This document shows positions 1 to 51,515 of a stretch of 51,515 nucleotides of DNA, piece after piece. Position 1 is the stretch's first letter. Every line of letters begins with the position of its first letter. The notes under the pieces were generated by a model. It saw nothing but the letters and a program-made list of their open reading frames with translations, made no database searches and was not told where the DNA came from. The translations under genes were made by a program, and so were the position numbers. Source of the DNA: Calditrichota bacterium (GTDB lineage Bacteria > Zhuqueibacterota > Zhuqueibacteria > Zhuqueibacterales > Geothermadaptataceae); NCBI GenBank assembly GCA_008501765.1, contig QQUE01000005.1, forward strand, positions 1-51,515, in the 5' to 3' direction.

Positions 1-2
1 AC

Positions 3-92
3 ATTGAAGTCTTCTATAATCGTGAAAGATTGCATTCTTCACTGGGTTATATGAGTCCTATTGAATTCGCAAAACAAAAAATCGCTGCATAA
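3..92 (+). pseudogene. IS3-family transposase (OrfB) C-terminal fragment
   Basis: This is the last 29 codons and stop of an IS3-type DDE transposase; the rest lies outside the window. The translation contains YNRERLHSSLGYMSP, the ending typical of IS3-family OrfB integrase domains: the HSSLGY..P block lies downstream of the catalytic glutamate. The stop at 90-92 is followed directly by the right terminal inverted repeat at 93-127. The fragment is cut by the window edge, so whether the full copy is intact cannot be judged. The same kind of element begins at the opposite edge of the window. Confidence 0.85.
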
Positions 93-127
93 CTTAACTA
101 ATAGTCCGTTTTTCTATTGCAAGATCA
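93..127 (+). repeat. IS3-type right terminal inverted repeat (IRR)
   Basis: The reverse complement of 93-127 aligns over 35 bases with 51389-51423 (about 24 identical positions by my count). Shared blocks are TGAT, TTGC, ACGGAC and GTTAAG. It ends in ATCA, as expected for TG...CA-ended IS3 elements. It starts one base after the transposase stop codon. Confidence 0.8.
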
Positions 128-305
128 ACATCGAACTTATGTTATTTAGTTCTAATTAAAAATCTATGTGACATGTCCATCGCATTTTAAAATTCTAATA
201 TGCCACAATATGTTTGGGCATCGAAAAATGGATAGGAGAAATCTAAAATCTTGTTCAGATTACTCAGGAAATTAATCTGCTCCCCATTTACCCTTTGGTC
301 AATTG

Positions 306-2297
306 TTAAACAACCGTTGGTTTGAGTATACTATCCTTTTTAACCGCTTCATATTTTGTATCGTGATCATCGACCTTAAATTGATTTATGAGTGATTGCA
401 GGTTTTCAGTTAGCTGGTTCAGGTCTTCGGAAGCACGCGCTATTTGCTCGACACCCGTAGCCGATTCCTGAGCAACCTGGTTGATTGCCTCGACACTTTT
501 ACTAATCTGTTTCACGGTGAATGATTGTTCTTCATTGGCAGTTGCGACTTGTTCAACGATATTCCGAACGTTACCAGAAGAATCGATGATCGCGCCCAGG
601 GATGTATCCGCTTTTTGAGCCAGCTCTTTGCCTTTAACGGTTTCATCTTTTCCGTTGCGCATTGCTATAACAGCTTTCCCGGTTTCAGATTGTATTTTTC
701 CAATCATTTCTTCGATTTCTTTGGTAGCGGTTGTTGTTCGTTCAGCAAGTTTTCTCACTTCATCCGCAACAACGGCAAAGCCACGTCCCTGCTCACCGGC
801 CCGCGCCGCTTCGATAGCCGCGTTCAATGCCAGGAGATTGGTTTGGTCGGCTATGTCATTTATTACCTGGGTGATTTCACCAATTTTTTCACTGTTTTCA
901 CCAAGAACATCCACGATTCCAGCGGCTTCCGATACAACATGGGCAATATTATCAATTCCAATGATCGTTTCTTTGACAACGGAACCGCCCTCTTTTGCTG
1001 TGCTGCCGGAGCTTTTTGCGCTTTCCGCAGCTTCGGTAGCATTTTGTGTGGTCTGCATGATGGTCGCGGCCATTTGTTCAATTGCGCTTGAAACTTCCGC
1101 TGTTTGCATACTTTGTTCTTGCGAGCCAGTTGCCATCTCTTCAGCGCTTGATGAAATTTGCGCGCTGGCTTTAACAGTTTCGTGCACGGATTCTGTTACT
1201 TTGATTATAATCTTTTTAATATTTTGAACAATCAGATTAAATCCGCTAAATAGCTTTCCTATATCATCCTCGCTGTTTGTTTCTAATCGTACTGTAAGAT
1301 CACCTGCTGCAAATTTTGCCATTTTGCCAAGAATCTCTTGCACTGAATCCGTCAGGTATTTTCTTTGCTCCTCGGATTCTCTAACGGCCTTATCTACTTT
1401 TATCTCAATTCCGGCTTTTTCTTCCTTCAGCTCAAGCGTGACTTGTTCTATTTTTTTGACCATATCATTGAATGAGCTTGCAAGGATTCCGATTTCATCT
1501 TCTGAATTAATATCTACCAGGGTATCGTAATTACCGGAGGCAACTTTTATGGCTGAGTCTTGCAATTTAATTACTGGTTTGAGAATATTTTTTTTGATTC
1601 CTGAGAATACGAGCCCAATAATTATGCACAATCCGGTTAGTAAAGTAATGGCCAATAATAGTAAAATTCTACCGAGGAAGTCATTAGCGCGTTTTTCCGA
1701 ATTAGCGAGAGCGCTTTCCAGATAGTCAGAGATATTCATCGCCGTTGTTGAATTCTCTTCACCTTCGGAGTCGGAAAAAGCTGAGCTCGCAATTTCTCTC
1801 AGTTTATCTGGTAAATTCACTACAAAAGCAAGTATGCCCATTTTGGTTTCAACATCAATTATTGGGGCGTAGGCTATCATTTTTCCTTTGAAAACGACGA
1901 TTTGGATATTATCTGCCTTTTTCGACAGTTTAGTGAAAAGTACACTTATTTCGTCGGAGGGATCGCTCTGAAGCGGGAACATAATTTTGCCATCAATATT
2001 CGTTATGTACATCGCATCCAAACCCATCGTTGTAGTTTGCGCAACGAGTTCCTGGGCGAGGTTATCATCTTCAACTTCCAATTCCATAATGGCATACCTT
2101 GTCCCGGAAGAAGAGGCCGAAAATGCAAGACCTGCCTGTAGTTGTTTGCCGATACTTTCCACTAATTTTGTGAACTCTTCATTTTGGTTTGTTTCAGTAT
2201 TTGAAACAACCAGTTGAGAGATCACCAGACCTATCAAACAAAATACAGAAATCAATACAACTGATAATAACCGAATTATTTTTGTAGTCAGTTTCAT
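306..2297 (-). CDS. methyl-accepting chemotaxis protein
   Basis: Transmembrane chemoreceptor of 663 residues that would signal through CheW/CheA. A first membrane helix lies at about 8-30, a periplasmic sensor region of about 180 residues follows, and a second helix lies at 210-232. A HAMP domain occupies about 233-285, followed by a coiled stretch and a second HAMP-like segment at about 318-366 (AAGDLTVRLETNSEDDIGKL). The cytoplasmic signalling hairpin includes the highly conserved tip at 481-520 (DIADQTNLLALNAAIEAARA, then GEQGRGFAVVADEVRKLAER). There is no C-terminal NWETF-like CheR tether. The start is preceded by AGGA (TAGGATAAACA then ATG). No che genes are nearby, so it is an orphan receptor here; the ligand cannot be inferred. 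Confidence 0.95.
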   Translation of the reverse strand: MKLTTKIIRLLSVVLISVFCLIGLVISQLVVSNTETNQNEEFTKLVESIGKQLQAGLAFSASSSGTRYAIMELEVEDDNLAQELVAQTTTMGLDAMYITNIDGKIMFPLQSDPSDEISVLFTKLSKKADNIQIVVFKGKMIAYAPIIDVETKMGILAFVVNLPDKLREIASSAFSDSEGEENSTTAMNISDYLESALANSEKRANDFLGRILLLLAITLLTGLCIIIGLVFSGIKKNILKPVIKLQDSAIKVASGNYDTLVDINSEDEIGILASSFNDMVKKIEQVTLELKEEKAGIEIKVDKAVRESEEQRKYLTDSVQEILGKMAKFAAGDLTVRLETNSEDDIGKLFSGFNLIVQNIKKIIIKVTESVHETVKASAQISSSAEEMATGSQEQSMQTAEVSSAIEQMAATIMQTTQNATEAAESAKSSGSTAKEGGSVVKETIIGIDNIAHVVSEAAGIVDVLGENSEKIGEITQVINDIADQTNLLALNAAIEAARAGEQGRGFAVVADEVRKLAERTTTATKEIEEMIGKIQSETGKAVIAMRNGKDETVKGKELAQKADTSLGAIIDSSGNVRNIVEQVATANEEQSFTVKQISKSVEAINQVAQESATGVEQIARASEDLNQLTENLQSLINQFKVDDHDTKYEAVKKDSILKPTVV

Positions 2298-2551
2298 TGT
2301 TTATCCTATCAAAGGAAAAAATTTACCTCTGGTACAGTTTTATAAACTCAATATAATTATTCGCTTGTGAAAATTTGAGAAAATTGGCAACCTTTTGCCG
2401 CAATTGGGATTTTTGTCCTTCGTTCTAAAATTTATATAATTTACAGAACGAATTGTGACCCGTGAAATCCATTTAAGCAGGAATCAATCGGGCCTTTCAG
2501 ATGCACAGCAATACCAATTTTCTCAGTATAAATTTCTATCAGACTGATATT

Positions 2552-3550
2552 TTACTGAAACTTGAAATATATGGTCACTTCGGCTAATGTATTTGAATCC
2601 ATGCCAGACATTTCATAAGACTCCAGTTTCACATTTGGCATTATATGGACATTTTTTCCTGCCAGGTAATCAAAACCACCAATGATTAGTGTGCTGGCAT
2701 CATTGTCCAAATCCGTGTTGGGATCATAAGAATCAAAACGAGCGAAAAGGCAGACTTTTTCTGCCGTTTTCATTCTACCAAATACAGAAAATCCAGATTG
2801 TTTCAAGTCAAGATCACCATCCAGGGCTTCTTTACTTGTCTTTTGAAATAACTCGACGCCACTAGAAATTTTGCCTTTATTATAACCGGCAAACAGGGCT
2901 ACCAGGCTTTTACTTTTCCCATCATCACCACCTTCAAAATCGATATAGGGCACGATGAAAATACTTTTTTGCAGAATAACAGGCAGATTAAAATAGAGTT
3001 TCTTATACTGGTCTTTTTCACCTTTTTTACCGGAGCCATTGGCAAAATGTGCAAAGTAATTCAGTGTACCGGATGCGCCTATTTTTCCTTTGGCCGCGAC
3101 GCCAAAATCGGCTGAGCTCGAAACTTTGTTCAAGTCCATAATAGTTTTAGAAACAGACCGGTAACCCCAGATTTTCTCGGCATGATTCCAGGTTGGTGTT
3201 CCGGAGAGTCCAAAATACAGTTTTGCATTTGGAATCAGGTTATTCCAGGCAAGATAAGCGTGTTTAACATACGGCACCATATTGGCACTTTTATCGTAAT
3301 TCTGGCTGTTCATTTCCAGGCGAAAGCGCATGGAAAAGTTTTCATCGATTTTGTTTTCATAGTTAAAATAAATACGACGAAATTGAAAACCGTTACGATT
3401 TTCTGCATCGGTGGCTGAATCGGGATGGGAAAGCTGCATGTAATAATCACCGAACATGTAGCCACTAATGTTACCATTTTGTGCATTCAAAAAGGAGGGA
3501 ATAGCAATAAAGACAATCGCGCATGCTGAAAATATTTTTTTAAAATTCAT
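2552..3550 (-). CDS. outer-membrane porin, OprP/OprO-like (phosphate-selective porin type)
   Basis: Protein of 332 residues with a clear signal peptide (first 23 residues, ending FLNAQ) and alternating amphipathic strands typical of an outer-membrane beta-barrel. The segment FQFRRIYFNYENKIDENFSM, with the following RLEMN, resembles the start of OprP/OprO-type porins: an arginine-rich first strand, then periplasmic turns. The last residues (VTIYFKFQ) end in phenylalanine-x-aromatic style, as usual for BamA-dependent barrels. It lies 47 bp downstream of a PstS-like gene on the same strand, which supports a role in phosphate or oxyanion uptake. SD AGGA lies about 7 bases before the ATG. The substrate is inferred from family and neighbour only. 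Confidence 0.75.
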   Translation of the reverse strand: MNFKKIFSACAIVFIAIPSFLNAQNGNISGYMFGDYYMQLSHPDSATDAENRNGFQFRRIYFNYENKIDENFSMRFRLEMNSQNYDKSANMVPYVKHAYLAWNNLIPNAKLYFGLSGTPTWNHAEKIWGYRSVSKTIMDLNKVSSSADFGVAAKGKIGASGTLNYFAHFANGSGKKGEKDQYKKLYFNLPVILQKSIFIVPYIDFEGGDDGKSKSLVALFAGYNKGKISSGVELFQKTSKEALDGDLDLKQSGFSVFGRMKTAEKVCLFARFDSYDPNTDLDNDASTLIIGGFDYLAGKNVHIMPNVKLESYEMSGMDSNTLAEVTIYFKFQ

Positions 3551-3597
3551 TATTTAATCCTGTACTATTTTAAAAATAGCCTTTCCTTTTGCATTTC

Positions 3598-4356
3598 TTA
3601 TTTAAATAATTTTTTAGCATCTGGAGTCATCAGATAATCGATTACTTTTTGTACGTCTGCCGTCGGTTCGCCTTTTGTGATAAAGCTGAGTGGCCGTGAA
3701 ATCTCTTTCGTTTTAATTATTTTCACTTTACCTGGATTCAATTTCACAAACCCTTCAGATACGGCTCCGATTGCACCTTTCAGTTTTCCGGCCAGGTCGA
3801 CTTCTTCGCGTGTTGATTTTACTTTCATGGCATTTTCAACATAGGCTGCTTTTTTCATTACCTGTTTTTGAAAAACAGCACGGGTTGCGCTGCCAGAATG
3901 CGAGGTGACGACTTTGACCGGCATATCTTCGCCGCCGACTTCCTTCCAATTGGTGATTTTACCGGTGTTGATATCAGCGAGTTGCTGCCAGCTCAGTTCG
4001 GAAACAGGGTTGGTTTTGTGAACGATTGGCACGATGACATCCCGGACAATCACATGTTCTTTGAAAGTGCCGTCGTCTGCAATTCCAGCCTTTTCCAATA
4101 TCGAATTTAGCGGGCTTGAAGCTATTGATGCCGGCACTTTTTCCTTGAGCAGATAGTCAAATCCCTGCCCTGTGCCGATACCAAGTATTTTTAGCGCAAT
4201 GCCTGTTTCAGCATTAATAGCTTCCAAAGCTGGTTCCAGAACTCTTTTTTGAATAGTCGTTGAACCCGCTAACATTAGTTTTTGCTCTGAAAAAAATGCT
4301 GAGCTCATCAGAAGAATGACTGAACCGAAAAAGATGAATTTTAAGAATTTTTTCAT
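3598..4356 (-). CDS. PstS-like phosphate/oxyanion substrate-binding protein
   Basis: Periplasmic binding protein of 252 residues with an N-terminal signal peptide (hydrophobic stretch at about 7-20). The ligand-loop motifs of PstS-like proteins are visible: AGSTTIQ near residue 30, VIVPIVHKTNP, ITNWKEVGG, and SHSGSATRAVFQ in the second half. It is shorter than classical PstS (about 320-350), like many PBP-like_2 domain proteins. No pstC, pstA, pstB or phoU genes follow. Together with the porin gene 47 bp downstream it looks like a two-gene uptake or sensing unit. SD GAGGG is 4-5 bases before the ATG. Tungstate or molybdate binding cannot be excluded, but the SGSATR loop favours phosphate. Confidence 0.85.
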   Translation of the reverse strand: MKKFLKFIFFGSVILLMSSAFFSEQKLMLAGSTTIQKRVLEPALEAINAETGIALKILGIGTGQGFDYLLKEKVPASIASSPLNSILEKAGIADDGTFKEHVIVRDVIVPIVHKTNPVSELSWQQLADINTGKITNWKEVGGEDMPVKVVTSHSGSATRAVFQKQVMKKAAYVENAMKVKSTREEVDLAGKLKGAIGAVSEGFVKLNPGKVKIIKTKEISRPLSFITKGEPTADVQKVIDYLMTPDAKKLFK

Positions 4357-4601
4357 GATACCCTCATATGTTCGAATTATTAGATTTACTTTAAATCAGG
4401 CTTCCAAAAAGTAGTATCGTACGGCACATTGTTTTATTGAGCTTTTTTGCTATATTTTAGCCTGAATTATTGAGAAATCAGGGAATTCCATGACTTAATT
4501 AATATTAGATATTAGAATATTAAATGGGATAAATTGTCTTTTGAAATTTGTATGAAAATTGGGGACGTGTTTTGAGAAATTGAGAGGGATGACTGGATGT
4601 G

Positions 4602-4637
4602 AAAATTTCCTGTGTTCTCGTCAGCACAGGAAATTTT
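4602..4637 (-). terminator. intrinsic-terminator-like hairpin after the aldo/keto reductase gene
   Basis: Perfect 13-bp stem (AAAATTTCCTGTG at 4602-4614 and its complement at 4625-4637) with a 10-base loop, just past the reductase stop codon at 4646. The stem is AT-rich at its base and gives a T-run on either strand, so it may also act on transcripts from the other side. Confidence 0.6.
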
Positions 4638-4645
4638 TACACAGT

Positions 4646-5605
4646 TTAGAGAAGCGAACCTATTTCCTCCTGCGGGATTGGTCCAAAGTCTGAGCAGGAG
4701 CTGTTGTCCTTAACCTGTGCTGCTGTTTTTGCACCGGGAATGGCCGTCTGGCAGGCAGGGTTGGAAATACAAAATCGCAGGCTTACCTGGGCCATACTTT
4801 GGTCTGGGTATCGGTCGAACAATGGCTGCGCTTCCTTTAATTTGTGCAAATATTCTGTCAACTTTTGCGGTGATAAATTCATTTGGCGATGGTCATCATC
4901 ACCGAATTTTGAATTTGCATTAAATTTACCAGTCAGCAATCCGAACAATAGCGGAATACGCACAATGACACCAATGCCATGTTTTAATGCCTTCGGAAAA
5001 AGCACATCTTCGGCCTGTCGTTCCAATAAATTGTACCGCACTTGAATGCAATCGAGAATGTCGGCGTGTTGGTCGAGAAGATGCGCTTGTTCGGTTTCTT
5101 TGAAAGATTGAATGCTCAGGCCGGCGTGCTGAATTTTGCCGTCGCTTTTTAATTGTTCGAGGGCTAACCAGGGCTCGTCTTGTTCGAGTTTGTCCAAATC
5201 GGGGCTGTGCAATTGCAGGATGTCTATGGTTTCCAGTCCCAGCCGCCGCAGGCTTTTTTCTACCGCGAAAATGAGATATTCTTTGGTGTAAGTTTGTTTG
5301 ATGGCGCCGTATCCCTCGTCGTCTTCTTTGCCGGCGTTATAAAAATCATTGCCCGCTTTTGAGGCGATAATCAGATCATTTTTGCCGCGTTCTTTTATCA
5401 ATTGCGCGATCAATTCTTCCGAATGGCCAAAACCGTAAACATCGGCGGTATCGATGAGCGTTACACCGTGATCGAGCGCTTCGTTCAGCGCCTGCAAAGA
5501 TATAGCATCGTCGGTTTTGCCCCAGTTCATCCCGCCAATGGCCCACGCTCCAAAACTGATTGTCGAGACTTTCGGTCCGCGTGCGCCTAATTTTTTATAT
5601 TGCAT
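4646..5605 (-). CDS. aldo/keto reductase
   Basis: NAD(P)H-dependent oxidoreductase of the AKR superfamily, 319 residues, cytoplasmic (no signal peptide). The catalytic tetrad is readable: Asp52 and Tyr57 in LIDTADVYGFGHSE, Lys83 in IIASKAGND and His133 in LQLHSPD. The N-terminal MQYKKLGARGPKVS and FGAWAIGG, and the late AIPGAK segment for cofactor binding, are standard for the group that includes YajO/Tas-like enzymes. A strong SD (AAGGAG) precedes the ATG. It is a single gene, with a hairpin terminator downstream and a MITE-like element immediately upstream at 5621-5846. The physiological substrate is not predictable. Confidence 0.93.
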   Translation of the reverse strand: MQYKKLGARGPKVSTISFGAWAIGGMNWGKTDDAISLQALNEALDHGVTLIDTADVYGFGHSEELIAQLIKERGKNDLIIASKAGNDFYNAGKEDDEGYGAIKQTYTKEYLIFAVEKSLRRLGLETIDILQLHSPDLDKLEQDEPWLALEQLKSDGKIQHAGLSIQSFKETEQAHLLDQHADILDCIQVRYNLLERQAEDVLFPKALKHGIGVIVRIPLLFGLLTGKFNANSKFGDDDHRQMNLSPQKLTEYLHKLKEAQPLFDRYPDQSMAQVSLRFCISNPACQTAIPGAKTAAQVKDNSSCSDFGPIPQEEIGSLL

Positions 5606-5620
5606 AGTTTCTCCTTATTT

Positions 5621-5846
5621 TAACCCGTTGTGCAGAATTCAATCTAATCTGCCACAAGTCGATCTTTTCTCGTCATTCCGTCATGCTATTAGACGGACTC
5701 CATCGTTTTGCAGTCGAATCCCATCTGGATTCCCGCTAAAATCATGCGGAGACGAAGGCCGGCGCCAGCAAAATGACGAAATTGATGAATAAATAGGAAA
5801 ATTTGCCAACTTACTTGGAAAAATTTCTATTCTGCACAACGGGTTA
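5621..5846. mobile_element. 226-bp MITE-like element with 18-bp perfect terminal inverted repeats
   Basis: The ends TAACCCGTTGTGCAGAAT (5621-5638) and its exact reverse complement (5829-5846) bound a non-coding segment. Inside are further partial palindromes (CGTCATT...AATGACG) and GGATTCCCGCT-like blocks resembling widespread dispersed palindromic repeats. A related but incomplete copy starts at 35545. The outermost TA on both sides could be a TA target duplication, but this is not provable from one copy. No transposase lies inside, so any movement would depend on an enzyme elsewhere. Confidence 0.7.
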
Positions 5847-5863
5847 TGTTAGTTTAATAAAAC

Positions 5864-5882
5864 TAATTCTTCTTTAGAATTA
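5864..5882 (-). terminator. weak hairpin after the asparaginase gene
   Basis: A 7-bp stem (TAATTCT/AGAATTA) with a 5-base loop lies just beyond the stop codon at 5891. On the minus strand it is followed by GTTTTATT. It is AT-rich and could be fortuitous. Confidence 0.3.
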
Positions 5883-5890
5883 AGCCATAG

Positions 5891-6889
5891 TTATTGCCAT
5901 TCCAGATTATAGGCGGCCGAGATCATTTTTTCTTCCTGATTGGTTTTTAAAGCGAAATCAAATCCTTTATAAATACTGTAGCCGCCGTATTCGCCACTTT
6001 TGTTTAAAGCCAGAAATCCAACTTGCAAATTTTTAAGATTATCGTGTTTTCGCATAATGCGCCCAACAGCTTCTTTGCACGCCTCTGTCGGTGAAAGTCC
6101 GTTGCGCATCAGTTCCACAACGATGGCACTGCCGGCGATTCGAATTACGGCCTCGCCTACACCGGTTGCGCACGCCGCACCAATTTCGTTATCAACAAAA
6201 AGGCCAGCACCGATAATGGGCGAATCTCCAACCCGGCCGTGCAGTTTATATGCCATGCCGCTCGTAGTGCAGGCGCCGGAAAGTCGGCCGCTTTGATCGA
6301 TTGCCAACATGCCGATCGTATCATGATTTTCGCGGTTAATCACGGGTTGATAGCGGGATTCCTGCAGCCATTCCTGCCACTTCTTTTTTGCGGCATCTGT
6401 GAGCAATTCTTTTTTCGGGAAGCCATTTTCCAGGGCAAATTGCCGGGCGCCTTCACCGACCAGCATCACATGCGGGGTTTTTTCCATCACTTTTCGCGCC
6501 ACGGAAATGGGATTTTCGATATCCTGCAAAAAGGCAACAGCCCCGCAATCATTTTTATGATTCATTATGCAGGCATCCAAAGTCACTTTACCCTCGCGGT
6601 CTGGCAATCCACCCAATCCAACGCTCTGATTCTGCGGATCGGATTCGGTGACACGTACTCCGGCTTCAACGGCATCCAGGGCGTGGCCATTTTTTGCGAG
6701 AATTTCCCAGGCGGCTTTATTTGCAGACAGGCCCGCTTTCCAGGTTGAGACGACGATCGGCTTGGTGTTATTTTGTGCTACTAAATTGCTTGCGGGATAA
6801 TTAGATTTCTCAGATTTGCAGGCTGCAGGGCTGACAAAAGCAGCTCCGGCTAAGGCAGACATTTTGATAAATTCTCTTCTGTTTCTCAT
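5891..6889 (-). CDS. N4-(beta-N-acetylglucosaminyl)-L-asparaginase (glycosylasparaginase, Ntn hydrolase)
   Basis: Threonine-type Ntn amidohydrolase that cleaves the GlcNAc-Asn bond of glycoasparagines. The self-cleavage site is in NHDTIGML: from the start used here the nucleophile is Thr191, preceded by Asp190. The segments HGRVGDSPIIGAG and GAACATGVGEAVIR are near-identical in layout to human aspartylglucosaminidase. The N-terminus has a twin-arginine motif (NRREFIKM), a hydrophobic stretch and a Cys in AACKS, so it may be a Tat-exported lipoprotein. The reading frame opens 21 codons earlier, but the ATG at 6889 has GGAG about 9 bases upstream and begins directly at the Tat signal, so I prefer it (332 residues). 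Residues after Thr191 form the beta subunit. Confidence 0.92.
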   Translation of the reverse strand: MRNRREFIKMSALAGAAFVSPAACKSEKSNYPASNLVAQNNTKPIVVSTWKAGLSANKAAWEILAKNGHALDAVEAGVRVTESDPQNQSVGLGGLPDREGKVTLDACIMNHKNDCGAVAFLQDIENPISVARKVMEKTPHVMLVGEGARQFALENGFPKKELLTDAAKKKWQEWLQESRYQPVINRENHDTIGMLAIDQSGRLSGACTTSGMAYKLHGRVGDSPIIGAGLFVDNEIGAACATGVGEAVIRIAGSAIVVELMRNGLSPTEACKEAVGRIMRKHDNLKNLQVGFLALNKSGEYGGYSIYKGFDFALKTNQEEKMISAAYNLEWQ

Positions 6890-7281
6890 GGCTGGCAGGC
6901 TCCATTTTTTTCTTTTCGATTCGAATGAATGAACCAGTTTTAATCTCCCCAATATTCACTGTTTACAATTTACTGAAGAATGAGTAAGAACGATTAACTC
7001 ATATTAAAGTATTCATAGAAAAACTACAAATCAACTATAATTGATGGTTGGTTTTTAGATTGTTAAATTGTTGGGGAGATGGAAAAGTAAAAGGCAGGAA
7101 TTTGAAACGCAGCCGGGTTTCACCATTCATTTGCAATGAATTTTTCTGCCATTTCAAAACAGCGACTTAACTAAAAGTGGCAGGATAAAAAAAACAAACC
7201 CGCCTCACTGCAAGGACGGGTCTGTTTATTTATGTGAACGCTCTTAAAATCATGCATTCAAGAGCGGAGGAGAATGGAGAA
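6890..7281. other. intergenic, 392 bp, gene-free
   Basis: Between the asparaginase start and the six-repeat protein stop. It holds the SD of the asparaginase and the terminator at 7186-7230. No coding remnant or repeat was recognised in the rest. Confidence 0.6.
7186..7230 (-). terminator. intrinsic terminator of the six-repeat protein gene
   Basis: A stem formed by 7194-7202 and 7217-7225 (ACAAACCCG against CGGGTCTGT, one wobble) is followed on the minus strand by a run of eight T residues. It lies about 55 bp downstream of the stop at 7282. Classic GC stem plus U-tract. Confidence 0.8.
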
Positions 7282-8799
7282 TTACTTCATCAAAATCATT
7301 TTGCTGTTTGTTATGATGCCACCGGCTTCAATGCGATAAATATAAGTTCCTGAACCTGCAGATTCGCCATTTGCCAGCTTGCCATCCCAGCGTACTGTGT
7401 GGTCGCCGCTGGACTGGGTGCTGTTGACCAATACGCGGAGCTCTTGTCCTTGTAAATTAAATATGCTCACTTTTACCGGGCCGGCATTTTCCAGGGTATA
7501 AGTTATGTTGGTTTCCGGATTGAATGGATTCGGGTAATTTCGAGCCTGAATACCGTTGCGTTTTCCGCGTTTTCCCTCGCGTACTGGCTCATTCTGTGGA
7601 TTTTCATTCGTGCCGACACCCCATTCAGCCAGAAGAGCTTTTCGTGCATCGCGCATTTCTTGACGGGTGGCGCCTGCAGCACGCAAATCCTGCATCGTCG
7701 CATAAAGCGTGGCGCGTTGTTCATCCGATAATTCAGGTGCATCGCCGTACCCACGATGGCCTCTGCCTCCACGGCCGAACCGCGGCTGGTCTGGCATTTC
7801 GATTCCAAATCCTTTGACAATTTCAGCAATCGCGGTGTGGGTTTCTTCGCGAGATTTTCCGGCGATTTTCATTTCTTTTACCTTCGCCCGGACTTCTACG
7901 CGTTGCTGCTGTGTGAGCTGATCTTGCCAATGCTCGCCACGGCCATGGAATCCTCTCCGGCCAGTGGTATCTGGAGGCTGGATTCCCCAAGAGTTCAACA
8001 AAGCGTGGGCCGCGGTACGCATTTCGTCGCGCGTTGCACCGTTTGCCCACATGGTATCGTGAAGTTTATAAAGATCAATTCGCAGTTCGACTGTGGTTTT
8101 TCCATCGATGAAAGCACCACCTCGACCCATGCGACCAGCAAATCCACGTCCCGGGCCGTACTGTGGTGGTTCGATGCCCCAGCTTGTAAACAGGGCCGCC
8201 ATGGCTTCGTGAATTTCCTCGCGGCTGGCGCCTGCAGCTCGCAATTCATCGCGTTTTGCTGTCAATTCAGCACGCTGGGCATCGGTTAAATCGAGGCCTT
8301 GAAAATTGCCTTTGCCACCCATGCGTCCACTAAATCCGCGTCCGGGGCCATACTGTGGGGGTTCAATTCCCCAACTTGCAAACAAGGCAGTTATCGCTTC
8401 GTGGATTTCCTCACGGCTGGCACCAGCGGCTCGCATTTCGTCACGTTTTGCGTTGAGTTCAGCACGCTGGGCATCGGTTAAGTCGATACCTTGAAAATTG
8501 CCTCTGCCACCCATCCGGTTTCCACCCGCTCGATTTCCTCGCATTTGTGGACGATTAGGCATTTCGATGCCCCAACTGGTGAAAAGCAAGGCTACTTCAG
8601 CTTGAATTTCTTCACGCGTTGCTCCATCAGCCCGAAGATCGGACATAGTTTCATGCAATTGTGTACGCTGATCATCCGTCAATTGGCTGTGCAACATGCC
8701 ACGCCCACCCATGCCGCGCTGCGCGACTAATGAATTTGCGCTCAAAATAAAAGCCAGTGCCATAAGGACCAATGTGATCCAATAAATTTTTCGGTTCAT
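7282..8799 (-). CDS. secreted protein with six helical repeats and a C-terminal sorting-type domain
   Basis: Protein of 505 residues with signal peptide (hydrophobic 6-25, ending LVAQ). Six copies of a module of about 42 residues start near 39, 105, 169, 233, 294 and 356. The pattern is LTDxQRAEL, a charged helix, AAGASREEIHEA, then LFxSWGIExP. Gly/Arg/Met-rich linkers of about 20 residues separate the modules (for example GRGFSGRMGGKGN). Residues 421-505 are a YPNPFNP-type C-terminal domain (FlgD-like/type IX sorting type) ending SKMILMK. Modules 2 and 3 are almost identical even in DNA, suggesting recent duplication. The module recalls the helical 'DQR..L' segments of Spy/CpxP-type proteins, but I do not recognise a named family. 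Strong SD GAAGGAG. A surface or extracellular role is inferred from the end domain only. Confidence 0.85.
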   Translation of the reverse strand: MNRKIYWITLVLMALAFILSANSLVAQRGMGGRGMLHSQLTDDQRTQLHETMSDLRADGATREEIQAEVALLFTSWGIEMPNRPQMRGNRAGGNRMGGRGNFQGIDLTDAQRAELNAKRDEMRAAGASREEIHEAITALFASWGIEPPQYGPGRGFSGRMGGKGNFQGLDLTDAQRAELTAKRDELRAAGASREEIHEAMAALFTSWGIEPPQYGPGRGFAGRMGRGGAFIDGKTTVELRIDLYKLHDTMWANGATRDEMRTAAHALLNSWGIQPPDTTGRRGFHGRGEHWQDQLTQQQRVEVRAKVKEMKIAGKSREETHTAIAEIVKGFGIEMPDQPRFGRGGRGHRGYGDAPELSDEQRATLYATMQDLRAAGATRQEMRDARKALLAEWGVGTNENPQNEPVREGKRGKRNGIQARNYPNPFNPETNITYTLENAGPVKVSIFNLQGQELRVLVNSTQSSGDHTVRWDGKLANGESAGSGTYIYRIEAGGIITNSKMILMK

Positions 8800-9274
8800 G
8801 ATCTACTCCTTCTTTTGAGTATGTGATTTGAAGATAACAAAGTCAATTTTTCTATTTCAATTTTACAGTTATAAAAGACCTTTTGATAGACTATACGCCT
8901 CGAAATTGAAATTATTCTGTAGCTTGGGTTAAAAAACGTTTTGCGGGGATGAAATACGGTTGGATGGGATGGACTGCAAATTTGCTACGTGAAATTTTAC
9001 TGGATATTGCAGTCTTCACTGGTTGGGATTTTGTTTTGAGTAACGTGAGTTCGATATAAGAAGAATTGGGACAAAACGAATTAATTATAGGATTTAGTCC
9101 GAAGGCGTCCCGCCGAGGATAACGCACGAAACGCTCGGCGAGACGCCTTCGCTCTATTTTAGTTATGCTTGGTAAAGAATGTTACAGCTTACATCGAACT
9201 CACGTTAAGTAGTAATTGACGCACCACAAGGGCGCGATCTACATGTTGGGTGTTAAATACAAAGTAGTAAGTTT
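8800..9274. other. intergenic, 475 bp, containing a MITE copy
   Basis: Apart from the 165-bp element at 9042-9206, it contains only the promoter side of the six-repeat gene and the 3' flank of the MFS gene. A short plus-strand frame at 8949-9059 (36 codons, rich in Trp and Leu, running into the element) is the only coding-like trace; I do not regard it as a demonstrated gene. Confidence 0.5.
9042..9206 (-). mobile_element. 165-bp MITE-like element, copy 1 (inverted relative to copies 2 and 3)
   Basis: Begins AACGTGAGTTCGATATAAG and ends with the near-perfect inverted repeat of it (one mismatch in 19). The centre is a 17-bp GC-rich hairpin (GAAGGCGTCYCGCCGAG arms, one mismatch, 16-base loop). 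It differs from copy 2 at about five positions when oriented alike. Flanks are GAGT and AAGT, a degraded 4-bp duplication at best. It carries no gene. Confidence 0.88.
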
Positions 9275-10429
9275 TTAAGATGCCTGGTGAGATACACGTA
9301 TAGTTCGCGAAATAAATTGCACGGCTGTCAGTGAAACCAGACTCAAAACTGCTCCTGCGATAAACGGAATGCGGTAATCGAGAAGCCATAAAAAACCACC
9401 CAATGCTGGAATGACCACCGCCGCGATATGATTGATGGTGAAACCAACGGCCATGCTTGGCGCAATATCTTTCGGGTCGCCAATTTTCTGAAAATAGGTT
9501 CGGATGCCGATGGAGAAGTTAAAGAAAATATGGTCAAAAATATAAAGCAGTGCGACGATCGCTTTCGATTCCACAAATGCATAGGCGATGAAAATAAAAA
9601 CCAGGCTGCCGTATTCCAACGAAAGCACCTTTTGCTCGCCGAAACGAATGATTGCTTTGCCGATTAGCGGGCTGAGGAAATAATTGACCACATTGTTGAG
9701 AATAAATAAAGCAGTTATTTCCTGAACGCTGAATTCAAATTTTTTCACCAGCAGAAATACGGCGAATGCGACAAAAATCTGCCGCCGCGCGCCGGACATA
9801 AATGTGAGAAAATAATAAAGCCAGTATTTTTTTCGCAGCACCATTTTTTTGCGCTGCGGTGGGATGTTTTTGCGTGTTGGATTTTGCAGCAAACCCCACA
9901 AACCCAGCCCGGCAATCGCACAGCCTGACAGTGCAAACATAATTTCATACGTTAAAAAATAGCTGACACCAAAAATAATCGTGCCAACGCCAATGCTCGA
10001 CGCTGCCGCATAGCTGCGCAGTTTTCCAAAAACCCATGGACTGGTATTTTTATCAAAATATTGCAATGTCAGCGATTGGTTGGTGGTTTCGTAATAGTGA
10101 AATCCAAAACTCATAATCAACGTTGTGGCAATCAGCCCCAAATAGCTGGGGAAAACGCCCGTCAAGGCGACGCCGATTCCCAGAATTATTATTGAAAGCG
10201 CGGAGAGCCGGTGTTCTTTCATTATCATAATTATGAAAATCGCCAGCAGCGCCAGAAATCCGGGAATTTCGCGCACAGACTGAATCATGCCGATGTGGTT
10301 GCCTTCGAGATGCACCACTTCGACGGCAAAATTATTAAATAGCGTGCGCCATGCTTGCAGTCCTGCGGTCGAAGCGATCGTAAGCAACGCCAGGAAACGA
10401 TACATCGGGTCTCTTTTTGCCTTGTCCAT
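9275..10429 (-). CDS. MFS transporter
   Basis: Integral membrane protein of 384 residues with about twelve hydrophobic helices in two halves, typical of the major facilitator superfamily. The N-terminus (KRDPMYRFLALLTIASTAGL) leads straight into the first helix. The loop between helices 6 and 7 (about 190-205) is basic (NPTRKNIPPQRKK). The substrate is unknown. The frame extends one codon further upstream as TTG, but the ATG at 10429 is better placed after GGAAAG. The gene stands alone, with the MITE-like copy downstream and a divergent ATP-grasp gene upstream, so the context gives no substrate hint. Confidence 0.85.
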   Translation of the reverse strand: MDKAKRDPMYRFLALLTIASTAGLQAWRTLFNNFAVEVVHLEGNHIGMIQSVREIPGFLALLAIFIIMIMKEHRLSALSIIILGIGVALTGVFPSYLGLIATTLIMSFGFHYYETTNQSLTLQYFDKNTSPWVFGKLRSYAAASSIGVGTIIFGVSYFLTYEIMFALSGCAIAGLGLWGLLQNPTRKNIPPQRKKMVLRKKYWLYYFLTFMSGARRQIFVAFAVFLLVKKFEFSVQEITALFILNNVVNYFLSPLIGKAIIRFGEQKVLSLEYGSLVFIFIAYAFVESKAIVALLYIFDHIFFNFSIGIRTYFQKIGDPKDIAPSMAVGFTINHIAAVVIPALGGFLWLLDYRIPFIAGAVLSLVSLTAVQFISRTIRVSHQAS

Positions 10430-10700
10430 CAAATCTTTCCGGAGAGTCTATGGGTGAACAGTTGGGTTTTTTGAAAATAAGTGGAGAATATAGATAAAAG
10501 AAATTTCAATTCCGAGCATCAATTCAAATGGTTTGACTGTATCGAACGAAGTTCAACATTTTTTTTATCCTTGATAATCCCTTAAATCAGGGCGATCCCT
10601 GTTCAAAAAATTGATATAGATATTTAGAGTAAAATACAGTATTTTTTCGCCTTCCATTTTCAGCCAGAATAAATTGAATATTGGTAAGCGAAAGGTCTCC

Positions 10701-11579
10701 ATGCGGCACATAGCATTTTTATCGACGAACAATCTCGAAGGATTTGTGGTAGATGACGAACTGGCGATCGCACCGCTGGCCGTACGCGGTTGGCAGGTGA
10801 AAACCGTTTCCTGGCGCCAGCCTTGTGATTGGAGTCAGTTTGAGATTGTCATCATTCGCTCGACGTGGGACTACCAAAACGATGTTCATCGATTTTTACG
10901 AGTTTTGGAAGAAATTAACGCGTCAGGGGCAATCTTGCTGAATGATCTCGAGCTGGTCAATTGGAATATCGAGAAAACTTACTTGCAGGAGCTGCGGGCA
11001 AAGGGCAATGCGATTGTACGTACAATTTGGGAAAAGTCGCTCCCGGCGTCTGAAGTTTTGCGTGGTTATTTTCAACGTCTCGAAACCAATGAAATTATCA
11101 TCAAACCGCTGGTGAGCGCCAACGCTGATTTTACATATCGTCTGCTCGAAATCGACATCGATAGTATTTTCCCGGAACTGCAAGCTGTCTTTGCCCTGCG
11201 GCCGTTTATGGTGCAGCCGTTCATGCAAAAAATAATCTCTGAAGGCGAATATTCGCTGTTTTATTTTGCCGGCAAGTACAGCCATGCGATTTTGAAAACA
11301 CCAAAAAAGTACGATTTTCGTGTGCAGGAAGAGCACGGCGGGTACATCAAATCAGTGCAACCTGAGCCTGTTTTGCTGGAACAAAGCGATCATGTTTTAG
11401 CTTCACTACCCGCAAGAACGCTGTACGCTCGTCTCGATTTTGTCCGCAAAGACGCAGGAGATTTCGAAATAATGGAAGTGGAGCTTATCGAACCGGCGCT
11501 GTATTTTCGCACTGATGTGAATTCAGCAGAGCGTTTCGCGGAGGCTGTGTCTGCATGGGTATTTGCATTAAAAAAATAA
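10701..11579 (+). CDS. ATP-grasp enzyme (DcsG/RimK-like)
   Basis: Cytoplasmic protein of 292 residues. IRSTWDY (residues 52-58) and the C-terminal YARLDF and EVELIEPALYF segments match the ATP-grasp family that includes the cycloserine-pathway protein DcsG and many uncharacterised ligases. The Glu/Asp residues near the end would bind Mg-ATP. Such enzymes join a carboxylate to an amine via acyl-phosphate; the substrates here are unknown. The open frame begins at a TTG at 10674, but the ATG at 10701 has AAAGG 5 bases upstream and starts exactly at the Rossmann-like MRHIAFLS strand, so I use it. It is divergent from the MFS gene and convergent with the next gene, sharing a bidirectional terminator. 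Confidence 0.8.
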   Translation: MRHIAFLSTNNLEGFVVDDELAIAPLAVRGWQVKTVSWRQPCDWSQFEIVIIRSTWDYQNDVHRFLRVLEEINASGAILLNDLELVNWNIEKTYLQELRAKGNAIVRTIWEKSLPASEVLRGYFQRLETNEIIIKPLVSANADFTYRLLEIDIDSIFPELQAVFALRPFMVQPFMQKIISEGEYSLFYFAGKYSHAILKTPKKYDFRVQEEHGGYIKSVQPEPVLLEQSDHVLASLPARTLYARLDFVRKDAGDFEIMEVELIEPALYFRTDVNSAERFAEAVSAWVFALKK

Positions 11580-11604
11580 GCCTTATTTCAAGGCTTATTT
11601 TTTT
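11571..11604. terminator. bidirectional intrinsic terminator between convergent genes
   Basis: AAATAAGCCTT and its complement AAGGCTTATTT form an 11-bp stem around a 5-base loop, with A-run on the left and T-run on the right. It lies between the ATP-grasp stop (11579) and the stop of the opposing secreted-protein gene (11625), so it can serve both. Confidence 0.85.
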
Positions 11605-11624
11605 CAGAAATTTATATTGATTGC

Positions 11625-14600
11625 TTATCTCAATAAAATCATTTTTTTGATTTGCACAAAATTGCCAGACCGAATTTTATACAGGTACACGCCCGTTCCC
11701 ACAAATCTTCCATTTGCGTTTCGAGCATCCCAATGCACAGAATACCAACCCGGTGAATAGGATTGTTCAACCAATTTCACGATTTCTTTGCCAAGCAAAT
11801 CATAAATCGTGATGTGCACTTCAGCAGGTTCCGGTAAGCCAAATCGAATTACAGTTGTCGGGTTGAATGGATTGGGGTAGTTTTGCAGCAACGTGAACTT
11901 ATCGGGTGTATTGCTCTCAAATGTTTCTACGCTGCTTGGTAGCACAACCGCGAAGGTGCGCGGCCCATTTTGTGCGATTATCGAAGAATCTGAATCGCTA
12001 GCGGTAACTTGCCAGGTGATAGTCTCCTCCAAGGGGAAATCCCAGGTTGTTAAGTCGATAACAAAAGCTGTCGTATCGAGGGCAAAACTGGTGTCGTAAC
12101 CGGAGTTGGTGGTAAACTGCAGAATATATGAAACTGCATCGTTATCTACATCGATTGATGCTTCCCAAATTAAAGTTATTTGCGCATCGTTTTGAAAGGA
12201 TGCATCATCAGCTGGTGCCAATAAATCAAATTCGTTTGGCGGATCGTTGACTGGAATGACCGATATAGCGAGACCTGTTGTGTCGTGGTTTTCACCATCG
12301 CTGACAATAATTTGAAAATTCTCAGTACCAAACCAGTTATCAGGAGGCGTGAAATGTACGGAGTCACCGTCGGTAGTGATTTTTAAATCCACCCCGCCAA
12401 TACATCCCCAGATTAGGTCGGAGTCCGGAGTATCGGCGTCTTCCACAAATTCGAACCAGGTGCTGTACGCTATACTTAATGTGTTGTCTTCTAAAAAAGT
12501 GCTGTCCGGCAAATTTGATGCGAAAACGGGACTGGATTTGGGTGGGGGCGGCCCATCGAACCATGAAAAAATACGCGAGAGTAAATCGGTGCGATTGTTT
12601 TGAGCGAGTTTTTGAAATTCAAAAATCAGTGTCGCAACACGTGATACTCCATTGAATAATCGTAAACCAATAACCTTGTCGTTGTTTGATTCCACGAGAA
12701 AAGCAGTTGCGTCGTTCGTTGGAGTCAACTCCATACCTGAAAAATTTTCTGGGAAGGATGCAGTAAATCCAGCACTGATGGGATCACCAGCATATCCTGC
12801 AACTGAAGTGTTGTATTCTGAAAAATATGCTTGCTGATCAATACCAAGAACACGACTGGTAAATGTAGGATAAAAATACGCTAATCGCGCAGTCGTGTTC
12901 GCTCCGGCAAAAAGAACGGCTGGCCTGGGTTCTTCACTTTCAGCAGGATTTAGATATTGTTCTAAAGCAGTCGTGTCGAGCTCGGCATGTTCAACAACAC
13001 CGTCACCGGTGAAAATAACTTTTTTATAATTAGACAGTTGCCCTGCGTCGGGAAATGGGGTGTGGCCAAGATGCAGAACATCTAATTTGATGCCGGTTTC
13101 TTCAAAAATTTCCTGGAAATTGTGGGTTTGAAAATTGTTAGGTGGTGAGGTGAGAAGAAGCAGGTTCTCTGCCACCGGCAAACTGCCGACCGGTTTGGTG
13201 AAATCTGTTATCGAATCCAAAACAGCCTTGATGACATATTTGCCCGCTGTGTCAATAGTTAAGTTATCCCAAGCCACCGTGCCGTCTGTTAATGATTTAA
13301 CCAGACCATTCACATCAGTTGTGCTCAAAACAGCATTTGCTACTGAAACACTATCGTTTCCGACCAACGAAAGAGTGAGATCGCTTCCATTCACTGATGA
13401 CAATTTGTTGCCGTTGATATCCACCAGTTCCACGGTAAATCCATTGACACCAAAATATGAATAGGCCAGGTTTTCGCCTGGGAAACCGCTTTGTAAATTG
13501 TTGAAAATCATCCCATGCGGTGCCATTTGGATCGGGATAGCGCTGGATGCAGTATTTACATTATCAAATGAAAAAAGTGATCCGGTGGAATCGATAATGA
13601 CATCATACAGGCCATTGATTTTAAAATCGAGGTTGAGCCCATCAAGCCCAGCCAGACTGGTTTTAAGCCAAACTTTTAACGTGAAATCCACGCTGTCAGC
13701 CTCGGGAATGGTAATGAATCCAGTGCCAGGAACTGAAAAAATAATGCGCTCTTTATATACCAACCCGGTAAAGGATTCACCTGTTGTGGTTTCGAGTATC
13801 GCTCCGCCAAGTGCCGCTGTGTAGCCAAAATCGAGTTCTACACCGCCTTCAGTCAATGTGTATTGCAAAGGCATATTTTGCCCAGCCTGAAAAATGACTT
13901 TGTTGACTTTTGTCGGTTTTCCATCGCCTCCAGCATCATGCAGTGTAAACTTAAAAACTTCCAAAGCTGCTGTCTCAGAATTTGCGTTGGAAGATATATT
14001 TGTTGGAAATGTGAACCCCTCAGCAAGTTGCAGCATGGTTGTCGTGTCTGTATCAGTCGCGGCTGTGCGCAAATGCAAATTTGAATGATGCGCCAGGTAA
14101 ACCCCGCCAGCACTTGAATAGGGCACATAAACCGTGTTGCTTTTAATATCTAAAGCGATTTTGTGATTGATGTGGGTGATATCTTTTCCAACATCATTGA
14201 TAAACGGCACGGCCATTGATGGGACGCCCCAATTTGATCCATCGAAGTAGTTATAATAAAGCGAGGCAGTCCCGGATCGTTTTTCCCAGACCACATGCGC
14301 GTGTCCAAAGTCATCCAAAACCATGCTAGGGATGACATCTTCAGCACCATCGTTACTAATATTCACTGGAACGATCCAATCACCTTGCACATTATTTGTG
14401 TAATAGATCTCAGCGTTCTCGCCCGCGCTGAGAAATGCAAGATGTAAAAAACCGTGGCTGTCGATGGCGAGTGATGGCCAGTTTGCGTTCACACCAAAGT
14501 TTTCTATTTTCACCGGAGCGCTCCAATTTCCGCTGACATTATTCACATAATTAACGCTTTCGGCAGTGTCGCCGGCTGCCCAGTAACCCACGGCGAGATG

Positions 14601-15149
14601 AACATTGTTGTCTTTATCGATGGCAGTTGAATAAAATGCCACACGGGTACCTGCAGCCAGTGAATCCCATGGTAAAACAGGGGAGTTCATGTTTTGATAA
14701 TAAATCATGCTGCCCGCATTGTCTGCTTCAGCAAAAAGGTGTGGGACTAAATCAGTTCCCACCTCAATGCCCACTTCGTGAAAGTGATCACCACTCATCA
14801 CTCCTGGCCAGGATGCGTCGGGATTATTCGTAACGTAGCGCACGGAAGAAGCTTCTTTGCGGTAGGCGACGTGGTAGAATCCCAGATTGTCGCCCACAAC
14901 ATTGGGATACCAGGTATAGCTATAATTCTCCCCAGCGATAACGCGCTTTTGCCCCCAACCGTTGTGCTGATTGGAAATATGAACAACTTTATCATCAGTA
15001 TTGACCCAAACTACATGAATATTTCCTAATGGATCAGTAGCAATATTGGGTTGCTGACCAGTTTCGGTGGCGATTTGTGTTTGCGTCCAGGTTATTTGTC
15101 CGAATAATATAACTGGCAGGAAAAAAAGTAAAAGTAGCGTTTTATTCAT
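11625..15149 (-). CDS. large secreted BNR/sialidase-type propeller protein with sorting-type C-terminus
   Basis: Protein of 1174 residues with a signal peptide (ending LFGQ). Residues about 20-350 carry repeated blade-like motifs (ATDPLGNIHVVWV, AIDSHGFLHLAFL, VLDDFGHAHVVWE) typical of BNR/exo-alpha-sialidase-like propellers. A beta-rich middle follows (about 370-900), with Ig-like folds including a GSDLTLSLVGND segment. Next are cadherin-like/Ig-like repeats (LPDSTFLEDNTLSIAYSTWF; VNDPPNEFDLLAP) at about 900-1080. Residues about 1090-1174 are the YPNPFNPTT C-terminal module ending KKMILLR. The strict Asp-box pattern SxDxGxTW is not clear, so enzymatic sialidase activity is doubtful; a binding or adhesin role is more likely. 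SD AGAGG is 7 bases before the ATG. Confidence 0.82.
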   Translation of the reverse strand: MNKTLLLLFFLPVILFGQITWTQTQIATETGQQPNIATDPLGNIHVVWVNTDDKVVHISNQHNGWGQKRVIAGENYSYTWYPNVVGDNLGFYHVAYRKEASSVRYVTNNPDASWPGVMSGDHFHEVGIEVGTDLVPHLFAEADNAGSMIYYQNMNSPVLPWDSLAAGTRVAFYSTAIDKDNNVHLAVGYWAAGDTAESVNYVNNVSGNWSAPVKIENFGVNANWPSLAIDSHGFLHLAFLSAGENAEIYYTNNVQGDWIVPVNISNDGAEDVIPSMVLDDFGHAHVVWEKRSGTASLYYNYFDGSNWGVPSMAVPFINDVGKDITHINHKIALDIKSNTVYVPYSSAGGVYLAHHSNLHLRTAATDTDTTTMLQLAEGFTFPTNISSNANSETAALEVFKFTLHDAGGDGKPTKVNKVIFQAGQNMPLQYTLTEGGVELDFGYTAALGGAILETTTGESFTGLVYKERIIFSVPGTGFITIPEADSVDFTLKVWLKTSLAGLDGLNLDFKINGLYDVIIDSTGSLFSFDNVNTASSAIPIQMAPHGMIFNNLQSGFPGENLAYSYFGVNGFTVELVDINGNKLSSVNGSDLTLSLVGNDSVSVANAVLSTTDVNGLVKSLTDGTVAWDNLTIDTAGKYVIKAVLDSITDFTKPVGSLPVAENLLLLTSPPNNFQTHNFQEIFEETGIKLDVLHLGHTPFPDAGQLSNYKKVIFTGDGVVEHAELDTTALEQYLNPAESEEPRPAVLFAGANTTARLAYFYPTFTSRVLGIDQQAYFSEYNTSVAGYAGDPISAGFTASFPENFSGMELTPTNDATAFLVESNNDKVIGLRLFNGVSRVATLIFEFQKLAQNNRTDLLSRIFSWFDGPPPPKSSPVFASNLPDSTFLEDNTLSIAYSTWFEFVEDADTPDSDLIWGCIGGVDLKITTDGDSVHFTPPDNWFGTENFQIIVSDGENHDTTGLAISVIPVNDPPNEFDLLAPADDASFQNDAQITLIWEASIDVDNDAVSYILQFTTNSGYDTSFALDTTAFVIDLTTWDFPLEETITWQVTASDSDSSIIAQNGPRTFAVVLPSSVETFESNTPDKFTLLQNYPNPFNPTTVIRFGLPEPAEVHITIYDLLGKEIVKLVEQSYSPGWYSVHWDARNANGRFVGTGVYLYKIRSGNFVQIKKMILLR

Positions 15150-15339
15150 GATGAACCTCTGTTTTTGATTAATAGAATTTATGAGGTTCTATTCGGCATA
15201 ATTTGAGATGAGATGACCTATGTTGCTATTTTTTATAAGGAGTTTTTAGTAAGCTTTATTTAAGCTGCGCAGTTCAGGCTTTGGATGCTCAATCTCCGGT
15301 TGGTTCTTGAGCCTATGATGGACAAATATTTGTTGTTTT

Positions 15340-15504
15340 AACGTGAGTTCGATGTAAGCTGTAACATTCTTTACCAAGCATAATTAAAATTAAGCGAAGG
15401 CGTCTCGCCGAGCGTTTCGTGTGTTATCCTCGGCGGGACGCCTTCGGACTAGATCCTATAATTAATTCGTTTTGTCCCAATTCTTCTTATATCGAACTCA
15501 CGTT
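15340..15504 (+). mobile_element. 165-bp MITE-like element, copy 2
   Basis: Same length and ends as the copies at 9042 and 38499: AACGTGAGTTCGATGTAAG at the left, CTTATATCGAACTCACGTT at the right, and a central GC-rich hairpin around 15395-15445. It is flanked on both sides by GTTTT (15335-15339 and 15505-15509), a 5-bp target-site duplication that marks insertion by transposition. Confidence 0.9.
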
Positions 15505-15601
15505 GTTTTACTTTGGGTGTAAATACCGGCACTTGATTTTGAAAACACCGAATAGATGCGGCTGAATATTTTTCGGCGGTGGTCGTTGCGTTGATGTCGG
15601 T

Positions 15602-15630
15602 ATAAAAAAATATACCAGAATTTTCTGGTA
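15602..15630 (-). terminator. intrinsic terminator of the LytTR response-regulator gene
   Basis: On the minus strand TACCAGA-AAAT-TCTGGTA forms a 7-bp stem with a 4-base loop, followed by TATTTTTTTAT. It lies 5 bp beyond the stop codon at 15635. Confidence 0.75.
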
Positions 15631-15634
15631 ATTT

Positions 15635-16354
15635 TCAAAATTTATTGGTGACTTTTTTCCGTTTTTGCAGCACAACCAAAAAATCTTCACGAAAAACCTT
15701 ACCGATGGGCAGATATTTATCGCGAATCCGTACTCGATTGCCTTCGATGAACTCAATCTTGTCGAGAGCGATTATGTAGGACTTATGAATTCGAGTAAAA
15801 TGGCTGGCAGGGAGTTGCTCGAGCATGGCCTTTAAAGTCTCGTGCACCGTTAGCGAGCTCCGGCGCAAGTGCACCTCGATATAATCACCGATTGCTTCCA
15901 GGTGTATGATTTCATTTAATTTGATGTGGTGAATTTTTTTGTCCGATTTCAGGAGAATGTAAGCATCAGCAGATTCTGTAAGTTTTGAAGGTTGGTTTTG
16001 TTGCGCACCGACGACTTTGTTGACAGCTTTGAGAAAGCGTTCAAACGGGAATGGTTTGAGCAAAAAATCAGCAGCACTCACCTCGAATCCTTCGACGGCG
16101 AATTCCGGATAGGCGGTGGTAAAAATTACGCGCGGTGGATTGCTGAGGGATTTATAAAGCGACATGCCTGAAAGTTTTGGCATGTTAATATCCAGAAAAA
16201 TGAGCTCGATCTTTTCATGATTGAGCGTGTCTGCGGCTTCGAATGCATTACTGCAGGTTTTTACGAGATTCAGCCATGGGCAGTCGGCGATGTACTTTTG
16301 TAAAATTTCCTGTGCTGCCGGCTCATCATCAACGATGATGCAATTAATTTTCAT
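15635..16354 (-). CDS. LytTR-family response regulator
   Basis: Transcription factor of 239 residues. The receiver domain (1-120) has the acidic pair Asp9/Asp10 in IIVDDEP, phosphoacceptor Asp55 in LIFLDINMPK, and LLKPF for the switch lysine. The LytTR DNA-binding domain (about 135-235) shows ILLKSDKKIHHIKLNEIIH, FTRIHKSYIIALDKI and YLPIGKVFREDF. The open frame extends 17 codons upstream, but the ATG at 16354 is preceded by GGAA and begins at the canonical MKINCIIVDDEP. This start lies inside the end of the histidine kinase gene (11-bp overlap), so the two are translationally coupled. Target genes are unknown. A structured leader lies upstream of the kinase. Confidence 0.95.
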   Translation of the reverse strand: MKINCIIVDDEPAAQEILQKYIADCPWLNLVKTCSNAFEAADTLNHEKIELIFLDINMPKLSGMSLYKSLSNPPRVIFTTAYPEFAVEGFEVSAADFLLKPFPFERFLKAVNKVVGAQQNQPSKLTESADAYILLKSDKKIHHIKLNEIIHLEAIGDYIEVHLRRSSLTVHETLKAMLEQLPASHFTRIHKSYIIALDKIEFIEGNRVRIRDKYLPIGKVFREDFLVVLQKRKKVTNKF

Positions 16355-17387
16355 AGTGAATTTCCAGTTTGACACTGAAGGTGTTTTTGCTTTCTCTGAT
16401 CTCAAAATTGAATCGGCCGGGGTAAATCAAATCAAGTCTCTCACGAATATTTATGAGCCCGATACCGTTGTCATTTTGCTGTTCTATCTCTTCGGACGTG
16501 CCGCGATTATTCTCAATCTTAAACAAAAAAATCTTCTCGTTTGCTTGCAAATTTATCCGAATAAACGTCTCTGCAATATCCCCCTTAATTCCGTGTTTGA
16601 AACTGTTCTCAACCAAGGGCAACAAAATCATCGGCGCAATTTTAAGCTCTTCACTGCTGATTTCTTCCGTGAATTGCACTGAGTTTTTGGCATCGGTGCG
16701 GTATTTCTGCAAGTCGATGTAGTCATGAATTAATTTGATTTCCGAGCGTAAATCCACAAAATCATCGTCTGATTTGTAGATGACGTAGCGTAAAATATCG
16801 GATAATTTGATAATCGCATCCGGCGAAGCAGCCGATTTTTTCAGAGCGAGGGAATAGAGCACATTGAGGCTGTTAAAAAGAAAATGGGGATTCACTTGCA
16901 GGCGCAGCGCTTTGAGAGCGAGCTCGGTTTTTTCTTTTTGCATGCGTGCAATCCGCTCTCGTTCCCCGGCCAGTTGAAACCATTCTTTTGATAGTTTCAG
17001 CAATGTTGTTGCCAGAATATAGCCTGCAAAAAACTTGGAAATATCAAAAAACGAATAATAGGAGATGAAATAATAACCCGGTAAAATCAGGTCGATCAGT
17101 TTGTCAAATACCAAAATATTGAACCACGTGGCCGCAATTGTGAGTGCAATAGCCATAGCAGTGTATGTCACATACCGTCTTTTCAGCAGAAAATACGGGA
17201 TGAGAAAATGCAAATTGGCGTGCACGGCTATCATCAACGTAGCCTGAAAGATCGCTGCGTAAACGTAGTCAATTTGTTGCAGTCGCGCCGAGACCTGAAA
17301 TGTGTTGACTAAAAAAACGTAGGAAGCCGACCAAAAAATCAGGTACTCGAATATCCGGTTTGAAAAAAAACTGCGAATGAATTTCAT
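16344..17387 (-). CDS. LytS/YehU-type sensor histidine kinase
   Basis: Membrane histidine kinase of 347 residues. About four hydrophobic helices occupy 15-130, followed by a short coiled coil (GERERIARMQKEKTELALKA). The phosphoacceptor His168 is in LQVNPHFLFNSLN, the hallmark of the His_kinase (PF06580) family. The ATPase domain has PLVENSFKHGI (N box) and NDNGIGLINIRERL (G box). No separate sensory domain is evident, so the membrane part probably senses. It partners with the overlapping LytTR regulator gene. SD GAGA lies before the ATG. The upstream 374 bp hold several hairpins. Confidence 0.95.
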   Translation of the reverse strand: MKFIRSFFSNRIFEYLIFWSASYVFLVNTFQVSARLQQIDYVYAAIFQATLMIAVHANLHFLIPYFLLKRRYVTYTAMAIALTIAATWFNILVFDKLIDLILPGYYFISYYSFFDISKFFAGYILATTLLKLSKEWFQLAGERERIARMQKEKTELALKALRLQVNPHFLFNSLNVLYSLALKKSAASPDAIIKLSDILRYVIYKSDDDFVDLRSEIKLIHDYIDLQKYRTDAKNSVQFTEEISSEELKIAPMILLPLVENSFKHGIKGDIAETFIRINLQANEKIFLFKIENNRGTSEEIEQQNDNGIGLINIRERLDLIYPGRFNFEIRESKNTFSVKLEIHYEN

Positions 17388-17761
17388 TGAATTCTCTACT
17401 TCTTTTTCAAGTCTAAAAATGTGGATAGTTCACTTTTAATAATTATTTGGGCATAAGCTCGTAGTTCAGAGCGTGCTCTGAAAATACACATTTGCAGTCA
17501 GAGTACATTCTGTAAAACGAACTTTTTCGCCTAAGTAAAGAGAGAATGCATCACTAAGCGCAACTCACAAAATTTAGCTTGTTGCTTCACTATTGTTTTG
17601 TCAAGTTTAAACCTGTAACCTGGCTATCCAGGTTGAAAATATATATTACACAGTGCCTTTAATCCAATTCGGGGCGCTCGGAGTGCAATCCCTTCATGGA
17701 TTGCTGTGCATTGCATAACGGCAATACACTGCAAATCTACAAATTAAGACTTGACAAAACA
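17388..17761. other. 374-bp gene-free region with a cluster of hairpins
   Basis: Perfect palindromes or inverted repeats: TTCAGAGC-GT-GCTCTGAA at 17465-17482; AACCTGG-CTAT-CCAGGTT at 17617-17634; GCAATCC-CTTCAT-GGATTGC at 17685-17704. An outer 13-bp pair, TGTTTTGTCAAGT (17594-17606) with ACTTGACAAAACA (17749-17761), encloses the latter two. The region lies downstream of the lipoprotein gene and upstream of the kinase gene (both minus strand). It may be a palindromic repeat element, a structured leader of the kinase mRNA, or both. No coding trace. Confidence 0.6.
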
Positions 17762-18418
17762 CTACTCTATTCTTATAAAATCCATATCAGCGCCGTGTTT
17801 ATACGCCATTTCGTGAACGCCATATTTGATCAGAAATTTTTGCAAATCTTCAGGCCCCGCGGTGAGCATGATGCTGCGGCCGTTGTTTTCGTGCCGGATT
17901 CGAATCTGGTTTTCTTTAATAAGATCCACAAGAAATTGCACGTTCATCCATCGAAATTCGAGCTTTTTCCCGTCGATTTCAACACGCGCAAATGTATGAA
18001 CAGGCACGAGATGCAGAGTCATCAATTCGTTACGATATTCCCAGTCCGCATAGTCGATGGCAAAAAAATCGGCGTACAGATCCGTTCCCAATCTCACTAA
18101 ATGGATATGAAATATTGTTTTGAATTGCGGCGCTTCTTTGGAATAGGCAATTACTTTGTAGGTGTGCTCATTCTTCACTTCGTCATCATCCAGATCTGCA
18201 AAGGCAGTGATTTTCTCAGGGAACGAGATTTCCCAAACAAGAGATTCAACATCATCGCTGCCTTTTTTGACTTTCTTGTTGGATTCAGCCCATTTCCCGA
18301 TGATGTGTTCATCGTGAACGAGTTTGTCTTTTGTGTACAGCGGATAAAAAGAGGTAATTAAACACCCGGGTAAAAACAGGGCCAGCAGGCAGCAGATTAA
18401 AACCGATTTTAATTTCAT
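17762..18418 (-). CDS. predicted lipoprotein of unknown function
   Basis: Protein of 218 residues with a type II signal peptide: a basic N-terminus, a hydrophobic core and the lipobox LPGC with Cys19. The mature part is charged and mixed alpha/beta without a recognised domain. Segments such as HIIGKWAESNKK, TYKVIAYSKE and HIHLVRLGTDLYADFFAID suggest a lipocalin-like or DUF-type beta structure, but this is only an impression. SD AGAGG precedes the ATG. The gene is separated from the kinase gene by the hairpin region and is divergent from the giant esterase gene. Attachment to a membrane is the only confident statement. Confidence 0.75.
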   Translation of the reverse strand: MKLKSVLICCLLALFLPGCLITSFYPLYTKDKLVHDEHIIGKWAESNKKVKKGSDDVESLVWEISFPEKITAFADLDDDEVKNEHTYKVIAYSKEAPQFKTIFHIHLVRLGTDLYADFFAIDYADWEYRNELMTLHLVPVHTFARVEIDGKKLEFRWMNVQFLVDLIKENQIRIRHENNGRSIMLTAGPEDLQKFLIKYGVHEMAYKHGADMDFIRIE

Positions 18419-18708
18419 GATTTGCCTCTTTTGCTATTGGTTCATAGTTTATTAAAAATTGTGGTAACAATCTATGCTATATTAAATAAAGACTCTTATT
18501 TTTTCGATGAACAGTGTGAATATGTCGATGAACGGCTTTGCGATGCGGCCCCTCAAAGTGATGGCATTGTTTTTGTAAACTTTCCGATAAACTTGACTTT
18601 ATAATAGCGAGCTGATCCGGTAAATTATTCAGCAAATTACCCTCAAAGCCGCTAAATATAGAGAGCTTGACAACTTTTAGAAATGACTTCTCAGGAGACA
18701 GACTGTTC

Positions 18709-21700
18709 ATGAACGAACGATACGTATTTATATGCGCTTTTTTAGCTGTTTTTATCCCTTCCTTACTTTTCGCCCAAACATCGGGCTTCTCAGACGACTT
18801 TAACAGCGGCACACTCGATCCGATCAATTGGCAGTTGGGCGATCACAGCGGTAATTTTTCGCAGGTTGAGAATAATCAACTGGCTTTGCGCTCGGTGGTG
18901 CAGAAAACTGGCTGGGTTTACTCGGCAAATGCCTATGATCTCGACGGTAAAAACATAACAATCAAAGTCATTCAGCCCAATAAAGATGGCTGCATCGGTC
19001 TTTCGCCGACGGTAAGTGGTACTGCTACGACTGGTTTTTACAGCGAACAGAACTGGTACCGTTTTTATAATTATCGCTCAGGCGATACCGGTCCCTATAA
19101 ATTATATGTGCAATGGCGGAAAAACGGTGCCGTTGGCGGATTGGATGTCGCAACAGGTGTGGATTTTCAGAGCAACTTTTATCTGCGGATTCGCAGCGAA
19201 AATCAACAAGTGTATTTTGAATACAGTTTTGATAACAGCACGTGGGAACTCGCTTACGATGAGCCATTTTCGTTGCCGGGATATTCGCTTTCGACGCCAC
19301 ATTTTATTGAAATTTCTGCGTACAGTACACCTTCAAACGGCGAATGGCTGGTCGATGATTTTGCCATCGAAAATATTAGTACAGCAGCAGACACAACTGC
19401 GCCGCAAATTCAAAATCTTGTGGCGACTCCGACAGTTACAGAGGCATCTTTATCCTGGGAAACGGATGAGCCGGCGACTTCGAGTATTTCCTGGGGTGAA
19501 ACCAGTGCTTATGGCAACAGCGCCGATGCCAGCATCACTTTGTTAAATTCTCATCAAATTACTTTAACAGGATTGCTGCCAGAAACGACGTATCATTTCC
19601 AGATTACAGCCACTGATGCGGCCGGGAACCAAAGTTTAAGCAGTGATTTTAGCTTCACGACGGACGCCGAACCAATTTCAAATGGCATCACGGATGATTT
19701 TAATTCCGGTGGCATTGATCCGGCTATTTGGGGATTGGGCAACAGCACGGGAAATCAAACTTATGTGAGCGCCGGTGAGTTGCACCTGGCATCTTCCAGC
19801 AAAAGCGGCTGGCTGTACACGCAAAATTCAGATGTTTTGCGCAATAAGTCGATCAGTCTCAAAGTGATTCATGCAAATGAAGACGGCGCCCTGGGGATTT
19901 CACCAACGCTGAGTCCGACAGCCACAAACGGATTTTATGGCGAAAATAACTGGTACCGTTTTTATAATTATCGCTCCTCTAGTTCCGGGACGTACAAATT
20001 ATACGTGCAATGGCGAAAAAACGGCGTCGTGGGTGGCCTCGATGTGGCCACCGATCAATTTTTCGACACCAATTTCTATCTGCGCATATTTGTCGATGAA
20101 ACAATGGTTTCATTTGATTATTCTTTTGATAACAGCACCTGGGTTTCTGCCTACGATGAACCTTTTGATCTGACAAATGTGACGATTGACGATCAATTTT
20201 ATACTGAACTTTCGGCGAATAATACTGCCTCAAACGGAGAGTGGATTGTCGACGATTTCGCCTGGGTGAGTTCACAAACCCAAAGCGACACAACGGCGCC
20301 GGTCATTTCGCAATTGCAGGTTTTGGCGATCACCGAATCTGCGGCAACAATTCAATGGCAGACCGATGAGCCGGCAACAGCGCAGGTTGAATATGGTTTA
20401 ACTTCGAGTTATGGCCAGTTTTCTCCGCTCAATAGCAGTTACCAAAATAGTCACAGCATTTCGGTTGAAAATTTGCTCGGTAATACGACCTATCATTTTC
20501 GCGTCAGCAGCCAGGATGCAGCAGGAAATTCCAGCGTATCCGCAGATAGTATTTTTACCACTCTCGCTGATGTGCAAGCGCCACTTATCTCAGGAATTAC
20601 AATCAACTCCGTTACAAAAAATAGTGTTAATTTGAGCTGGCAAACAGATGAATTCGCTTTCACGCGTGTCGAATATGGCGAGACTAATTTATACGGTGAA
20701 TTCACCGATTGGACGGTTGGCTCAGATACAAGCCATAACATTGTGCTGCAAAATCTGTTACCGGAGACGCTGTATCATTTTCGAATTTTGGCCAAAGATG
20801 CCGCGGCAAATGAAAGCGCCAGCGGCGATACGATTTTTACGACATTGAGCGAAGGGGCATTTTTTAGCGATAACTTTGACACCACACAAATCAATACCGA
20901 TAAATGGTTCATTGGTCAGAATAATGGCAATCAGAGTGCAATCGTCAATCAGCAATTGGAGCTGAAATCGACCAATGGCGAGACCGGCTGGGTAATCACT
21001 CAAGATGCATTTGTCGCGCGTCAATCCACAGCGCGGATGAAAATAACCCAGCCCAATGATGATGGAAATCTTGGAATTTCACCGACTTTCAGCGGCACGG
21101 CAAGTAATGGAATTTACCAGGAAGCGGCGTGGTATCGTTTTTATGTCTACCGCAGCAGTGGCGAAAATTTTTACCGGTTGTATGTGCAGTGGCGGAGAAA
21201 TGGCGCTGTCGGCGGTGTGGATGTCACTGGCAGCCTGCGGATTACCGGCGCTGTTTGGTTGCAGATGCGCTTCGATGACAGCCTGGTCTATTTTGATATG
21301 TCCCTCGACGGCACGGTCTGGCATTCGGTTTATAGCGAGCCATTTAATCTTGATAGCTGGACGCTCGATAGTGCATTTCATTATGAAATCGCCGGATACC
21401 GGACGGATACAAAAGGCGAAATGCGCGTCGATGATTTTTCTTTGTTGGATGGCTCGGCTGTTACTACAGTACCGGCTGCCGATTACCGTGTTTTGTTAGT
21501 TGGGAATTCGATTACCGAAGGTGTTGGCAGCAGTGATGGGCAAGGATTTCGACCGGGACTGCAGCAGCAACTCACCAACGCCGGTTATGATTTTACTTTC
21601 GTTGGCGCTGAAGGGAATTCCCCCTACAACGGCCATTTTTTTGCGGGAAAAGAGATTAACGATTTTTATCCGCAGAATTTTGGCAACGGTATCGGTTCCG

Positions 21701-22563
21701 GCCTGCACGATGTTGCCAATGCAATGCAAATCTACCAACCGAACGTGGTTATGATTCACCTCGGCACCAACGATTTGACGCTGGAAAACTATATCGCCCC
21801 CTACAGCGATGATGGCGGCGCCACATTCAACAGCAGCACCAGCGGTCAAATGGCCTCACTGATAAGTTACATTTTGCAATGGAGTGATGGTACAAATGGT
21901 GCGTTTCTTGAAAACATTTTTCTTAGTCAAATTATCCCTGGCAGCGACCGTATGGCTAAAATAAATTTACTTAATTCTGAGATTGGTAATTTGATACAGG
22001 ACTTTCAGAATGGCACAATCACCGGTTCAGCGGAAGCGATTCAAAACGTTGATCACTTTTCACCGATAAATGCTAATCCGGACCTGTTTACTTATAATGA
22101 GAATGACTACATGAGTGATTATTTGCACCCGAATGATTTGGGATATGGTGTGATGGCAGATACATATTTTAACGCTTTTTCAGCGCAGTTGCCAGTTCAG
22201 ACAGGCGGTGGAACCGGTAAAAGTAAAGGCCCAACTGAGCGAGAGACCAGCAGTCCGGGGCCAGTGCCAAACACATTTGCTTTGATGCAAAATTACCCAA
22301 ATCCGTTCGCACCGCAGCGTATTGTTTCAGGTACGACTATTGAGTTTCAACTGCCGGTTGCGGGCGAGGTGAAACTGGAAATTTTCAACATTCTCGGCCA
22401 GCATGTCACTACTTTGATCAATAACAATACCAGTGCCGGATTCCACAAAATCGCCTGGGACGGTCGTTCCCGCAATGGATTAACAGTCGCGCCGGGCATG
22501 TACTTTTACGTTTTGCAAAGCAAGGGATTTTCAGCGCGGAAGAAGCTGACAATTTTGCGATAG
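18709..22563 (+). CDS. giant secreted SGNH/GDSL hydrolase with LamG-like and Fn3 repeats
   Basis: Extracellular esterase of 1284 residues. A signal peptide (ending LLFAQ) is followed by a jelly-roll (LamG/concanavalin-like) domain of about 195 residues (27-224), Fn3 (227-320), a second jelly-roll (327-522), two Fn3 (525-712) and a third jelly-roll (716-914). The SGNH domain (about 923-1160) has the nucleophile Ser934 in GNSITEG, the GTND block and the Asp1137-x-x-His1140 pair in DYLHPND. The end (about 1186-1284) is a YPNPFAP-type sorting module. Typical substrates of such enzymes are acetylated polysaccharides; the jelly-roll domains probably bind glycans. The frame opens earlier at a TTG, but the ATG at 18709 follows AGGAG and starts at the signal peptide. 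The three jelly-roll copies arose by internal duplication. Confidence 0.9.
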   Translation: MNERYVFICAFLAVFIPSLLFAQTSGFSDDFNSGTLDPINWQLGDHSGNFSQVENNQLALRSVVQKTGWVYSANAYDLDGKNITIKVIQPNKDGCIGLSPTVSGTATTGFYSEQNWYRFYNYRSGDTGPYKLYVQWRKNGAVGGLDVATGVDFQSNFYLRIRSENQQVYFEYSFDNSTWELAYDEPFSLPGYSLSTPHFIEISAYSTPSNGEWLVDDFAIENISTAADTTAPQIQNLVATPTVTEASLSWETDEPATSSISWGETSAYGNSADASITLLNSHQITLTGLLPETTYHFQITATDAAGNQSLSSDFSFTTDAEPISNGITDDFNSGGIDPAIWGLGNSTGNQTYVSAGELHLASSSKSGWLYTQNSDVLRNKSISLKVIHANEDGALGISPTLSPTATNGFYGENNWYRFYNYRSSSSGTYKLYVQWRKNGVVGGLDVATDQFFDTNFYLRIFVDETMVSFDYSFDNSTWVSAYDEPFDLTNVTIDDQFYTELSANNTASNGEWIVDDFAWVSSQTQSDTTAPVISQLQVLAITESAATIQWQTDEPATAQVEYGLTSSYGQFSPLNSSYQNSHSISVENLLGNTTYHFRVSSQDAAGNSSVSADSIFTTLADVQAPLISGITINSVTKNSVNLSWQTDEFAFTRVEYGETNLYGEFTDWTVGSDTSHNIVLQNLLPETLYHFRILAKDAAANESASGDTIFTTLSEGAFFSDNFDTTQINTDKWFIGQNNGNQSAIVNQQLELKSTNGETGWVITQDAFVARQSTARMKITQPNDDGNLGISPTFSGTASNGIYQEAAWYRFYVYRSSGENFYRLYVQWRRNGAVGGVDVTGSLRITGAVWLQMRFDDSLVYFDMSLDGTVWHSVYSEPFNLDSWTLDSAFHYEIAGYRTDTKGEMRVDDFSLLDGSAVTTVPAADYRVLLVGNSITEGVGSSDGQGFRPGLQQQLTNAGYDFTFVGAEGNSPYNGHFFAGKEINDFYPQNFGNGIGSGLHDVANAMQIYQPNVVMIHLGTNDLTLENYIAPYSDDGGATFNSSTSGQMASLISYILQWSDGTNGAFLENIFLSQIIPGSDRMAKINLLNSEIGNLIQDFQNGTITGSAEAIQNVDHFSPINANPDLFTYNENDYMSDYLHPNDLGYGVMADTYFNAFSAQLPVQTGGGTGKSKGPTERETSSPGPVPNTFALMQNYPNPFAPQRIVSGTTIEFQLPVAGEVKLEIFNILGQHVTTLINNNTSAGFHKIAWDGRSRNGLTVAPGMYFYVLQSKGFSARKKLTILR

Positions 22564-22586
22564 TATCAAATGACGATAATTCTAAA

Positions 22587-22661
22587 ATTGATTCCATCAC
22601 TTCAAAGCGATGGAATCAATGGCTATCAATTTACAGCCGGGATTTAATGCCCGGCTTTTTT
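22587..22661 (+). terminator. tandem hairpins ending the esterase transcript
   Basis: First a perfect 12-bp stem (ATTGATTCCATC at 22587-22598 with 22609-22620). Then a perfect 7-bp stem AGCCGGG/CCCGGCT (22635-22641 with 22650-22656) followed by TTTTT. The second is a textbook intrinsic terminator for the gene ending at 22563. Confidence 0.85.
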
Positions 22662-22801
22662 ATTGTGAAAATTCGAGATTTGAATTAAATTGATACTACA
22701 TTAAAAATAAAAAAAAGCGAACGTCCAGGAGGTAACTGCGAAAATATCGCATTTTAAGCCAGTTTTACTGAAAACCAGCTCGCCCATCCATTAAAATTCT
22801 T

Positions 22802-22917
22802 ACATTGCCTCGATTTATTGCCAAAAACCAACTCATATTGCCTTGATTTTTTTAACTATTCTTCAATTATTGCCTTGACTTTTTTGCAAAAATACTGCTA
22901 TATTGCCCTGACTTTTT
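22802..22917 (+). repeat. four phased direct repeats upstream of the AAA ATPase gene
   Basis: The core ATTGCCYYGAYTTTTT recurs at 22804, 22837, 22869 and 22902, spaced 33, 32 and 33 bp. The last copy runs into the SD of the ATPase gene at 22931. About three helical turns separate the copies, which suits cooperative protein binding on one DNA face (operator or iteron-like). Copy 1 is the most degenerate. Confidence 0.7.
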
Positions 22918-22930
22918 AGAGGAGTAGGCA

Positions 22931-24253
22931 GTGTTTCGAAATATATATTTACATTTATCTGCGTGGGCCAGGCAAAAAGAGAAACGCAAAGTGCTTCTAA
23001 TCCGCGGTGCGCGGCAGGTTGGGAAAACGTATGCAATACGTGAGCTTGGAAAAAATTTTAAGCATTTTGTCGAAATAAACTTTGAAGAAGACAAACAAAC
23101 ACATGCCTTTTTTCAAGATTCTCTGAATCCTGTTACGATTGCAGAAAAACTATCCGTTTATTCGGGCACACCAATTCGCCCGGGTGAAACACTTCTCTTC
23201 TTTGATGAAATACAATCCTGTCCAAATGCCCTGCGATCACTTCGATTTTTTTACGAAAAAATGCCCGAGTTGAATGTTGCTGCCGCTGGTTCCTTACTGG
23301 AGTTTGCCCTTGCAGCACTGCCATCTTTCGGAGTGGGGCGTATTCGTTCTCTCTTCATGTATCCCTTATGTTTTGAAGAATTTCTCATCGCCATGGGCGA
23401 AGAAAAGCTGATCGATGAAATTAAAAATGCAACTGCAACCAGGCCGTTGTTAGTGCCATTTCATCAGAAACTCATCAATTATCTGAAGATTTTCCAAATA
23501 ATCGGGGGGCTGCCGGAGGTCGTGGCTTCCTACCTGGCCGACAAGGATATCCAGCAATGTTTTTTACTGCATGACGATATTATTACGACTTATCGGGATG
23601 ATTTTGCCAAATACAAAAAAAATGCATCTGCCTTGCGTTTGAATGAAGTGTTTAGCGCTGTTATGCAGCAGGCAGGCAGCAAGTTTAATTATTCCAGGAT
23701 CACTGCAAACGCATCCACACGTCCGCTCAAAGATGCCCTCATGTTGCTCATTCAGGCGGGCCTTGTTTATCCAATTTATCACACCGCTGCACGAGGAGTA
23801 CCGATTGGAGCGCAACTAAATCCTAAAAAATTTAAACTCATACCTTTTGATATGGGAATCTACCAACGATTGTCCGGACTAGATTTGAAAACGTACATGA
23901 CTTCGAATGATATTGATTTAATCAACAAGGGAAGCTTAGCTGAGATTTGTGCCGGGCTTGAGCTCATCCATTCTCAGCCAGTTACCAGAAAAGCTGAACT
24001 TTTTTACTGGCATCGTGAAGCGCGCGGCAGCAATGCAGAAATCGATTACTTGCTTGCACTCGGGCAGCAAATTATTCCGCTGGAGGTAAAAGCAGGTACG
24101 AAGGGACAAATGCAGAGTATGCATTTATTTATGCGTGAGCGGGAGTGTCGTGCCGGCTGGCGTGTCTCATTGGAAAATTATGCTCAAATAAATGGAATTA
24201 AAGTCTTACCGCTTTATGCCCTGAATATTTTTCTTAAAATATTGAACAAATGA
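22931..24253 (+). CDS. AAA ATPase with C-terminal DUF4143 (COG1373 type)
   Basis: Protein of 440 residues. The AAA_14 N-terminal ATPase has Walker A GARQVGKT (26-33), Walker B LLFFDE (88-93) and sensor-like AAAGSLLEFAL. The C-terminal DUF4143 region (about 200-400) ends with a possible PD-(D/E)xK nuclease-like core, Glu370-x-Asp372 and Glu385-Val-Lys387 in EIDYLL and PLEVKAG. The function of the family is unsettled; members occur as solitary genes in many bacteria and archaea and are often horizontally spread. The GTG start has GAGGAG 6 bases upstream. The phased repeats just upstream suggest its own control. Codon use is a little more AT-rich than the neighbouring secreted-protein genes. Confidence 0.9.
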   Translation: MFRNIYLHLSAWARQKEKRKVLLIRGARQVGKTYAIRELGKNFKHFVEINFEEDKQTHAFFQDSLNPVTIAEKLSVYSGTPIRPGETLLFFDEIQSCPNALRSLRFFYEKMPELNVAAAGSLLEFALAALPSFGVGRIRSLFMYPLCFEEFLIAMGEEKLIDEIKNATATRPLLVPFHQKLINYLKIFQIIGGLPEVVASYLADKDIQQCFLLHDDIITTYRDDFAKYKKNASALRLNEVFSAVMQQAGSKFNYSRITANASTRPLKDALMLLIQAGLVYPIYHTAARGVPIGAQLNPKKFKLIPFDMGIYQRLSGLDLKTYMTSNDIDLINKGSLAEICAGLELIHSQPVTRKAELFYWHREARGSNAEIDYLLALGQQIIPLEVKAGTKGQMQSMHLFMRERECRAGWRVSLENYAQINGIKVLPLYALNIFLKILNK

Positions 24254-24294
24254 TGTAGTTCGGAATTACCGCAATAAATCAAATCCATCCAAAA

Positions 24295-25056
24295 TCAAAA
24301 CCGCAGCGACAAACAACTCAGCCCGCCATCCAGTTTTTGGAACTCGGAAACATCCACTTCGATTGTCGGGTAACCGGCATCTTCAATCATTTTATTGGTT
24401 TTGGGAAATCCTGCCGGAACAAGAACGGTACCGTTTACCCAAAGGCAATTGGCGGCATAGCTTTCGTCTGCTTCAACCTGTAAAATATTGAAATTTTTAA
24501 ATTCATCCTTGTCGATAAATTTTCCACAAGCCAACAGATTGTTGTTCTCCAAATAGGAGACACCGGTTTTTAAATGCAGCACTTTTTCCAGCGTCACGCA
24601 AGATCCTGTCATCCTGTATTTTTCTAAAAAACTGATCATCTGCGCTGCTCCGGCAGGATTCGTTCTTTTAGAAATGCCAATAAAAAAGTGGGAACCAACC
24701 ATCAAAATGTCGCCCGCCTCCACCGTGCCCGGTGGTTCGATGGATTCAATGTGGGAATAGAAATCTGTAAGCGCATTTTTAATGGCTGCTGTTTCACCCC
24801 GGCGCGATTCAGCCCCCGGATTTGTGATGATGGCGCATTGAGGTGTGAGCAAAGCCGTGTCTTCGACAAATGTCGAATCCGGATAGTTTTCCTCGGCTTC
24901 GAGTATTGTGACTTCGAGGCCGCATGCTTGCAAGGCCTGAATGTACTCGTCGTGCTGCTGCAACGCTTTTTCATAGTCCGGTTGCCCGAGATTAGCTGTC
25001 GTGAGGCCGTGAATCATGTATGTGCATGGTGTTTTAACAAGGGCTTTCGCGAACAA
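24295..25056 (-). CDS. dimethylarginine dimethylaminohydrolase (DDAH) family
   Basis: Cytoplasmic enzyme of 253 residues of the guanidino-group-modifying superfamily. DDAH converts N-omega-methylated arginines to citrulline plus methylamine or dimethylamine. The catalytic residues sit exactly where Pseudomonas DDAH has them, offset by one: Glu113 (VEAGDIL), His161 (VLHLKTG) and Cys248 (GGLSCLSLRF), with Asp60/Asp66 in PDSTFVEDTA and Arg85/Arg86. Length (253) equals the family norm. The start is TTG with AAAGGA about 6 bases upstream. Related enzymes (arginine deiminase, agmatine deiminase) share the fold, but the length and motif spacing favour DDAH. It lies downstream of an AdiC-like antiporter and an MttB-like methyltransferase on the same strand. 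Confidence 0.88.
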   Translation of the reverse strand: MFAKALVKTPCTYMIHGLTTANLGQPDYEKALQQHDEYIQALQACGLEVTILEAEENYPDSTFVEDTALLTPQCAIITNPGAESRRGETAAIKNALTDFYSHIESIEPPGTVEAGDILMVGSHFFIGISKRTNPAGAAQMISFLEKYRMTGSCVTLEKVLHLKTGVSYLENNNLLACGKFIDKDEFKNFNILQVEADESYAANCLWVNGTVLVPAGFPKTNKMIEDAGYPTIEVDVSEFQKLDGGLSCLSLRF

Positions 25057-25095
25057 GAGTTTCCTTTCATTGATGTGGATAATTTATGAAGAATA

Positions 25096-25184
25096 ATGTG
25101 CCGCGCACTTATTCGTTTTTGTCAATCGCGAGAAATAATTTAAGCTTCTCAATTTTATTTATATCAGATAAGTGCGCGGCACAT
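25096..25184. repeat. 89-bp element with 17-bp perfect inverted ends
   Basis: ATGTGCCGCGCACTTAT (25096-25112) and its exact reverse complement (25168-25184) enclose 55 bp. A small palindrome TAGCGCGCTA follows immediately. The element fills most of the gap between the DDAH gene and the antiporter gene, both on the minus strand, and could form a cruciform or an mRNA hairpin between them. The arms lack a U-tract, so a plain terminator is not the best reading. Confidence 0.75.
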
Positions 25185-25201
25185 AGCGCGCTATTTCTTA
25201 A

Positions 25202-26509
25202 TTATTTTTCCATATGTTTCATCCAAATATAGGCAGGCAAGCCGGAAAGTAGCAAAATAAATCCATAATAAACAGTTTCTTCCCCGGCACCGATAATCGC
25301 CCAAACGGCGAAGATAAATCCCACAATATTGATGGTCATTTTTTTCACAAAAGCCGAAGTCACGATTTGACCTTTTGATTTTAGGAGAAATGACCATTGC
25401 GTCATCGCCGAGAAACAGTATGGAATCAAGGCTGTAAGCGTCGAAAGTAAAATGAGAATACCAAATTGTTTGACGAGGCTAAAATGATTGTTCAGAAAAA
25501 TGAGTATGATTGCTAAAATACTTGAAAAAATGACGCCAAATTGCGGTGCTCCATTTTTTGAAACCTTGGCGAACGCAACGGGGAATAGCCCATCATTGGC
25601 AGCCGCTTGCGGTATCTGGCCTTGCAATAAAATCCAGCCATTCATGGCGCCGAAGCACGCGATGGCCGTGGCTCCGGCTACCGCAAATCCTGCCCACGAT
25701 CCCCACAAAAGTGTGGCTGCATCGGCGTAAGGCGCCGCCGATATCTGTAGTTCCTGCGGGGCAACGAGTCCCATCACTGAAACAGAGCTCAAAATATAAA
25801 TCAATGCGACAAATAAAGTGCTGAAGAGTGTTGCACGGGGCACTGTGACACTTGCATTTTTAACTTTGTGGGAAACAATGGTACTCGATTCAAATCCAAG
25901 AAAAGCCCATAAAGTCAGTGTCGCGGTTGCTGTCAGTGCTGAAAAATTGCTATCACCGGTTAAATTAATTGGTGTGAAGTATTCCATCTGCCATTGTGAA
26001 AAACCCAACACCCCAATAGCGACTAATGGAATGAGTTTCAGCACGGTGGTCGCCATTTGCACATGCCCGATTTTTCGCAAATCCAATAAGTTTACAATGG
26101 TCAAAATAGCAATGGCGCCCGCAGCGGCGAATGAACCGGGGATTGTGTTTTCTTTCAAGATGGGAAAAAATACCGATAGTGCTCCGGTGAATGCGATTGC
26201 GATGGCGGCCACCGCAGCCCAAATGGAAATCCAGTAACCCCAGGCGACCCAAAACGCGGCAAAGGCTCCGAATCCTTCGTACGTGAAAGCGTATGGCCCG
26301 CCACCGCGGGGAATCTTTTTGCTCAAATCAGCGAAAACTGAGGCCAGGCACATAGCGCCAACAAAACTGAGAATCCATCCACCGATGCTGATGCTGCCGT
26401 AATGTGCCAAATTCGCCGGCAATAGAAAAATACCTGAGCCAACCATGTTGCCAACGATGAGGGCGGCGCAAAACCAAAAGCCGACGGTTTTTGTAGATGA
26501 TTTTTTCAT
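25202..26509 (-). CDS. APC-family amino acid permease, AdiC-like antiporter
   Basis: Membrane transporter of 435 residues with about 12 helices. The unwound first helix reads GNMVGSGIFLLPA (residues 20-32), close to the arginine/agmatine antiporter AdiC and related basic-amino-acid antiporters. The central LWAFLGFESSTI matches the helix-6 signature. The frame extends 27 codons upstream, but the ATG at 26509 has AAAGGA 7 bases before it and begins MKKSSTKTVG, a better N-terminus. Clustered with DDAH and an MttB-like enzyme, exchange of arginine, methylarginine or citrulline is an attractive inference; the specificity is not proven by sequence. Confidence 0.87.
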   Translation of the reverse strand: MKKSSTKTVGFWFCAALIVGNMVGSGIFLLPANLAHYGSISIGGWILSFVGAMCLASVFADLSKKIPRGGGPYAFTYEGFGAFAAFWVAWGYWISIWAAVAAIAIAFTGALSVFFPILKENTIPGSFAAAGAIAILTIVNLLDLRKIGHVQMATTVLKLIPLVAIGVLGFSQWQMEYFTPINLTGDSNFSALTATATLTLWAFLGFESSTIVSHKVKNASVTVPRATLFSTLFVALIYILSSVSVMGLVAPQELQISAAPYADAATLLWGSWAGFAVAGATAIACFGAMNGWILLQGQIPQAAANDGLFPVAFAKVSKNGAPQFGVIFSSILAIILIFLNNHFSLVKQFGILILLSTLTALIPYCFSAMTQWSFLLKSKGQIVTSAFVKKMTINIVGFIFAVWAIIGAGEETVYYGFILLLSGLPAYIWMKHMEK

Positions 26510-26615
26510 GAAGTTCCTTTGGAAAAAAATGCCACGGATTGCATGGATTGAACACTCATTTTTCTTTCTATTTAATCCATTTTCGATCAATGAAAACAGT
26601 GGCTAATAACAAAAA

Positions 26616-28028
26616 TTATTGCTTAATAAAATCCTCACCTTTTGCAATCAGTTCATCATGATCGGCAGGCGGTTTCATTTCAGCTATAATATCCAACGTG
26701 TGTTTTTGCAAAATATCTGCAGCTTGTGGTGTTCCACCTGCTTGCCAATTTTCCAGCGTATGTCCCGGCCAGATGGCGCTGTGTTGCTCATTCATTTTTT
26801 GGAAAAGGTTGAGTGTTGCTTCGGAAACGAGAAAATTACCACCAGGCCCAATCAAATCGATTTGTTCGAGTGCAAAATTAGTTTCATCTAAATCAAATCC
26901 CGCTTCAAACAGGCGCACCTGCCGGATGATTTCGTCGGCATAAACAACTGTTTCGGGTGAAAAAACCAGGGAATCAAAATTTCCGCCAACAAAAGGCGCC
27001 AGCCCGGTTTTCCCCAAAATGCTGGTTAAATGATTCATCCACAGGGTGCCGCTGGCGAGTAAATCTGCGCCCCAACCACTGCCGCTGCCCGAAGTTCCGG
27101 CGTGCGGAATGCGGTAAAATGCCATCATTTCAGCACAGGCCAAGTTGAGTAACATTGTTTGCGGCGTGTAGGCTGAGATCATATTTTTCATTTCAAACAG
27201 TGCCGGCAGACTGCCTAAAATCACCGGTGTTCCTTCTTTGATGAGTTGGGTGAAAACCAGGCCTGCGAGAAGTTCAGCATTGAGCGTGACGAGTGTGCCG
27301 GCGCCCGTGATCGGTGTCGTTGCGCCAGCCATGCCATAATTGGAGTAAATAATGGGTAATCCGAACTCGATGCTGGTGAAAATTTTGTCTGAGGTTTCAT
27401 CATTTAAAACCAATGGTGTGACCGGATTAAAATAGGGAAGCAGGAATGGCAGGTCGGCTAAATTGCCATGCAAATGCTGCAGCAGTTCGAGTACATTGCG
27501 AAAATCTGTGGCGCCTGCGACCAGCAAAACCAGAGGTTTTTCAGTATTTGCCACCATTTCCAGAGCGGCATATTGTTCACTGATCTCTGCGGGTAAATCT
27601 TGAATGATGCCGGGCGTTGAAATGAGATCATAATTCGTTAATTTTTCACCAAGACGGCATGCTTTTGATACATGTTCACGGAGGAAAGGAATAATTTTAC
27701 GGGATTCAGGCTCTTCGTACCATAAGTTGGTGACGCCAATTCCAAAGCGGCATTGCGCGCCTTTCCCTATTGAAAACGCCTGATCGCCCCGACGATTGTA
27801 GACGTCAATTGTGGGCGGTGCTGATGGAATGGCGGATTCGACAATTTCGGCCGGGATGGAAATTCGTGCGGCATCAATTTTTTTGCAACCCGCATTTAAA
27901 AAGATATTTTGTGCTTTCTCAGAATCAACGCGAATCCCGGTCTTTGCTAAAAGCGTGAGTGAATTTTGATGAATTTCTTCGATTTGTGCCGGCGACAAAA
28001 ATGTTAAGTTGGGTTTGGCTTTGGACAA
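26616..28028 (-). CDS. MttB-superfamily corrinoid methyltransferase (non-pyrrolysine type)
   Basis: Protein of about 470 residues of the trimethylamine methyltransferase (MttB) superfamily. The N-terminus FLSPAQIEEIHQNSLTLL and the central glycine-rich AGTSGSGSGWGADLLASG are typical. No in-frame TAG occurs, so there is no pyrrolysine, placing it with MtgB-like enzymes that demethylate quaternary amines such as glycine betaine. These enzymes pass a methyl group to a cobalamin protein; neither the corrinoid protein nor a methyltransferase II gene is in the window. Start: a GTG at 28040 has no SD, whereas the TTG at 28028 has GGAG 6 bases upstream; I use the latter. It is first of three minus-strand genes, with 106 bp to the antiporter gene. 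Confidence 0.85.
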   Translation of the reverse strand: MSKAKPNLTFLSPAQIEEIHQNSLTLLAKTGIRVDSEKAQNIFLNAGCKKIDAARISIPAEIVESAIPSAPPTIDVYNRRGDQAFSIGKGAQCRFGIGVTNLWYEEPESRKIIPFLREHVSKACRLGEKLTNYDLISTPGIIQDLPAEISEQYAALEMVANTEKPLVLLVAGATDFRNVLELLQHLHGNLADLPFLLPYFNPVTPLVLNDETSDKIFTSIEFGLPIIYSNYGMAGATTPITGAGTLVTLNAELLAGLVFTQLIKEGTPVILGSLPALFEMKNMISAYTPQTMLLNLACAEMMAFYRIPHAGTSGSGSGWGADLLASGTLWMNHLTSILGKTGLAPFVGGNFDSLVFSPETVVYADEIIRQVRLFEAGFDLDETNFALEQIDLIGPGGNFLVSEATLNLFQKMNEQHSAIWPGHTLENWQAGGTPQAADILQKHTLDIIAEMKPPADHDELIAKGEDFIKQ

Positions 28029-28293
28029 AAAGTACTCCACTTTTTATTGGCAAAATGGTTGAGGGAAATAATCTTTTCGATAGATTAAAATACAGCGTGA
28101 AAATGGGACTGTCAATGATTAAAGGCGCATGTTATGTGGTAGAATGAAATTAATAATTCTGCAGTCGATGATTTAATTATCTGGCGATTGCTTTTGTCCT
28201 GATGATTTTATAGGTTTACTAGATGATAAATGTATGGTTGATGAGTTGATACGAAAAATATGATATTTTATAGTGATTTTGGAGCGAAACATT

Positions 28294-31200
28294 TTGAAGA
28301 ATATGTATTCATCCAGTATTACCAGGCTCAGATATATTCTGTGTTGCTTCGGCATTCTCTTTCCTGCAATTCTCTTTTCCCAGCAGCTCCCGTTTCATGG
28401 GAGTCCGGCTGCAATCCCCGGAATTATAGAGGCTGAAGATTTTGATACCGGCGGCGAAAACGTAGCCTACCACGATACCGATCAAAGCAATAATGGTGGC
28501 CAATACCGGTCGGATTCAGCCGTCGATATTGAAAGAACGACTGACGGTGGTTTTAATATTGGCTGGACGCAACCGGGTGAATGGCTCGAATTCACGGTTT
28601 TTGTGCAGCGCGGCGGTAGCTATAGATTCGAATTCCGTATTGCATCTGCCTCCAGCGGCGGCGATTTTTACTTGGAATTTGATGGGAAAAATGCGACTGG
28701 CACTGTGCATTTTCCGGCCACAAATGGTTGGCAGAACTGGGAAACGGTTACAATTGCGGAAATAGTTCTCGCGCCCGGAGAACAAGTCATGCGCTTTGTT
28801 TGCGAAAGTGATGGCTTTAATTTGGATTACATAAACATTGTGCACGCCAACAAGAACCCACCCACGGTCGAATTTACTGCTCCGCAAGATGGCGCATCGT
28901 TCGCTTTCGGCGAAGATATTCAGCTCGCCGCCACCGCCCTCGATTCCAATGGTTCAATAGAAAAAGTGGAGTTTTACGCCAACGATAAAATTATTGGCGC
29001 AGATATCACCGAGCCTTACACGTGGCAATGGGCGAGTCCAGCCACAGGAAAATATGATTTGGTGGCCATCGCAGTGGATAATGAAGGATCCATCGGCGTC
29101 TCAAAAAAAGTTGATATCACCGTGCTGTTCCCGGCATTTTCCGGGGCATTAAATCTCTCGCATGAACGGGGTTTTTACACACAAGCTTTCAATTTAAATA
29201 TCGCAGCAGACTTTGAAAACGCCACGGTCAATTATACTTTGGACGGATCAGATCCACTGTTCTCGGCAACGGCAAAGAGTGCGCCTGCGCCGCTACAAAT
29301 ATGGATCGATCCTGAAAATAGTGTTGGTCGCGGTGATACCCCCGGGGTAGTTTTTCGTGCGGTGGGGATGAAAAATAACCTGCAGCATACAGCGGTAATC
29401 ACCCATTCCTATCTGTTTGTGGAAAAAGTGAAAACACAGGGCCATCCGGGCGGTGAATGGCCGGACAGTGGTATCAACGGTCAGTATTTGCGCTATGAAG
29501 TCAGTTCAGAAGTTGCCAATGATAATCGCTATGCTGATCTCATTGACGATGCATTGCTGGATATCCCCAGCATTTCATTGGTTACAGATCTGAAGCATCT
29601 CTTTGACAGTGATTCCGGAATTTACGTAAATGCCGTTTACCACGGCCGTGATTGGGAGCGCCCGGTCTCGGTTGAGTTGCTCAATCCTGACAAATCTGAC
29701 GGATTCCACATTGATGCCGGCATGCGGATTCGCGGAGGCTGGAGTCGCCACGATGAATACCCCAAGCATGCTTTTCGTCTGTTTTTCCGCGTCGAATATG
29801 GGGAAGAAGAATTGGTTTATCCATTGTTCGAAAACGAAGGTGTCGACAGATTTCGCAAAATGGATCTGCGAGCCAGTCAGAATTATGCCTGGAGCAATGG
29901 CAATATCTATGAAAATGTGATGAACCGCGATGTCTTTTCCCGTGATTTGCAGCGGGAGATGGGGCAGCCCTATACCCGAAGTCGCTACTATCATTTGTAC
30001 GTCAATGGTTTGTATTGGGGATTATTTCAAACACAGGAACGATCTGAAGCCAATTTTGCAGAAAGTTATTTCGGCGGCAAGTCGAGCGAATACGATGTCG
30101 TCAAAGTGGATATTGGTGATAATTTTAATTTATATGATATTGAAGCGACCGATGGAAATCTTGATGCCTGGCGCGAGGTGTGGGATGCCTTAAATTCAGG
30201 ATTTGTCACATATCCAGATTACTTTCGAATTCAGGGTCTTAAGCCGGATGGCACCCGTGATCCATCTGGTCGAAAATTGATAGATATCGACAATCTCATC
30301 GATTACATGCTGACAATTTTCTACGGTGGAAATTTCGATGCACCGGTGAGCAAATTCAGCGGCGAACGCAATCCCAATAACTTTTATGCCATCTTTAATC
30401 GGGAGGCGAACGACGGTTTCATTTTTTTAAACCACGATGCTGAACACACGTTACTGGTAGACCGAATTAGCCCTGGAGCCGGGATTGATGAAGACCGGGT
30501 GAATATCGAACTGCGAAGCACTACTTTTAACAAGTTTCACCCACAGTATCTGCATGCGAAACTCACAGAAAATTCAGAATATCGTCAGCGGTTTGCGGAT
30601 CGAATTTACTGCCACATGTTCAATGATGGCGCGATGACAGCAGAAAATGTGGCAAAACTTTTCCTCCATCGTGCTAACGAAATCGATTTGGCAATAATCG
30701 CTGAATCGGCTCGCTGGGGGGATTTGCTGCGATCGAAAAATAATGCCTGGCAGCCTGCAATCGACCTGATTGTCAATGATTATTTTCCCCGCCGCGGTGA
30801 AATTGTCATGCAGCAATTTCAAGAAGCGGGATTATATCCCGTTTTACAGCCACCCATTTTTCAAAACAATAGCCGCGAAATTCAGAACAGTGAATTGACT
30901 TTGGATATTGGTTTGACGCTGGAACTGCTCAATCCAAACAGTGGAGCAGGCTCGATATTTTATACTTTGGATGGCAGTGATCCACGCATGGTTGGGGGAG
31001 CTGTTTCTCCCTCAGCCATTGATCTCGGCGATGGCAATCGAATTTCTGTCCGTTCAACTGCAAAACTGCTGGCACGAATCCATGATAGTGGCAATTGGAG
31101 CGCATTGCATGAGTTGAAAATTTATGGTTCTGAAAATCTTGGCAGTCTTTTATTGTCGGAAATCCATTATCATCCACTGGATGAGGGTGCAACAAGCGGC

Positions 31201-31914
31201 AAATTATTTGAGTTTATCGAATTGCAGAACACTGGCACCAGCGTGCTCAATCTTTCGTTAATTTCATTTATTCGCGGTATCGATTATACTTTTCCTTCGG
31301 GAACTATTTTACCGGAAGGTAAATTTCTCGTTTTAGCCTCAGATAAGTTGCATTTTCAGCAGCGCTATGGTTTTGCCCCCTTTGCTGAATTTACTGGCCA
31401 GTTGGATAATGCCGGTGAAAATCTAACGCTGGCCACTGCGACGATTGATACACTCATAACGCTGCGTTACAATGATAAATCGCCCTGGCCAGAATCCGCC
31501 GATGGCGCAGGCTATTCGCTCACATGGACAAATAATAGTGGCAATGGCGAGCCCGGTGATCCGCGAAATTGGACAGCCTCCCACGCGATCCACGGCTCTC
31601 CGGGCGAGGCTGATCTCGCTGTTTCCGTGTCTGCAAATACTGCAATGCCACAGCGATTTGCACTGTATCAAAACTATCCCAATCCTTTTAATCCCACGAC
31701 CACAATTCAGTTCTATCTTGCTAAATCAAGTTTCGTAAAATTAAATATTTATGATATTCTTGGCAGGCACATTGAAACAGTGTTCGAAAAGCATTTGCCG
31801 GCTGGACAGCATGAAATGATTTGGCAGGCAAACAGCCACGCTGCCGGTGTCTATTTTTATCGAATTGAAGCGGGTTCGTGGATACAGACGCGCAAGGCAT
31901 TGTTGTTGAAATGA
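28294..31914 (+). CDS. secreted CotH-type protein with CBM6-like, Ig-like, lamin-tail and sorting domains
   Basis: Multidomain extracellular protein of 1206 residues. Signal peptide (ending LFSQQ), then a CBM6/carbohydrate-binding module (about 36-186; PGIIEAEDFDTGG, GEWLEFTVFV), an Ig-like domain (about 189-279) and a chitobiase-C-like fold (about 286-378; NYTLDGSDP). A CotH kinase-like region (about 416-770) includes GMRIRGGWSRH, KMDLRASQNY and FLNHDAEHTLL. After a second NxTLDGSDP-type domain comes a lamin-tail domain (about 950-1100; LLLSEIHYHPL) and a YPNPFNPTT module at the end. CotH proteins are atypical protein kinases. The TTG at 28294 has GGAG about 9 bases upstream; an earlier GTG (28273) has none, and the ATG at 28303 is too distant. 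First of a run of plus-strand genes. Confidence 0.88.
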   Translation: MKNMYSSSITRLRYILCCFGILFPAILFSQQLPFHGSPAAIPGIIEAEDFDTGGENVAYHDTDQSNNGGQYRSDSAVDIERTTDGGFNIGWTQPGEWLEFTVFVQRGGSYRFEFRIASASSGGDFYLEFDGKNATGTVHFPATNGWQNWETVTIAEIVLAPGEQVMRFVCESDGFNLDYINIVHANKNPPTVEFTAPQDGASFAFGEDIQLAATALDSNGSIEKVEFYANDKIIGADITEPYTWQWASPATGKYDLVAIAVDNEGSIGVSKKVDITVLFPAFSGALNLSHERGFYTQAFNLNIAADFENATVNYTLDGSDPLFSATAKSAPAPLQIWIDPENSVGRGDTPGVVFRAVGMKNNLQHTAVITHSYLFVEKVKTQGHPGGEWPDSGINGQYLRYEVSSEVANDNRYADLIDDALLDIPSISLVTDLKHLFDSDSGIYVNAVYHGRDWERPVSVELLNPDKSDGFHIDAGMRIRGGWSRHDEYPKHAFRLFFRVEYGEEELVYPLFENEGVDRFRKMDLRASQNYAWSNGNIYENVMNRDVFSRDLQREMGQPYTRSRYYHLYVNGLYWGLFQTQERSEANFAESYFGGKSSEYDVVKVDIGDNFNLYDIEATDGNLDAWREVWDALNSGFVTYPDYFRIQGLKPDGTRDPSGRKLIDIDNLIDYMLTIFYGGNFDAPVSKFSGERNPNNFYAIFNREANDGFIFLNHDAEHTLLVDRISPGAGIDEDRVNIELRSTTFNKFHPQYLHAKLTENSEYRQRFADRIYCHMFNDGAMTAENVAKLFLHRANEIDLAIIAESARWGDLLRSKNNAWQPAIDLIVNDYFPRRGEIVMQQFQEAGLYPVLQPPIFQNNSREIQNSELTLDIGLTLELLNPNSGAGSIFYTLDGSDPRMVGGAVSPSAIDLGDGNRISVRSTAKLLARIHDSGNWSALHELKIYGSENLGSLLLSEIHYHPLDEGATSGKLFEFIELQNTGTSVLNLSLISFIRGIDYTFPSGTILPEGKFLVLASDKLHFQQRYGFAPFAEFTGQLDNAGENLTLATATIDTLITLRYNDKSPWPESADGAGYSLTWTNNSGNGEPGDPRNWTASHAIHGSPGEADLAVSVSANTAMPQRFALYQNYPNPFNPTTTIQFYLAKSSFVKLNIYDILGRHIETVFEKHLPAGQHEMIWQANSHAAGVYFYRIEAGSWIQTRKALLLK

Positions 31915-32026
31915 GAATTTAAAAGTGAAAAAGTGAATTCGAACAATTTGATAAACACAATTGTTGAAGCGCCGTCTATAATCAGGCAGAAATGTATTTT
32001 GGTCTCATCAAAAGTAAGGATTTAGA

Positions 32027-32773
32027 ATGCGAATTTTATTGGTTTCCATTTTTTCGATAATTTGCTTCGGCTCTTTACAAGCACAGGAATTGGTACGATT
32101 TAAATCATTGGATGGCCTCGAAATAACAGCGGATTTTTATGAGGCTGCAGATTCCGAAGCGCCTGTTATCATTTTATTTCATCAGGCTGGATGGAGCCGG
32201 GGAGAGTATATTGAAACTGCTCCCAGATTAAATAATCTTGGATTCTCCTGTTTGGCTGTCGATTTGCGGTCTGGCGGGAAAATTAATGGCGTACTCAACA
32301 GCACCCACGAAAACGCGGTTAAGAAAAAATACGACACCTATTATCTGGATGCCTATCTCGACATGGCCGCCGCGGTCAAGTATGCTGAAGAAAATTTAAA
32401 ATCAGAAAAATTAATTATTTGGGGCAGCTCTTATTCATCGTCCTTAGTTTTTAAACTGGGTGCTGATTTTTCAAACAGTGTGGCTGCAATTCTGGCTTTT
32501 TCACCGGGAGAGTATTTTAAAAACGATGCAAAAACACCTCTTACAAATTATGTGAAAAATTATGCATTGCTTGTAACCCAACCTGTTTTCATTACATCCG
32601 CAGCTCAGGAAAAAGAAATGTGGATGGAAATATATAAGGCGATTCCCCACGCTGAAAAACAATTCTACCTTCCCACCACCGAGGGTAATCACGGCTCCCG
32701 GGCCCTGTGGTCAAAATTTGCTGATAGCAATTCCTATTGGAATGCTGTGGAAATATTTCTTGATAAATTATAA
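32027..32773 (+). CDS. secreted alpha/beta hydrolase
   Basis: Protein of 248 residues with a signal peptide (cleavage near LQAQ, residue 20). Alpha/beta-hydrolase fold: the oxyanion region VIILFHQAGWSRGEY, the nucleophile elbow GSSYSSSL with Ser135, and the catalytic His222 in EGNHGSRAL. Dienelactone-hydrolase-like or esterase/peptidase-like activity is likely; the substrate is unknown. The ATG has AAGGATTTAGA in front. It follows the CotH gene by 112 bp and precedes the DUF1080 lipoprotein gene on the same strand. A hairpin at 32786-32838 lies just after the stop. Confidence 0.85.
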   Translation: MRILLVSIFSIICFGSLQAQELVRFKSLDGLEITADFYEAADSEAPVIILFHQAGWSRGEYIETAPRLNNLGFSCLAVDLRSGGKINGVLNSTHENAVKKKYDTYYLDAYLDMAAAVKYAEENLKSEKLIIWGSSYSSSLVFKLGADFSNSVAAILAFSPGEYFKNDAKTPLTNYVKNYALLVTQPVFITSAAQEKEMWMEIYKAIPHAEKQFYLPTTEGNHGSRALWSKFADSNSYWNAVEIFLDKL

Positions 32774-32785
32774 TTATCCAATACA

Positions 32786-32838
32786 TTACATGAGCTCTAA
32801 GGTTTTGTATCTTTAGAGAACTAATTTAAATCATGTAA
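32786..32838 (+). terminator. nested hairpin after the alpha/beta hydrolase gene
   Basis: Outer arms TTACATGA / TCATGTAA (32786-32793, 32831-32838) enclose an inner CTCTAA / TTAGAG stem. It has no U-tract, so it may be attenuating or mRNA-stabilising rather than a strict terminator. Confidence 0.35.
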
Positions 32839-32896
32839 ATTCATCATTCGAACAGCACCTCCTTCATTCTAATTTCAATGAAAAAGGAACATCCAA

Positions 32897-33508
32897 ATGC
32901 GTTCAAAGCTATTTGCTGTACTTTTAATTTCTGTTTTATTGGCCGCCTGTACGCAAGAAAATGAACAAAAAATGCAATCTCTGTTCAACGGAACCGACTT
33001 CACCAACTGGGCAGAGCCGGAGAATAATGTTTGGTGGAAAATTAATGACGGTGTTCTTTCGGCACAGCACGGGCCGGAGAAAAAAGGCTCTATTTTGTGG
33101 ACGGAAAAGGCGTACACAGATTTTGTGCTGGAACTTGAATTCAAAATGGGTGACGGCACTGTGGATTCCGGCGTTTTTCTGCGCACCGATAAAGAACAAA
33201 TTCAAATTGGCATTTCCGGTAGTTTAAAGCGTGACATGACCTGCTCGCCGTACATTAGTGGCAAGGGATATCCGGTTGAAGCGGAGGGCATCGCAGAACT
33301 GCTCAAAGAAAAAGACTGGAACAGCATGCGTATCAAAGCCGTCGGCCAAAACTACACTGTTTGGCTGAATGGCAAAAAGGTGATGGCCTACACGTCCGAA
33401 ACAGCCGTGGCAAATGGACCGATCGGCCTGCAACTGCACGGCAACCGCGAAATGGATGTGCACTTTCGTGATATTAAATTGGCTGAAATTGCCGTGATGG
33501 CTAAGTAA
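32897..33508 (+). CDS. DUF1080 (3-keto-disaccharide hydrolase-type) lipoprotein
   Basis: Lipoprotein of 203 residues: lipobox LLAAC with Cys18, then a concanavalin-like DUF1080 domain starting MQSLFNGTDFTNW. Family hallmarks are WWKINDGVLSAQHG, DFVLELEFKMGDG, DSGVFLRT, and the C-terminal GPIGLQLHG followed by FRDIKLAE. Some DUF1080 proteins hydrolyse 3-keto-glycosides in sugar degradation, while others only bind. SD AAGGA is 8 bases before the ATG. The surroundings (CotH/CBM protein, hydrolase, DUF4838 protein) favour extracellular glycan or glycoside use. Confidence 0.9.
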   Translation: MRSKLFAVLLISVLLAACTQENEQKMQSLFNGTDFTNWAEPENNVWWKINDGVLSAQHGPEKKGSILWTEKAYTDFVLELEFKMGDGTVDSGVFLRTDKEQIQIGISGSLKRDMTCSPYISGKGYPVEAEGIAELLKEKDWNSMRIKAVGQNYTVWLNGKKVMAYTSETAVANGPIGLQLHGNREMDVHFRDIKLAEIAVMAK

Positions 33509-33542
33509 CTGGTTCGGGTACTATGCTTGGAGTGTCTTGTTA

Positions 33543-33570
33543 GACGGGATTAACAGGATCTTCAGGGTAT
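33543..33570 (+). repeat. left inverted repeat flanking the GxxExxY gene
   Basis: Core GGATTAACAGGATCTTCAGG, matched in inverted orientation by 34037-34066. Direct internal periodicity (ggatt, aggat, aggg) is also present. Confidence 0.65.
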
Positions 33571-33650
33571 TAAGACTTCAAGCTTGTACTAAATTTTTGT
33601 TTTCATCAAGTAAGGCACAAGAAAAATAATAATACCCAAAGGGGGGAACG

Positions 33651-34037
33651 ATGAAACATAAAGAGCTATCTGAAAAAATTATTGGTTGTGCTTACAAGGT
33701 ATACAATATTATGGGTTTTGGCTTTTTAGAATCAGTATATGAAAAGTGTTTATTGATTGAACTCAGAAAATCGGGATTGCGGGCAGAATCACAAATGCCA
33801 ATAGACGTTTATTATGACACTGAACTTGTAGGAGAATTTAGAGCAGACATTGTTGTCGAAGGGATTATTATATTGGAACTAAAATCCGTTCGACAGCTTA
33901 TGAAAACGCATGAAGTCCAATTAGTCAATTACCTGGTTGCGACGAAAAAAGATGTTGGTTTGCTCCTGAATTTTGCAGAGATGCAAGTAGAGGTTAAAAG
34001 AAAAGTGAGAAAGTTGGATAGTTCGTTTTCTGAATAA
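33651..34037 (+). CDS. GxxExxY family protein
   Basis: Small protein of 128 residues. The name-giving motif is Gly24-x-x-Glu27-x-x-Tyr30 in GFLESVY. The second half carries a PD-(D/E)xK-like core, Asp66 in RADIVVEG and Glu76-Leu-Lys78 in ILELKSV, so a nuclease-like fold is probable (PF13366). The function is unknown. SD AAAGGGGGG precedes the ATG. It is flanked by inverted CAGGATT-rich repeats at 33543-33570 and 34037-34066, the right one starting at the stop codon, as if the gene were a movable cassette. Its AT content is higher than that of the neighbouring secreted-protein genes. Confidence 0.9.
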   Translation: MKHKELSEKIIGCAYKVYNIMGFGFLESVYEKCLLIELRKSGLRAESQMPIDVYYDTELVGEFRADIVVEGIIILELKSVRQLMKTHEVQLVNYLVATKKDVGLLLNFAEMQVEVKRKVRKLDSSFSE

Positions 34038-34066
34038 TTATCCTGAAAATCCTGTAATCCTGTCAA
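34037..34066 (-). repeat. right inverted repeat flanking the GxxExxY gene
   Basis: Reverse complement reads GACAGGATTACAGGATTTTC then AGGATAAT, the inverted partner of 33543-33570 with a few mismatches and one missing base. It begins at the last base of the stop codon. Confidence 0.65.
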
Positions 34067-34123
34067 AAAAGCCGTGCGATATCTTCACCACGACCATTGA
34101 ATATATGATCTATTAAAATAACT

Positions 34124-35527
34124 ATGGAGAAAAAAGTGATTTTCAGTCGAATAATAAAAATATTTCTTATTGCATTATTAATATTCATCGCCTCGAGCAC
34201 GGTGGCACAAGAAAAGGATAATCATTCTACTTTTATTAACACAATTTACAAAACAACGTTGGCAAAGGGTGCGACTTATGAACTGTTGCGCGAGTTATGC
34301 GAAAAATATCCTAAACGGTTAAGCGGATCGGATGGCGCAGCCGGAGCCATCGAGTGGACGAAAAAACTGATGCAGGAGTATGAATTCGATCGTGTATTCC
34401 TGCAAGATGTGATGGTGCCTCATTGGGAACGAGGTGAAAAAGAAGTAGCTACGATACACTATGGCGACGGAAAAATTGATCTTTCCGTGCTCGCACTCGG
34501 CCGCTCGATTGCCACCCCGTCCAACGGTATCAGCGCAGAAGTCGTGGAAGTTAAATCGCACGATGAAGTGACCGAGCTCGGTCGGGAAAATATTGAAGGA
34601 AAAATTGTGTTTTACAACCGACCGTTTTCACAGGAATTTGTCAACACGTTTCGTGGTTATGTGGCCACAGTCAACCAGCGATCTTCCGGGCCATCACAGG
34701 CTGCACGATTTGGAGCGGTAGCTGTTGTCATCCGCTCTGTCAGCACGGGAGATGACGATCACCCGCATACCGGCACATTAAGTTATGCCAACGATGCACC
34801 GCAAATCCCAGCGGCGGCATTGGGTGTACACTCAGCTGAAAAACTCAGCACGCTGTTGCAAAAGAACCCGAAGTTGGAGCTTTTTCTCAAATTTAACTGC
34901 CAAAACTTGCCGGATGCCCAATCTTACAATGTGGTCGGTGAAATTAAAGGCAGCACAAACCCTGATAAAATTATTATGGTAGGTGGCCACCTCGATGCCT
35001 GGGATACCGGGCACGGCGCCCATGATGACGGGGCCGGAATTATGCACAGTATTTCAGCTTTACGGACAATGCAAGTTTTGGGGTACAAGCCGAAAAATAC
35101 GCTGCGGGTGGTGATGTTCATCAATGAAGAAAACGGCTTGCGTGGCGGGAAAAAATATGCAGAACTTGCCGTACAAAATAAAGAAAATCATATAATTGCC
35201 ATTGAGTCAGATGCTGGCGGATTTACGCCACGGGCGTTCGGAATAAAAGGTGCGGATTCCTCTTTGACTAAATTGCAGTCCTGGCTCACATATTTTCCCG
35301 ATAACACTATTTCTGCGCTTAAAAAAGGGTACGGTGGCGCAGATATAAATCCTTTAAACAAAGCGGATGGCACACCAACCGTTGGCTTTATTCCTGATTC
35401 ACAACGTTATTTTGATGTTCACCACAGCCCGGCGGATGTTTTTGCGACGGTTAACCGCCGTGAATTGGAATTGGGAACCGCTTCACTGGCTGCATTTATT
35501 TATCTGGTGGACCAATTTGGATTGTAG
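34124..35527 (+). CDS. M28-family zinc metallopeptidase (carboxypeptidase Q-like)
   Basis: Secreted aminopeptidase/dipeptidase-type protein of 467 residues with an N-terminal signal (hydrophobic 11-26, ending TVAQ). The metal site is complete: His289 in GGHLDAW, bridging Asp301 in HDDGAG, catalytic Glu335 and ligand Glu336 in NEENG, Asp363 in ESDAGG, and His433/His434 in FDVHHSPAD. A PA-domain-like insertion occupies about 130-230. The closest description is carboxypeptidase Q/PGCP. The ATG at 34124 has no SD, whereas the in-frame GTG at 34136 has GGAG 6 bases upstream and gives MIFSRIIKIF; the true start could be there. The gene follows the GxxExxY cassette. Confidence 0.93.
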   Translation: MEKKVIFSRIIKIFLIALLIFIASSTVAQEKDNHSTFINTIYKTTLAKGATYELLRELCEKYPKRLSGSDGAAGAIEWTKKLMQEYEFDRVFLQDVMVPHWERGEKEVATIHYGDGKIDLSVLALGRSIATPSNGISAEVVEVKSHDEVTELGRENIEGKIVFYNRPFSQEFVNTFRGYVATVNQRSSGPSQAARFGAVAVVIRSVSTGDDDHPHTGTLSYANDAPQIPAAALGVHSAEKLSTLLQKNPKLELFLKFNCQNLPDAQSYNVVGEIKGSTNPDKIIMVGGHLDAWDTGHGAHDDGAGIMHSISALRTMQVLGYKPKNTLRVVMFINEENGLRGGKKYAELAVQNKENHIIAIESDAGGFTPRAFGIKGADSSLTKLQSWLTYFPDNTISALKKGYGGADINPLNKADGTPTVGFIPDSQRYFDVHHSPADVFATVNRRELELGTASLAAFIYLVDQFGL

Positions 35528-35544
35528 TCGCTGCACCATATGAA

Positions 35545-35694
35545 TAATCCGTTGTGCAGAATAGAATGTGTACAAGAATCTAGCGGAAAGCTATCATACT
35601 TTAGTATTTCCTGTCATTCCCACATGTTTTTATTGGGAATCCATCAAGATCAAAAGGTGGATTCCGGCTAATAAATTGCCCGAATGACATGAGC
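35545..35694. mobile_element. partial copy of the 18-bp-TIR MITE-like element
   Basis: TAATCCGTTGTGCAGAAT (35545-35562) matches the end of the 5621-5846 element with one mismatch. Inside is an 8-bp inverted pair TGTCATTC (35612-35619) / GAATGACA (35682-35689) with GGGAATCCATC and GGATTCCGGCT blocks, as in the full copy. The right terminal repeat is missing, so the right boundary is approximate. Confidence 0.55.
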
Positions 35695-35745
35695 AAAATC
35701 GCCTGGGACGGATAGATCATCACTAATTTTGAAAGTGGAGAAATC

Positions 35746-38310
35746 ATGAAGTTTTACAGGATTGCGTTTTTTTGTATAGCATATATTTTATTTATTACAC
35801 CTGGTGGAGCTCAACCGCTTAAACTGAATTCAGGGGAATGGTTGAAAACGTGGCACCTCTGCGGCCCATTTCCTTTGGATAAAAATCAGGTTACACAAGG
35901 ACATATTTCAGAATTCGAAACCGATTTTTTGCGCGAACATGGGGGAGAGGCCAATTTTGACCTTCGAGGCGCGCACAGTGTAAATTTTAATCAATCAACT
36001 TTTGCCTGGAATAAAATTACTGTCCAGGATTCTGTGGTCAATTTAGATAAATTAATTTCTACTGAATCGTTTGTCGCGGCCTATGCATACACAGAAATTC
36101 ATTCCGCCGTGGGTGGTATGTTTTTGCTCGCTCTCGGCACCAACGATGGCGGACGACTCTGGCTGAACGGGGAACGTATATGGGATTTTCCCGGCGCCCG
36201 CGGTTTGACTCCTGATGATGATTTAATTCCAATTGTTTTGAAAAAAGGATTAAATAGAATTCTGCTGAAGATTGAAGAGCGGGGAAATTATTGGGGGTTT
36301 TGTGCCAGAATAGTGCCATTTGACATCGATAAATTTGTGGATCATAAATCTCTATTCGAGGTAGTGCAAATTAATGGCAATGAAGCAGAACTGAGATTCA
36401 TGCAAAATGAATCAGTAATTAACCATTTGTTTAAATCAGTAAAGCTTGAATTGTATTTGGATGGGCTGAATCAAACTCTGGTTTGGGAAAAGAAGTGGTC
36501 ACAAAAAAATAAGATGAATCTGGAATTAGAGCGTGATGATTTTCAGAATTATACTTTGAAAATTAATGCTGCGTTTACGAATGGCAAAGATTGGCAAACG
36601 GTAATTACATTCCAGGCAGGGCACAGAATTGAGTACACATTATTTGAAAATCAAAAAACCGACTACAGCATCGTCATAGGCAAGGATGCCTCCGAGTCTG
36701 AGTTTTGGGCTGCCAAAGAATTGCAAAAATGGCTCAATGAAATAAGTGGAGCCGATTTTCCGATAAAGGATGATAAAACAGAATTGGGCTCAAACGAAAT
36801 TATTGTTGGCTATAATAAACATGCCAAAGCTCTACTCGGATTAAATTCAATCCCGCAAGAAAATGCAAGCGAAACTTTTACATACCGGAATGTAAAAGCA
36901 AACTTGCTTTTTTTGGGTGGAAAGCAGCGTGGTGTTATGTACGCGGTCTTCTCATTTTTGGAAAATGAGTTGGGATGCCGCTGGTATACCCCACAAGTAA
37001 GCTCAATTCCAAAAAGGAATAATTATATTTTTAATCATCTATTGCACTCAGAATCGCCTTCAATTCGTGTGAGAAATGATTTTTATTTTGAGGCATTTGA
37101 CCCGGATTGGGCCGCAAGAAATAAAGTTAACGGGGCGATGGGGTTTCGCAAACAACCCGGTGGGGTCGAAGCGTACTGGTCGGTTCATACATTCTACAGA
37201 TTTATGCCGCCGACAGAATTTTATGAAAAACATCCTGAATATTACAGCTTGATTGATGGTAAAAGAATCCACGACCGTGCTCAACTGTGCCTGACAAATG
37301 ATGATGTGCTTGAAATTGTCACCGCACGCCTTCGCCAGACCATGAAGGATTTTCCCAATAATCTTATTTATTCTGTTTCTCAAAACGACTGGCGAAATCC
37401 CTGCCAATGTAGTAATTGTCAGGCCATCGTTGAAAAAGAAGGAAGTGAAGCCGGACCATTAGTTCGGTTTGTAAATAAAGTCGCAGAAAGAATTGAAACC
37501 GAGTTCCCGGATAAATTTGTCGGCACGCTCGCTTATCAATATACGCGCAAACCGTTGCTCCATACCCGTCCCCGGGAAAATGTGGTTATCCGGCTTTGCA
37601 GCATAGAATGCTGTTTCGCTCATGATTTTAAAAACTGCCCGGAGAATAAAGAATTTTTATCAGATTTAGAAGGATGGGCCGAGATTTCTCCCCACTTGTA
37701 CATTTGGGATTATGTTGTAAATTTTAGCCACTACATCTTGCCCTATCCAAATTTTAACGTTTTGCAATCCAACATAAAAACGTTTAAAGCCAATAAAGCA
37801 ATTGGCATTATGGAGCAAGGGGCTTATCAAAGCCGAGGGGGTGAGTTTGCCGAATTACGGGCCTGGGTTATCGCAAAACTGCTGTGGAATGATAATGCAA
37901 ATGTTGATGAAGTAATCGATGATTTTATGTATGGCTATTATGGCAGAAGCGGCCAATTCGTACGGGAATACTTAAATCTGCTTCACGACCAGGTTACTGA
38001 GGAGACCCATATTCATTTAGGATTACGCCCGGATGATATTCTCTTTACGGATCAATTTATCCGGGAAGCCGGGAAAATATTTGACAGGGCCGAGACTGTT
38101 GCTGAAAATGATTTGGTACGGCAACGCGTTGAATTGGCGAGGTTGCCATTACTGTACTTAAAATGCAAACGACATCCGGTTATGGCTAAATACGACGGGA
38201 CATACGATCGCTTTAATTACATTGTACAAAGGGAAGGAATTACACATTTTGCTGAAGTTGGCGCACCACATATTGAAGAATTTCATCAACAAGTGAAAGC
38301 CGCACAATGA
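35746..38310 (+). CDS. DUF4838 domain protein (GH67/GH20-neighbour fold), secreted
   Basis: Protein of 854 residues with a signal peptide (hydrophobic 5-19, ending GGAQ). The N-terminal part (about 100-190) looks like a PA14/jelly-roll binding domain (GTNDGGRLWLNGERIWDFPG). Residues about 305-410 form the hexosaminidase/alpha-glucuronidase-type domain (EFWAAKELQKWLNEISGADF, GVMYAVFSFLENELGCRWYT). The DUF4838 region follows (about 440-720) with VSQNDWRNPCQCSNCQAI and YLYIWDYVVNFSHY-like segments. Members are presumed glycoside-active, but the reaction is unproven. SD GTGGAG precedes the ATG. It is the last gene of the plus-strand run and has no sorting-type C-terminus, so it is probably periplasmic. 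Confidence 0.85.
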   Translation: MKFYRIAFFCIAYILFITPGGAQPLKLNSGEWLKTWHLCGPFPLDKNQVTQGHISEFETDFLREHGGEANFDLRGAHSVNFNQSTFAWNKITVQDSVVNLDKLISTESFVAAYAYTEIHSAVGGMFLLALGTNDGGRLWLNGERIWDFPGARGLTPDDDLIPIVLKKGLNRILLKIEERGNYWGFCARIVPFDIDKFVDHKSLFEVVQINGNEAELRFMQNESVINHLFKSVKLELYLDGLNQTLVWEKKWSQKNKMNLELERDDFQNYTLKINAAFTNGKDWQTVITFQAGHRIEYTLFENQKTDYSIVIGKDASESEFWAAKELQKWLNEISGADFPIKDDKTELGSNEIIVGYNKHAKALLGLNSIPQENASETFTYRNVKANLLFLGGKQRGVMYAVFSFLENELGCRWYTPQVSSIPKRNNYIFNHLLHSESPSIRVRNDFYFEAFDPDWAARNKVNGAMGFRKQPGGVEAYWSVHTFYRFMPPTEFYEKHPEYYSLIDGKRIHDRAQLCLTNDDVLEIVTARLRQTMKDFPNNLIYSVSQNDWRNPCQCSNCQAIVEKEGSEAGPLVRFVNKVAERIETEFPDKFVGTLAYQYTRKPLLHTRPRENVVIRLCSIECCFAHDFKNCPENKEFLSDLEGWAEISPHLYIWDYVVNFSHYILPYPNFNVLQSNIKTFKANKAIGIMEQGAYQSRGGEFAELRAWVIAKLLWNDNANVDEVIDDFMYGYYGRSGQFVREYLNLLHDQVTEETHIHLGLRPDDILFTDQFIREAGKIFDRAETVAENDLVRQRVELARLPLLYLKCKRHPVMAKYDGTYDRFNYIVQREGITHFAEVGAPHIEEFHQQVKAAQ

Positions 38311-38371
38311 GATGAATTTCGTTTCAATTCTCACAGCACATACCATAAAAACGGATAACAACAGTAACTAA

Positions 38372-38841
38372 AGCGAGGATTACCAAGTATGCTGGGAATA
38401 CCACTCAGAAAATCGGATTATAAACCAAATCAAGGCCTTTTCAGATTTGCATGACAAACACGTTAAATCAGTTCGAGTAAACGTTACAAAACGGATTTAA
38501 CGTGAGTTCGATGTAAGCTGTAACATTCTTTACCAATCATAATTAAAATAGAGCGAAGGCGTCTCGCCGAGCGTTTCGTGTGTTATCCTCGGCGGGACGC
38601 CTTCGGACTACATTCTATAATTAATTCGTTTTGTCTGAATTCTTCTTATATCGAACTCAGGTTATTTAATATTCAACTTACGGATGGACGAACTTTGAGT
38701 ACAGCGTTTGAGATGAGTGGGAATACTGGAAGATGTTATTTGAGCTTTCATGGAGAAAACCACAACCCTGAAACTTATACACGATTTGGCAATGGTGGAC
38801 AAAATATTAAAATTGAGGTGATCGATAAAACAGATGAATAG
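38372..38841 (+). pseudogene. gene remnant split by MITE copy 3
   Basis: Left of the element a plus-strand frame reads SEDYQVCWEYHSENRI and continues HDKHVKSVRVNVT. Right of it a frame reads FNIQLTDGRTLSTAFEMSG then YLSFHGENHNPETYTRFG and stops at 38839-38841. Removing 165 bp plus the 4-bp ATTT duplication joins the two halves with a one-base frame change, so the gene was also hit by an indel. No start codon or full domain can be assigned. The 87-codon plus-strand frame 38578-38841 begins inside the element and is a chimera. Confidence 0.55.
38499..38663 (+). mobile_element. 165-bp MITE-like element, copy 3
   Basis: Same ends and hairpin as copies 1 and 2, with about eight differences from copy 2 (right tip CAGGTT instead of CACGTT). 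It is flanked by ATTT on both sides (38495-38498 and 38664-38667), a 4-bp target duplication, and sits inside a decayed reading frame. Confidence 0.9.
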
Positions 38842-39182
38842 AGGTCATTCAATTTTAAATTAAACCTTTGGGTAAAAATGGCAGGGGAAATTTCACAACA
38901 TAAAAAAAGCGGGTTAATTGCTGCCCGCTTTAATCTCCTCAACATGTCAGTTTTAATAAAATTTTTGATTGTGCCTTTAACTCCGTATTTTTCCTTAATA
39001 AGTGGCCTTCGAAAAATGGCGTTAAGAAATTTTGGATAATTTCCGCTAAGAATCTTTTTCTGTTTGAGCGAAGCGAGTTCAAAAAGATTCAGGAAATTGT
39101 CCAAAATTTTAGCCGATTTTTCGTCAGCCTTGATTTTTTTGTTTCTTTTTTGATCAAGCAAAGCCAGCGGCCGGCGAAGCAA
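38775..39182 (-). repeat. probable dispersed repeat with spurious 135-codon frame
   Basis: The minus strand can be read as ...KKIKADEKSAKILDNF...FELASLKQKKIL...KFLNAIFRRP, but the frame overlaps a terminator-like hairpin and the decayed gene, and has no SD. Similar GAACTCGCTTCGCTCAAACA-type sequence is, from memory, a common dispersed non-coding repeat in Bacteroidetes-like genomes whose translations appear as hypothetical proteins. I therefore do not call a gene. Confidence 0.4.
38906..38931 (-). terminator. intrinsic-terminator-like hairpin
   Basis: AAAGCGGG (38906-38913) pairs with CCCGCTTT (38924-38931). On the minus strand it is followed by TTTTTTTAT, a proper U-tract, so it would stop leftward transcription coming from the 39309 gene side. 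Confidence 0.65.
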
Positions 39183-39272
39183 AAAGAAAATGCATAAAAC
39201 TTTAATAATCAGAGCCTTAAAGTTTAATCAACGGAGCTAAGGTCCTAATCAATAAAATTTTAGCAAAGAAAC

Positions 39273-39300
39273 AGGACACATCTTAGTTGAGATGTGTCCT
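39273..39300 (-). terminator. intrinsic-terminator-like hairpin after the beta-helix protein gene
   Basis: AGGACACATCT-TAGTTG-AGATGTGTCCT, a perfect 11-bp stem with a 6-base loop, 8 bp beyond the stop codon at 39309. The following TGTTTCTTTGC is a modest U-tract. Confidence 0.75.
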
Positions 39301-39308
39301 ATATAAAA

Positions 39309-42300
39309 TTAATCGTACATTGATGTAGACCCTGGTGTTGGCAGTTTAACAAGCCGATTGATGCCGGCCGGTATACGAACAACAGTGCCAGGCGTTGGCT
39401 GCCATTCGAAACCACCAAGATCAACCATGCCGCCGTTTGGTGTGCGGGGGAACAGTTCCAGATCGACTGCCGGCGCTGATGATCCTTCGGCTTTATCGAT
39501 CGCTGGAGAACCTGCAGTAAGGCGCCAGTTTTGACCAGCAGGATCAACAAACATGGGGTCGAGGTCAAAGTTGCCGGGACCATTCAAATAACCGCCGCGG
39601 ATCAGGTTGTCTTTGACATAAGTAAAACTCTCAGAGTCGTTTTCACTTTGCCATTCGCCTTGCAGGTGCGGATTATCCACATGCATTTCATCTTCGCTCC
39701 AAACGTAGTTTTCACCATGCCTGTATCCAAACCATGCTTCAAAACCAGTGTCCAGATCATAATTTAAACGCCAGTTATTCCAAAAAATATTGTTATAAAT
39801 TTTTGGATCACTGAATCCCGGAGCCACATAAAAATCCTGGCCGAGTGCATATTCATGACCGTTACGTTCGCTATCAAGACCGCCTCCAGCAGGATAATGA
39901 GCGCCAGCGACTATATTTCCAACAAAAGTGTTGTTGAATACTTTTGCGTAGAACGTGTCATCAAAGGCAAGAGCGCCGCCACGAGCATGGTTTTCACCGC
40001 GATCATCGGCGATATTTTCAGCAAAGAGATTATTGTAAATATTGACATGCGAAAGCGTATCGCCAACATCCTCAAAGCTGATTGCGCCGCCATCATCTGG
40101 TGAGTAGTTGCGGAAGAATACGTTGTTATAAACGTCTGCCGGTCCGCTCTCTTCGAAGAACAAAGCGCCACCATGGTCTTCAGCAACATTATCAAGCATT
40201 ACGTTGCCGTAGATTTTCATATGGCTTTTGTTTTCATAGATGCAGATTGCGCCGCCATAATCGGCCGACCAATTGTGATAAAGCAGGTTATTGTAGATTT
40301 CCCAAGTTCCGGGTGGAGGCCCTGGCAACAGGTCATCTCCGGCATGATGGGGATCCAGGTGTATACTACCGTAGCCATCTGGTTCGTCACAAGTGCTGAT
40401 ACCCCCGCCATAGCCGCCAAAGTTGCCGTTACGCGCGATGATATTAGACCAGATTTTTACGTCAGTAACAGAACGATGCGTCCAAATACCACCACCATAA
40501 TTGCCTGCATTGTCGCGAATCACGCAGTTGTTAATGTCGATACCCTGGTTACCATAATCGACGAAGATGCCGGCACCAATTTCTTCTTTGCTCACCGAAC
40601 CACCGGTGATGGTCAAGTTGCTGATCATGATATTCTTTTTGCCACCCGTATTTCCTGGCTTACCAATGCGGACTGCTGTTCCCAAACCTTGAAAGGGCCC
40701 GGGTCCGGCAATTTGCGCGTGACCATTGAGGGCATTAATAATGGTTTCGTGTGGTCCGGAGCCAATCAGAGAAATGTTGCTTTGATAGAGATGAATCCGC
40801 TCTTTATACTCACCAGGGAAAAGATAAATGTAGCGCATTCCTGCAACATGAGGCAGGTTTTCAATAGCTTCGTCGATTGACTTGAATGGTCTTTCCAGGC
40901 TGCCCTTGCTTGGTCCTGTGTAATCAGGATCAGCAAAAACTATACGTGGGAAAATATAACTTTCAAATGCAGCAGTCATATTCACACGTACAATTATGGA
41001 ATTTGAAATCCCGGTTGATGTTGCGACAACAATTCCACCACCAAATACATTATCAGGAATCTGTACGTCGATGTAAGTATCAGTCCATTCAACGACAGGA
41101 AGTTTTGTCCCGGAAACAGAAATGGTACTGTATCCCTGTGAATCACCAAAGTTTAAACCAGTGATGCGGATTACCTGACCAACAGTGACCATAGTTGGAT
41201 TCGGTGTCCGCGCGCCAGCGCCAGGATTGGTAATTACCGGTGCATTGTCAGGAAGCGCAAAATTGCGCGCTAACAAACCAGGCAAGGCCCCGGCAGGCAT
41301 AAGTGACCAATCGGCTTCAAATTTGTACCCGCCCTGGCCAAAAATATAGGGTAAGGCCATAGGAATATAGTTGGGATTAAAACCCCAGTCAGGATGATCC
41401 GGCCAGAAGCCTGGATCGAGAACGCTGTTATTATTCACGTCTTCTCCAGCATCCATAATACCATTGCAATTGAGGTCTTCACCGCGCTGGAATGCAATGT
41501 CGTTACCGTTATAAAGGTGAACGCCCGGTGCGAATCGGCGTTCAACTTCCGGTTTTTGAGTCGTGTCGTAAGCCAGATCGCACGCCGAGCACTGCGATAC
41601 GCCTGGTCCGGTATAATCAGGATGACCTGCAGGGATATCCGGGGCACCTGCATAGCATAACGGATTACCCATAATGCCTACGCCAAGCAAATAGCCAAGA
41701 TGATCATAAACTGCTACAGGGGCGTGAGGAACTCCAGCTTTTTCCATATGAAGCAAGCTTTGGAGATCCGTTGGATCAGCTGTGCGTGCGCCGCCGTTAG
41801 GATCAACGAAAACATCATCAAAAACACCGCCTTCGATTTCACCGGCTAAGGGTGCAACAGTATTTAAACCAAAATTGACATCAGATCCTGTGGCAGCAGC
41901 AACCGTGATGGTCGCTTCACCCAGCGGATGTGCATTATCAGAAGGAGAATAACCAGCGGGGGCAATGACTTTAACTTTGTAAGTTGTACCCGGTGTTAAT
42001 CCTCTGAATTCATAAAAGCCAATTTGTGGCCCGGCATAAACACCGCCGAATTCATCCGGCATGTCAGACCAGGTATAGGGTTCACCCCAACCTAACGAAA
42101 TCAAATAAGCATTATCAACCACACCGGTTGTTGTTTCGTCTAATTTAACCGGCACAGTGTCAGTTGACCAAAGCTCAACAGTAACACCGTGCAGCAAGCG
42201 TTCTTCGTGGGGATCATAATCGCCATCACCGAGCCATGCGGCTCTTTCGAGGTTATCATTCCAGACGTAACCGCGGATATCACCTTCGCTGACAGGAATT

Positions 42301-44024
42301 TTTTCCATATAAAGAGGGGCATTATAGTTCGCTGTCAACCACTGGATATAACGGTTTGAGGAGTTGTGTGTAACGGTTACAGGTGGAACATAATTCGGAT
42401 GCAAGGGGTCCTTGCCTCCAGGCCAGAAATCTTCGGTAACTTCATGCCCACGATAACCGGATGGGAGCTGCACATCAACGTGGCCAACAACTTCAATTTC
42501 TGCGAGCGTGTCAAAATTGTACCAACCGTCCGTGCCACTGGTTTCGACTTTTTTAATAGAACCGGATTTGTAGCGAAGGTGAAGCTCTGCATTTGGCACT
42601 GCCTTGTAACCTGCAGGCAAATCAGGATCTTGCACATCGCCGGATTCCATTGGTTCCATTACATATCCCTGTGCGCGTCCAAAGAATCGGGGGACGAGCA
42701 AGTTGTTTGTGGGATAATGGACGTCAGCGTTGACAATGTTTATTTGTGTTTGCGACCAAACATATTTCAAAGGTACATCAAACATCATCATTTTGTAATT
42801 GCCGACAGGCACATTAGTGAATTCAAAATAACCGTCTTTACCCTCAGGCCCACCTATGCCGCATTCTGCAGTTGCTAAAGGATGAACTGCATCCGCTTCG
42901 CCATTGGTGAACAAGATAACCAGACCATTCGGCAATTCTTCGTTCAGCGTAACACCCGGATTATCGACACCAGGAATTGGAAATGGTTCATCCGGATCGA
43001 GATTGGCTTTGTCAGCGTCTGATAAATAACCGCTGATTGTATAGCTGCCGCTTCCCAGGTCAGCACCCAATTTTTCAACATAGCTATGCCAGACGGCTTC
43101 GCCGCCGACAACGCCAGGCAAAACTTTAGGGTCCCACTTCTTGCCACCTTCTTCGGTATAATTAAGATACCACTCGCGGTCGCCGTCATTAAACATAAAG
43201 CGATGGTCTGCTGTTGCCCAGCCCGCATCACCCGGTGAAGGAATATGTGTGTTCTTGGCAGATGTGACTGTCGAAGGATCAGACCACACTTCGAGTTCGC
43301 CAGGAACCAAATCTGAAAAATAATACATACCGTCCAGCTCATTGATAGCGAACGTCTGGCCATCCGGCGCGGTATAAGGACCATATTCAGTTTGTGATCC
43401 GGTAACACCTGTATGTATTGTACCAGAAGGATCTTCTACATAAAACGTTATGCCATTTAAAAGCTTGTCTTCGTCAGGGCCATCGGGCTCGCCATTGACA
43501 TACATGTCATAAAATCCGAGAACCATCAAGCTGGATAAAGGCAATTCATCTGGTGATGCCGTTCCGTCGTAGTTTTTATAAAATGGCGGTAAATAAGCAT
43601 CGATCGCTGTTCCATCTGTGGAAAGGACAATTCCGCTTGCATCTTGCTTCGGATGCGTTACTTGTCCAGAGGCGTCGATGGCAAATTCACGACTGGTTAC
43701 ATCGTGATCAGGAGCGACGAACAGTGCGATGAAATCGCCAGGGATTGAAGCTGCGGGAATAGTGGCTTCCCAGGTGTTTCCTGCTGCAATCGAACCATTG
43801 ACGATAAAAGCGCCGCCAGAGTGTTGATTTTGGATTATAATTTTTGCACCGGCCACTTGTGCTGCGGTGAGTGGATTGGCTCCAAACACAGGTGCGCCGC
43901 TAACTTTTCTACCTGAGTAGAGTTTACCGCTCACAGTAATCTGTGCAATCACTGAACTTGAAAATGTGATCGCACACCCGATAACAAGCGTTGTTAAGCG
44001 CACTATTCTGTTTAATTTCCCCAT
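39309..44024 (-). CDS. giant secreted protein with IPT/TIG domain and right-handed beta-helix
   Basis: Exported protein of 1571 residues: signal peptide (ending SSVIAQ), then several carboxypeptidase-regulatory/SdrD-B-like beta domains (for example GYLSDADKANLDPDEPFPIP, EVVGHVDVQLPSGYRGHEV, YEFRGLTPGTTYKVKVIAP) to about residue 770. A CSACD motif lies near 810, and a calcium-loop-like DLNCNGIMDAGEDVNNNSVL near 842-862. An IPT/TIG domain (about 928-1020; VIRITGLNFG) precedes a DUF1565/pectate-lyase-type parallel beta-helix (about 1040-1500; PFKSIDEAIENLPHVAG then DNAGNYGGGIW-type rungs). The C-terminus (GTVVRIPAGINRLVKLPTPG) has no YPNPFNP module, unlike the other large secreted proteins here. 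SD AAGGAG is 7 bases before the ATG. Function may be surface adhesion or polysaccharide binding. Confidence 0.85.
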   Translation of the reverse strand: MGKLNRIVRLTTLVIGCAITFSSSVIAQITVSGKLYSGRKVSGAPVFGANPLTAAQVAGAKIIIQNQHSGGAFIVNGSIAAGNTWEATIPAASIPGDFIALFVAPDHDVTSREFAIDASGQVTHPKQDASGIVLSTDGTAIDAYLPPFYKNYDGTASPDELPLSSLMVLGFYDMYVNGEPDGPDEDKLLNGITFYVEDPSGTIHTGVTGSQTEYGPYTAPDGQTFAINELDGMYYFSDLVPGELEVWSDPSTVTSAKNTHIPSPGDAGWATADHRFMFNDGDREWYLNYTEEGGKKWDPKVLPGVVGGEAVWHSYVEKLGADLGSGSYTISGYLSDADKANLDPDEPFPIPGVDNPGVTLNEELPNGLVILFTNGEADAVHPLATAECGIGGPEGKDGYFEFTNVPVGNYKMMMFDVPLKYVWSQTQINIVNADVHYPTNNLLVPRFFGRAQGYVMEPMESGDVQDPDLPAGYKAVPNAELHLRYKSGSIKKVETSGTDGWYNFDTLAEIEVVGHVDVQLPSGYRGHEVTEDFWPGGKDPLHPNYVPPVTVTHNSSNRYIQWLTANYNAPLYMEKIPVSEGDIRGYVWNDNLERAAWLGDGDYDPHEERLLHGVTVELWSTDTVPVKLDETTTGVVDNAYLISLGWGEPYTWSDMPDEFGGVYAGPQIGFYEFRGLTPGTTYKVKVIAPAGYSPSDNAHPLGEATITVAAATGSDVNFGLNTVAPLAGEIEGGVFDDVFVDPNGGARTADPTDLQSLLHMEKAGVPHAPVAVYDHLGYLLGVGIMGNPLCYAGAPDIPAGHPDYTGPGVSQCSACDLAYDTTQKPEVERRFAPGVHLYNGNDIAFQRGEDLNCNGIMDAGEDVNNNSVLDPGFWPDHPDWGFNPNYIPMALPYIFGQGGYKFEADWSLMPAGALPGLLARNFALPDNAPVITNPGAGARTPNPTMVTVGQVIRITGLNFGDSQGYSTISVSGTKLPVVEWTDTYIDVQIPDNVFGGGIVVATSTGISNSIIVRVNMTAAFESYIFPRIVFADPDYTGPSKGSLERPFKSIDEAIENLPHVAGMRYIYLFPGEYKERIHLYQSNISLIGSGPHETIINALNGHAQIAGPGPFQGLGTAVRIGKPGNTGGKKNIMISNLTITGGSVSKEEIGAGIFVDYGNQGIDINNCVIRDNAGNYGGGIWTHRSVTDVKIWSNIIARNGNFGGYGGGISTCDEPDGYGSIHLDPHHAGDDLLPGPPPGTWEIYNNLLYHNWSADYGGAICIYENKSHMKIYGNVMLDNVAEDHGGALFFEESGPADVYNNVFFRNYSPDDGGAISFEDVGDTLSHVNIYNNLFAENIADDRGENHARGGALAFDDTFYAKVFNNTFVGNIVAGAHYPAGGGLDSERNGHEYALGQDFYVAPGFSDPKIYNNIFWNNWRLNYDLDTGFEAWFGYRHGENYVWSEDEMHVDNPHLQGEWQSENDSESFTYVKDNLIRGGYLNGPGNFDLDPMFVDPAGQNWRLTAGSPAIDKAEGSSAPAVDLELFPRTPNGGMVDLGGFEWQPTPGTVVRIPAGINRLVKLPTPGSTSMYD

Positions 44025-44445
44025 CTGATTCTCCTTGTTAAAGTCCTGGGGTGATGTGAGTTTAGGATTTGTACTTCGAAATTAAGTCTGTGCTGATTCC
44101 ATCAGCTAATGCCTGTAAGCAGTGATCTCAAAACCTCCCATCCGAATAAAGTTTAAGGTTAATGGCGAATAGCCTGTCGGGCAAATACTCGTTTGTGGAA
44201 ACGAACATTTACGTTGTTTTGAAGTGCAAATCCATTGCGTGGAAGGATTAATTTCGATTAGTATTCTCTTTTTAAAAACCGGAATCGGTAAATTGCAGTA
44301 GTCGATGGAAAAGGTGCTGTCTGTGAATCGAAATTAAAAAAATGGTGAGCTTAGTCCCTTATGCTACCCAAATGTAATCTTGATCCTGTTTTCGAAATAT
44401 TAATTATTTTTAAGACTGATATTAATTACATCTAAGTATATGGTA

Positions 44446-44477
44446 GTGCTGGATTAAAGAGTGTTTATGTAAATTAA
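44446..44477 (+). repeat. direct repeat, copy A (partner at 44797)
   Basis: A 32-bp segment (core AGTGTTTATGTARATTAA) matches 44797-44828 at 28 of 32 positions. Upstream of both lie AATTACAT-like words, and downstream of both lies TTAAG, so the similarity extends loosely to about 60 bp. Confidence 0.65.
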
Positions 44478-44548
44478 TTTTTCTTAAGTCTGATACTGTG
44501 GTGAATTTTTAAAATTTATGCCTTCAAATCGATTGCCTCAATCGAAGT

Positions 44549-44740
44549 CTATATCGCAATATTCACAAAACTTTTCTCCGGTTCTGATTTTCCATTGACT
44601 GAAATCAAATAGAAATACTCATTCGTACCTGGTAGCATTTGCTGAGATTTGAAATTATCTTCCTTGCGTGGATGAATGAATTTCGCCTGGCGATATCAGC
44701 TTGCCAAAAGCACCATTTGTGAACCAAATTTTTTCATTTT
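44549..44740 (-). pseudogene. degenerate C-terminal coding remnant
   Basis: Reading leftwards, one frame gives NEKIWFTNGAFGKLISPGEI then HSSTQGR and stop; the next frame continues EDNFKSQQMLPGTNEYFYLI and SVNGKSEPEKSF to a stop at 44549-44551. The two parts look like one protein tail broken by a frameshift, with an earlier in-frame stop as well. No family could be named. It lies between the 351-bp-spaced direct repeats. Confidence 0.4.
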
Positions 44741-44796
44741 AAGCAGAATCCACCATGCTTCCGAACGTAATGATAATTACATAGGTGTTCATATTT

Positions 44797-44828
44797 GTGC
44801 TGAATTAAGAAGTGTTTATGTAGATTAA
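44797..44828 (+). repeat. direct repeat, copy B (partner at 44446)
   Basis: Second copy of the 32-bp direct repeat, 28 of 32 identical to 44446-44477, 351 bp downstream. Confidence 0.65.
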
Positions 44829-45008
44829 AAATTGTTAAGGATGTGTGAGTTTTTGTCGTCTGATTTTAAATTCAGGCAGGCATTTAAATTGACAGGCATT
44901 GTTAGGACAGCGCCATTTTCTGTTCTGTGGAACTGTTCGAAAGAAACGAAGCCAATTTTTCGGAAAAATGTTTACTTCCTGCCTTCCAACAAAGGAGGTA
45001 CTCCGGCA

Positions 45009-46649
45009 TTAATTTGTCCCCATGTTTACGTCCCCGGAGATAATTTGCGGGCGCAACAGAATTATGAGTTCGGTTTTAACTTTGCTCGTGCTTTTACTGC
45101 GGAATGGTATTCCGAGAAGCGGAACGCTGCCCAAAAGAGGAACTCTCGACTCATTGACAATTTTTTGATCGCGGATCAGGCCGCCGATTATGATAGTCAC
45201 CCCGTCTTTGACCATGACAGTCGTTTCAGATTCGGATTTGTCAATAATTGGTATATTATCGATATAACTTGTGACCTCACTAACTTCAGGCATGATTTTC
45301 ATCGTAATAAAATCATCATCATTGATAATCGGTGTTACATTTAATTTGACGCCAACTTCGACGGTGATCACCTTTTCAAAAGTTTTGATGACACCATTGC
45401 TCTCACGGAAATCAACTGTTTTGTAAGGAATTGTGCTGCCAACGATGAATTTGGCTTCCTGCCCGGAAACGCATGTTATTCTGGGATTGGAAAGCAGGTC
45501 GCTTTTTCCAATGGTGCTGAGGGCTTCGATCAGCCCTCCCAATGTGAATTCGCCTGCATCAACACCGGCCTGCTGATAGCTGATCCCGGGGTCGGTATCG
45601 GACAAGATGCGAAACGTTGAGCTGAATGTTCCACCGGTAAGTCGTTTGGATACGGCGGTCCAATCGACGCCCATTTTAAATTTATCATTGAGCACAACCT
45701 GAATGATTTTGGCTTCGATGAGAACCTGACGTGTTTTTTTATCCAATTCAGCGACAAATGCTTTGAGATTGTTGAGAGCGCTGGGCAAGTCGGTGACAAA
45801 GATTTTATTTGTCGATTTATCTGCCGTAGCCCAGCCGACACCGGCTGAAAGTTTTTCCTGAATTTTTGGTAAAATGGCTTCGGCGCTGGCATATTGCAAG
45901 GTGAAAGTTACCATCCGGGTTGTCGTTGGAAAATCTGCTTCTTTTACAAGCATTTCAACTCGCCCAATGCGTTCTTCGCTATCCCGGACAAACAACTGGT
46001 TGGTCATGTCGTCGGCGGAAACATCCCCCCCGGATGAGAGCATATCTTTTACTGTTGTAACGAGACTGGATGCAGGAATATGGGAAAGGCTGAAAGTCCG
46101 GTTGTCCAACGGGATATCAATTCGTTGAATAACCTGGGTAATCGTCCGGATGATGGCTGGTAAATCGACAACGATCAGGCTATTGCTCCGGGTATCAGCT
46201 ATGACATTCCCGCCTTTGGATTTCAGTGGGAAAATAGACTTTAAAGCCTGTTCTGCGCTGGTGTTGTGCAAACGAAATACTTTTGTTTGCAGCGGATTTA
46301 TATATGCTTTGCCAAATCGGTTTTGATATTCTTCTGCGGTTATAACTTTGATGATATCCTTTGACCGGTAATAGGCCAGACCCTGCATCTCGATCACGAG
46401 ACGCAATGCATCCATCACAGCAACATTTTCAACAAAAACGGTGACCGATCCTTTGACACTTGTGCTGGTTACAATATTTAAACCACCTTGTGAGGCGAGA
46501 GTTTTTAACACATCATGAATGGCCATATTTTTAAAATTCAGGCTGACCATTTTCTGCTGGGCGATTAAATTGTGCGAGGAAAAAATCATGCTTATAATTA
46601 ATTGAAGTGCCAGCATATGTAAAATGAGTGATCTGATTAATCTTTGCAT
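45009..46649 (-). CDS. gspD: type II secretion / type IV pilus secretin (GspD/PilQ family)
   Basis: Outer-membrane secretin of 546 residues with a signal peptide. N-terminal STN-like/N0 domain (LNFKNMAIHDVLKTLASQGG), then two to three secretin N-domains (FRLHNTSAEQALKSIFPLK; TFTLQYASAEAILPKIQEKL). The secretin core follows: QVLIEAKIIQVVLND, LLSNPRITCVSGQEAKFIVG, VGVKLNVTPIINDDD, and the end VKDGVTIIIGGLIRDQK, VPLLGSVPLLGIPFRSK, TELIILLRPQII. It is shorter than classical GspD (about 650) because one N-domain is missing. The frame opens at 46688, overlapping the previous stop as ATGA, but the ATG at 46649 has AGGAG 8 bases upstream and begins the signal peptide. Last gene of the J-K-L/N-M-C-D operon. 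Confidence 0.9.
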   Translation of the reverse strand: MQRLIRSLILHMLALQLIISMIFSSHNLIAQQKMVSLNFKNMAIHDVLKTLASQGGLNIVTSTSVKGSVTVFVENVAVMDALRLVIEMQGLAYYRSKDIIKVITAEEYQNRFGKAYINPLQTKVFRLHNTSAEQALKSIFPLKSKGGNVIADTRSNSLIVVDLPAIIRTITQVIQRIDIPLDNRTFSLSHIPASSLVTTVKDMLSSGGDVSADDMTNQLFVRDSEERIGRVEMLVKEADFPTTTRMVTFTLQYASAEAILPKIQEKLSAGVGWATADKSTNKIFVTDLPSALNNLKAFVAELDKKTRQVLIEAKIIQVVLNDKFKMGVDWTAVSKRLTGGTFSSTFRILSDTDPGISYQQAGVDAGEFTLGGLIEALSTIGKSDLLSNPRITCVSGQEAKFIVGSTIPYKTVDFRESNGVIKTFEKVITVEVGVKLNVTPIINDDDFITMKIMPEVSEVTSYIDNIPIIDKSESETTVMVKDGVTIIIGGLIRDQKIVNESRVPLLGSVPLLGIPFRSKSTSKVKTELIILLRPQIISGDVNMGTN

Positions 46650-46684
46650 AGTTGGACTCCTGTGGTAATGCTTGTTGTGAAAAA

Positions 46685-47341
46685 TCATAAAGTTAATTCC
46701 ACTTTCTCTCCATCCCGTATTAAAATCACTTTATCTGAATGAATTTCTTTTATTATATAATCTCCTATCCTGTTTCCCGTTGTAAGAAATAGAGAACTGT
46801 TGCCGCTGTTTTCCCGAACGATGGCTTGGGGATTTGGCCCACTGATAATTCCCAGCAAAGTGTAGCGTTGTGCTAACCCTAAAACTGTGGCTGCATTGAC
46901 CGGCGCTGAGAAGGCGTTCCCAGCCGTTTTTTCGCTATGGAAAAATGGGCGGCTTGCGAATATATTGTTATTATTTCTGTTCGTAACTTCCGGTTTTTGA
47001 ACTGTTGCTGGTAGCGGGTTTCCGGGAAATTCAGGGGTTTGCACAATTTTATTTATAGAATACGCTTCCATTAGGAGAAACAGGATGGCTAAAACTGAAC
47101 AAATTATGCAAAGGAACACCATAGAAGTGGTTGCGTTTTTTAAAGGCTCTTTGCGCCAGGTCTGCATGTTGATCAATTCGGCAAACCAGGTTGCAGGCGA
47201 AAAACGCCATTTTTGCAACACCAACGAGAGGAAAGATGACGTGTCTGGTGCTAAATTATCCCTGGTATGCAGATGGCCGTTCTCCATTAAATTATCTTCG
47301 GGGGTAATCTCTATCAGATTTTTTTTGAATTGCTTGTTCAT
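46685..47341 (-). CDS. gspC: GspC-like inner-membrane type II secretion protein
   Basis: Protein of 218 residues with one membrane helix (about 71-91: SMVFLCIICSVLAILFLLME). The C-terminal HR domain, typical of GspC/PilP, shows LAQRYTLLGIISGPNPQAIV and IGDYIIKEIHSDKVILIRDG. It would link the inner-membrane platform to the secretin N-domains. The PDZ or coiled-coil end of classical GspC is absent, so it is closer to the short form. It lies 3 bp after the GspM/PilO-like gene and overlaps the open frame of the secretin. The SD is weak, suggesting coupling. Confidence 0.8.
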   Translation of the reverse strand: MNKQFKKNLIEITPEDNLMENGHLHTRDNLAPDTSSFLSLVLQKWRFSPATWFAELINMQTWRKEPLKNATTSMVFLCIICSVLAILFLLMEAYSINKIVQTPEFPGNPLPATVQKPEVTNRNNNNIFASRPFFHSEKTAGNAFSAPVNAATVLGLAQRYTLLGIISGPNPQAIVRENSGNSSLFLTTGNRIGDYIIKEIHSDKVILIRDGEKVELTL

Positions 47342-47344
47342 TAT

Positions 47345-47923
47345 TCAGACAGAAAAAAGCCGGGTTACAGTTATCTGACATTTTAATTTTTCATTGCGTT
47401 GCTTTGCGGGCGCAAAATACGAATTACGAACTCTGGTATAATTGTCACTTTGTTCGATTTTGTGGATAAATGCGATTAATGCCGGTAGCTCGCCAATGCA
47501 ATCTATCTCAACCTGCAGCGTGATGATATCTGATTTATTCTTTCGGGTCTGTTGCCGGTTTTGTGCCCGTGCCGGACTGTAGGGCTGAAATCGGTTGATG
47601 AGCACGTGGTTTCCGGCGGCGTTTTCAATATCCTTTAAAAATTGTGCAATTGGTGAACTCGCGGCCTGCGCATTCTGGGGGCTCTGCGCTGTATTTTGTT
47701 TATTTAAACTGGCATTATTTGACGTGCGCAGTGCTTTTGCGTATTGGTGTTGCAGATTAACGAGTTGTTGATTTGAAACCTCCCATCGATCAAACAGAGG
47801 CAAATAGACAAAGTGAAATAATAAAAACAGAAATAGACCCAGCCCGGTGATTCCCGCAAGGATTTTTTCGCGTGCAGATAAATTGTTAAGGAAATCTACG
47901 ATGTCAGTGGAGAAGTTAAACAA
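47345..47923 (-). CDS. GspM/PilO-like inner-membrane protein
   Basis: Protein of 192 residues: a short cytoplasmic N-terminus, one membrane helix (about 22-45, GITGLGLFLFLLFHFVYLPL), a coiled region (QQLVNLQHQYAKALRTSN) and a ferredoxin-like C-terminal domain (TLQVEIDCIGELPALIAFIH, NSYFAPAKQRNEKLKCQITV). This is the layout of GspM and PilO, which pair with GspL/PilN. The TTG start has AAAGG 8 bases upstream and lies 1 bp past the preceding stop, so translation is coupled. Confidence 0.8.
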   Translation of the reverse strand: MFNFSTDIVDFLNNLSAREKILAGITGLGLFLFLLFHFVYLPLFDRWEVSNQQLVNLQHQYAKALRTSNNASLNKQNTAQSPQNAQAASSPIAQFLKDIENAAGNHVLINRFQPYSPARAQNRQQTRKNKSDIITLQVEIDCIGELPALIAFIHKIEQSDNYTRVRNSYFAPAKQRNEKLKCQITVTRLFSV

Positions 47924-47924
47924 A

Positions 47925-49502
47925 TTAGTGGCCTTTCTTTTTCAGTTTAATATTAAGTTCAAATTCGACAATTTCGGAGGCATCGGCAAGAACACGGCGA
48001 TCCGCTGAAGTTATATTTACGGTTGTAAACGCGGGTTGCCCTTCAAATATCTGTGGCAGATTGAAAATATCAGCAAGTCTCACCGAAGTCCCGCGCACGA
48101 TGAGTTTGTCACCTCTTAAAAATGTAACCGATCGCAGTTTGACAGGTGCGGGCAGCTTCTCGAATAATTGTGAAATTATAGTTGCGGTGTATTCGCTCCC
48201 TCCCAATCGTTTGTTGATTTCTGAATCCAGATTTTTGGCGCGTTGGAAGGATTCGAGGTTGGGCTTCAGAGCATGAATTTTATCCTGCAATTCGACGATG
48301 GCGCCATCTCGTAAATGGAGCGCAATTTCAAAGGTGATGATAGATAACAGCACGATATAAACGATTAGTCCCAAAAGCCGTGACATCTTTTGAACTGTAT
48401 TTCGCATTTTGCTGATTTTCTTGTCATTCTCAGTACGAAGATCCATAAAAGTACCTGGATTTTCACATACCATTCCCAGCAATGCGGAAACCGAGAACCA
48501 GTTTTTTTTCACGCCGTCTACACCGGTTTCGACGAGATGTTCCAATGGAACAGCCGTATCAAACCAGGCCACCGGCATATCGAGTTGCCTGGTCATAAAT
48601 TCTGTTATAAAATGTACTTTTGGCAACCAACCGCTTAATATTATATGCTCAACACGGGCAAAGACGTTTTCTTGTTTGAAAACTTGGAGTGTATCCGATA
48701 CTCCTTGCGTCAGACCAATCAACCAATTATTGTAGCTTTTTTCACGGTTTGTACTGACCATGTTTTCAATTAAGTGATTGACACCACCCTTCACACTTCG
48801 ACAAAAAATCAGCTCACCCCGGTCAATGACGATGATATTGGCATTTGAAAAATCGACGTCAACAAGGGCGATACATTGGGTTGAGATTTCCGGTAATTTT
48901 CCGAAAAATTTTAAAAAAGAGTAGTAAATTGCTTCAAATGTCAGCACCACGGCATCGATTATTAGTCCGACGCTGCGGGCAATTGTGGCGTAACGTTCAA
49001 TTTCAGCTCGCCGGGCGACGACGATCATGACGTGTGCATAACCGTCATCCTCCCGGGATACAACGCGAAAATCATACACGACATCTTTTAAGGGAAGTGG
49101 CAATTCATTCTCGACTTGATAGCGGATCATATCCTGCAATTCTGCAGGATCATGGCTGGGAACACGAGCGAGTTTTGCATGAACGAGGTGCCGCGGGACA
49201 GCGATTGATGTATGAATTTTGCTATGAATTCCTGTTTCCCTGATGTGGTCTTCGAGTGCTTTTTTTATATTAATATCACAGTCGTCGGGAAGAAATTTGA
49301 CCTTGACATATCGCGCTGAATCGGGTGAGTTTGCGTTGTCGACCAAAATAACTTTAACCAGATTGGTATCAAACTCGATTGCAATCCGCTGTTTTGACTT
49401 CGAAAAAAAATTCGGCAATGACGATTTTCGAATTGTCGAAACAGGAACAACATTTTGAGCGTTATATTTTTCCAAATTTATATTTTCAATCAAGTCAAGC
49501 AT
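47925..49502 (-). CDS. PilM-PilN / GspL-like fusion protein
   Basis: Protein of 525 residues combining a PilM-like actin-fold domain (about 40-360; RIAIEFDTNLVKVILVDNA, VENELPLPLKDVVYDFRVV, CIALVDVDFSNANIIVIDRG) with a PilN/GspL-like part. The latter has a membrane helix (about 375-394), a coiled coil (IVELQDKIHALKPNLESFQR) and a C-terminal ferredoxin-like domain (KLPAPVKLRSVTFLRGDKLI). In GspL the same two parts form one protein, so this is GspL-type; PilM and PilN are the separate versions. The frame also has a GTG 2 codons upstream. GGGTG lies before the ATG used. Gene spacing to GspK is 15 bp. Confidence 0.82.
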   Translation of the reverse strand: MLDLIENINLEKYNAQNVVPVSTIRKSSLPNFFSKSKQRIAIEFDTNLVKVILVDNANSPDSARYVKVKFLPDDCDINIKKALEDHIRETGIHSKIHTSIAVPRHLVHAKLARVPSHDPAELQDMIRYQVENELPLPLKDVVYDFRVVSREDDGYAHVMIVVARRAEIERYATIARSVGLIIDAVVLTFEAIYYSFLKFFGKLPEISTQCIALVDVDFSNANIIVIDRGELIFCRSVKGGVNHLIENMVSTNREKSYNNWLIGLTQGVSDTLQVFKQENVFARVEHIILSGWLPKVHFITEFMTRQLDMPVAWFDTAVPLEHLVETGVDGVKKNWFSVSALLGMVCENPGTFMDLRTENDKKISKMRNTVQKMSRLLGLIVYIVLLSIITFEIALHLRDGAIVELQDKIHALKPNLESFQRAKNLDSEINKRLGGSEYTATIISQLFEKLPAPVKLRSVTFLRGDKLIVRGTSVRLADIFNLPQIFEGQPAFTTVNITSADRRVLADASEIVEFELNIKLKKKGH

Positions 49503-49517
49503 GATCACCCGTTTTAG

Positions 49518-50558
49518 TTATTCACCTTCTTGCCAGTGCACAATTTCAATTGATTTGCTGCTTGTGCGTTCCACCACCGCTTTGATTTTATAATTGACAG
49601 CCAAATTTTTTGTTAAACCCACTGATTGGATCCGGAAGTGCGATGACTGAACATCCAAAAGAAGCTCGCCGGCCAATTGCTGAATAAGCACTTGTTCTTC
49701 TTGTTGCAATTTCATGTTTTTACTTAGATTAGTCGCGATGTCCCTTCCATTTCGAAAAATATTGTCATCATCTGTCGATGGTATCGCATCCTTTCCCCAA
49801 CGAAATTCCACGATTTTATTTGCGAGCTCCTCCGGTATGCCGAGGGTGACAAACACCTCCACTGACGCCGTGTTGATATTAACGCTGCCACTGCCGTAAA
49901 TGGTAATCAGGGAGCGCCAACTCTGAACATCCTCGGCCGATATTCCTTGCACCAATCCCAGTTCTTCCAAAAAATCAATCTCGCCATTTTTGCAAATATA
50001 GGGAAAGGGAAGGCGTTGATAATAATCTTGTTCAGCGCCTCCGGGTTCTTTGTCGTCGTTTCTGTCACGCCAGTCCAATAATGAAGCGAGTTTTTCCTGA
50101 TTCATTCCGGGCAAGTTTTGTAGTATTGACACAGGCACTTTATTAATATTTATTTTTCTGTTTTCATCTTGTATCCCATAAAAATAGGAAATATTTCCAT
50201 AGTCGCCCTCGCATGTGTAGGCAATTTCAAAGAAGCCATCACCGCAGGGCACTTTCTTAAAAAATGATTTGTTGTTCGCCCAGTCATCTGAAAAGCTATG
50301 GTAAAATTTTGTGGAATCATCCTGGACATCATCCAGCAGAATTGCAACAGTGTGATAAATTCCAGCTCTCGCTAACCAGGCTGATTCATTGGCTCGCAGA
50401 CTGTAACTGTCCAATCGCAAACCCATGATCGTATTTTTTGCCAATCCAATGGCTAAAATACTTAAAATCGCAAGTGTCCACAGGGAGGTAATCGAAAGAC
50501 TGCCGCGCTGGTTTTTGATTGTGAAAACTATTTGTGGCCTTTTTTCTGCTGATTTCAT
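49518..50558 (-). CDS. gspK: type II secretion minor pseudopilin GspK
   Basis: Protein of 346 residues. The prepilin-type leader ends at Gly19/Ser20 (NQRG, then SLSITSLWTLAILSILA), without the Glu5 found in other pseudopilins, as usual for GspK. The T2SSK core is seen in RKININKVPVSILQNLPGMN, LLDWRDRNDDKEPGGAE and IDFLEELGLVQGI, with helix-hairpin-helix-like NINTASVEVFVTLGI. It caps the pseudopilus. It lies between the GspJ-like gene (192-bp gap with an inverted repeat) and the GspL-like gene. No clear SD. Confidence 0.9.
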   Translation of the reverse strand: MKSAEKRPQIVFTIKNQRGSLSITSLWTLAILSILAIGLAKNTIMGLRLDSYSLRANESAWLARAGIYHTVAILLDDVQDDSTKFYHSFSDDWANNKSFFKKVPCGDGFFEIAYTCEGDYGNISYFYGIQDENRKININKVPVSILQNLPGMNQEKLASLLDWRDRNDDKEPGGAEQDYYQRLPFPYICKNGEIDFLEELGLVQGISAEDVQSWRSLITIYGSGSVNINTASVEVFVTLGIPEELANKIVEFRWGKDAIPSTDDDNIFRNGRDIATNLSKNMKLQQEEQVLIQQLAGELLLDVQSSHFRIQSVGLTKNLAVNYKIKAVVERTSSKSIEIVHWQEGE

Positions 50559-50750
50559 TTGTCAGATATTTGTGTTAATAATAAACGACACTATTAATCT
50601 GGTCGGAAAGTGAGTTGGGAACGGCTGTCTGAACTTGTCGATTGACGCGTTTTTACCGCATTGAATGCGCGATCTTGCTATCTCTCCCGTTTCGACAAAC
50701 TCAGTGTCAATTCTGCTCTCTCTTTCTAAAACATATTCCTTGGTCGAGTT
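50559..50750. other. 192-bp spacer between gspJ-like and gspK genes
   Basis: Carries an imperfect inverted pair TCTGAACTTGTCGA (50628-50641) / TCGACAAACTCAGT (50692-50705), about 11 of 14 paired. The ACTGAGYTTGTCGA word is familiar as a dispersed repeat in many bacterial genomes. It separates genes that are otherwise tightly packed. Confidence 0.5.
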
Positions 50751-51347
50751 TCATAATTTAATCTGTCGTTGTACTCGCACAGGAAAAAGCAGTTCTTTTT
50801 GCCGTGTCCCGGATTTATCCTCCAGGTTCAGTTTGACCGCCAGGGGCAAATAACCGTCTTCGTCCCACTCGCTGTCCCATCTATTGCCGTCAGAATATTG
50901 CTGAAGGTATGAAAATTTTATCACTTCAAATCCAGTCAATAACACAAGTGAATTGCTTTTACCTGTAAAATCCCGGGTGATTCTTCGGAGGTTTTGTTTA
51001 TCTTGTTGACCTGAATGTTCAACGCGGTAGCTTATTTTCTGAAGCTGGGTATCAGCCGGATTCTCTTTTGTTTTTCCAATTAAAACAAGCGAATCTTGCG
51101 TGCCCGAGAAGTTACCGTAAGCAACTGATTTTGTATTTGTTATATCTTGTGAAATGATCGAAAATGCTTTGGAAAACTGTGTCAACTTTGTGGTTACCGT
51201 GGTATGCGTTTTCCGTGCTGCGACAGCCCGCTTTACAAGTGTAAACGATGCCAATCCAATAACTGCGATAATTGCGAGCGAAATCATCGTTTCAATCAGG
51301 GTAAATCCACGCTCGTTGGTCTCGAATTCTAAAGTCAATTTTTTCAT
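50751..51347 (-). CDS. gspJ: type II secretion minor pseudopilin GspJ-like
   Basis: Prepilin-like protein of 198 residues. The leader ends at Gly14, with cleavage before Phe15 in ERGFTLIETMISLAIIAVIG. Glu19 is the invariant fifth residue, and a hydrophobic helix follows. The rest is mixed beta with segments such as LTGFEVIKFSYLQQY and LPLAVKLNLEDKSG, as in GspJ/PulJ pseudopilins. It is the most upstream preserved gene of the operon: the IS left end begins 42 bp before its start codon, replacing what would be the gspE/F/G/H/I side. The SD is distant and weak (AAGGAAAG). Confidence 0.78.
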   Translation of the reverse strand: MKKLTLEFETNERGFTLIETMISLAIIAVIGLASFTLVKRAVAARKTHTTVTTKLTQFSKAFSIISQDITNTKSVAYGNFSGTQDSLVLIGKTKENPADTQLQKISYRVEHSGQQDKQNLRRITRDFTGKSNSLVLLTGFEVIKFSYLQQYSDGNRWDSEWDEDGYLPLAVKLNLEDKSGTRQKELLFPVRVQRQIKL

Positions 51348-51388
51348 CGTTTTGTTAAGTGCTTTCCTTGGTTATCCAAATAAGTCAG

Positions 51389-51423
51389 TGATATTGCTAT
51401 ATTTTTACGGACACAATGTTAAG
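51389..51423 (+). repeat. IS3-type left terminal inverted repeat (IRL)
   Basis: Starts TGATATTGC and aligns over 35 bases with the reverse complement of 93-127. Shared blocks TGAT, TTGC, ACGGAC and GTTAAG mark the two ends of one IS family. Confidence 0.8.
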
Positions 51424-51462
51424 TTAGTGTGAATCCCATATCACTAACCGAGAATTTAAAAA

Positions 51463-51515
51463 ATGAACAAGAAACAAAGTCGCCGTCGTTACAGCGCAGA
51501 ATTCAAAAGAAGTGC
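51463..51515 (+). CDS. IS3-family transposase OrfA, N-terminal fragment
   Basis: The first 17 codons (MNKKQSRRRYSAEFKRS) match the start of IS3-family OrfA helix-turn-helix proteins, which begin with a basic stretch and YSAEFK. The gene runs off the window. Together with the IRL at 51389 it marks the 5' end of an IS3-type element that points away from the window. Confidence 0.8.
   Translation, partial: MNKKQSRRRYSAEFKRS

Follow-up and report, generated by a model that had tools for sequence, protein, structure and literature searches.

Three genes lie in one minus-strand run within the window, a 51,515-nucleotide stretch of contig QQUE01000005.1 from a Calditrichota bacterium. They encode an MttB-like methyltransferase, an AdiC-like APC-family antiporter and a DDAH (dimethylargininase). 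We consider it likely that the run is two known kinds of module placed side by side, because only the antiporter and DDAH genes recur next to each other in relatives, and the MttB-like gene has other neighbours elsewhere. The original prediction had joined all three in a methylarginine-to-methylamine or related quaternary-amine salvage route. The antiporter and DDAH are supported as a unit for methylarginine or other arginine derivatives, being adjacent in two relatives and keeping the expected residues. A third step by the MttB-like protein is not supported: at 12 other loci, no homologue of the other two genes was found near its own, and the genes beside the closest complete homologue encode a corrinoid protein and a reactivator-like one.

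Gene layout and protein families

All three ORFs are intact between 28040 and 24295, which confirms the predicted run. The MttB-like gene (26616..28040, minus strand) starts with GTG and encodes a 474-residue non-pyrrolysine member of the MttB superfamily (PF06253), predicted to be a corrinoid-dependent N-demethylase. The antiporter ORF as listed runs over 25202-26590 from a TTG; the ATG at 26509, located behind AAAGGA, is the better start (25202..26509, minus strand), and the product is predicted to carry arginine-type substrates. DDAH (24295..25056, minus strand) has 253 residues and a TTG start. Counted from the ATG, 106 bp separate the MttB-like gene from the antiporter gene, and 145 bp separate the latter from DDAH; gaps of this size make co-transcription of the three genes possible. 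A terminator-like hairpin is located in the first gap (26546-26532), in a region with seven terminators as against 5.1 ± 2.2 in shuffles, which is near chance. Upstream of the MttB-like gene is a promoter-like site (10/12, at 28115-28087), one of 12 such sites in the region, compared with 7.1 ± 2.7 in shuffles.

The gap between antiporter and DDAH holds a palindromic dispersed element (25096..25184, no strand) that belongs to neither module. It is a hairpin of about 88 bp, with a 17-nt perfect inverted repeat and a 55-nt loop, and has 22 matches in the window's genome and none in 12 relatives; the 14 copies extracted are each 87–89 bp. A search of the window against Rfam gave no match at the gathering threshold for this hairpin.

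The best NCBIfam matches of all three proteins are to the right families, and all are below the curated cut-offs. Pfam MTTB (PF06253) matches the MttB-like protein with 173.6 bits (cut-off 25) over residues 6-473 (profile positions 25-493 of 500), so that superfamily membership (COG5598/PF06253) covers the whole protein; TIGR02369 (trimeth_pyl) gives 225.8 bits, under its cut-off of 525. Matches in the PDB are MtgB 2qne (E = 8.2e-38), 9yce (E = 1.3e-37) and MttB 7xcl (E = 3.8e-32). A pyrrolysine MttB is ruled out; the gene has no in-frame stop, and Ser319 occupies the Pyl334 column. In matching PF06253 over the whole length without an amber codon, the protein resembles the non-pyrrolysine members MtgB, MtpB, MtcB and MtyB. 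It belongs to a clade of 13 members here, one of them a fragment, which are 47–64% identical (68% for the fragment, in the congener G002) and come from the same phylum, Desulfobacterota-type genomes and an Anaerolinea MAG. The clade is separate from MtgB, MtpB, MtcB and MtyB and has no assigned substrate. It was sampled by scanning a collection with exact short peptides, which gave nine loci from 26 candidates and is a limited sample; the tree and alignment hold 23 sequences and leave out the G002 fragment and weaker matches in G015, G025, G029, G030 and contig C28 of G034.

The antiporter matches AA_permease_2 with 163 bits and, in NCBIfam, PRK10644 (AdiC; 307.3 bits, cut-off 574) and TIGR00905 (292.6 bits, cut-off 409). 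The closest solved structures are those of the arginine/agmatine antiporter AdiC (3ncy, E = 1.7e-76). The residues aligned with AdiC N22, G25, S26, G27, W202 and W293, which we take to be its substrate contacts, are identical. The protein differs from AdiC in falling below the equivalog cut-off and in having DDAH, not a decarboxylase, as the adjoining gene product.

For DDAH, Pfam gives DDAH_eukar (41.9 bits) and ADI (38.1 bits). The protein aligns over its full length with 3rhy (E = 1.8e-100) and 1h70 (E = 4.5e-99), which we take to be Pseudomonas aeruginosa DDAH, and the positions aligned with C249, H162, E114, D66, R85 and R132 are identical; in the numbering of the P. aeruginosa enzyme these are presumably catalytic and substrate-binding residues, the first four being the catalytic ones. 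The difference from this enzyme is that the window protein scores 388 bits with the dimethylargininase model NF045658, under the equivalog cut-off of 450. Enzymes of the DDAH family release dimethylamine or methylamine (cf. PMC4569260), and the window protein is predicted from its sequence to convert N-omega-methylated arginine to citrulline and methylamine or dimethylamine. In P. aeruginosa a permease gene presumably adjoins ddaH; the published passages name ddaH (PA1195) and a regulator (PA1196).

Neighbours in relatives

In tblastn searches (E at most 1e-5), no antiporter or DDAH homologue was found near the MttB homologue at any of the 12 other loci; the flanks covered were contigs of 5.5–7.2 kb for three loci (L024, L027 and L031), 5 kb on one side for L026, and about 9–10 kb on each side for the other eight. 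Absence of such linkage from every relative had been set beforehand as a refuting outcome for the original prediction, and in the loci available the result went against the proposed route. In G002, the MttB homologue is followed by an HD-domain protein, and a separate contig carries the antiporter–DDAH pair (72%/74% identity, about 114 bp apart). In G034, the MttB homologue, the closest of the complete ones (64%), is followed by a MetH-activation-like protein (Met_synt_B12, 34.7 bits) and a corrinoid (B12-binding) protein, the genes overlapping or nearly touching; on a different contig of this genome, DDAH (60%) is followed by the antiporter (40%). Adjacency of antiporter and DDAH therefore recurs in two of the 10 other DDAH loci (11 DDAH-type places at at least 38% identity, one of them the window's own). 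In G028, the run that contains DDAH also encodes an arginine-deiminase-superfamily protein, an M20 peptidase and a sodium:alanine symporter; in G024, genes for an amino acid kinase and a Na+/H+ antiporter are nearby.

A comparable pairing is described for the arginine-induced roc cluster of Mycobacterium tuberculosis, which contains the permease RocE, RocD and the DDAH-annotated Rv2323c, the latter required for growth on arginine (PMC4569260). The likeness lies in a putative arginine permease and a DDAH-annotated enzyme in one cluster; the roc cluster differs in including an aminotransferase, and the available part of its description names no MttB (PMC4569260).

Around the clade MttB genes, a corrinoid homologue is located within the fetched flanks at three of the 12 loci: in the G034 run, and at L020 and L022, where a pyrrolysine MttB comes first and the corrinoid gene follows at a distance of about 3 kb. 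None was found in the fetched flanks of the other nine, which include G019, where 20 kb was covered. ABC transporter genes are located near the clade MttB at Desulfobacterota loci; the binding protein is of the SBP_bac_3 (amino-acid) type at L023 and L026 and of the SBP_bac_8 type at L021. A transported amine or amino-acid substrate would fit these neighbours. A transporter neighbour is reported for MtyB and MtcB too (PMC8604678).

Corrinoid partner and reactivation

The original prediction had listed a corrinoid protein and a second methyltransferase as missing, and a search for an activase was proposed. Contig C10 of the window's genome encodes a corrinoid protein, a stand-alone B12-binding_2/B12-binding protein; next come genes for a MetH-activation-like and a URO-D-type protein. 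No corrinoid gene lies beside the MttB-like gene itself. Some of the candidate partners thus exist in the genome, unlinked, and the second refuting outcome set for the original prediction, a genome with no corrinoid methyltransferase partner, did not occur. A separate pterin-type methyltransferase was not found in this genome, where Pterin_bind occurs in two proteins only, MetH and a 401-codon protein that we take to be FolP. The RamA/RACo activase expected in corrinoid-dependent methyltransferase systems was likewise not found in the PF14574 search: the domain is absent in the window's genome and in G001, and present in 28 of the 40 genomes searched, a set that includes the window's own. The assembly is 98.92% complete, so the activase could be missing from it.

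The C10 corrinoid protein would be the best candidate partner of the MttB-like protein, and the adjoining PF02965 protein could substitute for RamA/RACo. There is precedent for an unlinked, shared corrinoid protein in Eubacterium limosum, where MtqC serves three MttB homologues (PMC8604678). In Ruegeria pomeroyi, the PF06253 proteins of the MtgBCD system have corrinoid and pterin partners, with the mtg genes at separate loci (PMC12478193). That organism differs in having RamA, DUF1638 and the pterin methyltransferase MtgD (PMC12478193), whereas here the searches gave neither RACo nor a separate pterin-binding methyltransferase.

Two modules or one pathway

A single pathway is quite unlikely. 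In it, the antiporter would import a methylated basic amino acid, DDAH would hydrolyse the methylated guanidine, and the MttB-like protein would demethylate the same compound or the released amine, passing the methyl group to a corrinoid protein. The common strand, the two intergenic gaps, the arginine-contact residues kept in the carrier and the amino-acid-type transporter genes at the Desulfobacterota loci are consistent with this, as is co-occurrence: the MttB clade is present in four of the 40 genomes searched, own included (G000, the window's genome, and G002, G019 and G034), and all four also hold DDAH and AdiC-like homologues, which at at least 38% identity occur in 10 and seven of the 40, respectively. 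The naive-draw probabilities are 0.0023 (DDAH) and 0.0004 (antiporter), but the four genomes represent only two lineages (one genus and one family), so that co-occurrence is not an independent test; the G019 DDAH is only 40% identical. Against one pathway are the flanks of the 12 other MttB loci, in which no antiporter or DDAH homologue was found, and the congener G002, with its separate contigs and the HD-domain gene after MttB. So does the reported chemistry, since the characterised non-pyrrolysine MttB proteins described in the available text of PMC8604678 are quaternary-amine enzymes, MtyB showing with one secondary amine less than 1% of its activity. The dimethylamine methyltransferase PF09505 is absent in the four genomes searched for it (the Methanosarcina acetivorans control was positive). 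In one open-licence library, no paper linking MttB to methylarginine was found; a conference report, in the part available, treats the two apart.

Also unlikely, if somewhat less so, is that the MttB-like protein acts on glycine betaine (as an MtgB-type methyltransferase) or on trimethylamine (as an MttB-type one) and that the genes around it are irrelevant. The shared superfamily, the PDB matches to both types and the FG.GV segment with the MttB Gly110 position (F, both G and V are invariant in 12 aligned clade members) point that way, but identity to three pyrrolysine MttBs is 23–25%, and in the hand-mapped structure-match alignment Pro occupies the Tyr364 column beside Ser in that of Pyl334. 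The four docking-predicted residues of DhMtgB (Y94, N199, R309 and H345) map by hand to I101, N205, A314 and F350, so that only N199 of these predicted glycine-betaine residues is kept. At the Desulfacinum and Desulfotignum loci, moreover, the clade member coexists with a separate amber-containing MttB (TAG at the Pyl334 position in five of five checked). The least probable account makes the MttB-like gene a relic with no working partner: lacking RACo and an MtgA-type second methyltransferase, this genome could not pass the methyl groups on. The gene is intact, however, and keeps the 96 columns that do not vary among 12 clade members (its own product counted). The C10 corrinoid protein has a MetH-activation-like neighbour, proteins of these two types are also encoded after the G034 homologue, and the incompleteness of the assembly could account for the missing activase.

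In the two-module reading, the AdiC-like antiporter would exchange or import arginine-type compounds, and DDAH would hydrolyse N-omega-methylated arginine to citrulline and dimethylamine or methylamine, products that may feed nitrogen or arginine catabolism. Independently, the MttB-like enzyme would demethylate an amine, most likely a quaternary one, with the Co(I) of an unlinked corrinoid protein as methyl acceptor; the C10 protein is the best candidate for this role, and the MetH-activation-like protein would reactivate it. The two modules would then have no metabolite in common. The low count of clade loci with a corrinoid homologue in their flanks (three of 12) weighs against this reading and slightly lowers our confidence in it; the co-occurrence of the three genes and the transporter genes at Desulfobacterota loci also count against it. 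There is a very small chance that the clade instead demethylates, in a corrinoid-dependent manner, methylated basic amino acids (e.g., trimethyllysine or a methylated arginine) that the AdiC-like carrier brings in, and that a stand-alone protein of the MetH-activation type, not RamA/RACo, keeps it active.

The tempting three-gene story is thereby split into two testable modules, and an MttB clade with no assigned substrate is pointed out. The corrinoid protein and the MetH-activation-like protein form a candidate partner set for this clade. If the latter replaces RACo, this would explain how the corrinoid is recharged in a genome that has MttB without RamA.

Layout of the locus

The window comprises the entire contig C9 (51,515 bp) of a 5.9-Mb genome in 21 contigs with an estimated completeness of 98.92%. 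The MttB-like ORF (26616-28040), the AdiC-like antiporter (APC-family) ORF (25202-26590 as listed) and the dimethylargininase (DDAH) ORF (24295-25056) are all located on the minus strand. The original observation of these three genes on one stretch stands; judged by sequence, all three family assignments are clear, although the best NCBIfam matches fall below the curated cut-offs. The likely start codon of the antiporter is the ATG at 26509, preceded by AAAGGA, leaving gaps of 106 bp to the MttB-like ORF and 145 bp to the DDAH ORF. The run is flanked by two plus-strand genes with no evident relation to it: one (28273-31914) encodes a large CotH/CBM_6 protein that has a Por_Secre_tail, the other (22931-24253) an AAA_14/DUF4143 protein.

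The gap between antiporter and DDAH contains a palindromic dispersed element of about 88 bp (25096-25184) with perfect 17-nt arms. With up to one mismatch allowed, the genome has 33 occurrences of the arm core (reversed control, 0), and the element itself gives 22 matches in this genome and none in 12 relatives. Extraction from the fetched loci gave 14 distinct copies; these are 87-89 bp long, and in three of them (L138, L146, and L147) paired arm changes were seen by eye. Rfam gave no match at the gathering threshold; the element appears REP- or MITE-like. In the congener G002, the corresponding gap (L080:237-362) contains an inverted repeat that, by eye, is different.

The antiporter and DDAH

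The closest solved relatives of the antiporter are AdiC structures (3ncy, E 1.7e-76). At the substrate-binding residues of AdiC (N22, I23, G25, S26, G27, W202, and W293), the window protein is identical except for I23, which is Met. Given these relatives and retained residues, an arginine-type substrate is plausible. The DDAH aligns over its full length (E ~1e-100) with 3rhy and 1h70, presumably both P. aeruginosa DDAH, and with one gap allowed is identical at the positions matching L18, D60, F63, E65, D66, R85, E114, R132, H162, and C249, which we take to be the substrate and catalytic residues. DDAH matches at E ≤ 0.001 occur in 13 of the 40 genomes searched, this one included.

The pair is found again in G002 (contig C329), where an antiporter fragment (72%) is followed about 114 bp on by DDAH (74%), and in G034 of the same phylum (C41), where DDAH (60%) precedes the antiporter (40%). 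These are two of the 10 non-window DDAH loci of at least 38% identity; as the fetched stretches of the other eight (G024, G028, G030, G032, G037-C34, G019, G034-C44, and G018) contain no antiporter homologue of the window type, the pair is recurrent, not universal. Two of these eight loci have informative neighbours of another kind: G024 has an amino acid kinase, a Na+/H+ antiporter, and a Cys/Met PLP enzyme near DDAH, whereas G028 has an arginine-deiminase-superfamily protein, an M20 peptidase, and a sodium:alanine symporter. A printed parallel (PMC4569260) is the M. tuberculosis arginine-induced cluster shared by a putative arginine permease and a DDAH-annotated enzyme.

The MttB-like protein and its corrinoid partners

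The MttB-like protein is of the non-pyrrolysine type by alignment. Hand-mapping from a structure alignment places Ser319 in the Pyl334 column of MttB, retains Gly110 (Gly100), and replaces Tyr364 with Pro349; these MttB residues are discussed in PMC9842639. The four DhMtgB residues predicted by docking (PMC6855144) map by hand to I101, N205, A314, and F350 (with a one-residue shift between the paper and PDB chain numbering) and therefore lend no support to glycine betaine as the substrate, which it may nonetheless be. Of 82 genomes from the phylum, 4 (this one included) have close homologues at E ≤ 1e-60. A scan of the genome collection with short exact peptides, thus a partial sample, added nine clade loci (eight Desulfobacterota-type, one Anaerolinea MAG; 47-53% identity). 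In a FastTree of 23 sequences, the 12 complete clade members, which share 96 invariant columns, split from the other PF06253 proteins used with support of 1.00; several deep nodes within the clade are weak (0.40-0.73). In Desulfacinum and Desulfotignum, a second MttB lies near the clade member (L020:11541-12836, L022:11541-12836 and, on the minus strand, L023:4735-6081, L025:4930-6306, and L026:195-1175), and in all five checked the pyrrolysine position is encoded by an in-frame TAG.

The Desulfobacterota loci carry ABC transporter genes close to the clade MttB. L023 has SBP_bac_3, BPD_transp_1, and ABC_tran proteins, and L026 has SBP_bac_3; L024 and L025 each have BPD_transp_1, L020 has BPD_transp_1 with ABC_tran, and L021 has SBP_bac_8, ABC_tran/TOBE_2, and BPD_transp_1. 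By eye, no ABC transporter genes were seen in L027. This context suggests that the substrate is an imported small compound, whose identity the transporters do not indicate.

A corrinoid protein, the type of partner sought elsewhere in the genome, was found, unlinked, in a cassette on contig C10 (159,324-161,971; L076:5325-7972) with a PF02965 (MetH activation domain) protein and a URO-D-type protein. The congener G001 has no MttB match and keeps the corrinoid (73%), PF02965 (56%), and URO-D-type (69%, over 115 residues only) genes, so this type of cassette does not depend on MttB. The RamA-like activase was not found: profile search gave no RACo (PF14574) in this genome or G001, and RACo is present in 28 of the 40 genomes searched. 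Pterin_bind is limited here to MetH and a frame of 401 codons, taken as FolP. The C10 protein may serve the window MttB; precedents are a shared corrinoid partner in E. limosum (PMC8604678) and unlinked partners in R. pomeroyi (PMC12478193). PF02965 proteins are candidates for recharging the corrinoid partner of this MttB clade.

Downstream of the 64% MttB homologue of G034, and on its strand, come genes for a PF02965 protein (34.7 bits) and a B12-binding protein. The Desulfacinum loci L020 and L022 have a corrinoid homologue (14464-15099) about 3 kb from the clade MttB, behind the amber-containing MttB; none was found within the fetched stretch at the other 9 of 12 clade loci. G034 also has, on C28, a 952-codon open frame truncated by the contig start (L043:1-2856) with MTTB, B12-binding, and Pterin_bind, apparently a fused methyltransferase system, and downstream an ORF resembling the MetH-activation-like protein. 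On its C79 (L077:5000-10057), a URO-D protein, RACo, a PF02965 protein, a corrinoid protein, and a homocysteine S-methyltransferase (cut by the contig end) lie in a row.

Linkage of the three genes

The three genes had been proposed to form a single salvage route, from methylarginine to methylamine or for a related quaternary amine. Linkage was checked at 12 non-window clade loci (the nine collection loci, G034, G019, and the G002 fragment), and tblastn of the flanks found no antiporter or DDAH homologue near MttB at any of them; about 9-10 kb on each side was searched in eight loci, 5 and 10 kb in L026, and shorter stretches in L024, L027, and L031. MttB in G019 and G034 is on a different contig from the DDAH homologues and the best antiporter match. 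All four MttB-clade genomes have DDAH (10 of all 40 at ≥38% identity) and the antiporter (7 of 40), giving 0.0023 and 0.0004, respectively, in a naive draw, with the four genomes representing two lineages only. The presence of the three is correlated, but phylogenetically confounded. Adjacency in one genome and this co-occurrence are all that speaks for the single route. The MttB-like protein probably belongs to a module of its own, apart from the antiporter-DDAH pair, and each of the two modules is of a known kind.
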